Position numbers and translations under genes: made by a program
Shown here: positions 1-64,000 of the stretch, in pieces
How positions within the stretch are numbered: the stretch's first letter is position 1
How the letters are laid out: each line of letters starts with the position of its first letter
NCBI RefSeq assembly: GCF_026210795.1
Contig: NC_089444.1
Span: 2,470,501 to 2,534,500 of the forward strand
Direction of reading: 5' to 3'
DNA: 64,000 nucleotides
Origin: Rhizophagus irregularis
Taxonomy: Eukaryota > Glomeromycota > Glomeromycetes > Glomerales > Glomeraceae
Notes under the pieces: generated by a model
The model's database searches: none
Seen by the model: only the letters and a program-made list of their open reading frames with translations
Told to the model about the DNA's origin: nothing

Positions 1-625
1 ATTGAAATTACATGAACTTGAAGTTCTTAATATAGAGCGGAATAAGATAAATGTAATTTCCAGTATAATTGAAAATAGTGGAAGGCGTCTCAAGAAAGTT
101 TTGTTCGATCCTAATAATATTAAATATGAACCTTTTAACTTTAATGAGGGTTCTCTCATCAATTTTATTCGTAAAATTTATGAAAATTGTCCTTTAATTG
201 AATACTTGTCAATTGCATTCTCACCATCAGAGGAGCATTTCGTTGAACTTGAAAAATTATTAAAAATTTGTAAAAATTTGAAATCATTATTATTAATTAT
301 AATTTTTGATAATGAAGAAGATACTTATGAAGATTATTTGAAAAATGGGAAAGAATTATTAAAAATGTTAATTAGATCATCACCAAATAATTTTAAAGAA
401 ATTAGGTTCTGTTATAAATTTAAATTTTCTTCAGAAATCTTGAAGGAATTCTTGGAAAAATGGAATGGTAGACATGCAATTACACTATTTACTACTGAAA
501 ATTTAGGAGAGAATTATATTTATAAGGAACTTACCAATAAATATAAAAGAGATGGAGTAATCAAAGATTTTAAATATTTACCTTATGTAGATTTAACTGA
601 ATATATTACGGAAATTTGCTTTTAA
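1..625 (+). CDS. F-box/LRR-like protein, C-terminal part (cut by window edge)
   Basis: An open frame runs from the window edge to a TAA at 623-625 and gives 207 residues. There is no convincing ATG at its left end, so the real start lies outside the window. The protein is a series of short leucine/isoleucine-rich segments (around residues 6-20, 60-73, 82-100) that look like degenerate leucine-rich repeats. Its end, with Phe-Leu-Glu-Lys-Trp-x-Gly-Arg followed by a Lys-Tyr-Lys-Arg-Asp-Gly-Val-Ile-Lys-Asp segment, matches my memory of the C-termini of the large glomeromycete F-box family. Such proteins are thought to be substrate receptors of SCF ubiquitin ligases; the F-box itself would lie upstream of this window. 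Family assignment is by recognition of style, not by search. Confidence 0.7.
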   Translation, partial: LKLHELEVLNIERNKINVISSIIENSGRRLKKVLFDPNNIKYEPFNFNEGSLINFIRKIYENCPLIEYLSIAFSPSEEHFVELEKLLKICKNLKSLLLIIIFDNEEDTYEDYLKNGKELLKMLIRSSPNNFKEIRFCYKFKFSSEILKEFLEKWNGRHAITLFTTENLGENYIYKELTNKYKRDGVIKDFKYLPYVDLTEYITEICF

Positions 626-2231
626 TGTACAATGATTGTAGCTGCATTGTAGTATAAATATTAGTACTGTAGTAGTATGTGTTATAAGTCATAATGTTAC
701 AATTGTTACATATGACCATAACATGATTTTATATTTGTATTAATTTATTATTATTGTTATATATATTAAAGTATAAATATTACAATATCAGAAAAATACA
801 TTTTATATTAACAATTATTAAAGGTGTTTCTTTGTAAAAAAAATTTTAAATAAAATTTATTAAAATAAACTATTTCTTTAAAATTACGGCAAAGATATCG
901 CGGGAAATCACTGATTTTTTCTTATTTGGTTAATTCCATTTTTTCATAATTGAACTTCGAATCTCAGATTTATTTTTTATAAAAACAAGTTGTCTTAGTC
1001 ATGAAGGAAGTTCTAACTTCTAAATAGTTCCTAAAATTAGAAAATAGGAATAATAAGGCGACACAAAAAAAAAATTAGTTCTCATATGATCATATCTCGG
1101 ACGGGTCACCTGAGTGGAAAATCCATAACCAATAAAAATGCTTCACAATATATCACATGATAAATTAATATAAGTGCTTAAATTTAATTTTGTAACAATC
1201 CTTGTATTCAAAGATTTTTCATAAATTAGTGCTAATACCCAGGAGGATTCGGTAATTTTTGAAAGTTTGCAGGACTTACAGGGTCTAATGGATCATGGTA
1301 CAGATATAATTAAATTCATTATATTCATATTTTTTATCAAACATAATAATCCTGTGCGGAGTAAAAATATTAAGTTGTACGTTGAAACAGTAATTACATT
1401 ATCCTGTTGTTGACATTTGTATTATCCTCTATTAAAATTATTAGTATCTTTGAATTTCCTTTCGCTCCTCTTTTCTATTAAGCCATTTAAATTATCAAAG
1501 AATATTATGGTTTTACCATTATGTGCTTGAAAAGTTTTGATCAACCTTTCTGTGTCTGGTAAATGACACTCCAAGAATATTTCCGTTATAACTCTGTGAT
1601 TTTGTTTGGGTTCAGTGAATTTTTTCGGAATAGTAACCGGTTGAATAGCAATCCGGATTCTTTCAGTAATTTCAGCAATATAAATACGGAATTAAAATGG
1701 ACTATCAGAATTTCTAAAATTAACTGATAATTTGCTGATAATTAACCATGATAAAAAACGGAAGAAAAACGGAAAAAATATGAATAGATCAAAAAAATAA
1801 TATAATAAAATAAAAAAGCAAATAAAAAATTCACTAGGGATAACAGTCAGTGACGCCTGCTGGGGGTCTGGGATCCCAGTTTTTTTTATGTAATGCAACG
1901 CCGTAACGAACTATAATTCATAACTAAAGTTTTATTTAAAAAAATATATTATTAAAAAAATTAATGCCTATACAATACAATAGTAGTATTAAATATTGAC
2001 TTTTTATTATAAATATTAAGTTTCGCATATCAATTATTAAACTTTCATATACTTTTATATTATAAATATTAAACTATTTATACTTTCAATTATCATGTAC
2101 TTTTCAAAAGTTTATAAATATATAAACTTTGTTTATTTATTATAAATACAACACAACTCAAACTTTATCTAATTAAACACTCAACTTTTAAAAGAAATTT
2201 TTAAAATATTTATTATCAAAGAAAAGAAAAG
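626..2231. other. Intergenic, no gene seen
   Basis: AT-rich sequence downstream of the F-box fragment. I see no coding frame of family character. A short stretch near 1100-1125 (GGACGGGTCACCTGAGTGG) resembles one arm of the hairpin at 43096-43159, so it may be a dispersed repeat remnant. The minus-strand open frame at 1692-1898 is hydrophobic low-complexity translation and is not supported. Confidence 0.5.
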
Positions 2232-2551
2232 ATGTCACAAAGTACTAATCACACTATTGATATTTGTGAACTTAGTTATGAAAAGCGCAAACAACTATTT
2301 ACTTAAGAATTAATAATTTTATGTAATTATTATTACAGAATGATCTTTGAAATCGTGCAGCCTCTAACTTACTCGTGGTGAGTATATAAATTCATATTTT
2401 TAGTGAAGGTATAAAAATAAATATAAAAATAAATAATATTTATTATTTTATTACAGTTCAAAGAAGCAAACCTGACATTACCAGTTTCTGAAGCTAACTT
2501 TATATTTCGTGAATGGCGTGCTTTGTACTGTAATAATACAGGTTTGTGCTC
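2232..2551 (+). pseudogene. Broken small gene or gene fragment with exon-like blocks
   Basis: An ATG at 2232 opens a frame of 24 codons beginning MSQSTNHTIDICELSYEKRK and stopping at once. Two later blocks look like exons: about 2340-2377 (reads MIFEIVQPLTYSW) and 2457-2550 (reads FKEANLTLPVSEANFIFREW and on), each preceded by TTATTACAG and the second followed by a GTTTGT donor. The blocks do not join in one frame: no donor follows the first block, and the second ends with TGG-TGA whichever donor is used. It reads as the 5' part of a gene that has lost frame and its 3' end. Function not recognised. Confidence 0.35.
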
Positions 2552-2599
2552 TATTACAAAACTTTTTGTATTTTTTTTTACCAAGCCAAAAAAAAGAAA

Positions 2600-3582
2600 A
2601 TCGCTGATCGCTTAGAAATCATTTGAGCGAAAATACTGAAAAAAAATATTTAAGTACTCTGGGATATGCAACTTAATAAAAGTTAAAACACTTTTAATTT
2701 TATATCGCATTATTTCTTATATATCGCACTATTTTTTTATAATTGATACTAATTCGAAAATAGCAATCCCTATAAAAAAAGTAGATACGTTTTTTATACT
2801 GAAAGGTACGTTTTGTGTAGAAGTTTCGTTCCCATCCAATAAAAAATGTGTATAGGATATTTTATTTATAATAAAAACACTACATTTTTGGTCAAGTATT
2901 GACTTTTGAATGACAATTATACATGTAATATATAAAAAGAATTTAATGGTAGAAACGAAAGAAAAAGAAACTTCTCTCTATTTAATATATATATTTTTTT
3001 CACTGTAAATTTGATTAACTTCACGATTTCCAACGTAAAATAAGTCATATTTCTTAATTATTTAATAAAAACATTGAAAAAAATTTTTATTGATTTGAAA
3101 TCAAAGGTACATTGTATCATATTATTTTTTTACAGGTAAGTAGTACAATTCATCTGTCTGTTAATAAAAAAAAATTTGATCAATGATCTTCTATGAAGTT
3201 AATTGTAACAGATTTTATAGTTTTCTTAATTATCAATTAACAAAAGATATGTAATAGTAAAATAGTAAAGTCCTAAATATGATTATCTCGAAATCTTGAA
3301 ATTATTGTAATTATTGTTCTTTTCTTATGTCGATTTTTTTATTTATTTTATCATTATAAGTTAAAATACTTGGTAAATTAATGTAACAAAATTGAGTTAA
3401 TCATAATTATTTTAATATTTATAAACTCATGAGGCAGATTAAGAAAAATTAACTTTTATAGCTTTAAATTGGTTGTAAGTTGTTGTAATGCCGTAATATA
3501 CCTAGTAAATTTATTAATTATGAGGCGTAATATTACATTTAGAATTAGTGTATAAATTTTTAGTATTTTAAAATTGTATAAA
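2600..3582. other. Intergenic, no gene seen
   Basis: AT-rich DNA with frequent A and T runs. No open frame with family character, no RNA gene and no clear repeat boundary found by eye. Confidence 0.4.
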
Positions 3583-4180
3583 TGTAACGTCCGAGATGAC
3601 GTAAAACTAGATGATTATCAGGTGATTAGGAAACAGGTGAGATCATGACGAAAGAGTCTATGAATAGGGTATTTACATTTAAGGAAATGGCTTTGAAGGT
3701 CAAAAATGAAAGAAAATTCAAAATGTTCAAAAAATATGAAAAATAGCAAGTACCGATAGTTGCAGTTCGATTGAGTAAGGTATTATATGAAATAGGAATT
3801 TTTGGTTTTGCAACAAAACATAGAGATAAAAGGCGCAGAAGTTTCGTTAAGATACTATTTTTGAATTCATATAAATAGACGCAAATAATGACATTGTGGA
3901 AGTTCAGGTTATGAATATAGGAATTTATTTAGATAAATATTTAATTTAATTATTATTTAGTATTGTTTAAACCAAGCATATTATTGTATTTATTTATATT
4001 ATTAATAAAGTATTATTTTGTTAAGCTTAAGGTGACAAACGTGATTTATCACGGGCTTAGGTCTTACATTGTAAAACAATAAAAGCCAAAATAACGTGTA
4101 GATCCTTCCTTTTCTGAATAATTCCAGGTGGAATTATGTAATTCTGGCAAGTAAAGCCAATAATAAACGATCTTTGTTAC
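3583..4180 (+). mobile_element. Candidate solo LTR
   Basis: The segment starts TGTAACGTCCGAGATGACG and ends TCTTTGTTAC, so its ends form the short inverted repeat GTAAC/GTTAC expected of an LTR (598 bp). Inside are a TATAAATAG-like box near 3871-3880 and AATAAAG/AATAAA signals at about 4002-4010 and 4079. I see no internal retrotransposon domain on either side and no clear 5-bp target duplication, so this is a structural guess. A U3-R-U5 solo LTR left by recombination is the simplest reading. Confidence 0.35.
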
Positions 4181-4769
4181 CTTATTTATATATTGATTTA
4201 TATATTGCTTTTTTTAATGATATAAAAATTTAACTTTACAATATAGAGAAATTTTTATTTAAAATTCTCTATTTTATTATTATTCTGTAATGAAGACAAT
4301 TTTGTATTACATATTGTATACAAAAGTTAATTTTAATTTTAAAACGTAGGTTTTATCATTTAAACTTATTGTGACTTTTAACAATCGTAATAACTGGCTG
4401 AAACTAAAACGATAAATGTTAAATAAGATAAAGCTATAAATAAAAATTATTTATAATATAAATATAAAAAGTTTTAGAGCTAAAAAAGGTATTAACAGTT
4501 AATTGATGCATAAATGGATAGAAGTTCAAGACTTCAAGGACATCTTTTAACCTAAGAAAAAATATCAACTCGGATGATAAAATTGTGCAACTTGTTCTTA
4601 TAACAGATAAGTTATAAAGGGTATTAAATATAATTAAATAACAAAAAGGATAGATGGATTGTAAAATAGAACTAATAAAATGAGATATAGCACATAGATC
4701 ATTGAAATTACATTTAAAGCCGATATTGACTAATTTGCAGAAGATTTGCTTGTAATTATTATCATGATA

Positions 4770-5400
4770 CAGAGGGAAAAAAAGCCAAACCGAAAAAGGA
4801 AAAGGGGAAAAAATTTTTCGGATTGGAAAAAAAGCCAACCAGAAACGAAAAAAAAAATTGTGGGGGAGGAACAAAGAGAATAATCGGATTGAAAAAAGAA
4901 ACCGAAAAAAAAAATTCGAAAAAAAAGAAAAAAAAAATTTGGGGAAAAGAAAAAGGATAAAGAAAAAAATTGGTTTTAAAAAAAAAATAAGTACCGAAAA
5001 AATTCTGAAAAAAAAGGACAATAATTCGATCCAATAAGACCGAAAAAAAATTATTAATATGGTTTAAAAAAAAAGACCAATAAAAGTCTTAAAAGATTAT
5101 TTAAAAAAAAAATAAAAAAAATAATAATAATTTTTCGGTTTTGAAAAAAAAAACTGAATCCGGGAAAAGAATGAAAAAAAAAACAAAAAAAAAGGAGGAA
5201 AAAAACGAAACATTTTTAAAAAAAGAAAAAAAAGGAAAAGAAAAGGATGCTTCGAAAGAGAAACGAGGAAATTTGAAAAAAAGTAAGAACCATTTGTAAA
5301 AGATCGGTTTAAGAAAAGGGGGAACCGGAAAAATTTAGATTGAAAAAACTGGTAAAAAAATAAAAAATTCAGATTAAATTTCATTAACCGGAATATTGGA
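4770..5400. repeat. Purine-rich low-complexity tract, inverted relative to 58080-58450
   Basis: About 630 bp consisting almost entirely of A and G on the plus strand, built on AAAAAACCGAAAAAA-like words. The long minus-strand open frames here are only poly-Phe/Leu translations of this tract. The piece around 4981-5034 (AAGTACCGAAAAAATTCTGA, then GGACAATAATTCG) is the reverse complement of sequence at about 58305-58350, so the two tracts are diverged inverted copies. A third related tract lies at 61130-61350 on the plus strand. Confidence 0.6.
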
Positions 5401-5479
5401 TTAGTCAAGGCAGGTCTTAACTATAAAGCATACGGATCAACAATTCAAAATTAATTTATACAGGCTAATCTAAACGTTA

Positions 5480-5971
5480 GTCACACAAACACCATTTTTT
5501 AATTATATAGAGTGAATATTCTCATATAAATATAATGTATTGACTCAACTGGAGTAAAAGAAGTCGGAGAATACTCCAGTTAGTGTGGTTTTTAATGCAG
5601 TGGCTTTGCTATTTTATATTTCAAATATGATTCAGTGTGATTTCAAGGTTAAAAGAGGTTTTTTTTTTAAATCACAAACACATATTATACAATAAATGAT
5701 GCAAAAGCGTACTTTTGTTATTAATATTAAAAAGAATTTGCATAAAGTTATGAAAAAAATTTAATAAGAAAAATTTTTTTTTCAAATAATTGTGACTATG
5801 ATCGACTATGATCGACATCGAACCAACTCAATCAAGAAGCTTCATTACGCAATGCTCACATAAGTAATTTGTGCCAACTGTTGTGTTACCTATTACTTGT
5901 ACGTTACATTCTTACATAGTTTATTATAAATAAAGATTTTTTTTGAAAAAATTTTTGAGCTTTTGAAAACA
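5480..5971 (+). promoter_or_regulatory. 5' flank of kinase A, copy 1 of a duplicated promoter
   Basis: This flank aligns by eye with the flank of kinase B (48592-48807) and with an orphan copy at 62440-62830. Shared landmarks in order are TATAAATATAATGTATTGACT, TAGTGTGGTTTTTAATG, the AATATTAAAAAGAATTTGCATA block, the ATCGACATC block, a CATTACG segment, the TAAATAAAG box (about 5930) and TTTTGAAAACAATG at the start codon. Conservation of this block before two paralogous genes suggests it holds the promoter and 5' UTR; no specific factor site is claimed. Confidence 0.5.
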
Positions 5972-8900
5972 ATGTTTCCTCAAAATATACCTTTAACAGA
6001 AGATAATATTCTGGAATATTTAGAAACCAATTTTACAAATTGGACTAGCGGAAATGAAAAAATCAATAGTTTCATTAAAGAAAGGCAATTAAAAATAAAT
6101 GTCTATGATTATAATGATATAGTGCTTGAATGGATACCATACAATCAGTTTAATGAAGTTAAAGAGACAGGCAAAAATGGTCTTATAACAGTATATTCAG
6201 CAATATGGAAGGATGGTCCATTACGCTATATTGAACAGGATGAAAATTATACTAGAGATTCAAATAAAAAAGTTGCTTTAAAATGTTTTCATAATTCACA
6301 AGAATCCATTGATTCTTTAATAAATGAGGTATGAAAATCTTTAATTATTTAAATGTTTATTCTAATATATTTACATCTCTTTTATTTATATTTAGGCTAA
6401 AAAATATTCAACAAACCATAGAGCAATTCAAGTATTGTATGGAATATCTCAAAATCCAGATACAGGAAATTTTATTTTTGTTCAAAGCTATACCATAAAC
6501 TTGACAAATTGGATTAGTGGAAATGAAAAAATTGATGATTTCATTCAAGAAAGGCAATTAAAAATAAATGGCTATGATGATACTATAGTGCTTGAATGGA
6601 TATCATACAATCAGTTTAATGAAATTAAAGAGACAAGCAAAAATGGTCTTATAACAGTATATTCAGCAATATGGAAGGATGGTCCATTATATAAGAAGCA
6701 TTGGCGGGATGAAAATTATACAAGAGATTCAACTAAAGAAGTTGCTTTAAAATGTTTACATAATTCACAAGAATCCATTGATTCTTTAATAAATGAGGTA
6801 TGAAAATCTTTAAATATTTAAATATTTTTTTTGATTAATATATTTACAATCTCTTTTATTTATATTTAGGCTAAAAAATATTCAACAAACTATAGAGCAT
6901 TTCAAGTGTTGTATGGAATATCTCAAAATCCAGATACGGGAGATTATATTTTTGTTCAAAATTATATAGTAAAATTGACAAATTGGATTAGTGGGAATGA
7001 AAAAATTGATGATTTCATCCAAAAAAGGCAATTAAAAATAAATGACTATAATGATATAGTACTTGAATGGATACCATATAACCAGTTTAATGAAATTAAA
7101 GAGTTCAGCAAAAATGAACTTATAACAGTATATTCAGCAATATGGAAGGATGGTCCATTATATAAGAAGCATTGGCGGAATGAAAATTATACAAGAAATT
7201 CAAATAAAGAAGTTGCTTTAAAATGTTTACATAATACACAAGAATCCATTGATTCTTTAATAAATGAGGTATGAAATTTCTTCAAATATTTAAATACTTT
7301 TTTAATTATATATTTACAATCTCTTTTATTTATATTTAGGCTAAAAAATATCCAACAAGAATTAGAGCATTTCAATTATTGTATGGAATATCACAAAATC
7401 CAGATACAGGAAATTATATTTTAGTTCAAAATAATTCTATAAATTTAGTAAATTGGATTAGTGGAAATGAAAAAATTGATGTCTTCATTCAAGGAAGACA
7501 ATTAAAAATAAATGGCTATAATGATATAATGCTTGAATGGATACCATACAACCAGTTTAATGAAATTAAAGAGTTAGGCAAAAATGGTCTTATAACAATA
7601 TATTCAGCAATATGGAAGGATGGTCCATTATATAAGAAGTATTGGCAAGATGAAAATTATACAAGAGATTCAACTAAAGAAGTTGTTTTAAAATGTTTAC
7701 ATAATTCACAAGAATCCATTGATTCTTTAATAAATGAGGTATGAAATTTCTTCAAATATTTAAATACTTTTTTAATTAATATATTTACAATCTCTTTTAT
7801 TTATATCTAGGCTAAAAAATATTCAATAAATCATAATGCATTTCAAGTATTGTATGGAATATCCCGAAATCCAAATACAGGAGATTATGTTTTGGTTCAA
7901 AATAATTATATATGGACAAGTGAAAATGAAAAAATTGATGACTTCATTCAAGGAAGGCAATTAAAAATAAATAACTATGATGATATAGTGTTTGAATGGA
8001 TACCATACAACCAGTTTAATGAAATTAAAGAGACAAGCAAAAATGGTTTTATAACAGTATACTCAGCAATATGGAAGGATGGCCCATTATATAAAAAATA
8101 TAACCAGAGTAATAATTATACAAGAGATTCAAATAAAGAAATTGCTTTAAAATGTTTATATAATTCACAAGAATCTATTGATTCTCTAATAAATGAGGTA
8201 TGAAATTTCTTTAAATATTCAACTATTTTTATTAATTAATATATTTACAATCTCTTTAATTTATAATTAGGCTAGAAAATATCCAACAAAAATTAGAGCA
8301 TTTCAAGTATTGTATGGAATATCCCAAAATCCAGATACAGGAGGTTACATTTTAGTTCAAAATAATTCTATAAATTTAGTAAAATGGATCAGCGGAAATA
8401 AAAAAATTGATGACTTTATTCAAGGAAGGCAATTAAAAATAAATGACTATAATGATATAGTACTTGAATGGATACCATACAACCAATTTAATGAAATTAA
8501 AGAGACAGGCAAAAATGATATTTTAATGGTATATTCAGCAATATGGGGGGATGGTCCATTGTATTGTCAGTATAATAATGAATATACAAGAGATTCAAAT
8601 ACAAAAGTTGCTTTAAAATATTTATATAATTTACAAGAATCCATTGATTCTTTAATATATGAGGTATAAAATTTCTTCAAATACTTAAATACTTTTTTAA
8701 TTAATATATTTACAATCTCTTTTATTTATATCTAGGCTAAAAAATATCTAACAAATCATAATTCATTTCAAGTATTGTATGGAATATCTCAAAATCCAGA
8801 TACTGGAGATTATATTTTGGTTCAAAATAATTATATATGGAAATGTGAAAATGAAAAAATTGATAATTTCATTCAAAAAAGGAAATTAAAAATTAGTAAT

Positions 8901-11900
8901 TATGATGATGTAGTGCTTGAATGGATACCATACAATCAGTTTAATGAAATTAAAGAGACAGGCAAAAATGCTCTTATAACAGTATATTCAGCAATATGGA
9001 AGGATGGTCCATTATACAAGAAGGGCCAGTTGAACAATTATACAAGAGATTCAAATAAAGAAGTTGCTTTAAAATGTTTATATAATACACAAGAATCCAT
9101 TGATTCTTTAATAAATGAGGTATGAAAATTTTTCAAATATTTAAGTACTTTTTAATTAATATATTTACAATCTCTTTTATTTATATTTAGGCTAAAAAAT
9201 ATTCAATAAATCATAATGCATTTCAAGCATTATATGGAATATCTCAAAATCCAAATACAGGAGATTATATTCTTGTTCAAAGAAACTTGACAAATTGGAT
9301 TAGTGGATATGAAAAAATTGATGATTTCATTCAAGAAATGCAATTAAAAATTGATAACTATGATGATATGGTGCTTGAATGGATACCATACAATCAGTTT
9401 AATGAAATTAAAGAAACAGGCAAAGATGGTCTTATAACAGTGTATTTAGCAATATGGAAGGATGGTCCATTATATAAGAAGCATTGGCAGGATGAAAATT
9501 ATACAAGAAATTCAAATAAAGAAGTTGCTTTAAAATGTTTACATAATTCACAAGAATCCATTGATTTTTTAATAAATGAGGTATGAAATTTCTTCAAATA
9601 TTTTAAATACTTTTTAGTTAATATATTTACAATCTCTTTTATTTATATTTAGGCTAAAAAATATCTAACAAATAATAATGCATTTCAAGTATTATATGGA
9701 ATATCTCAAAATCCAGATACAGGAGATTATATTTTTGTTCTTACCCGGATAAGTGGAAATGAAAAAATTGATAATTTCATTCAAGAAAGGCAATTAAAAA
9801 TAAATGATTATAATAATATAGTGCTTGAATGGATACCATACAACCAGTTTAATGAAATTAAAGAGACAGGCAAAAATGCTCTTATAACAGTATATTCAGC
9901 AATCTGGAAGGATGGTCCATTATACAAGAAGGGCCAGTTGAACAATAATTATACAAGAGATTCAAATAAAGAAGTTGCTTTAATATTTTTACATAATTCA
10001 CAAGAATCAATTGATTCTTTAATAAATGAGGTATAAAATTTCTTCAAATATTTAAATACTTTTTAATTAATATATTTACAATCTCTTTAATTTATAATTA
10101 GGCTAGAAAATATCCAACAAAGTATAAAGCATTTCAAGTACTGTATGGAATATCTCAAAATCCAGATACAGGAGATTATATTTTTGTTCAAAGACACTTG
10201 ACAAATTGGATTAGTGGAAATGAAAAAATTGATGATTTCATTCAAGAAAGGCAATTAAAAATAAATGACTATAATGATGTAGTGCTTGAATGGATACCAT
10301 ACAACCAGTTTAATGAAATTAAAGAGACAGGCAAAAATGCTCTTATAACAGTATATACAGCAATCTGGAAGGATGGTCCATTATACAAAAAGGACCAGTT
10401 GAACAATTATACAAGAGATTCAAATAAAGAAGTTGCTTTAAAATGTTTACATAATTCACAAGAATCCATCGATTCTTTAATAAATGAGGTATGAAGTTTC
10501 TTCAAATATTTAATACTTTTATTTTCTAATTAATATACTGTATTTACAATTTCTTTTATTTATGTTTAGGCTAAAAAATATCCAACAAAACATGAAGCAT
10601 TTCAAATATTGTATGGAATATCTCAAAATCCAGATACAGGAAATTATATTTTTGTTCTTATCTGGACAAGTGGAAATGAAAAAATTGATGATTTCATCCA
10701 AGAAAGGCAATTACAAATAAATGACTATAATGATGTAGTATTTGAATGGATACTATACAGTCAGTTTAATGATATTAAGGAAATAGGTAAAGGTGGTTTT
10801 TCTACAGTATATTCAGCAGAATGGAGGGATGGTCCATTAGAGTATGATGTAGATAAAAAAATCTATAATAGAAATCCAAATAAAGTAATTGCTTTGAAAT
10901 GTTTGCATAATTCCCAAAGTATTACAGACAAATTTTTAAATGAGGTATGAAACTTTTTTAAAAGAATCACTATAATATTATTTTAAGCACAATGTAATAA
11001 TTATTTTTTGATATCAATGTATTTTAATAGGTTAAAGAGTACTCAATAAATAAAAGTAGTAATATTCTTAATGTATATGGAATATCTCAAAATCCAGATA
11101 CAAAAGAATATATTATGGTTCTCCAATATGCAAAAGAAGGCAATTTTAATCATTGGATAAATAAAAACTATGAATATTTTAATTGGAAGGATAAACTATC
11201 TGCATTAATCGATATTATTAATGGTCTTAAAGAAATTCATCAAAGAAATTTAGTTCATCGTGATTTTCATACAGGAAATATATTATTTTTGAATTTCATA
11301 AATCATTTTAGTAATTGTGTATTAATTTCAGATATGGGATTATCTGGAGAAGTTGATAATATAGATGAAACAAAAATTTATGGAGTTATGTCTTATGTGG
11401 CTCCTGAAGTATTAAGAGGAAAACCTTATACTCAAGCAGCAGATATCTATAGTTTTGGAATGATAATGTATTTTGTAGCAACTGGAAAACAACCTTTTGG
11501 CAATCGTGCACATGATTATGATTTGGCATTAGATATTTGCAAAGGAGTTAGACCTGAAATAAATAAATCAGAAGTACCAAGATGTTATTTTGATTTAATG
11601 AAAAAGTGTTGGGATTTAGACAAAAATAATAGACCAGATGTTTTTGAGTTAGATAAATTAATCAAATCATTTTATGGGTTATATGTGGAGGATTTAGTTA
11701 TTTTTGGGAATGAAGAAATTAAAATACAATTTGAGGAAACAGAAGAATATAGAAAAACAAATTTTTCACCCACTGAAAACTACCAAACAGTTACCCATCC
11801 ACAAGCTATTTATACATCTCGATTACTTAATCATATTACAAAAGAACTTCCAAAAAATGAGGATGATTATAATTCTCAATCTTTGGATTATTGTGCACTC

Positions 11901-11924
11901 CCAATTAGAAATGATATACAATGA
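5972..11924 (+). CDS. Kinase A: tandem array of 11 kinase N-lobe exons plus one C-lobe exon
   Basis: Predicted protein kinase of the tyrosine-kinase-like type. My exon model: 5972-6328, 6396-6797, 6870-7268, 7340-7738, 7811-8197, 8271-8663, 8736-9119, 9191-9580, 9653-10030, 10102-10488, 10570-10944, 11031-11924; 5145 nt, 1714 aa. Every junction is phase 0 with GTATGA/GTATAA donors and TTAG or CTAG acceptors (TAATAG for the last). Exons 1-11 each hold a Trp-x-Ser-Gly linker, Glu-Trp-Ile-Pro-Tyr, a glycine loop, a VALK-type beta3 strand and the Asn-Glu of helix C; exons 2-11 begin with beta4-beta5 (YGISQNPDTG). Exon 12 carries HRDFHTGN (catalytic Asp about residue 1495), SDMG in place of DFG, APE, and NRPD. 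Glycine loop GKGGFS survives only in exon 11. Exon 9 has Ile for the beta3 Lys (VALIFL). I chose the ATG at 5972 because the same context precedes kinase B. The kinase family is clear; that all exons are joined in one mRNA is inference. Confidence 0.8.
6396..11030 (+). repeat. Tandem exon-intron repeat units of kinase A
   Basis: Ten successive units of about 450-475 bp, each one exon (375-402 bp) followed by one intron (about 67-86 bp). Neighbouring units are very similar in both exon and intron, including the intron words TTAATTAATATATTTACAATCTC and TTTATTTATA, which shows duplication of whole genomic units and probably recent exchange among them. Each intron begins GTATGA or GTATAA, so reading on from the exon gives a stop as the second intron codon. 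Confidence 0.85.
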
Positions 11925-12193
11925 AGCATAGTAGGATAATAAAATTTTGTTTAACATTTGATATATACTGTATGTATAACTGCTATTTTATAAGAATTTA
12001 CAATTATATAGTTTAGTCCAACACTGTGTATGGATATGTAATTTTTTTTACATGAATAAATTAGTTTGTAATTGGACATATTAATTCTATTGTTTTTTCT
12101 GATGTAATATACATATGCTTGTAACATTAACACTTTAATGAAATAATTCTTCAATGTTCCTATAAAAAAATAATGTTCAGAAATTAGCATTGA
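11925..12193. other. 3' flank of kinase A
   Basis: AT-rich downstream flank, probably containing the 3' UTR. An AATAAAATTT word at about 11938-11947 could serve as the poly(A) signal. No other feature is seen. Confidence 0.35.
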
Positions 12194-12351
12194 AATGTCT
12201 GGAAGTGAAAAATGTCAATATTTCGGACACTTTCTGGGTACTAGGCTTAGACGTTTTCCGGAAATTCACAATATCTTAGCATCCGGAATATTGCAATTTT
12301 CCAGACTTCTGGACATTTTCTGGACATTTCTGATGACAATTTCCAGACATT
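12194..12351. mobile_element. Short TIR element (MITE-like), 158 bp
   Basis: The ends AATGTCTGGAA and TTCCAGACATT are 11-bp perfect inverted repeats, and the interior is full of CCGGAAAT/TCCAGAC/TCTGGACA words. No target-site duplication is clear. The open frame at 12195-12398 lies in this element and is not a gene. Confidence 0.45.
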
Positions 12352-12770
12352 CTTTTTTTATAGGATGTGTGAAATTGTTGATATATTCAGCAAAATAAAA
12401 CTTTTCATTCCTTACAATCATAAAAATATTAACACTATATTTCACAATATTAAAATGTTTCATGTAAACTGAATTTAGGAAAAAACTGAGCTTTTATTGT
12501 AAGTATAATCAACAAACTGTGTTATTTCTAGTTTATATTTAGTATAATAAGGATTTAGATATAATAAAAAGAACACGGATATAGGTGGGATAGTATCAAA
12601 ATAATACATGCTCAATTTTAGAATAATTTTGTAAAAAGGTTTTAGATAAAAATTTGGATACAAGTTAAATTTTAGGAACAGACCCAATAATCTTTATAAT
12701 AAGTTAATTTGATATTTAATTATTATTTACATAAATTTCAAATTACAAATTTCATATTTTCCCAAGAAAA

Positions 12771-12913
12771 TGCTAAAAAATCACTGTGTGGTGATCATCA
12801 CCGTACCAGCACTAGCAAATATTAGTGGGCGGAGCTTCGTGCCATTTTTAATTCAGCCCAAAATCCTACCCTAATTCTGGTAAGACAACAATCACTAGCG
12901 GTGATTTTTAGCA
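12771..12913. mobile_element. Short TIR element (MITE-like), 143 bp
   Basis: Left end TGCTAAAAAATCAC and right end GTGATTTTTAGCA are inverted, with further inverted matches around CACTAG. The centre is GC-richer (GGGCGGAGCTTCGTGCC) than the surrounding DNA. No target duplication identified. Confidence 0.4.
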
Positions 12914-12954
12914 ATACTATTTTTTTTTTAAAAAAAAAAAAGTATGGATAATAA

Positions 12955-13300
12955 TAACATTTTCACATATTTTAAGACGGATTTTCCGTCAGTATTATTG
13001 ATATTTCTCTTGCAAGACGTACAATATAGTATCTGAAATATGAATTCAAATCTGCGCCATATAATATACTAGCAAACTACAATTACGAGTTATTACAGCA
13101 GGACGATCTGATTAAATTTTTTATTAATTTTTTATTTTCCATAATTAAATTTTAGCATATTAAAGTATTAATAATATTTAATTTTGAAATTAATATTAAC
13201 ACTTACTATTTAAATTTATTAAAGAAACGAAAGTGTACTACTGAATGGATGGAAATGATATTTTAGGCTACTTTTTCATGTTTAAAGAAATTCCATCTTT
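12955..13300 (+). repeat. Diverged flank repeat, copy 1 (downstream of kinase A)
   Basis: Shares an ordered series of words with 47330-48010, 56700-56960 and 59280-59720: ACATATTTTAAGACGGATTT, CTTGCAAGACGTACA, TAGTATCTGAAATATGAATTC, CTGCGCCATATAATA, a TTTTTTATTTTCCATAATTA segment and AGAAACGAAA. All copies are in the same orientation and flank the two kinase arrays, so they look like marks of segmental duplication. Confidence 0.5.
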
Positions 13301-14560
13301 ATAATGGATTTTTTAAAATTCTTAAATTCTTAATATCTTGATAGAAGGGAATTCAATATTATTATACAAAACTATTTATAAATAAAAAGAAGCTGTTCTT
13401 AAATTATAATTAACTGAATGTCTTGAATGGAAAATTTATACAAAAGTTTTAAATGAAATATGTTCAATGATATTAATAAGTTTTAATTTATTTTTTTTTA
13501 ATTTTAATTATAATTTGTACTTAATATTTATAGTGGAATTATTATTATAAATGTAGTGGTAGTAGTTCGAACCCAATTATTTAGTTGTATGGATTTAACA
13601 AAAAAATCCAGATACCCAGAATTATGGATTATACGAACAAAGGCAATTTAAAAAGATGTTAACAAAGTAGTTATAAATACGGTAATTAGAACCAAAAATT
13701 ATATATAATGTCGTATAGATTATTGTCAAGCTTAATGATATTCATATAAATCTTTATTGTGATTTTCATTATGAAATAAAGAACTGTACAGCTATGGCTG
13801 CCTAGCGGCGGCCTTCAAAATATAGTAATTAGTTGTAACATAAACGTAAATGCATAGTCAAATTAACACTTTTTTAAAGAACCCCTAATTGCTTTGTTAT
13901 ACTTATATAATAACTAATAACATGATAATTTAGGTTTGTTTATGAAATAAAAAGTGGATAGTATGTATAATTTTCATCATATGGAATCCATTTTGCTTTT
14001 GCAGGATATAACAATTTTCCACAGAATGTATAAGGTAGCATATATATTGGCAAAAAATTGAATTTTGAAAATGGTGTGAAGGCTACGCAAGTGTTGAAAG
14101 GAGAGAATGTAAGTTTTGAGTACTAGTTTGTGATAAATGTGAAGATGATGCTGAGGCGTTCATTTGATGGCCTGCCCTGATAAATGATAATCCAAATCCG
14201 AAATATAAGAAATCTTATTATACTTTAATATATTTTTACTATGAAAACCTTATATGAAAATATCCAATTTATGCGAATTTCCAAGATCATGTGCCATATT
14301 ATATAATATTTGCAACAAAAAAAAAATCATTAAAAGGACACATTCCAAATAATTAATCAACATAAATTTTTTAATTTATTTAGTGAGATTTTAACAAGCA
14401 CTACTATCATTAAAATAAATATTTCAAACCATTTTAATCTATAAAAATTTAAAAGTCATCAAGTTGTAGTAATAAATCTTTTTATTTTAAACATTAATTA
14501 ACAACAAATAAGAGTAAATATATCTCAATTAAATAATCAGTTGAAATATTGTGATTTATT
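13301..14560. other. Intergenic, no gene seen
   Basis: AT-rich, with no supported coding frame. GTTCGAACCC near 13567 resembles a tRNA T-arm core, but there is no matching acceptor stem around it. Confidence 0.4.
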
Positions 14561-14561
14561 T

Positions 14562-14645
14562 AATTTTTAAAGCTACTTTTATAGATTCAGAATCCCATTT
14601 ACCAACTTCCATCATCTTGTCTAATATATTTTGAATCTGTTTTAC
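14562..14645 (-). pseudogene. Short coding remnant, C-terminal exon of an unknown gene
   Basis: Read on the minus strand, an acceptor-like AAAACAG is followed by a frame reading IQNILDKMMEVGKWDSESIK then VALKIK and a stop. The amino-acid composition is protein-like, unlike the surrounding AT noise, but no upstream exon is found. Probably the remnant of a broken gene; family not recognised. Confidence 0.25.
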
Positions 14646-14947
14646 AACAATTTTTATTATTAATGACTTTGACTTTTAATTTTTTAAATAAAGACTGAGT
14701 ATGTCAAATTTGTAAGAAAGGAGTTTCATGTTTGTTTAAATAAAATTAACATGCTTATTAATATATATTGATTATTCATTGATTCAATGAAAGATCAATG
14801 AGATTAAAATGGGAAAATCTATTATCTATATCACAAACATTTTAAACAAGTCTTTTTAAATTAAATAATTATTATATGGATATTAGCTTTTTTTTTGTGA
14901 CAAAATTTGTTTTCAAATATTGATAAATTTCATAATATAATAATATA

Positions 14948-15237
14948 CGGCTGTTATTCGTACTGACGTACTCTGTAGTGAACCATGTGATTGGACGATC
15001 TACAATCACGTTAAACGGTCGCGCTATTCATTAAAAAAAAGATTTAAGTGACAAACTAGCTCAACCAGAAGAGATCTTTCTGGATTTGAATTGGTGGATC
15101 AAAGAGAAAATGCACTCTATTCCATCAGTCTGGACATAATTCTCACACTTGTCAATTAAAGAGCAATTAGAAATATTTAGCTTGAGGTGAATTATCAAAC
15201 ATATGGTTTTTGTAAGGAGGGGTACAAATAACAGCCG
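14948..15237. mobile_element. TIR element, 290 bp
   Basis: Left end CGGCTGTTATTCGTAC and right end GTACAAATAACAGCCG form a 16-bp inverted repeat with one mismatch. The interior, around 15060-15190, has a less AT-biased, coding-like look, so this may be a deleted DNA transposon. No convincing target duplication is visible. Confidence 0.45.
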
Positions 15238-16278
15238 CCTAAGATCTAACTTAGAATAAAAACTATTGATATATGATGAGAATATTTTTTTTTAAATTCT
15301 ATATAAAAAAAACTTATAATAATATTTAAACTTGTTTTGATTATTATTCAATCATGGAGAAATAGTTAGAATGGATTTACTATATTTATTTGCTTTGAAA
15401 AATTAATGAAGGAGCTAACCTATATTATATAAACTTGTTATAATATCTGAAAAATCTTAAGCAATATATACTAAAACAATATGTGGGTGACATGTGGTGA
15501 GAAATTTTCGTTCATTCCTTATTATTAAAAGGTATGGGGGACATTGAATACTATTATTATAAGTTATGGAGATAATACGAAATTCTTTGATTCAAAGGTG
15601 TTGCAAAATAAGGGTTATTTTCTTTGAAATAATTGAGTGATTAAATAATACTAATTTGATTTAAACTTTTTTTAGAAATAATTAATGAAAATTTAATAAA
15701 TTAATTAAAAATTTGCATGAATTTCTTCTTTTATTGTAATAATCGTACTTTAAATTAAACTTTAAGAAAGTTCATACAAATTTTCTTCTTTTAAACTTCT
15801 AGTATGACGTTAATAATTATATGACCTGCCAAAAGATCCCAGATATAAGAATTCCAATATGATGAAAGATGTTTTTTATCGAGATCCTCTATCTCCATGG
15901 CAGTCAAAGTAATCTTCCTCAGTGTCTCCGTAATACTCTGCCCCACTTTATCCTAGAAGTCGAATATTTCCAGCTCCTTTTAACTGGTGAAGTGGAGTCG
16001 TCAAATACCTTATTACACAACACTCTATTATCAATGGGCGCTGAAGTATTTATAAAAAATATATATATAAAATTGTTATATAAAACATTTCAAAAAATTC
16101 ATAGCGTCACATAGGTATAAGTAAAATTAAAAACAACAATTTCATATTAACATTCTTTAAATTTTTGATAATTATATACATTATCAAACAACTGTTAAAG
16201 ATTAAGTATAAGTAAAATTTAAGTTTATTTATAAAATTTATAAAATTTTCCCAAAAAATTTATGTTAAACCCTTATTA
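15238..16278. other. Intergenic with one ambiguous coding-like block
   Basis: Mostly AT-rich filler. The block 15830-16050 has balanced base composition and an open frame of 81 codons from a TTG-type start at 15869, but no ATG start, splice context or family resemblance, so I do not call it a gene. It may be an old gene or transposon fragment. Confidence 0.35.
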
Positions 16279-17832
16279 TTAAAAATCTTCAAATTCTTCT
16301 ACAAATTTTAATTTATATTTAACAACCAAATCACGATATTTTTGAATTTTAATATTGTATAACTCAAATTCCTTCACTTCATCTTTAAATGAAAACAAAT
16401 CAGTAGTAAAATTGATAATAGCCAAATATTTGATTCTTTTCTTTTTCATAATATATTCTTTTATATAGGATAAAAAAAAATCATGAGTATCACGACATTC
16501 CTCATCATCTTTAATTCTCCTATCTTTGATTAACAATTTTTTAATAAAAGTATCCTGAGAATTTTTTAAGAACATTTCAAAATCATTTTTATATTTAATA
16601 GTAAGAGTTAAACTTAAATATTCTAATTTAAGAGGAAGTAATTGACCTAAATTTTGTAATGTAATTGAACTAAGTTCAGTAGTATTTGAAAAACCAAAAT
16701 TGTCAAAGATATTGATAGAAAGATGATTAAGATTTTGTTTCACATTCTCAATTAAATTGAATAACGAATAAATAATCTGAATATTATTAATTACAGTTAA
16801 ATCAAGAAATTTAATATTTTTACAATATTTTATAATAAATTCAAGTAATTGTTGCTCCTCAGATAACGAATTAGAACCAAATCTACATGCAAAATTTTCT
16901 AAATAATCACCATATTTTTGTAATAATAATTGTAATGATTCAACAATTTGTAATTCACTACTATATAAGAATAAAGATTTTAACTTAAATGGTTTAGTTA
17001 AGTTAATTATTTGTTGAATAAAATCAGTACCTAAAATACAATAAATGATATGAACGGATTCTAAAACATTTAATTGTTCAAATATGTTATCTAAATTGGT
17101 TATAACTTTAAAATTGAGGCGAAATAAGATGATTGTATTTAAAGTATTTGACGAATGATTATAATCATTTGACAACAATGATGTTTGGTATAAAGGAAAA
17201 CTATTATTATAAGCTAATGAAATTTTTTTAAGATTTTGACATAAATTGATCATTTGAGACATACGATTATCAGTATAGAAATTAATACAACAGAGTTTTA
17301 AATTTCTAATATTATGAAGGAAATCTGGGTTTTGTAAAATTAATTCAAGCATGTCATCAATATAGGGAAAATTGGCCTTAATATCAAAAGTATATATATT
17401 TACTTCATTTTCAATAAAAATTTTAAATAATGAGATGTAAATTAATCTCTTAAATTCAGGTATTGATCTATTTTCGAGTTCAATATCTTTAGACCATTCT
17501 TCAATAGAAGAAATAATTTTCCCTGTATACAAGTATTTTAAAAATATGGGATAATTAAAAAGTGTATTTGAAGGAAATAATTTATCATCAATTTTATATT
17601 CATTTAATTGTGCTTTTAAATCACCATTTAAATTACGTAAATAAATTCCAATAAAGTTATAATTTTCGTTAGAAATTAAAAATGGATTTTCCCATAATAA
17701 TGGAATCGCTAAACGACACCATAATCTATTAACTAATATACACGAATATAAAGTTGAAAAATCATTCTTAAAATATTTTATAACATCATATGTTAATTCA
17801 GGTAAATCTGAAAATATTTTTGAATATGACAT
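16279..17832 (-). CDS. F-box protein with leucine-rich-repeat-like region
   Basis: Single-exon gene of 517 aa, ATG at 17830-17832 and TAA at 16279-16281. An F-box lies at about residues 6-50, with the sequence LPELTYDVIKYF, a central Cys-x-Leu-Val-Asn-Arg-Leu-Trp-Cys-Arg, and Pro-Leu-Leu-Trp-Glu-Asn-Pro-Phe closing it. The rest is a row of short Leu/Ile/Asn-rich segments (for example around residues 175-190, 250-265, 335-350, 385-410) consistent with degenerate LRRs. Family role: the F-box binds Skp1 in an SCF ubiquitin ligase and the repeats select substrates. Length, single-exon structure and motif order are usual for the greatly expanded glomeromycete F-box family. A degraded relative lies at 58630-58880. 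The substrate is unknown. Confidence 0.88.
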   Translation of the reverse strand: MSYSKIFSDLPELTYDVIKYFKNDFSTLYSCILVNRLWCRLAIPLLWENPFLISNENYNFIGIYLRNLNGDLKAQLNEYKIDDKLFPSNTLFNYPIFLKYLYTGKIISSIEEWSKDIELENRSIPEFKRLIYISLFKIFIENEVNIYTFDIKANFPYIDDMLELILQNPDFLHNIRNLKLCCINFYTDNRMSQMINLCQNLKKISLAYNNSFPLYQTSLLSNDYNHSSNTLNTIILFRLNFKVITNLDNIFEQLNVLESVHIIYCILGTDFIQQIINLTKPFKLKSLFLYSSELQIVESLQLLLQKYGDYLENFACRFGSNSLSEEQQLLEFIIKYCKNIKFLDLTVINNIQIIYSLFNLIENVKQNLNHLSINIFDNFGFSNTTELSSITLQNLGQLLPLKLEYLSLTLTIKYKNDFEMFLKNSQDTFIKKLLIKDRRIKDDEECRDTHDFFLSYIKEYIMKKKRIKYLAIINFTTDLFSFKDEVKEFELYNIKIQKYRDLVVKYKLKFVEEFEDF

Positions 17833-19216
17833 ATTCAGTTGTAAGCGAAGAGAAATAAAGAGATATTGTTAGTGTATCACTTTATAAATGGTAATTTCCG
17901 GTATTGTCGCACAATCCATGTGGTGTAACATGCTCAATAATGAGGCGTAAAAAAAGGTGTTACAATTCGAATCACGATGATGATCACGGAAATTATAATT
18001 ACCAGCAACATCCAAGTACTGATACTTTCCATATTTTTAAAGCATCCCTTTAATTCTATATATACTTATTTGGAGTTTTAATAAATTCATACTCGAAAAT
18101 TTATTTATTGAAACCGAAAGAATTTAATAGTATGAAATATTATTACAAAGATCGTCGGTCACGTGGAAATTATACATTGGTCGGCCATTCTAATTGTCCG
18201 ATATACCGATTAAGTTATATTTTTCTGTAAATATAACTTATATCTTATCCAACTTATATAATATATAACTTATATCAAATTTAGATAGTTATAAATATCG
18301 CCAGCGATCGGTCAAGAAGAAGAGCGAATGGATTTAGAATTAGTTTGATAATTCGATAGTTCCTTTAGACATATTGCAAATCGCCGGTTGGGGCAGCAAT
18401 ATTGATTTGCGTTTTATTATCGACATATATTCTTATTTTATATTTATTCTATCGTTTATTTCATTTCTATTGTATAAATCTTATCATTAATCGATAAAGC
18501 ATACATTTTTCGCATATATATGTTACATATAACATAATACATTGTTTCCTAAATCTTATACATTTTATTCTTGCACACAGATCGTCCGGGAATTATCAAA
18601 ATGCAATTTTACTTCAGTTCGCATAGATTTTACTAAGTAATGTTAAATTTTGTTATTGGTATATTACTTTTATTATTTCAATTTGACTAAACCAAAAAAG
18701 ATATATCTTTTTTTAAAAAAAACATTAGTAATCCTAAGAAACACTCGTTATATTACAAAATAATTTATTGTTCCTTATTCTAGATGCATTATTGTATTAA
18801 GGTCATAATATATTTTAAACCATTGATAAATATATAATAATATATGTCACCTCGATTTAACAGCTGGTCATATTTAATTTCATGAGAAAATTTTATAGTT
18901 AACTTACTTAGATTATACACTATACGTGGGCGTTCCTAATTTTTAATTGACAATATTTATTTAAATAATAATTAATTTTAATAATAATACTTTTAAATAA
19001 TTTTCTAATTAATAATAAAATGAGATTGTAATAAAAAATATGCTATATTTATATATTATCTTTAAAAATCATTATGACTTTCTTTTTGTTTTCATGAGAA
19101 GGTTGTTCATTTTTTTGTAAATCTTCAGGCTTCAGCTTCAAATATAGGAATCCATTTAGGTACAGAATTAACTTTTAGAATAAAAGATATCACTGCTGAT
19201 TAAACAAAAGAAATAA
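17833..19216. other. Intergenic upstream of the F-box gene
   Basis: Holds the F-box promoter on its left edge. Around 18160-18380 are GATCGG/CCGATC words (GGTCGGCCATTC, GCGATCGGTCAAG) like those in the elements at 30830-31060 and 37472-38110, suggesting an old element of the same type, but I cannot define its ends. No gene is seen. Confidence 0.4.
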
Positions 19217-19884
19217 GTGCAAGTAAACTATACTCAACAATAAAATTGTAGTACTAAAAAATCTTATAAAATTTTAAAAAATAAATTTTAAAGAAAATAA
19301 ACTGGTAGTTTTATTCTTCAAGACAAGTACTATCAAATTACTGGTCAGATTTTTGAAAAAAGATCTGTATAAAAAGTTATAGGCATTTAAAACTAACCGA
19401 TTTTTATATGATCAGCCTAAATTTGAAACAAATTGAATCACATGTGCCCTATCTTATTGGTCAAAAATTTTTATAATTCAGGCCGAAATTATGATATTTT
19501 CAATGCTGGCCCGAATTATCACATTCATTTGATCATGAGAAAATTCCTTTAACAATGAGAAAACCTTCTGATTCATGAGAAAATCATCACATGTGAATGA
19601 GAAAATTTCGATCTGGCTTTACTGATGCCACGTAAAACAAAATGACAACAAGTTAGTAAGATACCTAGGAAAAAATGTCATTATATATTACAATACCATG
19701 TAATTCAAATATGAAGAGTTTTAATGAATAAATTTTTCGTTTTGACATAAAATATTATGTACGAAACAGTGTAACATATAAAAATTCTCGTTTTTTATTG
19801 GATAATGTCTGATCACGTGATATTAAACTTGTGCCAGAAAATTGAAACATCATCACGTGATTGTCGAGTATAGTTTACTTGCAC
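19217..19884. mobile_element. Non-autonomous TIR element, 668 bp
   Basis: The ends are inverted repeats of 25 bp with one mismatch (left begins GTGCAAGTAAACTATACTC, right ends GAGTATAGTTTACTTGCAC). The interior has no coding frame. It contains four spaced copies of ATGAGAAAAT/CATGAGAAAA at about 19535-19600. No target duplication is clear. Confidence 0.55.
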
Positions 19885-20790
19885 CATATTTATAATTTAT
19901 TTTTTATTGAAAAATGATTTTTTTGAATAAAATCAGCTTTTTTTTCTAGTCGCCTACAGGATTAAAAAAAAAAAAATTTCGAAAAAATTATTGATAATTT
20001 CTTTGTTTCACATATTATTAATTTCTTTTGAATTATAAATTATTTTAGTCTTTTTTTAACGAAAATTTGCTAAACGTCACGTACATAATTTCTTTATTTG
20101 ATAATTAATTACATAACGAATTTTTATCAATTTATAGTGAGAAATCCCAAGTCAAATTTTTTGCTGGGACATTTCAATTTGATCATTTTTTATTGAGAAA
20201 TTATTTTCGGTTTATCTACTTTTAAATTTAGATAATTAAATAGATCGGATACCATAGAAGTAATATTTTTTGCTTAAAATTTTTTGATTTTTTTGGCTGA
20301 AATGCTAATTCTAAGCTGAAATCAATCACCCTGAGCTAAACTAAAACTATCTATATTATCTAAACTTACCCCGATAAATTTGCAGTAACTAAATAAAGAG
20401 CACTAACAAATAACGTACAGTATCTCACAATGCTTTTCTTGATCTTCCATTAACAAGAGTACAATCATAGCACGATTCTAAGAGTCTCCTCTCGTTCCCC
20501 GACAAAGTCCGGGCCTCAAACCTCTCGAGATCGACAAAGAACCAAACCCACTACCCACCATACAATATCTTAGATTTTATTTTATTTCTTTTTTTGTTTT
20601 GCAGTGATAAGTAAGTAGCCCAAAATTTTCCTTAGCCCAAACTGATTTCAAAATCAAAAAAAACTGCGCATTCTGATTCCTGAATCCATAAATCCAATAA
20701 ACTTGACCTGAATGCTCCTTTATATCGTCAATCCATTTTCAAGTTGCACAAAATAAAATCCGAGGAAAAACTTTTTTTATGTTCCACAAG
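19885..20790. other. Intergenic, no gene seen
   Basis: AT-rich except for a C-rich block at about 20470-20560 (CTCTCGTTCCCCGACAAAGTCC region), which could be a gene or transposon remnant. No frame is supported. Confidence 0.35.
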
Positions 20791-21026
20791 GAATTCAGGA
20801 CCCAGAAAAATATATATAGGGTCAGGTGATGAAAGAAATTTTTTACTATGAGCTGTACGCATTTTTTCAGGGCCAGAATTATGATAATGTCAGTCGGTTA
20901 CTATAATAGGAAATAAAATTCTGACTGGTATTATCAAAAATTATCTAAAAAAGGAAAGATTTTCAGTTCAAAATACGCAAACTCAAACCTGACCCTTTTA
21001 TATATATTTCTGGGTTCTAGGAATTC
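20791..21026. mobile_element. Inverted-repeat element, 236 bp
   Basis: The left arm starts GAATTCAGGACCCAGAAAAA and reaches GGGTCAGG at 20826. The right arm runs from CCTGACCC at 20988 to GAATTC at 21026 and is its near reverse complement over about 36 bp. The interior is AT-rich and non-coding. The element abuts a coding remnant that begins at 21025. Confidence 0.5.
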
Positions 21027-21153
21027 ATCAACTCCACATTCTATTGGTGTTTCTCCTTCCCAAAATTCTCCAGAAGAACGTGCTAAAAAATTTTTGCTGC
21101 GTCATACCAGAACGAATGAAAAATTCCAGAAAAAAGGGAAAGAGACCGTCTAA
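21025..21153 (+). pseudogene. Coding remnant next to an inverted-repeat element
   Basis: A frame of 42 codons reads SSTPHSIGVSPSQNSPEERA followed by Lys-Lys-Phe-Leu-Leu-Arg-His-Thr-Arg-Thr-Asn-Glu-Lys and a TAA. It has protein-like composition and starts exactly at the edge of the inverted-repeat element, so the 5' part of the gene seems to have been displaced by it. I do not recognise the family. Confidence 0.35.
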
Positions 21154-21250
21154 AACAAAACATCCAAAGACTATTTTCCATCTAAATAAGTGCCTTTACT
21201 TGCTCGTCATTTGCTATAAGTTACCTCCAAAATCTATACCGTAGTCCACG

Positions 21251-21535
21251 CTAGCTTTTTTTCGGTTCATTTTTAACTCGAAAAGTAATATACTTTATAA
21301 ACGACTTTTTGTAGGAAACCCCAAATTTTTTATGATAAGCAACAAAAATTTTTTTGCGTCCATGGATAAAATAAGAAATGACTAACAAGTTTAATGAAAA
21401 AAATGATAAACTTTCCTGACTTTCTGTCGAAGGATTTATTAATTCGTGATCCGTGAATGATGCATGTCGATCATTAATAATCTTTTTCTGATACCCGGTT
21501 TTATTCCCTAAGTAATGCTCTTCATGTAAACCCAT
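21251..21535 (-). CDS. Hypothetical small open frame, 94 aa
   Basis: The minus-strand frame starts at 21533-21535 with ATG and reads MGLHEEHYLGNKTG at its N-terminus. The C-terminal half is Lys/Phe/Ile rich and looks like translated AT-rich DNA. There is no recognised domain and no splice evidence. It may be a short gene, a remnant or chance. Confidence 0.2.
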   Translation of the reverse strand: MGLHEEHYLGNKTGYQKKIINDRHASFTDHELINPSTESQESLSFFSLNLLVISYFIHGRKKIFVAYHKKFGVSYKKSFIKYITFRVKNEPKKS

Positions 21536-21944
21536 TCGACTCTAATATATTTTAATACATAATATTAAAATAAATTTCTTCACATAATTTTTTACTTATA
21601 TTTGACGCCACGCCAGATTCCCGTTTTCTGCAGATCGTTTGCAGTTACTGACTTGTGGATCACGAATTAATCTAATTATTGCAAATCAAATCCTATATTT
21701 TTGTTAAATTAGCAATAAATAGCTGCTATTATTAAACATATTATGTACTAATGATCAACTTCGGTAAATTGTGAATTGTAATTACCACATTGCAATGACC
21801 ACTTCTTGTAGGTAGAAGATTAATGCCAGCATATTTAAAATTATTTCTAATCGGATAATTAGAACATAGCCACCATTATAATGAATATAACAGATTTCAT
21901 TCCGCTACTTCCATAAATTAGTGATGAATATCTAGAGTATCATA

Positions 21945-22309
21945 TAGTGCTCCTAACGGGTCAAGTCGGGTCGGGTTTTGAAGATATACCCGACCCGATC
22001 AAAGTGAAAAAGTCTTGACTCTAAACCCGACCCGAGTATAGTTCGACAGGATATCCCGGGTCTAAACCCGAATTTTCAAAGGAAAAAAAATGAGCGACCA
22101 CCATTTTTTCGGCATTATAATGAAATCTTAATGAAATTATAATAGATTTAATACATTTGTAATATTATGAAGCTTTGTTATCATTCATTTATTATAATTA
22201 ATTAGTATTTGTTCAATAACTCGGGTCAACCGGGTCATAAAACCGACCCGAGCTTTTAAGTCAGGTCGGGTCACATGACTCGGGTCGACCCGTTCCGTTA
22301 GGAGCACTA
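21945..22309. mobile_element. TIR element with iterated GACCCG motifs, 365 bp
   Basis: Perfect 15-bp terminal inverted repeats, TAGTGCTCCTAACGG at the left and its complement at 22295-22309. Both subterminal regions are packed with CGGGTCGGGTT / AACCCGACCC words in GC-rich DNA, flanking an AT-rich non-coding core. This is the layout of a non-autonomous DNA transposon with transposase-binding subterminal repeats. No clear target duplication. Confidence 0.65.
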
Positions 22310-22606
22310 ATAATGACGCACATGAAAATTTCGTATTTAAATCAATTGCTAGTGGATTAGCACGCCTTGAAACTAGTTTTTGCAACTTTAATTGGTTTTT
22401 TCGGAAACAGTAAGTAATACTATAACACTTAATTAGCGAAAGTATTTTGTTATAGAACACAAAAAATAGCAGAACAATTATTCCTAATGCACTAGAAAGC
22501 AGTGTTGGCAAATTTCGAGGTCATTTCACTTTTTTCATATATGATCACGTGATATATTTCATAGTGAAATCATGACGTAATCAGGTCATTTAAAGGTCAT
22601 TTCAAG

Positions 22607-25304
22607 AAAAAAAACTCTTTCCGCTCTACCCAATTTTTGTTAAAATGGCGCAGTAGAATTACTTTTATTATTACGAACTAGACGTTTTTTTTATTATTTT
22701 ATTTTCGCTAGCTATTACATTTTCTTTTAACTTACAACAACTCGCGAATATACACAAGTCACTCCATATCTTTTAGTATATACATATGGTAAAAGTTTTA
22801 CTTTTAATAGAATTATACAGTCAAGAGACAACGTCATATATACCCCCTTTACGTAATATACACCCCAGTAGTTATATAAGAGTTTTTTTTATTTTTTACT
22901 GTTGCTACATTATATACTTGAACCTTTATATTTTAATATTCAAAATATAAAATTTTTACTATCTTTTATTATTATATATCCCTTAAAATGTCTTCCAAAA
23001 ATTTTTCTTTGGAAAAAAATTTTTCGAAAACTCCTTTGCAGGTATCCCTGAAAAAATTCCATGTGACCAAACCAAATCGATCAGGTTACAACAAGATATA
23101 TGAAATACGTCGATCAAGAAGTTTCTTTTTTGAGCTTGCTGATCATAATTCGAACACCAATAATATTCAATTAACAATACACACAAATGATTATCAGATG
23201 AACACAAAACCTATTAATTATAAAAACACGAGTTCATTTCCAAATAACAAATACCAAATTAGTGTTATGCTCACACACTTTTTTTCTTCACAAAGAGTTA
23301 TACCCCGACGTACAAAAATATTTCAATATGATTCGTAATAGATTATTGGACCGAATCAATATTATAGAATCACGTGGTTCGTTCATAACGTCCAGAAATA
23401 TTCACACTCGAACTTTTTTTAATTTTAGTTACAAAAAATATAGATTTTATTTTGGAATTTTTATACCCTGTTTTCATAATCAATCAACTCCCGATACCTT
23501 TCCTATGTTAGGCAAATGTAGAATTCCCGCTCCTTTTATTATGTCACGTGATAGACGTGCTTGCATCAATCACCAACCACAATTTTTTAAAGAAAAGATT
23601 TTTCATAATATTAAACCCAAATCTGAACACAATGATAAAGATATCACGCCTGATTTTACTAATAGTAAAACTTCACATGCTAACCTGTTGTATTTTAGAT
23701 GGTTAGCTGGACGACCAAAACATATTTTCTCTAAAAGAATGGGCATATCCTTTATTTCTTCTTACCATGCTCGGGACAATTTATCGGTCCTAAAATTTCA
23801 CAACAAACACATGTACAGAAAAAGACTATCCAACTTTGAAAAGATTCCAAGTCCTAATCTTCGTACACAGAAAAAACAAGAAATTCGTTTTAATCGCGCT
23901 TGTCGTCGCATATTCAGTAAGATGAAATTACCTTCTGGACGTACCGCTCAACACTCAGATTATTTGGCTATGGGAAGAAAATACCGATTCCTATTCGTTA
24001 AATCACAGTATATCAACAAACCAATCAAACATTTATTATACAAAAAGGACAACATTGCTCCGAATGCTGACAACTACCAATTTTTTATACCTTTTTATAT
24101 AAACAATTCCCAACACGCTAATACAATCAAGGCGAATGTGAATCATCTTGGAGCTCGTATTCACATTCCTTCTACTTCATTATCATTCGATGATTTGATT
24201 CCTTGGGTTGAAGAATATAATCCTATTCCTAACATGTTTATCCCGTTAAAATACCGAGATATTATCCCAAAAGAACCTATTTACATTTTGACTGAAGAAG
24301 GTGATACTTATATTCCACCTGGCTCTAGACAGTGGTTCACTTATATGTACAATTTAGAAAAGAGAATCAGAAGACAACAACGTTTTGATGAACAAGATCG
24401 CAAACTCCAGGCTGAAGCTCTAGCCGAATGGAATTTACGAGAACAAAATAATAATGCAAGGGCCGCTTATTATGGTACAAGTCGTAAACATTTAGGATCA
24501 CGTTTACGAGATCCACTTTTACTTACAACCGTACAGAATTGCTATGATGAATATATACGCCGTCATATTGAAGACAAGAATCACCCCGATCATATCAATA
24601 ATGAAAGAAAACAGCGTAATCTTAACAGAAATTTATCTAAATTTTTGAAACAATTTACATTTAATTGTCTTACTCGTCAAGACGACTTATCAGATGATAC
24701 TAAAATTTTAGAACATCGACCCAACAAACACGACTCAACTCGATTTACTAATACAATTTCCAACAATTTATTACATCCTAACAAACGTTCTCGTCCTTCT
24801 ACTGATACATTAGACAACTCCACAGTAGCTGGACTGTCAACTAATTCAGAAAAATTTTTTATTCATATGTAATTTTTATACATTAGGAGTTAAATACCCT
24901 TATCAAGTAGTTTAATCTACATTTTATTTCACTTAATTTTTTTTTATATATATTTTAACAAAAAACAACTTAAAATAGTGTGAAACATTCCACTTCTTAC
25001 AGTATTTACAAGTGGCGACCTTGGTCGAAAGAAAAATACGGATTCTTATTTTTTAGTTTGAATTGTTTTTAGGTTCTCTCGTTACGGATGGGTCTTTAGG
25101 TTTTATTTTTTTCTTTTCCCCATTCGAAGTATTAGCGTAGTTCTAGTAGTTTGAATAGTATTGTTCGAAGGGTGGGGTCCCGTAGGGGATTAATTTCCAA
25201 AATTCTATACTAGCCTATTTGTACCATCATGTAAATGATGTTTTACTCTTATTTTGTAATAGTTTTGGGAGTACTACTCTTTTAGTAATAAAATAAATAA
25301 AAAT
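22607..25304 (+). mobile_element. LINE-like non-autonomous retroelement carrying only an ORF1-like gene
   Basis: Flanked by a perfect 15-bp direct repeat AAAGGTCATTTCAAG (22592-22606 and 25305-25319) and ending in an AAAT-rich tail (AATAAAATAAATAAAAAT), both typical of target-primed reverse transcription. The 2.7 kb body holds a 380-bp leader, one interrupted ORF (22988-24872), and a 3' UTR. The 3' UTR contains ACAGTATTTACAAGTGGCGA, which is matched by the LINE-like fragment at 45520-45840. No reverse transcriptase or endonuclease motif is present, so it would need enzymes in trans. The arrangement recalls mammalian HAL1 (half-a-LINE) elements, by analogy only. Confidence 0.65.
22988..24872 (+). 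pseudogene. ORF1-like gene of the retroelement, with one frameshift
   Basis: The first segment starts at the ATG at 22988 (MSSKNFSLEKNFSKT) and is open to 23338. The second, in another frame, is open from 23262 to the stop at 24870-24872 but has no ATG before 23328, so it is almost surely a continuation of the first. The switch probably lies at or near the seven-T run at 23279-23285. The joined product would be about 620 aa. It is basic and aromatic, with a charged helical segment around the second segment's residues 362-400 (LEKRIRRQQRFDEQDRKLQA) and a Ser/Thr/Asn-rich C-terminus. This would suit a nucleic-acid-binding ORF1 protein, but I see no zinc knuckle or RRM signature, so the role is inferred from position only. 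Confidence 0.5.
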
Positions 25305-25335
25305 AAAGGTCATTTCAAGGTACACTGCTAGAAAG

Positions 25336-27018
25336 TGAAAGTAATATGCTTTATACAATATAGAAAATTATTAAAAATCTATTTCGTATGTATATAATGA
25401 TGAGATTACGTATCTTTAAATGGTTATAACTATAGATAAGCACATTGGATTGAGGCAATTTTAGTGTTATTAGAAAGAGCTTTGTTTGTTCTCTCTTGAA
25501 AATTAAAAATCATTTAAATTGGATCATAGGAAGCTTAGATATTAATTTTTAAATGAATTATATTATTTATGTATAATTTTTGTAATTTTTTAGTTTTCTG
25601 TAATTCAATTTGAATGATTTTACGTTGTCAAAACGAGTATAATGTTATTTTCTCATTAGCCATTGAAAAAATTCCTGTTTAATTAGGAGTTAAATAATAA
25701 ATTTTTATTCTAACGTTTGTTGATCATCATGTTTAACAAATGTAATGATCGACGGTTGATCATCTCCTTACTTATTTATTTGTTAACCCAATATATTTAT
25801 TTACAATGTGCACAATGTGCACGTGCATAATGTGTGTTCCGGGTACTTATCCTTTGGCGCAATGTTTATTGTACACAAAAGCATTTCTTTTTTGGTAAAA
25901 AAAAACTTCTCTCTTTTTCTCTTTTCCTTTAGAATTATTTTACCTTTTTAGTAACGTTTAGACACTTTTATTTAATATTTTCTCTTTAAGAATAAGGTAA
26001 GTTACTTTTTTTTCTGGCCTTTTATTTTAAAATGTCTTTTGTAAGTTTTTTCATAGTGTTGTATATTTTTACTTATCAAGTATTAATCTTTTAATTTATT
26101 TTTATTTTGTACGTTCCTTTTGGAGTATTTTGTTTGGGGAATTTTTTTGGTTTTGACACTTTAACTTTTTATTTAGTATTAGTTGTTATTTGTTTTTTGA
26201 CTTATTATCAAATATTTTTCTTTTTTAACATTTCTTTTTTACCTTTTATTTTTAAAGAAAACTTGATTTTAGAACGTTTATTAATTGTTCTTGTAATGGT
26301 AGAACTTTAGCTTTTTGTCTACATTGAAAAATTTAATAAATTATGATTTATATAAAAAAGAAATAAAAATCATTATAATAAACCTTTCGATGCTTTTCTT
26401 ATTTTGCAAAATTTAAACTTTACTGAATATTTAGTTTGAAATACAGTGTTAAGTATATTTTTGGTGTGTATTTTTTGTAAGGAAGAATACTTTTTAATAA
26501 CATTTTTGCGTGAAACGTGAAAGAATATCTAAAATGAACGTTACACAAAATTTGTGACCCAAGGACCAAGGTACCTACTTGTCCTAACAAAAATCACACG
26601 AACTAAGATTAAGAAATTTATCATCCGACATCCGAAACTTATGCAAAATCTTAATCTGAAAAAAGTAAAGTACACAAAAAAAAAAAGTTTAATTGGTACG
26701 ATGCCAAAATTAAGATTGAATTTTACCATAGTTGTCATAATTAATTTTTGGTTAACAATATATAATAAAATTTAAATTATTGTTTGTTATAACATAGTAC
26801 AAATTTCTTATAAACTTCCTCAAATACTATAAATCATAAGAATTTTTTGAAAATTGTAACTTATTTAGAATAATTGATTAAAAAGGGATGAGGAATATTA
26901 TTGGGTGGTTTAAAAACTTATTTAGGAATATACAACTAATCAACTCTATAAGGAGTGTTTGTCGGCGTTGTGTTACAAACAATTCTAAAATCGATTTTTA
27001 TAAATAAAAGGTGATTTT
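25336..27018. other. Intergenic, no gene supported
   Basis: AT-rich. Around 25805-25835 there is an iterated ACAATGTGCAC motif. Open frames at 26107-26310 (all hydrophobic) and at 26541-26775 on both strands have no start context or family character and are not called. Confidence 0.4.
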
Positions 27019-27396
27019 TTAATAGGAATGTTTGGAAACATTATAACTATTATTATTACCGTAATTTTGAGTCGTGAAAATTGCCAATTTTTGCAAATTT
27101 TCTAACGTGAAATTTGATAAATCATATTCCAACTCACAGGGTACGTTATTTAAAGTAAATTTAGTATTAAATTTAGAAATTTGTTCGATCTTTTTTTTTG
27201 GATTTTTATGATAATTATTAATGATTTCTTCAATTCGATTTACTTTACTTGAAATTAAGCTAACACAAGCTTTTGTCTCTTTACAATCAGAGCATAATTT
27301 CAAAGGCTTTCTCCTAGTTTTTTTGTTATTGTTGTTGCATAGTTTAATTTTTTGAATATAAGGAGCTCCGCCTGTTCTTGAGTTTTTTGATGACAT
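27019..27396 (-). CDS. Hypothetical small protein with a Cys pair, 125 aa
   Basis: Complete minus-strand frame with ATG at 27394-27396, preceded by an A/T-rich leader. It begins MSSKNSRTGGAPYIQKIK, then a Lys/Arg-rich stretch and Leu-Cys-Ser-Asp-Cys-Lys-Glu-Thr-Lys-Ala-Cys (about residues 34-44), which could hold a metal or be a short zinc-ribbon half. A helical segment follows, then an Asn/Tyr-rich tail. The composition is more balanced than its surroundings, which is why I call it, but no family is recognised. Small DNA-binding or transposon-derived proteins are possible. Confidence 0.45.
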   Translation of the reverse strand: MSSKNSRTGGAPYIQKIKLCNNNNKKTRRKPLKLCSDCKETKACVSLISSKVNRIEEIINNYHKNPKKKIEQISKFNTKFTLNNVPCELEYDLSNFTLENLQKLAIFTTQNYGNNNSYNVSKHSY

Positions 27397-30129
27397 TTTT
27401 GAAATTTTAAAGAAACGAATGAAGATTTTTTATTTTTATTTGATTTTTTTTTTTTGTCCAAATGAAAAGGATGTCATCTCTTTAAATATTTTCTTGGGGC
27501 ATTGGAAAAACAAAGACAACTACATCGTATCTTGAAGAAATGAAAGCGGATTTGATTTAAGTCACGTGGCCGTATTGATCGGCCTTATTAACCAAAATGG
27601 CAATTGTAATAATTTGTCCAAAAATATGTTTGAAGTTAATTGAAACTGTTATGTGGTTATGTGACAAAAATAGTTTAGTTTATATCAAATTATACAAACA
27701 ATTCTTTTTTGAGGGTTGACCTTTGTATTGAACAAAAATCATTGTTTCCGTGAATTCTCCTGCATTGATGAACGTTAGATGTGATTGTAATACAGTATAA
27801 TATTATTCTTACTTATAAAAAATCGTAATATAAATTAATATATAGTTTAAGCCTTAAAAAAAAGATTTTTCTTTTTGTTTCATTTTCCAATACAAACTTA
27901 GGTGGCAAAACAAAAATATTTTCTTTGTTTATAATAGTTACAGATGAAGGCTGATTTCAAGTCATGAGGCAGAAAGTTGAAACACGATACGCGATTAAAT
28001 CCGAAAGAACGCCACACCTCCTATTTGTTTCTAACTGATACGGAATCAAGCAATTAGAATAAGAATTTATTGACTCAACAAATGATTGTGAATTACGCGT
28101 AATCAGCTTCAATTGATCTGTTTCGGTTATTATTTTATTGATTTATGAAAGCTGAAAGCCAAGAATGATAATCATAATCAATCATTTTGTCAGATGAGAT
28201 ATGCTTTTTTAGTAAATACGATTGAATATTACCGATTAGATCTTGTATCGGCTATAATTTTAGATACAAGTTTATATGAATTTCCTTTAATGTCCCTTTT
28301 AATGAATTTATTACGCGTTTGGTATCATGAATAATAAATATATATATATATTCATTTTGTAACTGTTCCGAATATAGTTAGTCATCAACATGTTGTTATT
28401 TATAATTTTACTGAACATATTTTAAAATTAAAATGTTGTTATTTATAATTTGCTGAACATATTTTTAAAAATAAAGTTGTTAGTTTTTTTTTTAAAGTTT
28501 CTTAATTTAAACTTATATGTTTTAACGACTACTTTACTTATTTTCTTTTTTACAATCAATTTTCGAATTTTATTCATTTTATTTCGTCACCTTTTTAATT
28601 ACTAAATAAAGATGTTAAATTTGGTGCAAATGAATTAGAAGACTTTGATAAAATCCTTGTAAATGAAGATGAAGTGATTTTATTATAAAGACCATGCGTT
28701 ACGTATAAATAATATACAACCAAAAAATTCATACGCTTTATAGATTTATCTACATAATTGTTTTTAGGTTTTTCTCTTTCAAAACCAATTTTTATAATAT
28801 GATTATTTAACATTTATAACGATAGAAACAAGGTATGTTGTATCTCTATATAAAGTGTATCACTTGGGCGAAACTTACTTTGAAAAATCACTATACCATA
28901 TTTTCCAATTTCGTCATTAAATAATGGTTGTCGGGTATTGTTTTGCGATTATTATATTAATCAACAACTCTATATTAATAATCATTTTGAATATTACATT
29001 TATGTGACGAATAGATCTCAATCAGTTAAAAGTAGAACGTTATTTATTATTATTTTCTACGTATTTTGACGAAAATGTCATATCATATGATATCAGAGTC
29101 TTGTTTTATTGGTAAAAATTGGTTAATTTCTTGTCATTAAGAACATATGATTCTACGTCTAGGAATTCTTTTAAAGGTAATTATATTTGTCATTAAATGA
29201 CGAATTTTTACTTTATATAAATAATGTATGTATTCCTTTCCGCACAAAATTTAACGGAATATTAATAAATAAAATTTAAAAATCTTAATTCGACTAGACT
29301 ACTATGATCTTGAATTACTCAATCTATCACTGTCATGATTCACCTTGAAACATTGTTTCGATGCTACTGAATCTACCTCTATTTTTCCTTCAGAAGTCAA
29401 TCGAAAAACTTTGATAAACCCACTGTTGTGCGAATTTATGTGGTGTCTTTGGATACAAATATTATCAATTTCTTGATTGCAAATATGGTTGCGGAAACTG
29501 AAATTTTCAAATAATTTGTAATTATATTTTGTTATTTTCTTAGTACTTAATCATGTTTTTTTCTTACTATTTTTTCTTATTGTTTTTCTTGTATTTATTA
29601 TTTTTATTTCTCAATTAAATTATTATGAATAACAAAAAAGTATTACAACGAAAGTCCTTTTTAGTATAAGAAACAATGACACAATATATGCATGAGATCA
29701 TTCTGCAGCAAAATCTAATACGATAACTTTGGTGAGTTCTTTATATATTATATGCATTCTGCAGATCGGCACATACTGTACAAAGTAACACGGTAACATG
29801 GTGATGATCAAAAACTTAATTGATAATTTTTATTTAACGTTGCAATAATTAAAAATCACTAAATTAATAATCCAATAATAAATAGTACGTAAATTAATAC
29901 AAAAAAAAAAAAAAGAATTTTCACTCCATTTATTGAGGCTTCTACAGAAAGTCCCACCCATAGCAACAATGGAACAAGAAAAGATAATAGTAGTAATTCA
30001 ATTAACATATCAAGTCGTGTAAAAAGAACATACTTATCGAAATAAATGATCGCGATCAAAAAAGTTCGTTAAAGCACTTAAAATCTTCATAGAATTATTC
30101 TTAAACATAAATCCGAAATAACCAAAACT
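27397..30129. other. Intergenic, no gene supported
   Basis: AT-rich DNA. Short frames at 28595-28813 (minus) and 29859-30059 (minus, wholly hydrophobic) lack family character. A moderately balanced block at 29290-29500 may be an old coding remnant but has no readable frame of useful length. Confidence 0.35.
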
Positions 30130-30189
30130 GGAGAAGCGCATATCTACCTTTAACACATATACGGACCTTCTTCTGTTAAAACCTTCATA

Positions 30190-30700
30190 TAAACAAGTAG
30201 AGAATGTTTATAAAGTAACAAGTAATCCTAAAGTTTTTATAGCTTATCGCGATAAACTTAGGGATTTTCTATCAGGAAATGTTCCAGTTCAGTGGGGAAA
30301 AGAATGTATTGGATACGAAGTAACTATGGAAGGTGCTTGGGTATTTTTTTGAGGATGGAACGAGAGAATTTTGTGACATTTTAGTTGGTTCATGTGGAAT
30401 TAATTCTCCAGGTAAATTTAATGTATATGTTTTATTCTGATTTAAAATAATTTATTTTCTTCATTTTTAGTTTGAAAACAAAAAATACCTGAATTACAAA
30501 TCTTTGATTATGGAGTAACTCAATTTGATGCAGATGTAGCAGCGCCTAAAAATCTTATGACTAGGTTGATTAAACTTTGTGGAAACGCAATATTTTAAAG
30601 ATGCTATATGGATTATTTATCGTTTAATTCAGATCGAACAAGAACAAGAACAAAATTATGAACCACGTTATAGAGCATCGTTACTCCACTAAATTAGATA
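30190..30700 (+). pseudogene. FAD-dependent monooxygenase, middle part, broken
   Basis: Reads VYKVTSNPKVFIAYRDKLRD, then Phe-Leu-Ser-Gly-Asn-Val-Pro-Val-Gln-Trp-Gly-Lys, and later FEDGTREFCDILVGSCGINS. This last segment corresponds to the second FAD-binding motif of flavoprotein monooxygenases (usually Leu-Val-Gly-Ala-Asp-Gly), with Asp replaced by Cys. A T run at about 30343-30349 is one base too long and shifts the frame just before it. An intron-like GTAAAT...TTTTAG (30411-30469) is followed by a KIPELQIFDYGVTQFDADVA block, and a further frame change comes near 30590. The N-terminal part of the same kind of gene lies inverted at 31322-31471. Non-functional as it stands. Confidence 0.7.
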
Positions 30701-30799
30701 ACGTTGAACCACATATAGTTGTCCTGTATCAATGTATCATTAATTGAACATTCTAAAAGGATGATTAGAAAATTAAGACCAAAATGTGAATTGACTGAT

Positions 30800-31060
30800 A
30801 TTTTTTTAGAAATGTGGGACCTGGATTCTTGTATATATACGAAATTCGGCTGAATTTCGGCATACAGCTGACCTAATCACAATGATCGGCAATATAACTT
30901 ATACTTAGTATGCTTACACCAAGTATAAATTATACCCATCAAAGGATTAATATATAAAGACTCGCTGAAAAGGGACGGAATTTTTGGTTTGATTTATTAA
31001 ATAGTTTTAGTTAGTTTTCTTGTAATTGTAATATTGCAGATCGCCGATGGTGAGAAATAT
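30800..31060. other. Segment between the two monooxygenase pieces, repeat-like
   Basis: Contains TTCGGCTGAATTTCGGCA, GATCGGCAATATAACTTATAC, a palindromic-looking ACTTAGTATGC...CCAAGTATAAAT region and GCAGATCGCCGATGG. These GATCGGC/GCCGAT words recur in the Mutator-like element at 37472-38110 and near 18160-18380 and 36980-37050. It may be an inserted element associated with the inversion of the neighbouring gene; ends not defined. Confidence 0.3.
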
Positions 31061-31321
31061 TTTTTATTTTTTGTTAAGATGTGTTTTAATCAGTCTTTAT
31101 TTTTCGTATTTATTATATTTATTAATATAAATAAAATATACATTTTTAATCTGTACCCAAACACCTTAAATTGCGAGTATATTCTACACTATTCGTGAAA
31201 GTATTCCTGTTACTATCACGTGACTTCAAAGCAATTCGATAGTAACAGCCACCGATCTTATTTGAAACAAAAACAGTTAGTTAACATGATGTACTGTATT
31301 TTAGGTTTCCAAAATCAAATA

Positions 31322-31471
31322 TTATACCGTACCTTGTTCATCAGATTCTCGTTTAAAAATTTTTATGTTAAATTCTTTTTTATCTTTGTTTTTTATTAAA
31401 GTATGATAAAGGGGAAGCCCTCCTAGACCTGCACCAATAGTAATTATAGTTGAAATTTTTTGTCGCATTTT
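31322..31471 (-). pseudogene. FAD-dependent monooxygenase, N-terminal part, broken
   Basis: The minus-strand ATG at about 31469-31471 gives MRQKISTIITIGAGLGGLPL, a classic Rossmann Gly-x-Gly-x-x-Gly dinucleotide-binding motif, then Tyr-His-Thr-Leu-Ile-Lys-Asn-Lys-Asp-Lys-Lys-Glu-Phe and a beta2 strand ending Arg-Glu-Ser-Asp (the usual acidic residue that binds the adenosine ribose). The frame stops near 31322; a possible GTACGG donor is there, but no matching next exon follows on this strand. The complementary middle part of such a protein is on the opposite strand at 30190-30700. An inversion or local rearrangement seems to have split one gene. Confidence 0.65.
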
Positions 31472-31756
31472 TAAAAAATGCTTATTTATAACTAAAATAT
31501 TTCTTGAAAATTGATCAAGGAAAATTCTTGGATATTTATATATATCTTGTTTAACCGGGTTTTCCCGTATTTTCATGACGTGAGGCCACAATAATATTTT
31601 AAAATAATCACAATAAAAACAAAAAAAGTGAAAATTTTTTAAGAAATACAAAAATTTAGAACATTTAAAGTAAAGTACAAATTTTACTAGAATAATTTAA
31701 TTACACTAAAAAATCATCAATGTTAGTTCTTGGAAATGTATATTCAATTTTTCGCC

Positions 31757-31791
31757 AAAAAAATAAATAAATAAATAAATAAATAAATAAA
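31757..31791. repeat. AAAT microsatellite
   Basis: About eight tandem AAAT units between short A runs. It could be the tail of a lost LINE-like insertion, since LINE tails in this window are AAAT-rich, but nothing upstream confirms this. Confidence 0.8.
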
Positions 31792-33375
31792 TTTTCCCCC
31801 TTTTTCACATGTTCGTTTTTTATGTTTCACCTGGGGATCACCTGTGGAATTCCAGCGGTTGACACTATATATAAATTTTTACTCTTATTAAAAGTTTTAA
31901 ATATTGTATATATGTAACTATTTAAGTGAAGTTTTAATTTATAAAATCACTACGGATACTTGGATACTTGGAGATTCATGAAGAATTAACCCAAAAATCA
32001 AAATAATCGGCGAATTACGATGATGTAGTAATCCACGTAATACGAATTAATATAGTAATCTACATAGTTAAATGATTAGTTAAATATATGCACGTGCTAC
32101 ACATGATCACTATACATCTTAAATATTTAATTAAATGCAGATCGATTACGTAAAAATTAAAAAAAAGAATAAGTACAAGTTAAAAGTCGCCCTATCATAT
32201 TTCTTTATTTATTTCTTGACGTCAATATTACTGCCGAAGACAATTTAAGTTTTTTCCTAATTTTTGATTATTGAATGTGAACCATTATTAAAATTGAGAG
32301 AATCTCACCTAAAATAGTTTGGTGATAATCATGTTGCTTTACTAAAGTGATTAAAAGTGAATCAATACAGACTACAATGGTTAATGTATAATTATCTCTA
32401 TTGTGCGGCAATACATCATACGAAGTTTTTCACAATACTGCCGTAATGAATGGAAAATTATGGCTAGCAAAGTTCTGCAGGGGTGCAGGTAAACATTTAT
32501 TACTGCTGCGGACATATTTTGCGACCAATAATATTTTGCGGTTTACAAACATCCAATTGAATTTTAATTAATATAGTTAAATAAAAATAATTGATCTCAA
32601 TGACCCAGGTTTTATTAATACATTTATGGCTCTATTTTCAATTATATTTAACGATTTCAAATTAATTTGTGACTGTATTTTGCGGCTATTTGCGCTATAG
32701 CCATGAGGAAATTTCAATAGTGTAATAATAGTAAAATTTACTAAATATAGTGCGTGAGGTAGCTCTTTTGTATACGTTTTTATAGATTCCGTATAACAAT
32801 TCCGTATATTTAATATTAAAAATATATATATATGATAATTTTTATCTTCATAAAACGTGATCACGTGATTGTTAGCTTGGACCGAAAAGCCTGTGTAATG
32901 TGTCTTAATAAATTTGTTGATCGTACTAACCATGATGGTTAGTTTGATGCCCAAATATAGCTTAATAAACTTTTCCAGCATTTTTATATTAAGCTTGAAG
33001 TTTGAAGCATATACTTAAGTGTAGGCTTAAGCATAAACTTTCAAGCTTCAAGCTTCAAGTATTGGATCCGCAGTTAGCTTCTCTGGTTAATATATATATA
33101 TTTTTTTTAAAAAAAAAATAAAAAAAAAAGTGATTCTTTTCAAAAAAAATGACCATCATGTACGTAATCATGTACGTAACAATGATAAGCGTAATTATTT
33201 ATATTAGTTTATTTACTATGATAAAAAAAAAGTACTATGAAAGCTATCGAAAAAAAATTTATTACCATAAGAAAATATCATCACAAATAAATAAAATAAA
33301 TTATTTTTTTCTTTTTTTTAAAAAAATTTAAAAAAAAAGGTTCTATTCTTTTACCATTATCAGTTAAAAAAAAAC
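31792..33375. other. Intergenic, simple-sequence rich
   Basis: AT-rich with dyads such as TTAAGCTTGAAG...CTTCAAGCTTCAAG at 32988-33060 and long A/T runs from 33090. Open frames at 32577-32981 (minus) and 33149-33331 (plus) look like translated noise. No gene is called. Confidence 0.4.
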
Positions 33376-34419
33376 ATGGAAGATTTCAAATGTCAATCAT
33401 TATGTAATCAAATTTTCCCATTTAAAGTTAAAAAAATTCGGACAAATAATATAGAATTGGCACATCTATAAAAAAATATATTTTTTTTACAAGATATAAA
33501 TATAATTACATCAAAAAATATTTGATTATAAAGAAACTATTTATGAAGAAATATTGATTTCATTTTTAATTTAATGACGCTCATATAAAAGAAAATATTT
33601 AATAAATATCTCTTTTTTTCGAAAAAAAAAGGAAAAAAAGGAAAAAAAAATCGATTAAGAAAAATATATTAATAAAATAACTATTCCTTACATCAAAAAA
33701 TAAATAAAATAAATTATTTCATATTAAATTAAATAAATAAGAAATAAATAAATACTATACCAGCAAAACTCACTTTAAAATTTGTGTAATTCATTCAATT
33801 GTTGAACAAGAAAGTAATAATTTTATTATAAAAGAAACTATTGGTATCATGAGAAAAGAATACAATACAACAATGAATTTTTTCCAAAAAATCCATCAGT
33901 TCCAAAATGGATTCCTGATTTGATTTGGTGATGTAGTTAAGTTTACAGGAAAATTTTCTCTCAATGAGGAACCTCCTCATGATGATAGTTTGGAGATAAT
34001 TTTAATTTATTATTTATGTAAAAAAAAAAAATAATACAAAAGAAAATAATTATTAATTCTTTTTTTAAAAATTAAAAAATAAAAAAAATAAAATTAGATG
34101 ACAGCTAATGCAGGTGATCATTTCAATCTCTGTTTTTCTCATTGGTTACGTTATAAGACAAGTACAAGATAATGATGATTTATTTAAAAGTATCAAACTT
34201 AATGTTAATGAATTTGTTAGAAAGGGAAATGTTGCTGAAAAATTTAATATAAAATGTAGATACTTAAAAGCGGATGAGAGAATTGATAATAAAGCGAAAA
34301 AAATCCATAAACAGATTCTTTTTCTTAATATATTCTACATTATTACAAACAAAAACATAAATACACAACTCACAATAAATAACATAACTGAAAAAATATT
34401 AAAGGGCGTGCCAACTTGA
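33376..34419 (+). pseudogene. Decayed gene, possible OB-fold-like hypothetical family
   Basis: Three protein-like blocks follow one another on the plus strand, separated by A/T-rich simple sequence and frame changes. The first, at 33376-33471, reads MEDFKCQSLCNQIFPFKVKK. The second, about 33860-34010, reads PKNPSVPKWIPDLI, then after a frame change FGDVVKFTGKFSLNEEPPHD. The third is in the frame open over 34108-34419 and reads DLFKSIKLNVNEFVRKGNVA then Glu-Lys-Phe-Asn-Ile-Lys-Cys-Arg-Tyr. The order of the second and third blocks resembles a hypothetical glomeromycete family that I recall only loosely and that may bind nucleic acid through an OB-type fold. Broken here. Confidence 0.35.
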
Positions 34420-34700
34420 TTCCTGACGTCACCCTAGTTTTATATTATACAAATTCTCAATAATAAATATTTTTCTATAAATGTACAGTATTTACAGTAT
34501 ATAATTATTCAATTAATTGTGATGAACCTTTAATTTTTGCATATCAGCCCGATTTAGACTTTGGACGGTTAAATCATCTAATTTTAGCATTCACTATTTT
34601 ATTTTATCACATTTATTATGAAATGATTTGGGATCAAATCATTGGTAAATTAAATATGTACAAATAGAATGTATTGCAATATCTTTATTATTAGTGGTCA

Positions 34701-36180
34701 TCATAAATTTTTTTCAAATAAATTCAATAAAAATAAATTTTTATTTTCAATTATTTGAAACACTTCATAATCTTCTATTTTAAAATAATTTCTTGGAATT
34801 CCTATATTAGGATAACGGTCCCCATCATAATTAGTCCATACATTCTGGTTGCAGTGTAAATTTCCCATGGTTGGTCCATAAGTACTATAACAATAAACAG
34901 CATAATCTTGTTTACTAACATAACCTACTTTTGCGGTAGAAATCTTTTTTCCATCTGTAAAATTAAAAATAAAGCTATCTCCTGTAGTTTTCCAAACAGC
35001 ATTATTACCATTCCAATCAAGTGGATTATACCCTCCAATTATTTGTGCAGAATTTTTAATTTTTGCTACCCAAATAGTAGCTCCCTTATTGTCACAATTT
35101 TTATGAAAAGTATTAGTGTCAGTTCCATCCCGATTTGAACGGTATAATAATTTAAAATCATGAAATATTTTCCATATTATAATGTGCTCTATCAATCCAT
35201 GAAGCAAGAATAGGAATATATTTTGATTCAATCAAGGTTGAATCAAGATGATACTTTAAATTTGGTTTTCTTGAGGGTGGTAAATTAGCTTTAGATTTCA
35301 TGTTAGGAACTATATGAAATTCTAAAAGATCATGAATTAAATCATGTGGTAAGATGTCTTTATAACAATAAACTTTGTAAAAGAAATCTGTAGGTTCAAT
35401 ATCATAAAATCGAATTAAAGGAATAAATCTGTATAATTCTCTTTCAACTCTTATAATATCTTCTTTACTCCATTTTGTTGGATCATTCTTTATATTTTGT
35501 TGAGCAAAACACCATTTTAATAAATTCTCCCAAATTTCAATTTCATCCATATTTAAATCGTCTCTTTTTAATAATAATTCTAATAAAGGAGCTTTTAAAT
35601 TAATAAATTTATGTTCTTCACAAATTTTTTCAAGACAAAAATTCCATAAGTCCGTAAATGTTTCATGTTGATAAACTGTTTCAAGAATTCCAGTTGGATT
35701 TTGTTGTAAAAATTCAGTTTTATGTTCAATCAAAAATTCTTGAATGTGGGAAACTAAAGAATTGATATTTAGTTCATCCACAGCTATCAACAACTCTAAT
35801 ACATCAGGACCTTGTAAATTTTTCAATTCAATATTTCCACAATAAATGAACCTAATATATTTAAAAGTTATGATAAATTTTTTTATTCACACAATTTAAA
35901 TTTTTCTAAATTATTAAAATTATTACCTAAGAATAATATTAAATAATTGAGGTGAAATATTTGGCTTTTTAAAAATAAATTTTCCATCTCTTTTCTCAGC
36001 CCATTCATTAGAAAATGCAGAACGGAAATATTGAGACCTAATACACAAAATATTTGAATGAGCATGAATTTCCTTCATATTTTGCCCTTCTCCGGCATAA
36101 ACAATAACGTCATATCCAATTTCTGTTTCAAAAAGTTTTTCATAGTCATTAGATAATTCTGCCAAAAAATTTGAAGACAT
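34701..36180 (-). pseudogene. BTB-BACK-TLDc protein gene with a frameshift before TLDc
   Basis: Minus strand. Exon 1 is 35927-36180 (ATG at 36178-36180), with an intron at 35852-35926 (GTAATA...TTAG). Exon 2 runs from 35851 to the frame break near 35158-35170. Exon 1 and the start of exon 2 form a BTB domain: GYDVIVYAGEG, His-Ala-His-Ser-Asn-Ile-Leu, Arg-Ser-Gln-Tyr-Phe-Arg-Ser-Ala-Phe, and RFIYCGNIEL across the splice. A BACK-like helical region follows (LEKICEEHKFI to LLELLLKRDDLNMDEIEIWE). The TLDc domain is in the frame open to the stop at 34701: LLYRSNRDG, GATIWVAKIKN, IIGGYNPLDW, DSFIFNF, and IEDYEVFQI at its end. BTB-TLDc proteins are a large glomeromycete family; BTB often recruits Cul3 ligase, and TLDc is linked to V-ATPase/oxidation response in other organisms. 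One base change of length between BACK and TLDc breaks the frame with no GT-AG intron available there. It could be a recent pseudogene or a sequencing error. Confidence 0.75.
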
Positions 36181-37471
36181 GATTTTTTAATGTAAAAATA
36201 ATAAAAAAAAACAATAAATTTTAAGTTTGAAAGCCATAACTTTATTTAAATAATTTTATGTCGATTGCGTATTTTGTGTACCATGAATTTCTAGAAACAG
36301 TTACTGTAGATTTTGTCATACATTTTTTTTTAAGCCATGTGACGAATGTCCAAAAATAGAAGTATTATTGTTAAGATGGTAAGAACTACGGATCTTCCTT
36401 CGGTAAGTTACAGTTTTAATTAAAGAGAAAAAAAAGAAATGAATGATAAATTTCTTAAAAATCAGCTGTATATAAAAAGTAAAAAAGAAAATTAACTCTA
36501 CTAAAAATAATAAACAATTTAATATATCTAATTTAAATGATCATATTCTACATTCAAAAAAAAATTTCGTCAAAATAAGCGTAGTGAAGGTAGGATCCTA
36601 TTTTTCCGATTGGGGTGGTCAAATGGTTCATCTAATATAATAATTTACTAATAATTTTCTTTGTAACTTGAAAACTGGTAATGTTTCTTTCGTATATTCT
36701 ACTATATCCACTGACTTTCTTAATAACTCTTCGTTTTCATGTTTGTTTATAAGGTCATAAATTTTACCCATATGATCAATAAGTTGTTCATACTGTGGGA
36801 TCCCATTTTTATCGAAATAATAAAAAATAATGTACATACAGTAACTAACTATATTTGCAACTACGCTAAAATGTAAATTTGTTATTTAATGATATCATAA
36901 ACCAATATTTTTATTAAAAAAAAAAATTGCATAAAAATTTTTACAAAAAAAAAATGGAAAAGAATATTTTACTTATCTTAATTGCCGATTCGCCACTCAG
37001 AGATACAAAATGATCGGCAATCTATAATTAATCTCGTCGGACATTTTTATATTAAATACTATTGCTTCTGAATGGTGTTTGCACAAGTTTGAAAACGTTT
37101 TGTTGTAATATAAATGCCATAAAAATACACTAAAAAAGGTGTTACATTACTTAGGTATAGTTTTATAAAACTGGTAAAATTAAAACATTGCCAAAAAAAA
37201 AAAAAAATTTATTTATTTATTTTTTTTTTAAAACATTATTTTGTTAATCTAAGCAAGAATATATCATATATTATATAATAATACAAAAAAACCTTGTAAA
37301 ATTTGCAAAATTCGCGAATAGTTGGTGTAAAGTTACCTAAAATATGAGCTGGAATGTGACTTCCTCCAAAGTAAACTCTTTAAATTTTATAGCAAACGAA
37401 AAAAAATTTTTTTTTGTGTGACATATTCACGTTTTGCATTATTGATTGGTAAAGTATGGTTACATTAAGCA
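36181..37471. other. Intergenic; one doubtful small frame
   Basis: AT-rich. A minus-strand frame at 36628-36837 reads Ile-Asp-His-Met-Gly-Lys-Ile-Tyr-Asp-Leu-Ile-Asn-Lys-His-Glu-Asn-Glu-Glu and looks protein-like, perhaps a gene remnant, but it has no family and no ATG context I trust. GCCGATTCGCC and GATCGGCAATC near 36980-37020 are again words of the GATCGGC repeat. Confidence 0.35.
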
Positions 37472-38110
37472 AACAGGGCGGACATGCTTATTATCATTTT
37501 GCCGATCATTTGCCGATCATATATATATTGATTATCACGTTTATTTTGAAGCTCCAAGCAAAATCATACTTGCTAGAAAAATTGTACTAATTATTTTATT
37601 TGGTAGTTTGAGATACCCAAAATATACTATAAAATTATTGTGGCAAAAAAAGATAAAGTTAGCTTTTGAGCCGAAATTTTTAATAATTATAGTATTAGCC
37701 AATCATATGCCGATCATCTGCTAATTTGACTTTGAAGCTTCGGGCGAAGCCACAGATGTTAGGGCGAAACTTGAAACTTTTATAGTATATTATTTAGGTA
37801 TTTAAGAATCCATGGCTAAAATAAACATGAATAATTTTTGATAAACAAGAAGTTATCATTAAATACATGGTTGCAATTATTGTAAGATTAACTAATATAA
37901 GGCTAATATTTGGTAAAATCTTCATGAACTATTTTATGAATTAATTTATTAATAGTATATAAATAAAGTAAATAAAATCAAAATTTTATACATTATTATG
38001 TAGAATTTGTAAAAAAAATAAACTCAACGGTATTTTTTTGTGACAATATTGGACAAATGATCGGCAAAATGATCGGCGATATCGTGATAATATGAGATGT
38101 CCGCCCTGTT
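37472..38110. mobile_element. Mutator-like non-autonomous element, 639 bp
   Basis: Terminal inverted repeats AACAGGGCGGACAT (14 bp perfect) with subterminal tandem copies of TTTGCCGATCAT at both ends. It is flanked by a perfect 9-bp direct repeat CATTAAGCA at 37463-37471 and 38111-38119. A 9-bp duplication is characteristic of Mutator-like (MULE) transposition. The interior is AT-rich and has no transposase; the open frame at 37446-37724 crosses the element's edge and is not a gene. The perfect duplication suggests a fairly recent insertion. Confidence 0.75.
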
Positions 38111-38119
38111 CATTAAGCA

Positions 38120-39741
38120 TGACTTATGTAGGACAAAATCGGAGTTGAAATGTGCCGATCAACGTCATTCATATAAGAACTTGCGACGGATCTACTAATC
38201 AATTTTGTATCGTTGAGTGACAATTAAATTAAAAATAAATATTTTAATATTATTCGCTGATTTCAAAAAGGAGCAGATCACTATATCACGAGCATCCTTA
38301 ACGTAAGGTCGTAAGGTACCCTTATCGTAAACTAGGGTGTCAGGAGAGATTCGCAATTATTCCAATTAAGTGGAACTAACTTCTAGACACACTAACTAAA
38401 TTACAAATTGCAATTGATTCGCCAAAAAACGAAGAAAAGGGAAGAGGGAAATATAAAAGGCGTGGTACAATAGGCTAAGCAGACTGCAAAAAAGAAATTC
38501 AAAAACAAATGACATTTTCTACAAAACAAACTAAACGATCCCTTAAATCACATCCGTTCACCCAAACTAATGAGTCCCTAGCAACGTAAGTAAAGGAGTT
38601 ACATGTTCATATATTCTGCTAATTTAGGATCTGATCCTCGTCCAGTTACTCGAGGAGCTTCAGAAGGTTTTAATCAAAGAACGTGTAATATCCGAGCTGT
38701 TTCTTATTGGATTTGTCATGTGAGCGAGATTTGCTCGGAGATTTTTGGGACTTCGTCCTATTGGTTTTCTCTTCTTTGGGTTGATCGGAGGAGGATTTAT
38801 TCTCTTTTTCCGTTTTATTGAACTTTTTGGTTTAACGAGAATATGGGTGCAGTCATCTTATTAGTTGTTCAATGTCCAAGCATCTCTAGAGATCTTCGTG
38901 AATCGCAAAGTAAAGAATCCCAATTTATTTCCCGTTTGCTTATGCATTGGAATTGGAATGTTCTTGTTATTTTCTGTTTGTATACGATAAAATTTTAGAT
39001 TCGTGGTACGATGTATTATATTAATAGCGTGGTCGCGTCGTTTTGTTTGACATAAGGCAGGACATGAATAATGACAGAGGAGATAAAGTAACTACTTTTG
39101 TCGCAAATCATATTAATTATTTTCATAATTGATAAATGGTGGCTGAGAAGAAATTTCTCATAAGTATACTAATCCTAAAATATTTGACGCAAAATTCTAT
39201 TTTTTTTTAGTGATGATCACAGAATCCTAGGTTCAGATTTTAAATATAATATATTCCCTGCTGGATGCAAATTTCTATAGATTGTATTTTCGTGGATTCT
39301 ATTAAGCGCTATTATGATATTTATCATGCGTTACAAATATATTACTAATACACGGAACAAAACTTTTCAGTCGTTCATCAAAAATTCCATGAGAGATATT
39401 AGAGATATTGAAAAAATATTTTATTTCTTATATTTATATTTTAATTATATTTATTATCTTAACTATTCAGTTTATTTTTTATTTATTACTTAATATTTTT
39501 ACATTTATATCATTAATATTTTATATGTTAATTATTCATATAAGTAGGAATTTCGATCATGTGAACTCCAACGTTAATATTTCAAATTAAGACAAACTTA
39601 ATTTGTTAGAGTTTCTAGTATTTTACTAAGTGTTTGAACAAGAATGTGACTCTATTTACTATCCTAGTCGTCGGTTTAAATTTTTTTCTATTGAAAAAAA
39701 AAAAAAATTATTATAAATAATCTATTAGTAAAAATCAATTT
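38120..39741. other. Mostly non-coding, containing a doubtful small gene
   Basis: 38120-38508 and 38860-39741 show no coding frame I can support. GATCAACGTCATTCATATAAG at 38157 and a CTTAACGTAAGGTCGTAAGG block at 38297 have the more balanced composition of a promoter or old element. The region from about 39400 to 39741 is the 3' flank of kinase C. Confidence 0.35.
38509..38873 (+). pseudogene. Possible small two-exon gene, disrupted
   Basis: An ATG at 38509 opens MTFSTKQTKRSLKSHPFTQT to a perfect-looking intron (GTAAGTAAAG at 38586, ATTTAG ending at 38626). The next block reads GSDPRPVTRGASEGFNQRTC then Asn-Ile-Arg-Ala-Val-Ser-Tyr-Trp-Ile, but only in a phase that does not match exon 1. Further on, another frame gives the hydrophobic FLGLRPIGFLFFGLIGGGFI, possibly a membrane segment, ending at a TAG near 38861. 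At least two small frame errors are needed to make one protein, so I call it broken. Family not recognised. Confidence 0.35.
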
Positions 39742-42700
39742 TTAATATAAGTTCTCGATATATTTACCATCAGGAATTTCCAACTCATCTTGATCTTCTG
39801 AATTAGTTATACCTACATAGTCTTTTTCTTTTAAATTAAGAAAAATATTCTATCATCAAATTATACTATACTTTTTGATTATTTTTTTACTATCCAATGA
39901 GATGATATTATTAGTTTATATTAGTTAAAATAATTTACCTGTAGTTATTCTGTTCGTTCTTGATGATTCTGCCAAATCTTTACTCGAGATATTACCAACT
40001 AAAGTAATTAAATGGATAAATCATAAACTACATGTACAGTAGTAATACAGTATTTATAAAAAACATTCAAACGAAAACTTACTGGAATATTCTCTGCTAC
40101 TATTTATTATGCCAATAAGTACACTGCTATCATGCGCACAAGTGTCTATAAATAAGATATTAATAAGTTATGAAAATAACATATTATATCATATATTTTA
40201 ATAAACATTCAAACGAAAACTTACTGGAATATTCCCTGCTACTATTTGACATGTCAATAAGTACACTGCTATCATGCGCACAAGTGTCTATAAAATAAGA
40301 TATAATTAATAAGTTATAAAATAACATAATATATCATATATTTTAATAAACATTAAAACGAAAACTTACTGGAAAATTCTCTGATACTATTTGACATGTC
40401 GATAAGTACACTGCTATCATACGCACAAGTGTCTATAAAATAAGATATAATTAATAAGTTATAAAATAACATAAAATATAATATATTTTAATAAACATTC
40501 AAACGAAAACTTACTGGAATATTCTCTGCTACTATTTAATATGATAGTTTCACTGCTATTATACGCAAAAATGTCTATAAAATAAGATATAAATTAATAA
40601 GTTATAAAAAACATAATATATCATATATTTTAATAAATGCCTACCTTTTTCCACTATTATCATTTGTTTGAAAAAGTATGATTATTAATAAGCATGATAA
40701 TTATAAAATTAATTAACAGTTAATTCTTTAATATATGTATTAGAATAAAATCTTACTTCTTGTAGATAAATCAATTGAATTAGATTTCATGTTATAATGA
40801 TTAGTATTTATATTATTATTTGCTTGTTGTAATAATTCATTTTCATTTCGATTATCGTCTAGAATTAAATTTAAGCAAATAAACAATTTTTCATTTTTTT
40901 CGATAAAATTACAATTGATGTCTTACCATTTTCGGAATTTATCCTTAGACTTTTAAATTTATCCGTCAAATTTTTACTAAGATCTAATTGAGTTTTTAAA
41001 AATGGTTACTTTTTGAATAATATAAATTATAATATAATAGTAATTTTAATTACCTTTAAAATACTTCTTTATTTTCAATGTACTTGATTTATCTAAAATT
41101 CAATCAAAATTAATAAAAAAAATCACATTATAAAAAAAAAACAATGTTTTAATACTGTTTTAATACTTACTACTATCAGAAAGATTAAAAGCATAAGGTT
41201 TACTATGAAATGCTATCAATATAAATGCATGTATCAGTAATTATAATAAACACTACTTATTATATTATAATAAATTATATACCTCTTTGTTCCTCTATTT
41301 TGGTCGAATCAAAAAAATTTATAAATTAGTTCACAACTTTTAAATATAATAATTCATACAAAAAATATGATTTAGTACCTTCTGTCGCATTTTTAGGTTC
41401 TAATGATGGTAAATGTTCAAAGTTATAAAATTTACTTGTAATCAATCGGCTTCCATAGTTTGTTTTGGAACTTTTACTTTTGTTTGACTGAAAAAATTGA
41501 TACAAATTAATATTGTGCTTATGAAATGGCTCATTGTATAGTTCATTTGAACCGTCTTGATAATATAAATTTCTAATTTCAAATATTTTATTATAAAGAC
41601 GATCTATGTCAGGTCTTTCTGATGGATCAGCATCCCAACATTGTTCCATTAACTGCTTATATTCTAAAGGAGTATCTGGTACAATGTTTGGTCTCATTCC
41701 ATTAATAATATTCATTGCAAGTTCGTAACCATGTTTATGATTATTAAATGGTGGTTTTCCGGATGAAATTTCCCACATGAGCATTGCAATACTATAAATA
41801 TCAGATGCAAAAGAATAATCCTTTCGAAATAAAATCTCAGGTGCTATATAAGGAAGATTTCCATATACGTTCGTTAATGGTTTATCAGCTGGTCCTGAAA
41901 ATCCAAAATCAGAAATGCACCATAAATTTGCACTTTGTAAATATAATATATTCCCAGAATGTAAATCCCTATGAATTGTATTCCCTTTGTGAATTTCGTA
42001 AAATGCTTTTATTATATCACAAATTATGTTAATTCTCATTTTCCATGTAAGTTTATTATGGTTATGGCGTAAATAACTTCTTAAGTCAACATCCATTTTC
42101 TGTAATACAAGCATATATTTTCTATTTGGATTGATAGTTAAACCGAAACATTTAACAACGCCTAAAGATTTATTACTTGTTATTAAATGTGATTTAGCCT
42201 GTAAAGAATTTTATTAAAAAAAGTTTAATTTACATAAAAATTAAATGATCGATAATATCTTAAAAAATAATATACTTTACCTCATCAAACCAACTCACGT
42301 TTGCGCCTTCAACATTTTCTAACGTTTTAAGTATTACTTTAAGCTTACCAAACCTTTTTAATTGTTGATTTCTAGAATCCCATTTGTCATAAGGCCCATC
42401 AGTCCATTCTGCTGTATAAATTTTAGAGACTCCTCCTTTAGTTAAGTACTTAATATTTTGAAAATTATTATATGGTATCCATTCAATTATCCTAGTTGGA
42501 GCAACTGATTCCATTTGACAATTACGTATTAAATTATCTACATCATCATGTTCAGATGTCCAATTTGAAAAATATGCTTTTAAATAATTTCGAATACATA
42601 TTTCACAATAAAATGTGGCTAAACATTCACATAAACAATTTTCACAAATTCTTCTTTCGCCTTCGTTCTTAATAATTTTAAAAGAGTCATAACTCTCGTC

Positions 42701-42877
42701 TATTATTCTTGCTGTTTCTGCTTTTTCATCTTTTGTAAGAGAATTATCAGCAAAAATTATTCCATTTAATAATTTCTGTTGATTGGTTAAGTCGTAATTA
42801 AGATTAGGATTCTTATCCGCTTCACTAAAAGCTTCTTGAATTGCTGCATAAACTAAGTTTTTACGAATAGCAAACAT
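39742..42877 (-). CDS. Kinase C: protein kinase with a many-exon tail containing tandem micro-exons
   Basis: Minus strand, 14 exons: 42281-42877, 41379-42198, 41283-41294, 41171-41212, 41054-41092, 40927-40983, 40757-40858, 40645-40653, 40515-40574, 40370-40432, 40225-40287, 40083-40145, 39939-39998, 39742-39827; 2073 nt, 690 aa, one open frame through all junctions. The N-terminus has a Cys cluster (C78, C81, C83, C85, C91, C94) like a small zinc-binding module. Then come FSNWTS and EWIPYNNFQNIKYL, glycine loop TKGGVS (first Gly replaced by Thr), beta3 VILK (Lys about 184), IHRDLHSGN (Asp about 277), SDFG (about 296) and IAPE. So it keeps all catalytic residues except the first loop glycine. 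Kinase-domain exons join at Asp-Glu|Ala, the same phase-0 position used by kinases A and B. The tail, residues about 473-690, is Ser/Asn-rich. Substrate unknown. Confidence 0.85.
40083..40574 (-). repeat. Four tandem micro-exons in the tail of kinase C
   Basis: Exons 9-12 (60, 63, 63 and 63 nt) and their introns (about 79-82 bp) form a tandem repeat of about 142-145 bp. Each exon starts ACA, ends TTCCA|GTAAGTTTTCG and is phase 1 at both ends, so copies can be skipped without a frameshift. The encoded 20-21-aa unit keeps Cys/Phe-Ala-(Tyr/His)-(Asp/Asn)-Ser-Ser near its start and Asn-Ser-(Ser/Ile)-Arg-Glu-(Tyr/Phe)-Ser at its end. Exon 9 is the most diverged copy. Confidence 0.8.
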
Positions 42878-43095
42878 GAAAGGTGCAAAAAAAAAAACTT
42901 TTAAATAATTTGGGTGAAATCAAATCGTTTCACAAAATTCTGAAACGGATTCTCTAATTCGATATTGATATCAATATTACGAACAATATTCTTTTATATA
43001 TTAAAAAAAAAAAATTGCTCATGATCTGATCAAAAATCCAAGAGCTAACCATATTAACATCAAGGGATTATGAATTTGCTGGTAAAAATCCACCT
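42878..43095. promoter_or_regulatory. 5' flank of kinase C
   Basis: AT-rich region upstream of the ATG at 42877. An A-rich tract lies at 42889-42900 just before the start and another at 43005-43015. No specific site is claimed. Confidence 0.3.
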
Positions 43096-43159
43096 CACTC
43101 AGGTGATCATCAAAGGTTATAACCTTACTATTTATGTCACTTTGATGATCACCTGAGTG
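43096..43159. repeat. Perfect hairpin, 20-bp arms
   Basis: CACTCAGGTGATCATCAAAG at 43096-43115 is exactly complementary to CTTTGATGATCACCTGAGTG at 43140-43159, with a 24-bp loop. One arm's core (ACCTGAGTGG) recurs at 1108-1118. Likely a foldback or MITE remnant upstream of kinase C. Confidence 0.7.
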
Positions 43160-43199
43160 GGGAATTAATTGGATCAGTGGAAGATGAGGTGATTTTTTG

Positions 43200-45117
43200 T
43201 GACACAAAATTGCGATCTTGGAAAAGCGCAGAAAATCATGTGATTAAATTATCTGCGTATGGGGAAAACCGTAGGTTATAAATAGAACTGGATACCACGT
43301 GATACGTTAATTTATTTTAATCAAGGTGTTATTGGATTTGTCCGCTGAGTTGATTGTTCCGCAGACAAGAAAATAGTTTCTTTTGAGAAGGTCTGGATCT
43401 CGTGTTCCCAACTTCGAATTTACAAAACGATTGCAGGCTTCTTCACAAATATTGAAGACTCATCCCCAAAATTCGGAACGGTTGATCAGGTTCGCGTTTT
43501 TGACGACGGGATTATTCATACATCCACTTAGGCTTGTCTGCAGGTAGTTTGGGACTGTTAGACATGAGGAAACTTGAGGTACAAGTGTTTTTCGAGGATG
43601 ATGACACAGGGTGAATCTGGTAGGGTGTAGTTATTAAAATTTTGGGCAGCTTGATAAGGTATATAGAATAGAACAGTGTAGATTTTTTAGATTAGTTTAA
43701 TTAAGCCAGAACATATTTGCATTAGATAGATCTGTTAGTGTTGCCACTTCGTTTTATTGTACGAAGATGTTGGTATTGAGAGATTTGGTGATCATGACGT
43801 CTCTAGGAGCGATGAAGGGTCGCGGTAGGTATGGGCGTACCATTGCACGGAAAAGCCGTTAGTACCCATTCAGGTGTAGTCCTGGGAAGCAGAGAGGGAG
43901 TGTTATACCAAATTTAATGTATTTATGTATTTCTTCTTTATCATGCAATATGTTCACTTACAGTTACTAATAATGAAATGCGTTTACTGATAAAAAAAAA
44001 ATATCCGAATTTTATTAAAAAAAGTATATACCCAAATTTTATTAAAAATATCACATTTTTACATAATTCTGGCCAAAGTTATTATAATTTTCGGCATAAT
44101 CCAGGCCTGAGATCAAGATGCTTATGGAAGTTTTAAATCTCGGAAGAAAATAATCAGGATTCTGTGACTCAATTTTTATTTACTTGGTTAAGAATTAGTG
44201 GTCGATTAATTTATTACGCTAATAATTCGTGAAACAAAAATCAGTTTTATTTTGTAATGGTATCTTTAAATATCTAATAATCAATAAGTTTTTATCAATA
44301 AAGAAAAAAAAATATTATTGATTTTTCGTTAACCCGGATTTTCGTAATTCTAGCCAAAATCGTCTTAATTCTGGCCGAAATTAGTCGGATTTTTAATATA
44401 TTAAGTCCGCTGGACTTTAGGTTAATTTCCAAGTGCAGGCTGAGCCAGGTTATAAAATAGGGTCAATGCAGACCTCCAATTCAGGCGTCATTGCAAATGG
44501 CCAAATGACCTGGTTTGCCATCACTATAATAATAGCTGGTGCCATATATATTATTTCTTCCACTAGCCATTTTCTGTTCATGGCAATATTGCTGCTTGGA
44601 TTTTCTGATATTTTTTGGTACTCACTATTCATATAATGTTATGATACAATTATAGGAACAAATTAATGTTTTTTTTTTACCAGACGCTTCAGCCAGAGAA
44701 TAGTGTCAAATTTAATAATGCAAATTCAAATTTTTTTAATCAAAAGTTTGAACAGTATTATGAATTCTTCATTTCCGAAACCTTATATATTTTAAAAAAT
44801 ATATTATAAATTTATTATTCAATATATTATTGTTGATGTAACCTAAAGTACATCAAAAACTTCACTCAAAATATATTATATTTGATAATAATAATTCCCT
44901 GGATACTGATACATAGTATAAAACCACTTCTGAACAGTATCATCATGGCAAAACATAATTGTCAAAAGAAATTTCTTGGATGATAAATCTGTGGTCAACA
45001 TAAGAGATTTAATTTATAAATTAGTTTTCTGAAAATTCAAATTTAAATAGTAAATTAGTAATAATATTCTTTTTAATAACAAAGTCCCAAAAAATATATA
45101 AAGACTTATTAATAGCT
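43200..45117. other. Intergenic; balanced-composition block of unknown origin
   Basis: 43250-43910 is less AT-rich than the rest, with no long frame on either strand. It contains GGTATGGGCGTACC and ends in a purine tract GCAGAGAGGGAG followed by TGTTATACC at about 43900-43915. That is the arrangement of a polypurine tract next to a 3' LTR, so this may be the decayed 3' end of an LTR retrotransposon. Frames at 44433-44636 on either strand are shadows of one AT-poor patch and are not supported. Confidence 0.3.
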
Positions 45118-46042
45118 GTGCACAGGGGTTCGGTATATTTCACCGAAAATTATTTCACCGACAATCAACTTACCGACAGTCATTTCACCGAAAATCATTT
45201 CACCGACAGGATCATTTCACCGACAGGGTTATTTCACCGAAAATCATATCACCGAAAATCATTTTACCGAATTTTAATCTTTTACCGTAATTCGATAACC
45301 GATAACATAGCCACAATTATTAATTTAATATTCAATAGTTTTTTATTGTAAAAAATGGGGAGTCTGGTTCTAGCAATAAGGATTAACAATGGTTAATCAT
45401 GTTTGTTTGTTTTTTTTTAGATATTTCGTTATTAACGTAATATTTTTTATATTCCATCCATAGAAGTCATTTTATACCTTTTATATTAGATTACATTAAA
45501 CCTTTTAACAATTTAGAATAGTGAACCACTCCACCTCTGACAGTATTTACAGGTGGCAACCATTAGGGTTGAAAGAAAAATGCGGATCATTTACGTGATT
45601 GTTTTATGAATAGTAGTTTTTTACAAATCGTTGTCACAACCTACTACTAGATTATCCTGAACCTTGTCTATTCAGGCTTGGTCGGAGCCCTGAATAGTTT
45701 TTTTCTTTTTTCTTTTTTCTAGTAAGGGTCCGCTCCATAATGGTTTAGACAAACTGAAGTTATTCGTTAGAATAGTGATGTGATTTTCATTGTAATTCTT
45801 CTTACTATCCATAAAATAAAATAAAATAAATAAATAAATTGTTTTATAATGCTATTTTTTTTTGTAATTTTTACTGATATTTTTAGTTGTCGGTGAAATG
45901 ATCCTGTCGGTGAAATGATCTTTTCGGTGAAATGATCGTCGGTAAAACAACTGTAGGTGAAACGACCCTGTCGGTGAAATGACTGTCGGTAAGTTGATTG
46001 TCGGTGAGACGATTTTCGGTGAAATAAATGCGTCCCGTGCAC
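45118..46042. mobile_element. TIR element with ends built from iterated TTCACCGA motifs
   Basis: From 45118 on, the plus strand repeats TTCACCGAAAAT / TTCACCGACAGG-type words about eleven times up to 45272. From about 45889 to 46025 the complementary words (TCGGTGAAATGATC) recur about nine times, and the outer 70 bp of each side align in order as inverted repeats. GTGCAC stands at both outer edges (45118-45123 and about 46036-46041) and may be a target duplication or part of the ends. The core holds a LINE-like 3' fragment rather than a transposase. The short open frames across the arms are translations of the repeats. Confidence 0.6.
45520..45840 (+). mobile_element. LINE-like 3' end fragment
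   Basis: Begins near GTGAACCACTCCACCTCTGA, shares ACAGTATTTACAGGTGGC and GAAAGAAAAATGCGGAT with the 3' UTR of the retroelement at 22607-25304, and ends ACTATCCATAAAATAAAATA with an AAAT-rich tail. It is strongly 5' truncated, as LINE copies often are. An inverted relative is at 57565-57900. Confidence 0.6.
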
Positions 46043-47329
46043 GGAGGTATTCTATAAGTTTAGTAAACAAAATTGCCTCCAGAAATCAGGAAAAAACGCA
46101 TATTAATTTTCTAATTTCTGATCATCATGTGATTTGCCATGATCAAAATTTGATGCAAATTTAAAAAAAGGATATAGTAAAATATTTTTACATGAACACC
46201 ATTCCGACTAAAGTAAATACAATAATATTACTTTTCATTTAATAATTTCAATATATTTCTTCAATTAACATATTAATTGGCTCAATATGATAGACAACAT
46301 TAGAAGCAAGGGGTATGTTAGAAGATTTGTTGAATAGTTATATATATTCTATTTTTAATTATTTATCTCATGAAATATATGTGCATGTGATCAGCTAAAT
46401 AAACCCTTATTAAAAAAAACCTGTTAAAAATCCACATTTTAATAATATGACCATGATTAAAAAATCCTTGGATCGCAATACCTAACCGACTAACCCTGTA
46501 AAATTTCTCTATTATGGCGGTGCATTACCCCTACATGTACAGTATATTCTGGGTCCTTTAATAACAAAAAAGAAAAGCTAACAAAGACATGAAAATATAT
46601 TGGCAGTAAGATACAGTACATTTCATTTTTTAATTTTTGCCTTAGACTTTTCTCTTAAGTTATTTTTCCTTTATAATATTTTTATAATTAATTAAATCTC
46701 TTTCAGATTTTTCTTCCTTTATAATTATCTAAAATTTTAAAAGGCATTAGTATTTCATTTATTCTATTTACTTTTTTTTTATTAACTTTTTCATTTATCT
46801 AATTGGTTCTCATTTTCAGACTGACAAATAATATTTTTCCATTTTCATTCTAATTCAATATCTATAAATATCTAATAAGAAAATTTTAATGATTATGGCT
46901 GGTCTTTAAGTTGTCACTTTAATAAAAATGAAAATTGTGGATAAATTTGGTTAAAAGAGTTATTCAATAAAGAGCTATGAATTTTTTTTTTTTATTCAAT
47001 ATCAACGGCTATCCGAGGAAAAAACAAGATATACCCAGGGTTACTGGGTTATAGTACTATCGAAATCATAAGATAATACATGTTACAATTTTAGAAAATT
47101 TTGTAAAGGCTTTAAGGTATTTAGGTAAACACTAGTGGACTCAATGTGATTGTAAATCGACTAAAAATTTAAAAAAAATGTCAAGAGTAAATTTTGTACA
47201 ATAAATTAATATTTAATAAAAAAATTACAAATTATAAAACTTCAAATTTTCTAATTCTTATGATTTCTAATTAATTTGAAGTTTTGAAATACTCAAATTA
47301 GTTTAACCATAACAATAATAAATAATAAA
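46043..47329. other. Intergenic, no gene seen
   Basis: AT-rich DNA. No supported frame, RNA gene or defined repeat. Confidence 0.4.
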
Positions 47330-48010
47330 ATTTTAGCATATTGTAAGACGAATTTTTCATATTGACATTCTCTTGCAAGACTTACAGTCACATCGGAAAG
47401 TAGTGCCCGATTCGAAATTAAAGTCAAAATAGAAGTATTTATATTTTTTCACCAGTTTATACATTAATAAAAATTTGTATCTAACTAGTTTCGATCTCAT
47501 ATTGCATCAAATATTCATAACGCTGAAGCAGCAGCCTTCTTAAAAACTTCTTAAAAACAGAACTATTCAAATTTTTATTTTTCCATTCGTACAACTTTAA
47601 ATTAGCCTACAGCTCTCGAGAAAGCATTACACATCTGGGTAATCAATTAAATAGCTTCTACATGTTTTCTACTTGGTTTAATTTAATTTAACCGATTTTT
47701 GGCTTCAGTTTTTTATCATACAAATTATTGTATGACAAAAGAATAAAATAAGTGAACAAGTTCCATAAAAATAAGCATTACTTTCTGTACAGTATTTTAT
47801 GGTAATCTGGAATCTGCATGATTTATTAGTAAACTACACGAGTTTACTATAACAGTATGATTATATAAGTGGAGCTGTTTATTAATTTTTTATTTTTCAT
47901 AATTAAATTTTTAGAGTAAATATTAATAATGTTAACATTTAATTATGAATTTTAATATTGCTTTTTTTGAAAAAACGAAATGAACTAGTGGATATTATAT
48001 TGTTTTACGT
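47330..48010 (+). repeat. Diverged flank repeat, copy 2 (upstream of kinase B)
   Basis: Longest copy of the repeat also found at 12955-13300, 56700-56960 and 59280-59720. Landmarks: CATATTGTAAGACGAATTTT, TCTTGCAAGACTTACAG, TTATCATACAAATTATTGTA, CTTTCTGTACAGTATTTTATGG, AAACTACACGAGTTTACTA and GAACTAGTGGA. It matches 59280-59720 over most of its length and 56700-56960 over the later part. Confidence 0.55.
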
Positions 48011-48441
48011 TTAGCGAAACTTAAAATTTTTTAATTTTTTTAATTTCTCAAAAAATAAAAAACGTTTATTTTTTTTTGAAAAAAAAAATTTAATATTCAT
48101 CCTTAACTCTGACCAAATTGTAATTTTGGCCAAAATTAAGTGTGAAAATAACTGTGGTGATTGATCATAACCAATGGAAAAACTTTTTTTTCAGCATATG
48201 TTGTATCTTGATGTGACGTATGCCCTAAGGTAACTCATAAGAAATGTCTGCAGCCCTAATCACAAGACATTAGACCAATCCTTTTTTTTATGTTTAAATA
48301 TCAAATTCAGTAATTCACGCTCGTTTTCCCATTTTATAAAAATTTTAATAATAAGTCATGTACATGATTAAAGAATTTCCTTAAATAAAAATCTATACAG
48401 TTTTGAAAATTGAAATATTGAATAACAATATGTTTATTTCT

Positions 48442-48591
48442 TTTACAGAAACTTCAAGATCGTAGCGATGGCTTAATGCGCAGTAACTGCGTTATAAATA
48501 CATAGTGACCACATTATGTAATCGTAAAGAAATTACATATATGCAGTTACTGCGCATTAAGCCATCGCTACGATCTTGAAGTTTCTGTAAA
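48442..48591. mobile_element. Perfect 49-bp foldback element in the kinase B promoter
   Basis: The left arm 48442-48490 (begins TTTACAGAAACTTCAAGATC, ends GCGCAGTAACTGC) is an exact reverse complement of 48543-48591, around a 52-bp loop. The arms are GC-richer than the surroundings. Homology between the kinase B flank and the other promoter copies starts at 48592, exactly where the element ends. No target duplication is clear. Confidence 0.8.
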
Positions 48592-48807
48592 GTTATTGCC
48601 TAAATATTAAAAAAAAAATTGCATAAAACCATAAAAAATTTAGCTTAAAAAATATTTGCTTCGAACAAATTTTTGTGACATGATCGACATCCACGATAAT
48701 TCATTATGTAATTGCTTATATAAGTAATTTATGCAAAATTTAGTGCTACACAGCACGTTACATAAATAAAGATGCTTATTTGAAAAAATTTTTGGCTTTT
48801 GAAAACA
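48592..48807 (+). promoter_or_regulatory. 5' flank of kinase B, copy 2 of the duplicated promoter
   Basis: Aligns with 5700-5971 and 62630-62820: GTTATTGCCTAAATATTAAA, AATTGCATAAAACCATAAAA, GACATGATCGACATC, TATAAGTAATTTATGC, TAAATAAAGATGC and TTTTGAAAACAATG. TAAATAAAG, about 40 bp before the ATG, is the best-kept box next to the start. Confidence 0.5.
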
Positions 48808-51800
48808 ATGTTTTCTCAAAATATACTTTCTGAATATTTTAAAAACAATTTTGCAAATTGGACAAGTGGAAATAAAAAAATTGATGATTTCATTCAAGAA
48901 AGGCAATTAAAGATAAATGATGATGACTATAATGATATAATGCTTGAATGGATACCATACAATCACTTTAATGAAATTAAAGAGACAGGTAAAAATGGTC
49001 TTATAACAGTATATTCAGCAATATGGAAGGATGGTCCATTATACAGGGAGTATAGTTATAGTAGTTATACAAGAGATTCATCAAATAAAAATGTTGCTTT
49101 AAAATGTTTATATAATTCACAAGAATCCATTGATTCTTTAATAAATGAGGTATGAAATTTATTTATATTTAAATCCTCTTTTCTAATTAATATATTTACA
49201 ACTTTTTTATTGATAACTAGGTTAATAAATACCCAACAAATTATAATGCATTTCAAGTATTGTATGGAATATCCCAAAATCCTGAAACAGGAGATTATAT
49301 TCTTGTTCAAAATAGTTCTATAAACTTAACAAATTGGATCAGTGGAAATGAAAATATTGATGATTTCATACAAGAAAGGCAATTAAAAATAAATAATTAT
49401 GGCTACAATGATATAGTAATTGAATGGATACCATACAGCCAGTTTAATGAAATAAAAGAGACAGGAAAAAATGGCTTTATAACAGTATATTCAGCAATTT
49501 GGTTAAATGGTCCAATATATTATCATTATGGTAAATACATAAGAAATTCTAACAGAGAAGTTGATTTAAAATGTTTATATAATTCACAAGAATCCATTGA
49601 TTTTTTAATAAATGAGGTATAAAATTTCTTTAAATATTTAAATACTTTTTTTTTAATTAGTGTATTTACAACTTTTTTCATTGATAACTAGGCTAATAAA
49701 TACCCAACAAATAATAAAGCATTTCAAGTATTATATGGAATATCTCAAAATCCTAACACAGGAGATTATATTTTGGTTCAAAATAGTTATATAAACTTCG
49801 AAAATCAGATCAGTGGAAATGGAAAAATTGACGATTTCATTCAAGCAATGCAATTAAAAATTAATAAATACGAAGATACAGTATTTGGATGGATACCATA
49901 CAATAAATTTAACGAAATTAAAGAGATAGGAAAAAATAGCATTATAACAGTATATTCAGCAATTTGGGTAGATGGTCCAATGTATTATAAGTATGAAAAC
50001 TACTATACTAAAGATTCAAATAAAAATGTTACTTTAAAATATCTACATAATTCACAAGAATGCGTTGATTTTTTGATAAATAAGGTATGAAATTTCTTTA
50101 AATATTTAAATACTTTTTTTTAATTGTATTTACAACTTTTTTATTGATAATTAGGCTAAAAAATATCCAATAAAATGTAAAGCATTTCAAGTATTGTATG
50201 GAATATCTCAAAATCCTAATACAGGAGATTATATTTTGGTTCAAAATAGTTGTATAAACTTGGCAAACCAGATCAGTGGAAATGAAAAAATTGATGATTT
50301 CATTCAAGAAAGACAATTAATAATTAGCAACTATAATGATATAGTGTTTGAATGGATACCATACAATAAGTTTAATGAAATTAAAGAAACAGCAAAAAAT
50401 GACTCTATAACAGTATATTCAGCAATTTGGATAGATGGTCCAATATATTATAAGTATGGAAATTATGCTAGAGATTTAAATAAAAATGTTACTTTAAAAT
50501 ATTTGCATAATGTACAAGAATCCATTGATTTTTTGATAAATGAGGTATGAAATTTTTTTAAATATTTAAAAACTTTTTTTAAGTATATTTACAACTTTAT
50601 TTTATTGATAACTAGGCTAATAAACACCCAACAGATCATAAAGCATTTCAAGTATTATATGGAATATCTCAAAATCCTAATACAGGAGGTTATATTTTGG
50701 TTCAAAATAGTTGTATAAACTTGACAAATCAGATCAGTGGAAATGAAAAAATTGATAATTTCATTCAAGAAAGACAATTAAAAATTAGTAACTATTATGA
50801 TGATATAGTGCTTGAATGGATACCATACAATAAGTTTAATGAAATTAAAGAAATAGGAAAAAATGGCTTTATAACAGTATACTCAGCAATTTGGGTATAT
50901 GGTCCAATATATTATATGTATGGAAATTATACTAGAGATTCAAATAAAAATGTTACTTTAAAATATTTACATAATTCACATAATTCACAAGAATCCATTG
51001 ATTTTTTAATAAATAAGGTATTAAATTGTTTCTTAAAAAATTTTTTTTTTAATTAGTGTATTTCAATTTCTTTTATTGATAATTAGGCTAAAAAATATCC
51101 AACAAAACGTAAAGCATTTCAAGTATTATATGGATTGTCTCAAAATCCTAATACAGGAGATTATATATTGGCTCTTAACTGGACAAGTGGAAATGAAAAA
51201 ATTGATGATTTCATTCAAGAAAGGCAATTTAAAATAAATAATTATGGCTATAATGATATAGTATTTGAATGGATACCATACAATAAGCTTAATGAAATTA
51301 AAGAGCTAGGAAAAAATGGCCTTATAACATTATATTCAGCAATTTGGTTAGATGGTCCAATATATTATCATTATGGTGAATACATAAGAAATTCTAACAG
51401 AGAAGTTGATTTAAAATGTTTACATAATTCACAAAAATCTATTGATTCTTTAATATATGAGGTATGAAAATTCTTTAAATATTTAAATACTTTTTTAATT
51501 AATATATTTACATCTACTTATTTCATTTAGGCTAAAAGATATTCAACAGATAAAAATGCATTTCAAGTATTGTATGGAATATCTCAAAATCCAGATACTG
51601 GAGATTATATTTTTGTTCAAAATAATTCTATAAACTTAGCAAATTCGATCAGTGGAAATGAAAAAATTGATAATTTCATTCAAGAAATGCAATTAAAAAT
51701 TAAATATGAAGATGTAATATTTGAATGGATACCATATAATCAGTTTAATGAAATTAAAGAGACAGACAAAAATGGTCTTATAACAGTATATTCAGCAATA

Positions 51801-54800
51801 TGGAAGGATGGTCCATTATACAAGGAAAATAAATGGAATGATTATACAAGAAATACAAATAAAGAAGTTGCTTTAAAATGTTTGCATAATTCACAAACAT
51901 CTATTGATTCTTTATTAAATGAGGTAGAAATTTCTTTAAGTACTTAAAAACTTTTTCTTAATTATTTACAATTCCCTTTATCTAGGCTAAAAAATATCCA
52001 ACAAAATATAAAGCATTTCAAGTATTGTATGGAATATCTCAAAATCCTAATACAGGAGATTATATTTTAGTTCTTATCTGGACAAGTGGAAATGAAAAAA
52101 TTGATGATTTTATTCAAGGAAGGCAATTAAAAATTAGTAACTATGATGATGTAGTACCTGAATGGATACCATACAATAAGTTTAATGAAATTAAAGAGAC
52201 AGGTAAAAATGGCCTTATAACAGTATATTCAGCAATATGGAAGGATGGTCCATTATACAAGAAGTATAGTTATAGTAGTTTTACAAGAGATTCAAATGAA
52301 AAAGTTGCTTTAAAATGTTTATATAATTCACAAGAATCCATTAACTCTTTAATAAATGAGGTATGAAATTTCTTTAAATATTTAAATACTTTTTTTAATT
52401 AATATATTTACTTCTATTTTATTATATTTAGGCTAAAAGATATTCAACGGATAAAGATGCATTTCAAGTATTGTATGGAATATCTCAAAATCCAGATACT
52501 GGAGATTATATTTTAGTTCAAAATAATTTTATAAACTTATCAAATTGGACCAGTGGAAATGAAAAAATTGATAATTTCATTCAAGAAATGCAATTAAAAA
52601 TTAATAAATATGAAGAAACAGTATTTGAATGGATACCATATAATCAGTTTAATGAAATTAAAGAGACAGGTAAAAATAATTCTTTAACAGTATATTCAGC
52701 AATATTGCAGGATGGTCCATTATACAAGGAGTATAGTTATAGTAGTTATACAAGAGATTCAAATGAAAAAGTTGCTTTAAAATGTTTACATAATTCACAA
52801 AAATCCATTGATTCTTTAATAAATGAGGTATGACATTTCTTTAAATATTTAATTACTTTTTTAAGTGTATTTACAACTTTTTTATTGATAATAACTAGGC
52901 TAATAAATATCCAACAAATTATAAAGCATTTCAAGTATTGTATGGAATATCCCAAAATCCTGATACAGGAGATTATATTTTAGTTCAAAATAATTCTATA
53001 AACTTATCAAATTGGATCAGTGGAAATGAAAAAATTGATAATTTCATTCAAGAAATGCAATTAAAAATTAATAAATATGAAGAAACAGTATTTGAATGGA
53101 TACCATATAATCAGTTTAATGAAATTAAAGAGACAGGTAAAAATGATTCTTTAACAGTATATTCAGCAATTTGGGAGGATGGCCCATTATTTCACATGAA
53201 GTATTTACAAAATCATTATGTAAGAAAACGATGTATAAAAGTTGCTTTAAAATGTTTGCATAATTCACAAGCATCTATTGATTCTTTATTAAATAAGGTA
53301 TGAAATTTCTTTAAGAACTTAAAAGCTTTTTTTTTAATTATTTACAATTTCCTTTATCTAGACTAAAAAATATCCAATAAAATATAAAGCATTTCAAGTA
53401 TTATATGGAATATCTCAAAATCCAGATACAGGAAATTATATTTTCGTCCAAAATAATTATATGTGGACAAGTGGAAATAAAAAAATTGATGATTTCATTC
53501 AAAAAAGGCAATTAGAAATAAATAACTATAACTATGTTAATATAGTGCTTGAATGGATACCATATAATCAGTTTGATGAAATTAAAGAAACAGGCAAAAA
53601 TTGTTTTATAACAGTATATTCAGCAATATGGAATAATGGTCCATTACATTATAATGAAAAATATAGTAATTATACAAGAGATCCAAATAAAGAAGTTTCT
53701 TTAAAATGTTTACATAGCTTAAAATATTCCATTGATTTTCTAATAAATGAGGTATAATATTTCTTTAATATTTAAATATTTTACTTAATATAGTATTTAC
53801 TATTCATTTATTTATTTTTCAGGCTAATAAATATTCAACAAAAAATGAGTCATTTCACATATTGTATGGAATATCTCAGAATCCAAATACAAATGAATAC
53901 ATTTTAGTCCAAAATTATTCTATAAACTTAATAAATTGGATGAGTAGAAATGAAAAAATTGATAATTTCATTCAAGATATACAATTAAAAATTAATTATT
54001 ACTCAGATGTAATATTTGAATGGATACCATACAATCAGTTTAATGAAATTAGAATGACAGGCAAAAATGGTTCTATAACTGTGTATTCAGCATTATGGAA
54101 TGATGGTCCATTACATTATAATAAAAAGTATAGTAATTATACAAGGGATTCAAATAGGAAAGTTGCTTTAAGATGTTTGCATGGCTCAAAAAATATTGTT
54201 GAATTTGTAATAAATGCGGTATATAATTTATATAACCTTTTTAATAATTTTATTATAATCATATTAATTTTACATCTATTTTAGGTTGAAAAATATTTGA
54301 TAAATACATTTAGTAAAGATAATTTTGTTATATATGGAATATCCCAAAATCCAGATACAAATGATTATATTTTGGTTCTTGCATGGACAAGTGGAAATGA
54401 AAAAATTGATGATTTCATTCAAGAAATGCAATTATTGAATCAGTCTGATGTAATATTTGAATGGGTACCATACAATCAGTTTAATAAAGTTAATGAGATA
54501 TACAAAAATGGTTCTATTTCAATATATTCAGCAATATGGACAGATGGTCCATTACATTATAATAAAAAGTATGATAATTATGCAAGAGATGCAAATAAAG
54601 AAGTTGTTTTAAGATGTTTGCATGATTCACAAAATATCATTGAACTTGTAATAAATGAGGTATAAAATTTACATAATCTCTTAATATTTTTTTTATTGTA
54701 ATTTATTAATTTCTCATCTATTTTTAGGCCAAAAAATATTTAACAGACACATTTGGTAAAGAAATCTTTGATATATATGGAATATCTCAGAATCCAAATA

Positions 54801-56543
54801 CAGATAGTTATATATTGGTTTTAAGAAATTTTATATTAGTAAGTGAGAATAAAGAAATTGATGATTTTATTCAAGAAAAACAATTAAAAATGAATACATA
54901 TGAAGATACTGTATTTGAATGGATACCTTACAATCGACTCAATGAAATTGGTGAATTAAGTAAAAATGGTTCTAATTCAATACATTCAGCAATATGGAAG
55001 GATGGCCCATTACATTATAATAAAAAGTATAGTAATTATACAAGAGATTCAAATAAAAAAGTTGTTTTAGAATATTTGCATAATCCAGAAAATTCTATTG
55101 ATTTCCTAATAAATGAGGTATAAATTTTCAAATATTTTACTAATCTTTTAATAAAATATATTAATTCTTTATTTGTATACTAGACCAAAAAATATTCAAC
55201 AAAAATATTTGAAAGAGCGATTTGTGATATATATGGAATATCTCAAAATCCAAATACAAATAATTATATTCTAGTTCTCTCATGGGCAAGTGGAGATAAA
55301 AAAGTCGATTGTTTTATTCAAGATATTCAATTAAAAATAAATGATTATGATGATATAGTATTTGAATGGATACAATACAGTCAGTTTAGTAACATTAAGG
55401 AAAAAGGTAAAGGTGGCTTTTCTACAGTATATTCGGCAAGATGGAAGGATGGTCCATTAGAATATGATGCAGATAAAAAAATATATATTAGAGATCCAAA
55501 TAGAGTAATTGCCTTAAAACGTTTACATAATTCACAAAATATTACTAAGAAATTTTTAAATGAGGTATGAAATTTCTTCAAAAAATTTTTTGTAATAGAG
55601 AATTTTTTAAATATGTTAAGCATAATGTAGTAATTATTATTTATTATGAATGAATTAATTTTAATAGGTTAAAGAATACTCAATAAATAAAAGTAGTAAT
55701 ATTCTTAATATATATGGAATATCTCAAGATCCAGATACAAAAGAACATATTATAGTTCTTAATTATGCAAAAGATGGAAATTTTAATCATTGGATGAATG
55801 AAAATTATAAATATTTTGGTTGGAAAGATAAATTATCTGCATTGCTTAATATTATTAGTGGTCTTAAAGAAATTCATCAAAAAAATTTAGTTCATCGTGA
55901 TTTTCATACAGGAAATATTTTATTTTTAAGAAGTAGAGATAATTTTGGTAACTATATATCAATTTCAGATATGGGATTATGTGGAGAAGTTGGTAATATA
56001 GATGAAACTAAAATTTATGGAGTCATGCCTTATGTAGCTCCTGAAATATTAAGAAGGAAGCCTTATACACAATCAGCAGATATCTATAGTTTTGGTATGA
56101 TAATGTATTTTGTGGCAACTGGAAGACAACCTTTTGATAATCATGCACATGATTATAATTTAGCATTAGATATTTGTAAAAAAGGAGTTAGACCTGAAAT
56201 AACTGAACCAGAAGCACCAAGGTGTTATATTGATTTAATGAAAAAGTGTTGGGACTTAAAACCAAATGATAGACCAGATATTTTTGAGGTAAATGAATCA
56301 ATCACATCATTTCACAAGTCATATGGAGGTGATTTTTCCATAGTAAATGAAGAAATTGAAATAATTGAAATGCAATTCAAAAAAGCTGAAGAATATAGAA
56401 AGGCAAATCTTCCAACCATTAAAAATTACAAAATAACTACTCATCCACAAGCTATTTACACATCTCGATTACTTAATCCTTTTACAGAAGATCTTCCAGC
56501 AGAGGATGATGATAATTCTCAATGTTTAGAACAAGCAATCTAG
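48808..56543 (+). CDS. Kinase B: tandem array of 15 kinase N-lobe exons plus one C-lobe exon
   Basis: Exon model: 48808-49149, 49221-49616, 49692-50084, 50155-50544, 50616-51017, 51087-51461, 51531-51923, 51986-52360, 52432-52827, 52899-53297, 53362-53751, 53823-54218, 54285-54659, 54728-55117, 55184-55564, 55668-56543; 6669 nt, 2222 aa, all junctions phase 0. Built like kinase A: linker with Trp-x-Ser-Gly, EWIPYN, glycine loop, beta3, helix C Asn-Glu, then beta4-beta5 in the next exon. Only exon 15 keeps GKGGFS with VIALK. Beta3 Lys is Arg in exons 12 and 13 and Glu in exon 14. The helix-C Glu is Lys in exons 3, 5 and 10 and Ala in exon 12. Exon 16 supplies HRDFHTGN (Asp about residue 2009), SDMG, VAPE and DRPD. 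The array's outer exons 12-14 are the most diverged; exons 2-6 and 7-10 form similarity groups. Full-length splicing is inferred. Confidence 0.8.
49221..55667 (+). repeat. Tandem exon-intron repeat units of kinase B
   Basis: Fourteen units of about 435-485 bp with the same exon and intron plan as in kinase A. Three introns have donors that do not give an immediate stop (GTATTA at 51018, GTAGAA at 51924, GTATAT at 54219). The rest begin GTATGA or GTATAA. Acceptor contexts fall into two groups, GATAACTAG/GATAATTAG (mainly introns 1-5 and 9) and TATTTAG/CATTTAG, matching the similarity groups of the exons and pointing to block duplications of several units. Confidence 0.8.
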
Positions 56544-56699
56544 TTCCAGATGAAAACCAAACAAAACTTAAAATTATTCACTTGATATTTTTTTAGGGGA
56601 TATATAACGATAAAAGGCCATAATAATCAGGCTTGACTATTAATATCTTTTTCTTATTTTAAAATTGCCTTAGTACACATAACTGATATTTTTAATCAT
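56544..56699. other. 3' flank of kinase B
   Basis: Short AT-rich flank after the TAG at 56541-56543. It probably holds the 3' UTR; no strong poly(A) signal stands out. Confidence 0.3.
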
Positions 56700-56960
56700 A
56701 CAAATTATTGTATATTACTTTCTGACGTGACTGTACAGTATTTATGGTATCTGAAATCTGAATCTAGACCTGCGCCACATAATTACTAGCATAAAGCATC
56801 ACGATTTTTAAATTGATTTTATATTTTTTTATTTTTCATACTAATCATATTTTTAAATATTAATTTCGTTATTATTTAATTTCGAATTATAATATTATCA
56901 CTTATTATTTAAATTTTTAAGAAATAAAATAAACTAGTGGAAATGATGTTAACGAAACTA
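56700..56960 (+). repeat. Diverged flank repeat, copy 3 (downstream of kinase B)
   Basis: Shares CATACAAATTATTGTATATT, CTGTACAGTATTTATGGTAT, CTGAAATCTGAATCTAGACC, CTGCGCCACATAATTACTAG and the AAATAAACTAGTGGA end with the copies at 47330-48010 and 12955-13300. The same position relative to the gene as the copy after kinase A suggests that array and flank were duplicated together. Confidence 0.5.
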
Positions 56961-57039
56961 ATGGATAATCCAATGATCATTAAATTAACCACATGTCTGA
57001 CTTAATTTTTTTTTTAAGAAAAAAAAAAGATTAAAAATA

Positions 57040-57470
57040 TTTTTTTTAAAAAAAAAAATGCTCGTATTTCATTTTTATACTTTTAAAAAGAGTTTGACTC
57101 GAACTAACTTAAGTTACACAAGTGCGAGTCCAAGTTCTAGTCCACATGATATCCTCCAGTTGTCAAATATTTATAATGATATCTATGCGGAATCCATTTG
57201 ACTATATTGAATCATTTGACATTTCTGTATTAAGTTATCAATATCATCATTTCCAGTTGCTCAATTTGCAAAAATCATATTCAATATTTACAATTTTCAA
57301 AAATCATTTTTTTATTATTTGTAAGAAGTTTATTAGCGATAAGTTTGTGTTTGAAATTATGTTATTAAATAATATATTCAATTAACGAATAACTGTTACA
57401 TAAATTAAATGGTAGTCAACAATTTTATTATAAAAGTTTAAAAGTAAGCAATTTTTTTTTATTACAGTAA
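57040..57470 (+). repeat. Direct repeat, unit 1 (partner 59800-60215)
   Basis: Contains GAGTTTGACTCGAACTAACT, GTCCAAGTTCTAGTCCA, GAATCATTTGACATTTCTGT, ATCATTTCCAGTTGCTCAAT and TTTTATTATAAAAGTTTAAA in the same order as 59800-60215. With the preceding copy 3 (and copy 4 before unit 2) it defines a direct duplication of about 0.8-0.95 kb, with copy starts about 2.6 kb apart. Confidence 0.6.
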
Positions 57471-57564
57471 TAATATATTTTTTTTACAGCCATTATTAAC
57501 TTGAAACCAATAATTACTTAAATATTAATACAGTTCTTTGACAATGCAGAATTTTTTTTAAAAT

Positions 57565-57900
57565 AATTTCTTATTTATTTATTTTATGGATAGTAAGGAG
57601 AACTACAATGAGAATGACATCACTATTCTAACGAATAAAAATATCGGAAAACATTATAGAACTTAGCCCAAACCAACGAACATAAGAACCTTGGAGCGGA
57701 CCCTTACTAGAAAAAGAAAGAAAAAATAAAAAGAACTATCTAGGACTCCGACCGAGCCTAGGTAGGCAAGAAAATAAAGAATATATCTAGTAGTAGGTTA
57801 CTATGCATAAAACGGAATATGTCTATACTCTATAGAAGAAAGTGTGAGTGTCTAACGACAAGCTGAAATCTATGTGGTGATAAAAAGTACCGCTAGTATG
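57565..57900 (-). mobile_element. LINE-like 3' end fragment, inverted
   Basis: Starts with the complement of an AAAT tail (TTATTTATTTATTTTATGG), then ATAGTAAGGAGAACTACAAT, TTGGAGCGGACCCTTACTAG and GGACTCCGACCGAGCCTAGG, the reverse complement of 45600-45840 with moderate divergence. 5' truncated. Confidence 0.6.
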
Positions 57901-58079
57901 GAAAAAATTAGAAGAAGAAAAAAGTATAAAAAGAAGATCAGTGGAGTTTTGTAATTTCGAAAATCCATAAATGGGTTGCAATATTCAAAGTTATTAGGCG
58001 AGCGTGTCCGCCTTCCCAATCAACTAATCCAATTTCGATTAATGAAATTTTATCTTAATCGGGTAATCGGGAATTTTTT

Positions 58080-58450
58080 TTTTTTGATTATTAATTTTTT
58101 TGTCCAATTTTTTTTTTCAAATATTTTTAGCTTTTTTTTATCCGTTTAGGTTTAATTTTTTTCCCCCAAACTGAAAAATTATAATAATCCTATTGTTTCG
58201 GTCTTTTAAAACCGATTTTTTTTATATTATTTTTTTTCGATCTTTTTTTTAAGACCATATTGTTATTTTTTAAAGAAATTTTTATTTTTCACTCTTTTTG
58301 GACCGAATTATTGTCCTTTTTTTCAGAATTTTTTTCGGTACTTATTTTTTTTTTTTCGGATTCCTTTTTTTTTGGAAATTTCCCTTTTCTTAAACTGATT
58401 TCTTTCTTTATCCTTTTTCTTTTCCCCAAATTTTTTTCAAATTTTTTTAT
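58080..58450. repeat. Pyrimidine-rich tract, inverted copy of 4770-5400
   Basis: T-rich with TTTTTTCGG words. CGAATTATTGTCC at about 58304-58316 and TTTTTTTCGGTACTTATTTT at about 58330-58350 are the reverse complement of sequence at 4981-5034. The open frame 58260-58460 is low-complexity translation. Confidence 0.6.
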
Positions 58451-58629
58451 TATTAAATAAAGAAATAAAATGTTATAATTAAATATATTTACAAAATTAT
58501 TTTTTTAAAAAAAAAATCAAAATTGACCGACGTTGATACTAAGATGATTAAGAATTTTTCAATTAATAAATTCATAAAAATCATATTTTCCAATATTTAT
58601 AATTAATTAATTGAAGAAATTTTTAATTT

Positions 58630-58880
58630 AATAATAGATTATTATAACCAAATCCATATCCGAAATTCTCTAAAATAATCACCAGATTTTTGAATAAAGA
58701 TTTTAATTCAAATGATTTAGTTAAATTAATAATTTATCAAGTAAAATGAGTATCAAAAGAAGAATAATAAATGAAATGAACAGATTCTAATACATTTAAT
58801 TGTTCAAATATTTTTCCTAAGTTGGTTATAAGTTTAAGATTGACTTAATATAAAATCATAAGAAATGATTATAAAATTTA
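58630..58880 (-). pseudogene. F-box gene fragment, degraded
   Basis: Aligns by eye with the minus-strand F-box gene at about 16875-17165: AAATAATCACCAGATTTTTG, AAAGATTTTAATTCAAATGA, TTTAGTTAAATTAAT, ATAATAAATGAAATGAACAG, TTTAATTGTTCAAATATTTT and GTTGGTTATAAGTTTAA, with deletions and in-frame stops. It covers the middle LRR-like part only. Confidence 0.65.
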
Positions 58881-59279
58881 TAATAATTAATAAAAATATT
58901 TGTAATATTTTCATAATATTAAAGTTTTTTCGAAAATAATTAATCAATTTTTATTGATAATTATTTTTTCACAATTCATTGATTAATCCAAATTTCATTC
59001 TACACTCAAACATCAAATCATTAATAACTACATTATTGTAAATTGTAAATATAATTTATATCATCCTAATATTATAAATATAATTTAATACATATTATTT
59101 TATTATTCTTTGTCAACTAATTAATATCTAATAATATTAAATTCTTAAATATAAACAAAAAACTACTGTAACCATCTTTAATTTACTTAGAATTACATTA
59201 TAATACTAAACTTTTTTATTTAAACAAACTCATTGATCCCGGTTCAAAGCAACGGCTGACTACTACTAGATTTCAACTA
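58881..59279. other. Intergenic, no gene seen
   Basis: Very AT-rich; no supported frame or repeat. Confidence 0.4.
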
Positions 59280-59720
59280 ATCACATATTGTAAGACAAAT
59301 TTTTCGTATTGATATATTTCCTGCAAGAAATTGAAGACAAAAACAAAAATATTTGTGCTTTTCAATAGTTTATAAAAAATTTATATCTAACTTGCTTCTC
59401 AATTTTCATAACGCTAGATCTACAGTCTTCTCAAAAATGGAACTATCCAAATTTTCATTTTTCCTTTACAAATTATTGTATGACAACTTGAAGGAACAAA
59501 TAAGCGTAAGTGGAAAAGTTTCCATAAAATACAAATAAAAGAGACAAAATAGTATAAGAAATCGCCACATGATTCACTAGTAAACTACACGAGTTTACTA
59601 CGGCACTACGATTTTATAAATTTAATTTTTTTTAACTTTTAATTTTTCATAATTATAAATATTAATAATGTTATCATTTAATTTTGTATCAACTTACTAT
59701 TTCGATTTTTTTAAATGAAA
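59280..59720 (+). repeat. Diverged flank repeat, copy 4
   Basis: ACATATTGTAAGACAAATTT, TTCATAACGCTAGATCTACA, GGAACTATCCAAATTTTCAT, TACAAATTATTGTATGACAA and AAACTACACGAGTTTACTAC follow the order of 47330-48010. No kinase gene lies next to this copy, but the orphan promoter at 62440-62830 is 2.7 kb downstream. Confidence 0.55.
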
Positions 59721-59799
59721 CTCCCGATCTGATTTTTTAAAAAAAATAGAAAAAATTTTTTTTTTAATGATTTTATCATAAAAGTGAATAAATATTTTT

Positions 59800-60215
59800 T
59801 TTTTAAAAAAAAAAAAATGTTTGTATTCATTTTACATTTAAGGGGCTTGACTCAAATTAACTCAAGTTACTCAAGTACTAGTCCAAGTTCTAGTCCAAGT
59901 TCATAATGTCTATTTATAAATTATATTTTTTAAATAATTGTATAGAATCCATTTAACTATATATAATGATTTGACATTTTTGTATTAAATTGTTATATCA
60001 TTTCCAGTTGTTCAATTTGTAAAAATTTATGTCAAGTACTATTATATAACTAAACGTTCTTTACAATTTTCACATGTTTGATTTTAAAATTCATATTATT
60101 GGTATGAATAATACATTCAATAAACAAATTACTGTTGCATAAATTAATTCGTTTTTGATGGTAGATAACAGTTTTATTATAAAAGTTTAAAAGGAAGAAA
60201 TTTATTTTATCAAAA
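59800..60215 (+). repeat. Direct repeat, unit 2 (partner 57040-57470)
   Basis: Contains GGGGCTTGACTCAAATTAAC, TAGTCCAAGTTCTAGTCCAA, TAATGATTTGACATTTTTGT, TATCATTTCCAGTTGTTCAA and TTTTATTATAAAAGTTTAAA in the order of unit 1. Unit 2 lacks the LINE-like fragment that follows unit 1. Confidence 0.6.
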
Positions 60216-61129
60216 AGGATATCCTGTCAGTCAATAATATAACCATAAATATGAATTAGTATTACGCAAAAGTTTAATGTAAGAATAAATTATTTTTTGG
60301 ACATTATTTTTAATTATTTATTTTAAAGATTAAAAATGCTTTTTATAGCGATTATTACGTGAAAAAAATTTGTGAAGCTTAACGAGAGTTCTAAAGTTAA
60401 ATTTGCGATTTTTTTTATCTGATGTAAAATAATCAAAGAGTGAAAAAGTTATGCTTTAAAAAAAATTTAATATTTAGTCATTTTCATTTCATCATTTTGG
60501 AATATTATAGTAAGAGATCCTATGAATTGTCAGTCAAAAAGTATTACAATTTCATAAATTTCATACAATTTGATGCTAAAAGAGAATTTTCTATTATAAT
60601 AATCTACAAATAACACCGAAGAAAGAAAGCTATTTTTCTTAATAAAAGTTTGACTGTTTCTATATTTAACCTAATTTTTGTCATATGTTTTAGAAAAAGC
60701 ATGGTTTTTTTTTGGCTTTATTGAGACCTCGATCTATTTTTTCAAAATTTCGATAGACTTCCAGGTATTTATTTACAAAAAAACTAGTTTCATTAAAAAA
60801 CACGTTACTAAACTCTTTTCGCATATAATATACAATATGTCACCATTTGTGACTCTTTGTTTACTTTTATTAAGAATGAAAAAAAATAGAAAAAAAATTA
60901 GTATAATAATAAGAAAAAAATTATTAAAAATGAAAATCGGAAGAAAGGCGCTTACCGCAGCACCGCGGCATCGATCCAATCGATTCTAGATTCAAGTAAT
61001 AAATAATAATATACCTATACATATGTTATATTGAAAACATATATAAGTCAATAAAAAAATATGTATAAAAATAAAATGAAAATATATATGTATAAAAATA
61101 TTAGTATAGATTATAAATATTAAAAATTC
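60216..61129. other. Intergenic, no gene seen
   Basis: AT-rich. A short GC-rich patch GGCGCTTACCGCAGCACCGCGGCATCGATCC lies at about 60948-60977, too short and without the arms of a tRNA. The frames over 60678-60989 are not supported. Confidence 0.4.
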
Positions 61130-61350
61130 AGTTAAAAAAAAAATAGTAAGAAAAAATTATTAAATTCTCGGTTTTAAAAACTGAAAAAAGAAATATTATA
61201 TATTAAAAAAAAGTTCAATTAAAAAATAAGTCCCAATAAAATATTGTGAATTTGTGATTATTAAAAAAGAAGGGTCTAAAAAATGACCGAAAAAAGAATT
61301 CGGTCCAAAAAAAAGCTACCGAAAAAAGAAAGATTAAAAATGATGAAAAA
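61130..61350. repeat. Purine-rich low-complexity tract
   Basis: Contains GACCGAAAAAAGAATTCGGTCC and CTACCGAAAAAAGAAAG, the same vocabulary and strand as 4770-5400. A third diverged copy. Confidence 0.5.
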
Positions 61351-62439
61351 TTTTTTCTTAATATTAGTTAAGACTACTTATTAGCAACGTAAAACCATGA
61401 CTACTTTAATATTAATACAGTAACTGCAAAAATAGAAACGTGTTTTGACAACGCAAAATTTTCTTTAATAAAAATAAAATTAATTTCAAATTTACATATT
61501 ATTTTCATTCATTATTTTTAATTTTCACATATTATCAATACATGCATTTTATTTTATCTCATTTAATTTTCGTGTGCATCATTTTTTTTTTTAAAAAAAA
61601 ATTCCTTTAAAAAAATATTTAATTACTAAATTATTTAAATTATTTAAATTTTCTATATTGCACTTCAATAATTTTATTAATTTTCACGTTAAAAATTGCT
61701 TTGATCATTTGTGAAACCAAATTGTGTAATTCAACCAATTGTGAAACCAAAATCATTTTTACTAATATGGTTACAATAAATAAAACTCCCGCTAACCTAA
61801 TTAAGGAATATCGTATTACAAAAAATTAATACATCCATACATGAAAGGCCAAATTTTATTAAGTGATAAAAATAAAAATCTAACTTTAATCCGTAAAAAA
61901 GAACCAATAGAAACGTAGAACATACTGTAAATTATTGAACTTATGTTTAGAGTCATGTACAGATTTATAAACATTATTGTTAATTCTTTCATGATAACGT
62001 AAACATATTATACAAGATCCTTTTCTATTATTATTAAAAAAGATGAACGGCCGGGAAAACTTGAATTCTCTTACACTAATAGTTATATTGATAAGAAATT
62101 AAAAATAAATTTTTTTTTTAACAATTTTAGTCTATTCGACCAATCAAAATACCCAAATAATACATTTCCATTTTTTTTTTTGCCATTTTGAAATCGATCT
62201 CGATCAGCGATCATGAGACCGTTCGATCAACCATTTTTTTTTTATCAAATTCACGCTCGGTTTACCATTTTTATAAAAATTAATAAGTTATGTACATAGT
62301 AAATAATAAACCAAGTTGATAAAGGATTCAAAAATATTGTTTTAAGTTAAATTATATACATTTTTTTAATTCCTTACATTAAATTTCAATTAATAGTGAC
62401 CGAATCTAAAAAATGTAAGTTAATTAGATAAATTTCATA
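61351..62439. other. Intergenic, partly homologous to the kinase B upstream region
   Basis: No gene. From about 62195 to 62310, CAAATTCACGCTCGG, TTTACCATTTTTATAAAAAT and AAGTTATGTACATAG match 48300-48370 (ATTCACGCTCGTTTTCCC, ATTTTATAAAAATTT, AAGTCATGTACAT), so the duplicated segment includes more than the promoter. Confidence 0.45.
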
Positions 62440-62830
62440 AAATCAGTCACATAATATTATAAAATAATAAATTACATATAAATATGATGTATTGACTTAA
62501 GTTAAAGACTCTAGATAGTGTGGTTTTAATTAATGTTGTGACTTTGTTATTCAAATATTTCAATGTAATTTCAAAGTTAGAGGATTTTTTAACTCGTAAA
62601 CACATATTATTACATGATGTAAAATGAGTATTTATTGTCTAAATATTAAAAAAGAATTTACATATAGATATAAAAAATTTAGCCAGAAAAAATTTTCGTT
62701 TCGAATAATTTTTTATTGATATGGTCGACATCAAAATATTTACAAGAAGTTCATTACACGATGTTAATTTATCAAAATAACTTTTGGTTATGCAAGCTTC
62801 GGAATTTGAAAAAATAAATGGATGCCGAAA
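62440..62830 (+). promoter_or_regulatory. Orphan third copy of the kinase A/B promoter
   Basis: CATATAAATATGATGTATTG, GATAGTGTGGTTTTAATTAA, AACACATATTATTACATGAT, CTAAATATTAAAAAAGAATT and TGGTCGACATC follow the order of the kinase A flank at 5520-5820. The match fades after about 62790, before the start codon, and no kinase exon follows, so the gene has been lost or was never copied. Confidence 0.55.
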
Positions 62831-63473
62831 CTATATTTCGCCTAAATAGGTTTCGTTATCCATATAAACAAAACCATCGAAACGCGAAAAAAACATTTTC
62901 AGCACGTAAACTTGGATCAACTAAATCTGGTTTTTTCTAATATAGTAGACTCGGAGATCTTAATCTTTGTAGATCTTCAGTGAATTTTTAGTGATGATCT
63001 TTGTAGATCTTTAGTGATGCTAATCTGTTAAGAGAATCTGACCTTACGAAAGATGATGATAGAACGGTACCGGTAGAGAAAAAAAAATATTTATCAAATG
63101 ATCGTGCTGACACCAAAACTAAGTAGTTAAGTAAAACCAAAACGAAGCGATTTCATTGAAAAAACTTTACCGTTTACTAAGCTATTTCTGACATAATGTC
63201 TCGGCCATCTCGTACGCTCATCTCATATTAATTGATAATCATTTTTATTCTGAGATAATACATCGGAAGTTCATCTATTTTTCGTAATAATGATTTAATA
63301 AATCTGTTAACCACATGTGAATGATCAAAAGTCAAACACATATGACACATTTACGTAATTAGTATTCCATCTTCATAATAATATAAACCTACGCGATCCA
63401 TCCTTTTAAAAGTCTCAGTGTTTACTTATCAAAGACTACTAACTTAAAAATTCTCTTCTCGTATTAATCTAAT
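62831..63473. promoter_or_regulatory. Upstream region of the unidentified gene at 63474
   Basis: Less AT-rich than average. GTAGATCTTCAGTGA and GTAGATCTTTAGTGATG at 62970-63020 are a short imperfect tandem repeat, and TATAAACC at 63381 is a possible TATA box about 90 bp before the ATG at 63474. Nothing else is claimed. Confidence 0.3.
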
Positions 63474-63765
63474 ATGGATAAACCTGAGTTATATAATGGT
63501 TATGATGGTGGGTCTTGTTTTCAACAATCTTATATTTTTATCTTGAAGTTTAATCAATCTATTTGACTTTCCAGAACTTAGCTCTTACCTTAAAGAGCAG
63601 AAGAATTTGTCTTATCGCGGTTTTCTGCTTCTCCACCAAGATGTAATTGTCCATTCATCACCAATATTGGACAATTGGAATCGTATGGATGCTGTATGGG
63701 CCAAACGATATTTGAAAGAAGCAAAAGAGTTATATCCAAATGATTTTGCAGATATAAGGGAAAAG
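63474..63765 (+). CDS. Unidentified gene, first two exons (continues past the window)
   Basis: Exon 1 is 63474-63498 (ATG; MDKPELYN) and exon 2 is 63575-63765, joined in phase 1 through a GTTATG...TTCCAG intron; exon 2 then ends at an AAAAG|GTGTGT donor. The product begins with the eight exon-1 residues and goes on Glu-Leu-Ser-Ser-Tyr-Leu-Lys-Glu-Gln-Lys-Asn, then SYRGFLLLHQDVIVHSSPIL and a Trp-Ala-Lys-Arg-Tyr-Leu-Lys-Glu-Ala-Lys helix. Composition and splicing make it a convincing real gene, but I do not recognise the family. The rest would lie to the right of the window. If the donor at 63766 is not used, the frame ends at 63813. Confidence 0.6.
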
Positions 63766-63774
63766 GTGTGTTTT

Positions 63775-64000
63775 TATTTTGCAAAATTGATGGCAACTCC
63801 CGGTTACCTATAATGCTGATCGGGAGAATTACTGGGTTTTGATACTGGTACGGTCCTACTCCAGGTGTTCTTAATTTAGGCGCCATAACTTTGCTAATGA
63901 TAAGGTTCTTTTTGATTTTTTATTTTGCAAAGTGATGGTAACTCCCGGTTACCTATAATGCTGATCGGGAGAATTACTGGGTTTTGATACTGGTACGGTC
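63775..64000 (+). repeat. 146-bp tandem repeat at the window edge
   Basis: TATTTTGCAA starts at 63775 and again at 63921, and both are followed by the same sequence (ACTCCCGGTTACCTATAATG, CTGATCGGGAGAATTACTGG) with very few differences until the window ends. The repeat lies in the predicted second intron and continues beyond the window. Contains dyads such as GGTAACTCCCGGTTACC. Confidence 0.85.

Follow-up and report, generated by a model that had tools for sequence, protein, structure and literature searches.

The protein kinase N-lobe is usually regarded as half of a single catalytic unit, and the gene at 5972-11924 on the forward strand of the window (the whole 64,000-nucleotide stretch of DNA analysed, from the root-symbiotic fungus Rhizophagus irregularis) raises the question of what is encoded when that half is repeated eleven times and the other half occurs once. 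Twelve phase-0 exons, all with lengths divisible by three, join into a single frame of 1714 amino acids plus a stop, separated by 11 introns of 67-86 nt that all have GT-AG borders. The block running from EWI..QF to INE is present in 11 copies in this frame, and HRD, DMG, and APE are present in a single copy each; splicing of 5972-11924 thus bears out the 12-exon, single-frame gene with eleven N-lobe blocks and one set of C-lobe motifs proposed in the first-pass annotation. The same annotation described the repeats as tandem N-lobe exons, and while its count of 11 N-lobes and one C-lobe stands, the exon edges proved to be permuted, with each N-lobe split over two exons. Exons 2-11 contain beta4-beta5 of the preceding N-lobe, a linker helix, and then beta1-beta3-alphaC of the next N-lobe, so that N-lobe k is finished by exon k+1. 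These permuted edges leave ten N-lobes without a C-lobe, and N-lobe 11 together with exon 12 forms an intact kinase. The exons are as follows:

5972..6328, forward strand: exon 1; ATG at 5972, then a short leader, the linker helix SGNEKINSFI, and N-lobe 1 as far as alphaC (beta1-beta3-alphaC; loop GKNGLI), donor GTATGA
6396..6797, forward strand: exon 2; completes N-lobe 1 (beta4-beta5), then linker helix and beta1-alphaC of N-lobe 2 (SKNGLI)
6870..7268, forward strand: exon 3; repeat exon, N-lobe 3 (SKNELI); 6969-7166 absent from the deposited model P0125
7340..7738, forward strand: exon 4; repeat exon, N-lobe 4 (GKNGLI)
7811..8197, forward strand: exon 5; repeat exon, N-lobe 5 (SKNGFI)
8271..8663, forward strand: exon 6; repeat exon, N-lobe 6 (GKNDIL)
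8736..9119, forward strand: exon 7; repeat exon, N-lobe 7 (GKNALI)
9191..9580, forward strand: exon 8; repeat exon, N-lobe 8 (GKDGLI)
9653..10030, forward strand: exon 9; repeat exon, N-lobe 9 (GKNALI), with Ile in place of the beta3 Lys (VALIF)
10102..10488, forward strand: exon 10; repeat exon, N-lobe 10 (GKNALI)
10570..10944, forward strand: exon 11; completes N-lobe 10 (beta4-beta5), then linker and terminal N-lobe 11 (GKGGFS intact, IALK, alphaC Glu)
11031..11924, forward strand: exon 12; beta4-beta5, entire C-lobe (HRDFHTGN, DMG, APE), tail HPQAIYTSRLLN, stop; PF07714, E 5.7e-33

Promoters belonging to single exons of the array, a possibility raised in the first-pass annotation, are unlikely because the introns are short, each of the 11 contains an in-frame stop, and none of exons 2-11 encodes a Met within its first 49 residues. 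We infer that the transcript is continuous from exon 1 to exon 12.

At least 50 clusters of the N-lobe exon unit, spread over 14 contigs, were found in the same R. irregularis genome, and the 120 listed deposited proteins of R. irregularis, R. clarus, and Glomus cerebriforme, which mostly carry generic names, contain 5-19 N-lobes each. The proposed chain of C-lobe-less N-lobes ahead of one full kinase domain is therefore supported family-wide, with the same build among deposited relatives in three species. A C-lobe match is absent from 24 of the 120 listed proteins and from 3 of 20 genome arrays. The arrays display recent block duplications and a broad spread of copy number. Two further genes in the window are relevant to the family, the second of which serves as a reference for the ancestral layout:

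48946..56543, forward strand: another array of this family, with 15 N-lobe matches followed by a single C-lobe exon
41326..42919, reverse strand: ordinary single kinase; one N-lobe exon and one C-lobe exon, with a phase-0 intron at the alphaC-Glu codon

The Rhizophagus kinase repertoire has been put at 2,533 (PMC10234402), with no mention of a repeated N-lobe architecture in the accessible portion of that paper, and the accessible portions of two others (PMC8778642, PMC4219462) mention kinase expansions, again without this architecture. An earlier description of the half-kinase repeat was not found in a literature search that reached few subscription papers. The terminal N-lobe plus exon 12 is a kinase like the expanded TKL-type kinases of Rhizophagus (PF07714), whereas the array gene differs from the ordinary kinase in the window, which has one N-lobe, in carrying ten C-lobe-less N-lobes ahead of its kinase. 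The family suggests a previously undescribed type of repeat protein made of half-kinases, which could account for part of the large kinase expansion in arbuscular mycorrhizal (AM) fungi; a large repeat family of this kind would show the N-lobe to be an independent, evolvable module.

The hallmark motifs of a kinase are the glycine loop, the beta3 Lys, the alphaC Glu, the HRD Asp and Asn, the DxG Asp, and APE. The terminal domain carries the full set expected of a TKL-like eukaryotic protein kinase of PF07714 (GKGGFS, IALK, LNE, HRDFHTGN, DMG, and APE), and, judging from these motifs, N-lobe 11 and exon 12 probably constitute a complete, catalytically active TKL-type kinase. The C-lobe-less N-lobes are a separate class, in which the second glycine of the loop is replaced and the beta3 Lys is mostly kept, whereas the terminal N-lobe retains that glycine. 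Within the gene, the only intact glycine loop lies in exon 11; the second glycine is replaced in all ten C-lobe-less N-lobes of exons 1-10 (N in nine, D in one), and the beta3 Lys is lost in exon 9. Across many R. irregularis arrays, Asn occupies the second glycine position in 190 of 201 internal copies, the W, Y, and A of VYSAIW are almost invariant, and the alphaC-Glu column of internal genome exons contains 149 E, 22 K, and 1 A (n = 172). This column was tallied from exons, and the near-invariance seen in protein matches was set aside because local profile matches stop at that residue, trimming mismatches. The two classes separate cleanly in R. irregularis and less sharply in R. clarus, where the internal consensus is weaker (Asn replaces the second glycine in 111 of 279 copies). 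The separation is doubtful in G. cerebriforme: of 16 internal copies, 5 retain the G, and in the tree protein P0240 has four internal units on the terminal side. No C-lobe match was found between the N-lobes of gene 5972-11924, internal units 1-10 lack a catalytic loop, and the C-lobe-less N-lobes probably do not bind nucleotide.

The array likely originated by tandem duplication over an intron that the ancestral gene had at the alphaC-Glu codon, followed by unequal crossing-over. The starting point would have been a kinase gene of two exons split at that codon, and duplication of a segment comprising the last part of exon 1, the intron, and exon 2 as far as the end of beta5 would have given a phase-0, frame-neutral cassette of ~460 bp. 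Unequal crossing-over would have multiplied and shuffled this cassette, and the C-lobe-less N-lobes would have diverged into a structural class that lost the second glycine and mostly kept the beta3 Lys. The ordinary kinase, ~30 kb away, shares the intron position and a similar linker with the array gene. A microhomology crossover between exon 1 (NFTNW) and exon 12 (NFNHW) was considered and set aside; relatives have a CxxC..WCxxC stretch after beta5 (at least one copy of the motif in 46 of 121 proteins), so the breakpoint in this array may be secondary.

For pN/pS and exon consensus counts, 7 of 197 exons were left out (two without edges, one of zero length, three shorter than 330 nt, and one with a stop). 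Pooled pN/pS within arrays is 0.63, indicating moderate constraint, and the median intron divergence within arrays (0.154) lies near exon pN (0.133). The alphaC-beta4 loop of the repeat exons gives a pN/pS of 1.61 (5 columns, simple method), a value equalled by another 5-column window (1.64); terminal exons give 1.09 at the same loop, and the glycine-loop window of internal copies gives 1.26. These patterns are suggestive of a variable alphaC-beta4 loop and beta2-beta3 hairpin tip over a conserved core, for which docking or recognition may be the best fit. An N-lobe fold is predicted for the C-lobe-less units, as seen in AlphaFold2 models of two relatives of this chain (P0242 and P0278).

Our preferred reading, held tentatively and at somewhat less than an even chance, is that the gene encodes one long protein of duplication origin in which ten C-lobe-less N-lobes, connected through a conserved linker helix, form a docking or recognition array feeding a terminal kinase. 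The N-lobes would offer a multivalent surface, variable at the alphaC-beta4 loop and the beta2-beta3 hairpin tip, and the kinase would be its output. It is distinctly doubtful that AM fungi recast the kinase N-lobe as a repeated recognition module, with phase-0 cassettes, two diversified loops, and a terminal kinase together forming a novel type of repeat receptor by which partners or self are recognised; if true, the family would be a kinase-built counterpart to the repertoires of NLR repeats in other fungi. The family also provides a testable system, with a single kinase output, a graded array, and a natural copy-number series.

The accessible portions of work on the WD repeats of het-d/het-e (PMC1805685) and on ANK/TPR arrays (PMC4986451) describe high internal identity, copy-number variation, recombination, and diversifying positions, and the N-lobe arrays are similar in their tandem units of high identity, varying copy number, recombination, and apparently variable positions over a conserved core. 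They differ in their kinase N-lobe unit and kinase output, in the lack of a NOD domain in gene 5972-11924, in that copies cluster only in part by gene or species, and in the weaker evidence for selection. Neither NACHT nor NB-ARC with WD, ANK, or TPR was found in the 1714-aa frame, which consists of N-lobe units, the C-lobe, and a short tail (Pfam covered exons 1, 7, 11, and 12, four of the twelve). Plant tandem kinase proteins likewise join a kinase to an inactive kinase-derived copy, and the pseudokinase of wheat Pm57/Lr9 is discussed as an integrated decoy with relaxed constraint (PMC11153570, accessible portion). However, Pm57/Lr9 pairs a kinase with a pseudokinase domain, whereas here only the N-lobe is reiterated, with ten C-lobe-less copies in this gene and as many as 19 N-lobes in listed relatives; tandem kinase proteins have at least two two-lobed domains per chain, and gene 5972-11924 has a single C-lobe.

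It is possible, though rather unlikely, that the array is a by-product with scarcely any function beyond that of a spacer, the cassette being prone to duplication because of its short introns and high sequence identity, and extra copies being tolerated because they are in phase 0 and fold. Such an origin would fit the recent duplication of blocks and the broad range of copy numbers, the pN/pS of about 0.6 with intron distance close to exon pN, the value for the glycine-loop window, and the looser internal consensus outside R. irregularis, but it does not readily explain why R. irregularis internal copies keep their own consensus (the Asn, and the W, Y, and A of VYSAIW) across many arrays. Moreover, each of two stop-tolerant genome searches found in-frame stops in 2 of 150 scored matches, leaving 148 open, versus 3% of exons expected to be stop-free in a neutral simulation at 12% divergence, a comparison biased towards intact copies because it draws on the 150 top-scoring rows out of more than 4,500 candidates. 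Allosteric control, in which the internal pseudo-N-lobes pack against either the terminal kinase or its dimer partner and unit number tunes activity, is improbable. It has precedents in RAF N-lobes and in JAKs, where a degenerate kinase region (JH2) adjoins the active JH1 kinase, although JH2 is two-lobed and single and the array gene repeats the N-lobe alone. Retention of the beta3 Lys and alphaC Glu in most copies could allow the lobe to maintain an active-like shape. Foldseek was run with an N-only model, made since the full kinase in the N3C model crowded its match list; among the best 50 listed, 23 matches reached E 0.001 or better (low TM-scores, one of the 23 non-kinase) and the top chains were JAK dimers, which chain length alone may explain. 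Nevertheless, up to 19 units among listed proteins exceeds the need of one regulator, and a fixed intra-chain contact would not predict variable loops.

That the locus is a non-coding relic or assembly artefact rather than one gene is extremely improbable: repeats assemble poorly and the deposited models disagree in places, but exons 2-10 differ by 6-18% in DNA (pairwise identity 82-94%), and the artefact envisaged in the first-pass annotation is opposed by the many clusters and by the presence of the unit in other isolates and species. The earlier suggestion of a splicing pool, in which exon choice would swap the N-lobe joined to the sole C-lobe and so yield many kinase isoforms, draws on the phase 0-0, frame-neutral repeat exons, any of which could consequently be skipped. 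This suggestion is weakened, and is now very unlikely, because an intact glycine loop is retained only in the terminal N-lobe, both in this gene and in the family. Deposited sequences also argue against it, since P0125, a model of this gene, retains 11 N-lobe exons (one partly), and P0241, an incomplete protein deposited under a different record for the same strain, connects exons 10-11-12 and is identical to residues 1254-1714 of the spliced chain (461/461). P0125 has two in-frame gaps, of 66 aa in exon 3 and 132 aa in the C-lobe, the latter taking out the catalytic part; if these gaps are real, a kinase-dead form of the gene product exists.

The array gene of the window is split into 12 exons by 11 introns (GT-AG and phase 0 throughout) and encodes 1714 aa, which bears out the first-pass annotation's reading of a single frame with GT-AG exons; its only C-lobe sits in exon 12, as had also been claimed. 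The window (C16:2470501-2534500, in a genome of 146.7 Mb and 32 contigs) contains the following kinase loci:

5972-11924 (+), the array gene: 11 kinase N-lobes and one C-lobe
41326-42919 (-), an ordinary kinase: one N-lobe exon and one C-lobe exon
48946-56543 (+), another array of this family, longer than the first: 15 N-lobe matches followed by one C-lobe exon

Domain borders and exon borders do not coincide in the array gene. Each repeat exon opens with beta4-beta5 (AKKY..YGISQNPDTG..YIFV), continues through a linker with SGNEKIDDFIQ, and closes with beta1-beta3 and alphaC (EWIPYNQF..VYSAIWKDGP..VALK..NE), the alphaC-Glu codon directly preceding the intron in 11/11 cases; in the spliced protein, exon k+1 completes N-lobe k, and exon 12 completes the last. 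The intron of the ordinary kinase agrees with these in codon and phase, which, on the thin basis of one neighbour, points to an ancestral intron that would account for the exon cassette. Ahead of its N-lobe, the ordinary kinase carries a CENC..YCEIC cysteine motif and an SNWTS linker, and a Pfam search with its first exon gave no match. A long A-rich low-complexity stretch (4780-5340) lies upstream of the array gene, and the C-terminal tail HPQAIYTSRLLN (11760-11860) is present in the consensus of 36 aligned relatives.

The deposited R. irregularis model of the array gene, P0125 (OCT59_008306), corresponds to the spliced 1714-aa chain minus two gaps, and keeps the 11 N-lobe exons in one protein. 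The omitted segments, 6969-7166 (198 nt) and about 11223-11618 (396 nt), are both in frame and differ in size from the 67-86-nt introns of the gene; the second removes the catalytic part, including the catalytic loop. The gaps stem either from mis-annotation or from a splice form that is kinase-dead. According to the accessible part of PMC10234402, the DAOM197198 gene models drew on Illumina and Nanopore RNA reads. A partial protein from another record of the same strain, P0241, matches residues 1254-1714 without a gap, and the uncut form appears the likelier product.

The N-lobes fall into two classes. Exons 2-10 of the array gene share 82-94% DNA and 68-86% protein identity, versus 60-68% protein identity between these exons and exon 11, the only one with an intact glycine loop. 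The window and 20 fetched loci together provide 231 N-lobe matches. At the second-glycine position, 18/18 readable terminal copies (those paired with a C-lobe) have G, whereas 190 of the 201 readable internal copies have N; beta3-Lys is retained in 187/202 internal copies. The deposited proteins retain the terminal glycine in 55/56 (R. irregularis), 30/31 (R. clarus), and 3/4 copies (G. cerebriforme), and internal copies carry N in 486/638, 111/279, and 6/16, respectively, or G in 13/279 (R. clarus) and 5/16 (G. cerebriforme). A 190-exon tree places 16/16 terminal exons inside one clade of 17 (support 1.0), whose 17th member is an exon closing an array in which no C-lobe was detected. The best split of a cross-species tree (~67 residues per copy) puts 86/92 terminal copies on one side together with 21 further copies (support 0.92); the 12 of these 21 that were listed include four internal units from a single G. 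cerebriforme protein along with seven from R. clarus. It follows that both classes arose before the arrays found in this genome; they probably also predate the divergence of the two Rhizophagus species, and an age reaching G. cerebriforme is doubtful.

Two exons used as genome queries yielded 150 scored matches each (the best of 4,714 and of 4,525 candidates), which together mark at least 218 places in at least 50 clusters on at least 14 contigs, with two or more places in at least 32 clusters. Within these best-scoring matches, 34 of the at least 50 clusters lie at 2.40-4.69 Mb of C16, the contig holding the window, on both strands, which suggests regional amplification. The scanned stretches contain 20 arrays of 4-27 N-lobe matches, 17 of which end in a C-lobe match. 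The longest (27 matches) may be two genes, as may the smallest (four matches, on C5), where an extra C-lobe match follows the first N-lobe. The 120 full-length relatives listed of 310 have 5-19 N-lobes, and 96/120 have a C-lobe match, always the last of the chain; the 120 shorter relatives listed of 1,844, R. diaphanus included, have 0-6 N-lobe matches. Further analysis covered 121 proteins (R. irregularis 80, R. clarus 37, G. cerebriforme 4). A CxxC..WCxxC motif, which may be a metal-binding part of the linker, occurs in 46/121 relatives (R. clarus P0176 has the most, 12 in one chain) and is absent from the array gene of the window.

Copies within one array tend towards kinship, since the exon tree shows 67 changes of array label, versus a mean of 152 with shuffled labels, and near-identical two-unit blocks are repeated within two arrays. 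Whole arrays duplicate too, since units of the array gene are up to 95% identical to those of another array, P0131 (OCT59_008313), versus at most 86% to their own neighbours. The best matches of 292 R. clarus internal units are divided among the same protein (93), another R. clarus protein (106), and another species (93), so that concerted evolution is partial at most. Pooled pN/pS is 0.63 for within-array internal pairs (n=873) and 0.50 for terminal pairs (n=120). In internal copies, the core gives 0.54 and the alphaC-beta4 loop 1.61 (5 columns, simple method); the beta2-beta3 tip has the highest variability in sequence and length, yet a pN/pS of 0.73. At equal sampling, internal copies exceed terminal ones in entropy in both loops (2.18 versus 1.26; 1.97 versus 1.33), with a slight excess elsewhere (0.79 versus 0.62). 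A diversifying signal in the loops of internal units is therewith suggestive; against it, however, a different pN/pS window reaches 1.64, the alphaC-beta4 loop of terminal copies gives 1.09, and exon pN and intron distances are nearly equal.

The large kinase repertoire of these fungi is already known from the accessible parts of PMC10234402, PMC8647823, and PMC6123716, the second of which proposes environment perception as a role of high-copy genes. Having only one C-lobe sets the array gene apart from plant-type tandem kinases. It combines a core that is conserved with loops that vary, a changing copy number, and one output module, and would in this way work like fungal NLR arrays of WD, ANK, and TPR repeats, as far as the available text of PMC1805685 and PMC4986451 describes them; however, it is not a member of that group, as it has no NOD domain and a repeat of another type. 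The array gene is therefore best described as a variant of TKL kinase; the bolder reading, that the family forms a new class of repeat receptor, seems rather unlikely. Elsewhere in the window, two overlapping frames at 34701-35886 (-), which match TLDc and, weakly, a BACK-like domain, are perhaps one gene from another expanded family, and an open frame of 529 aa at 16279-17868 (-) has a weak F-box-like match.
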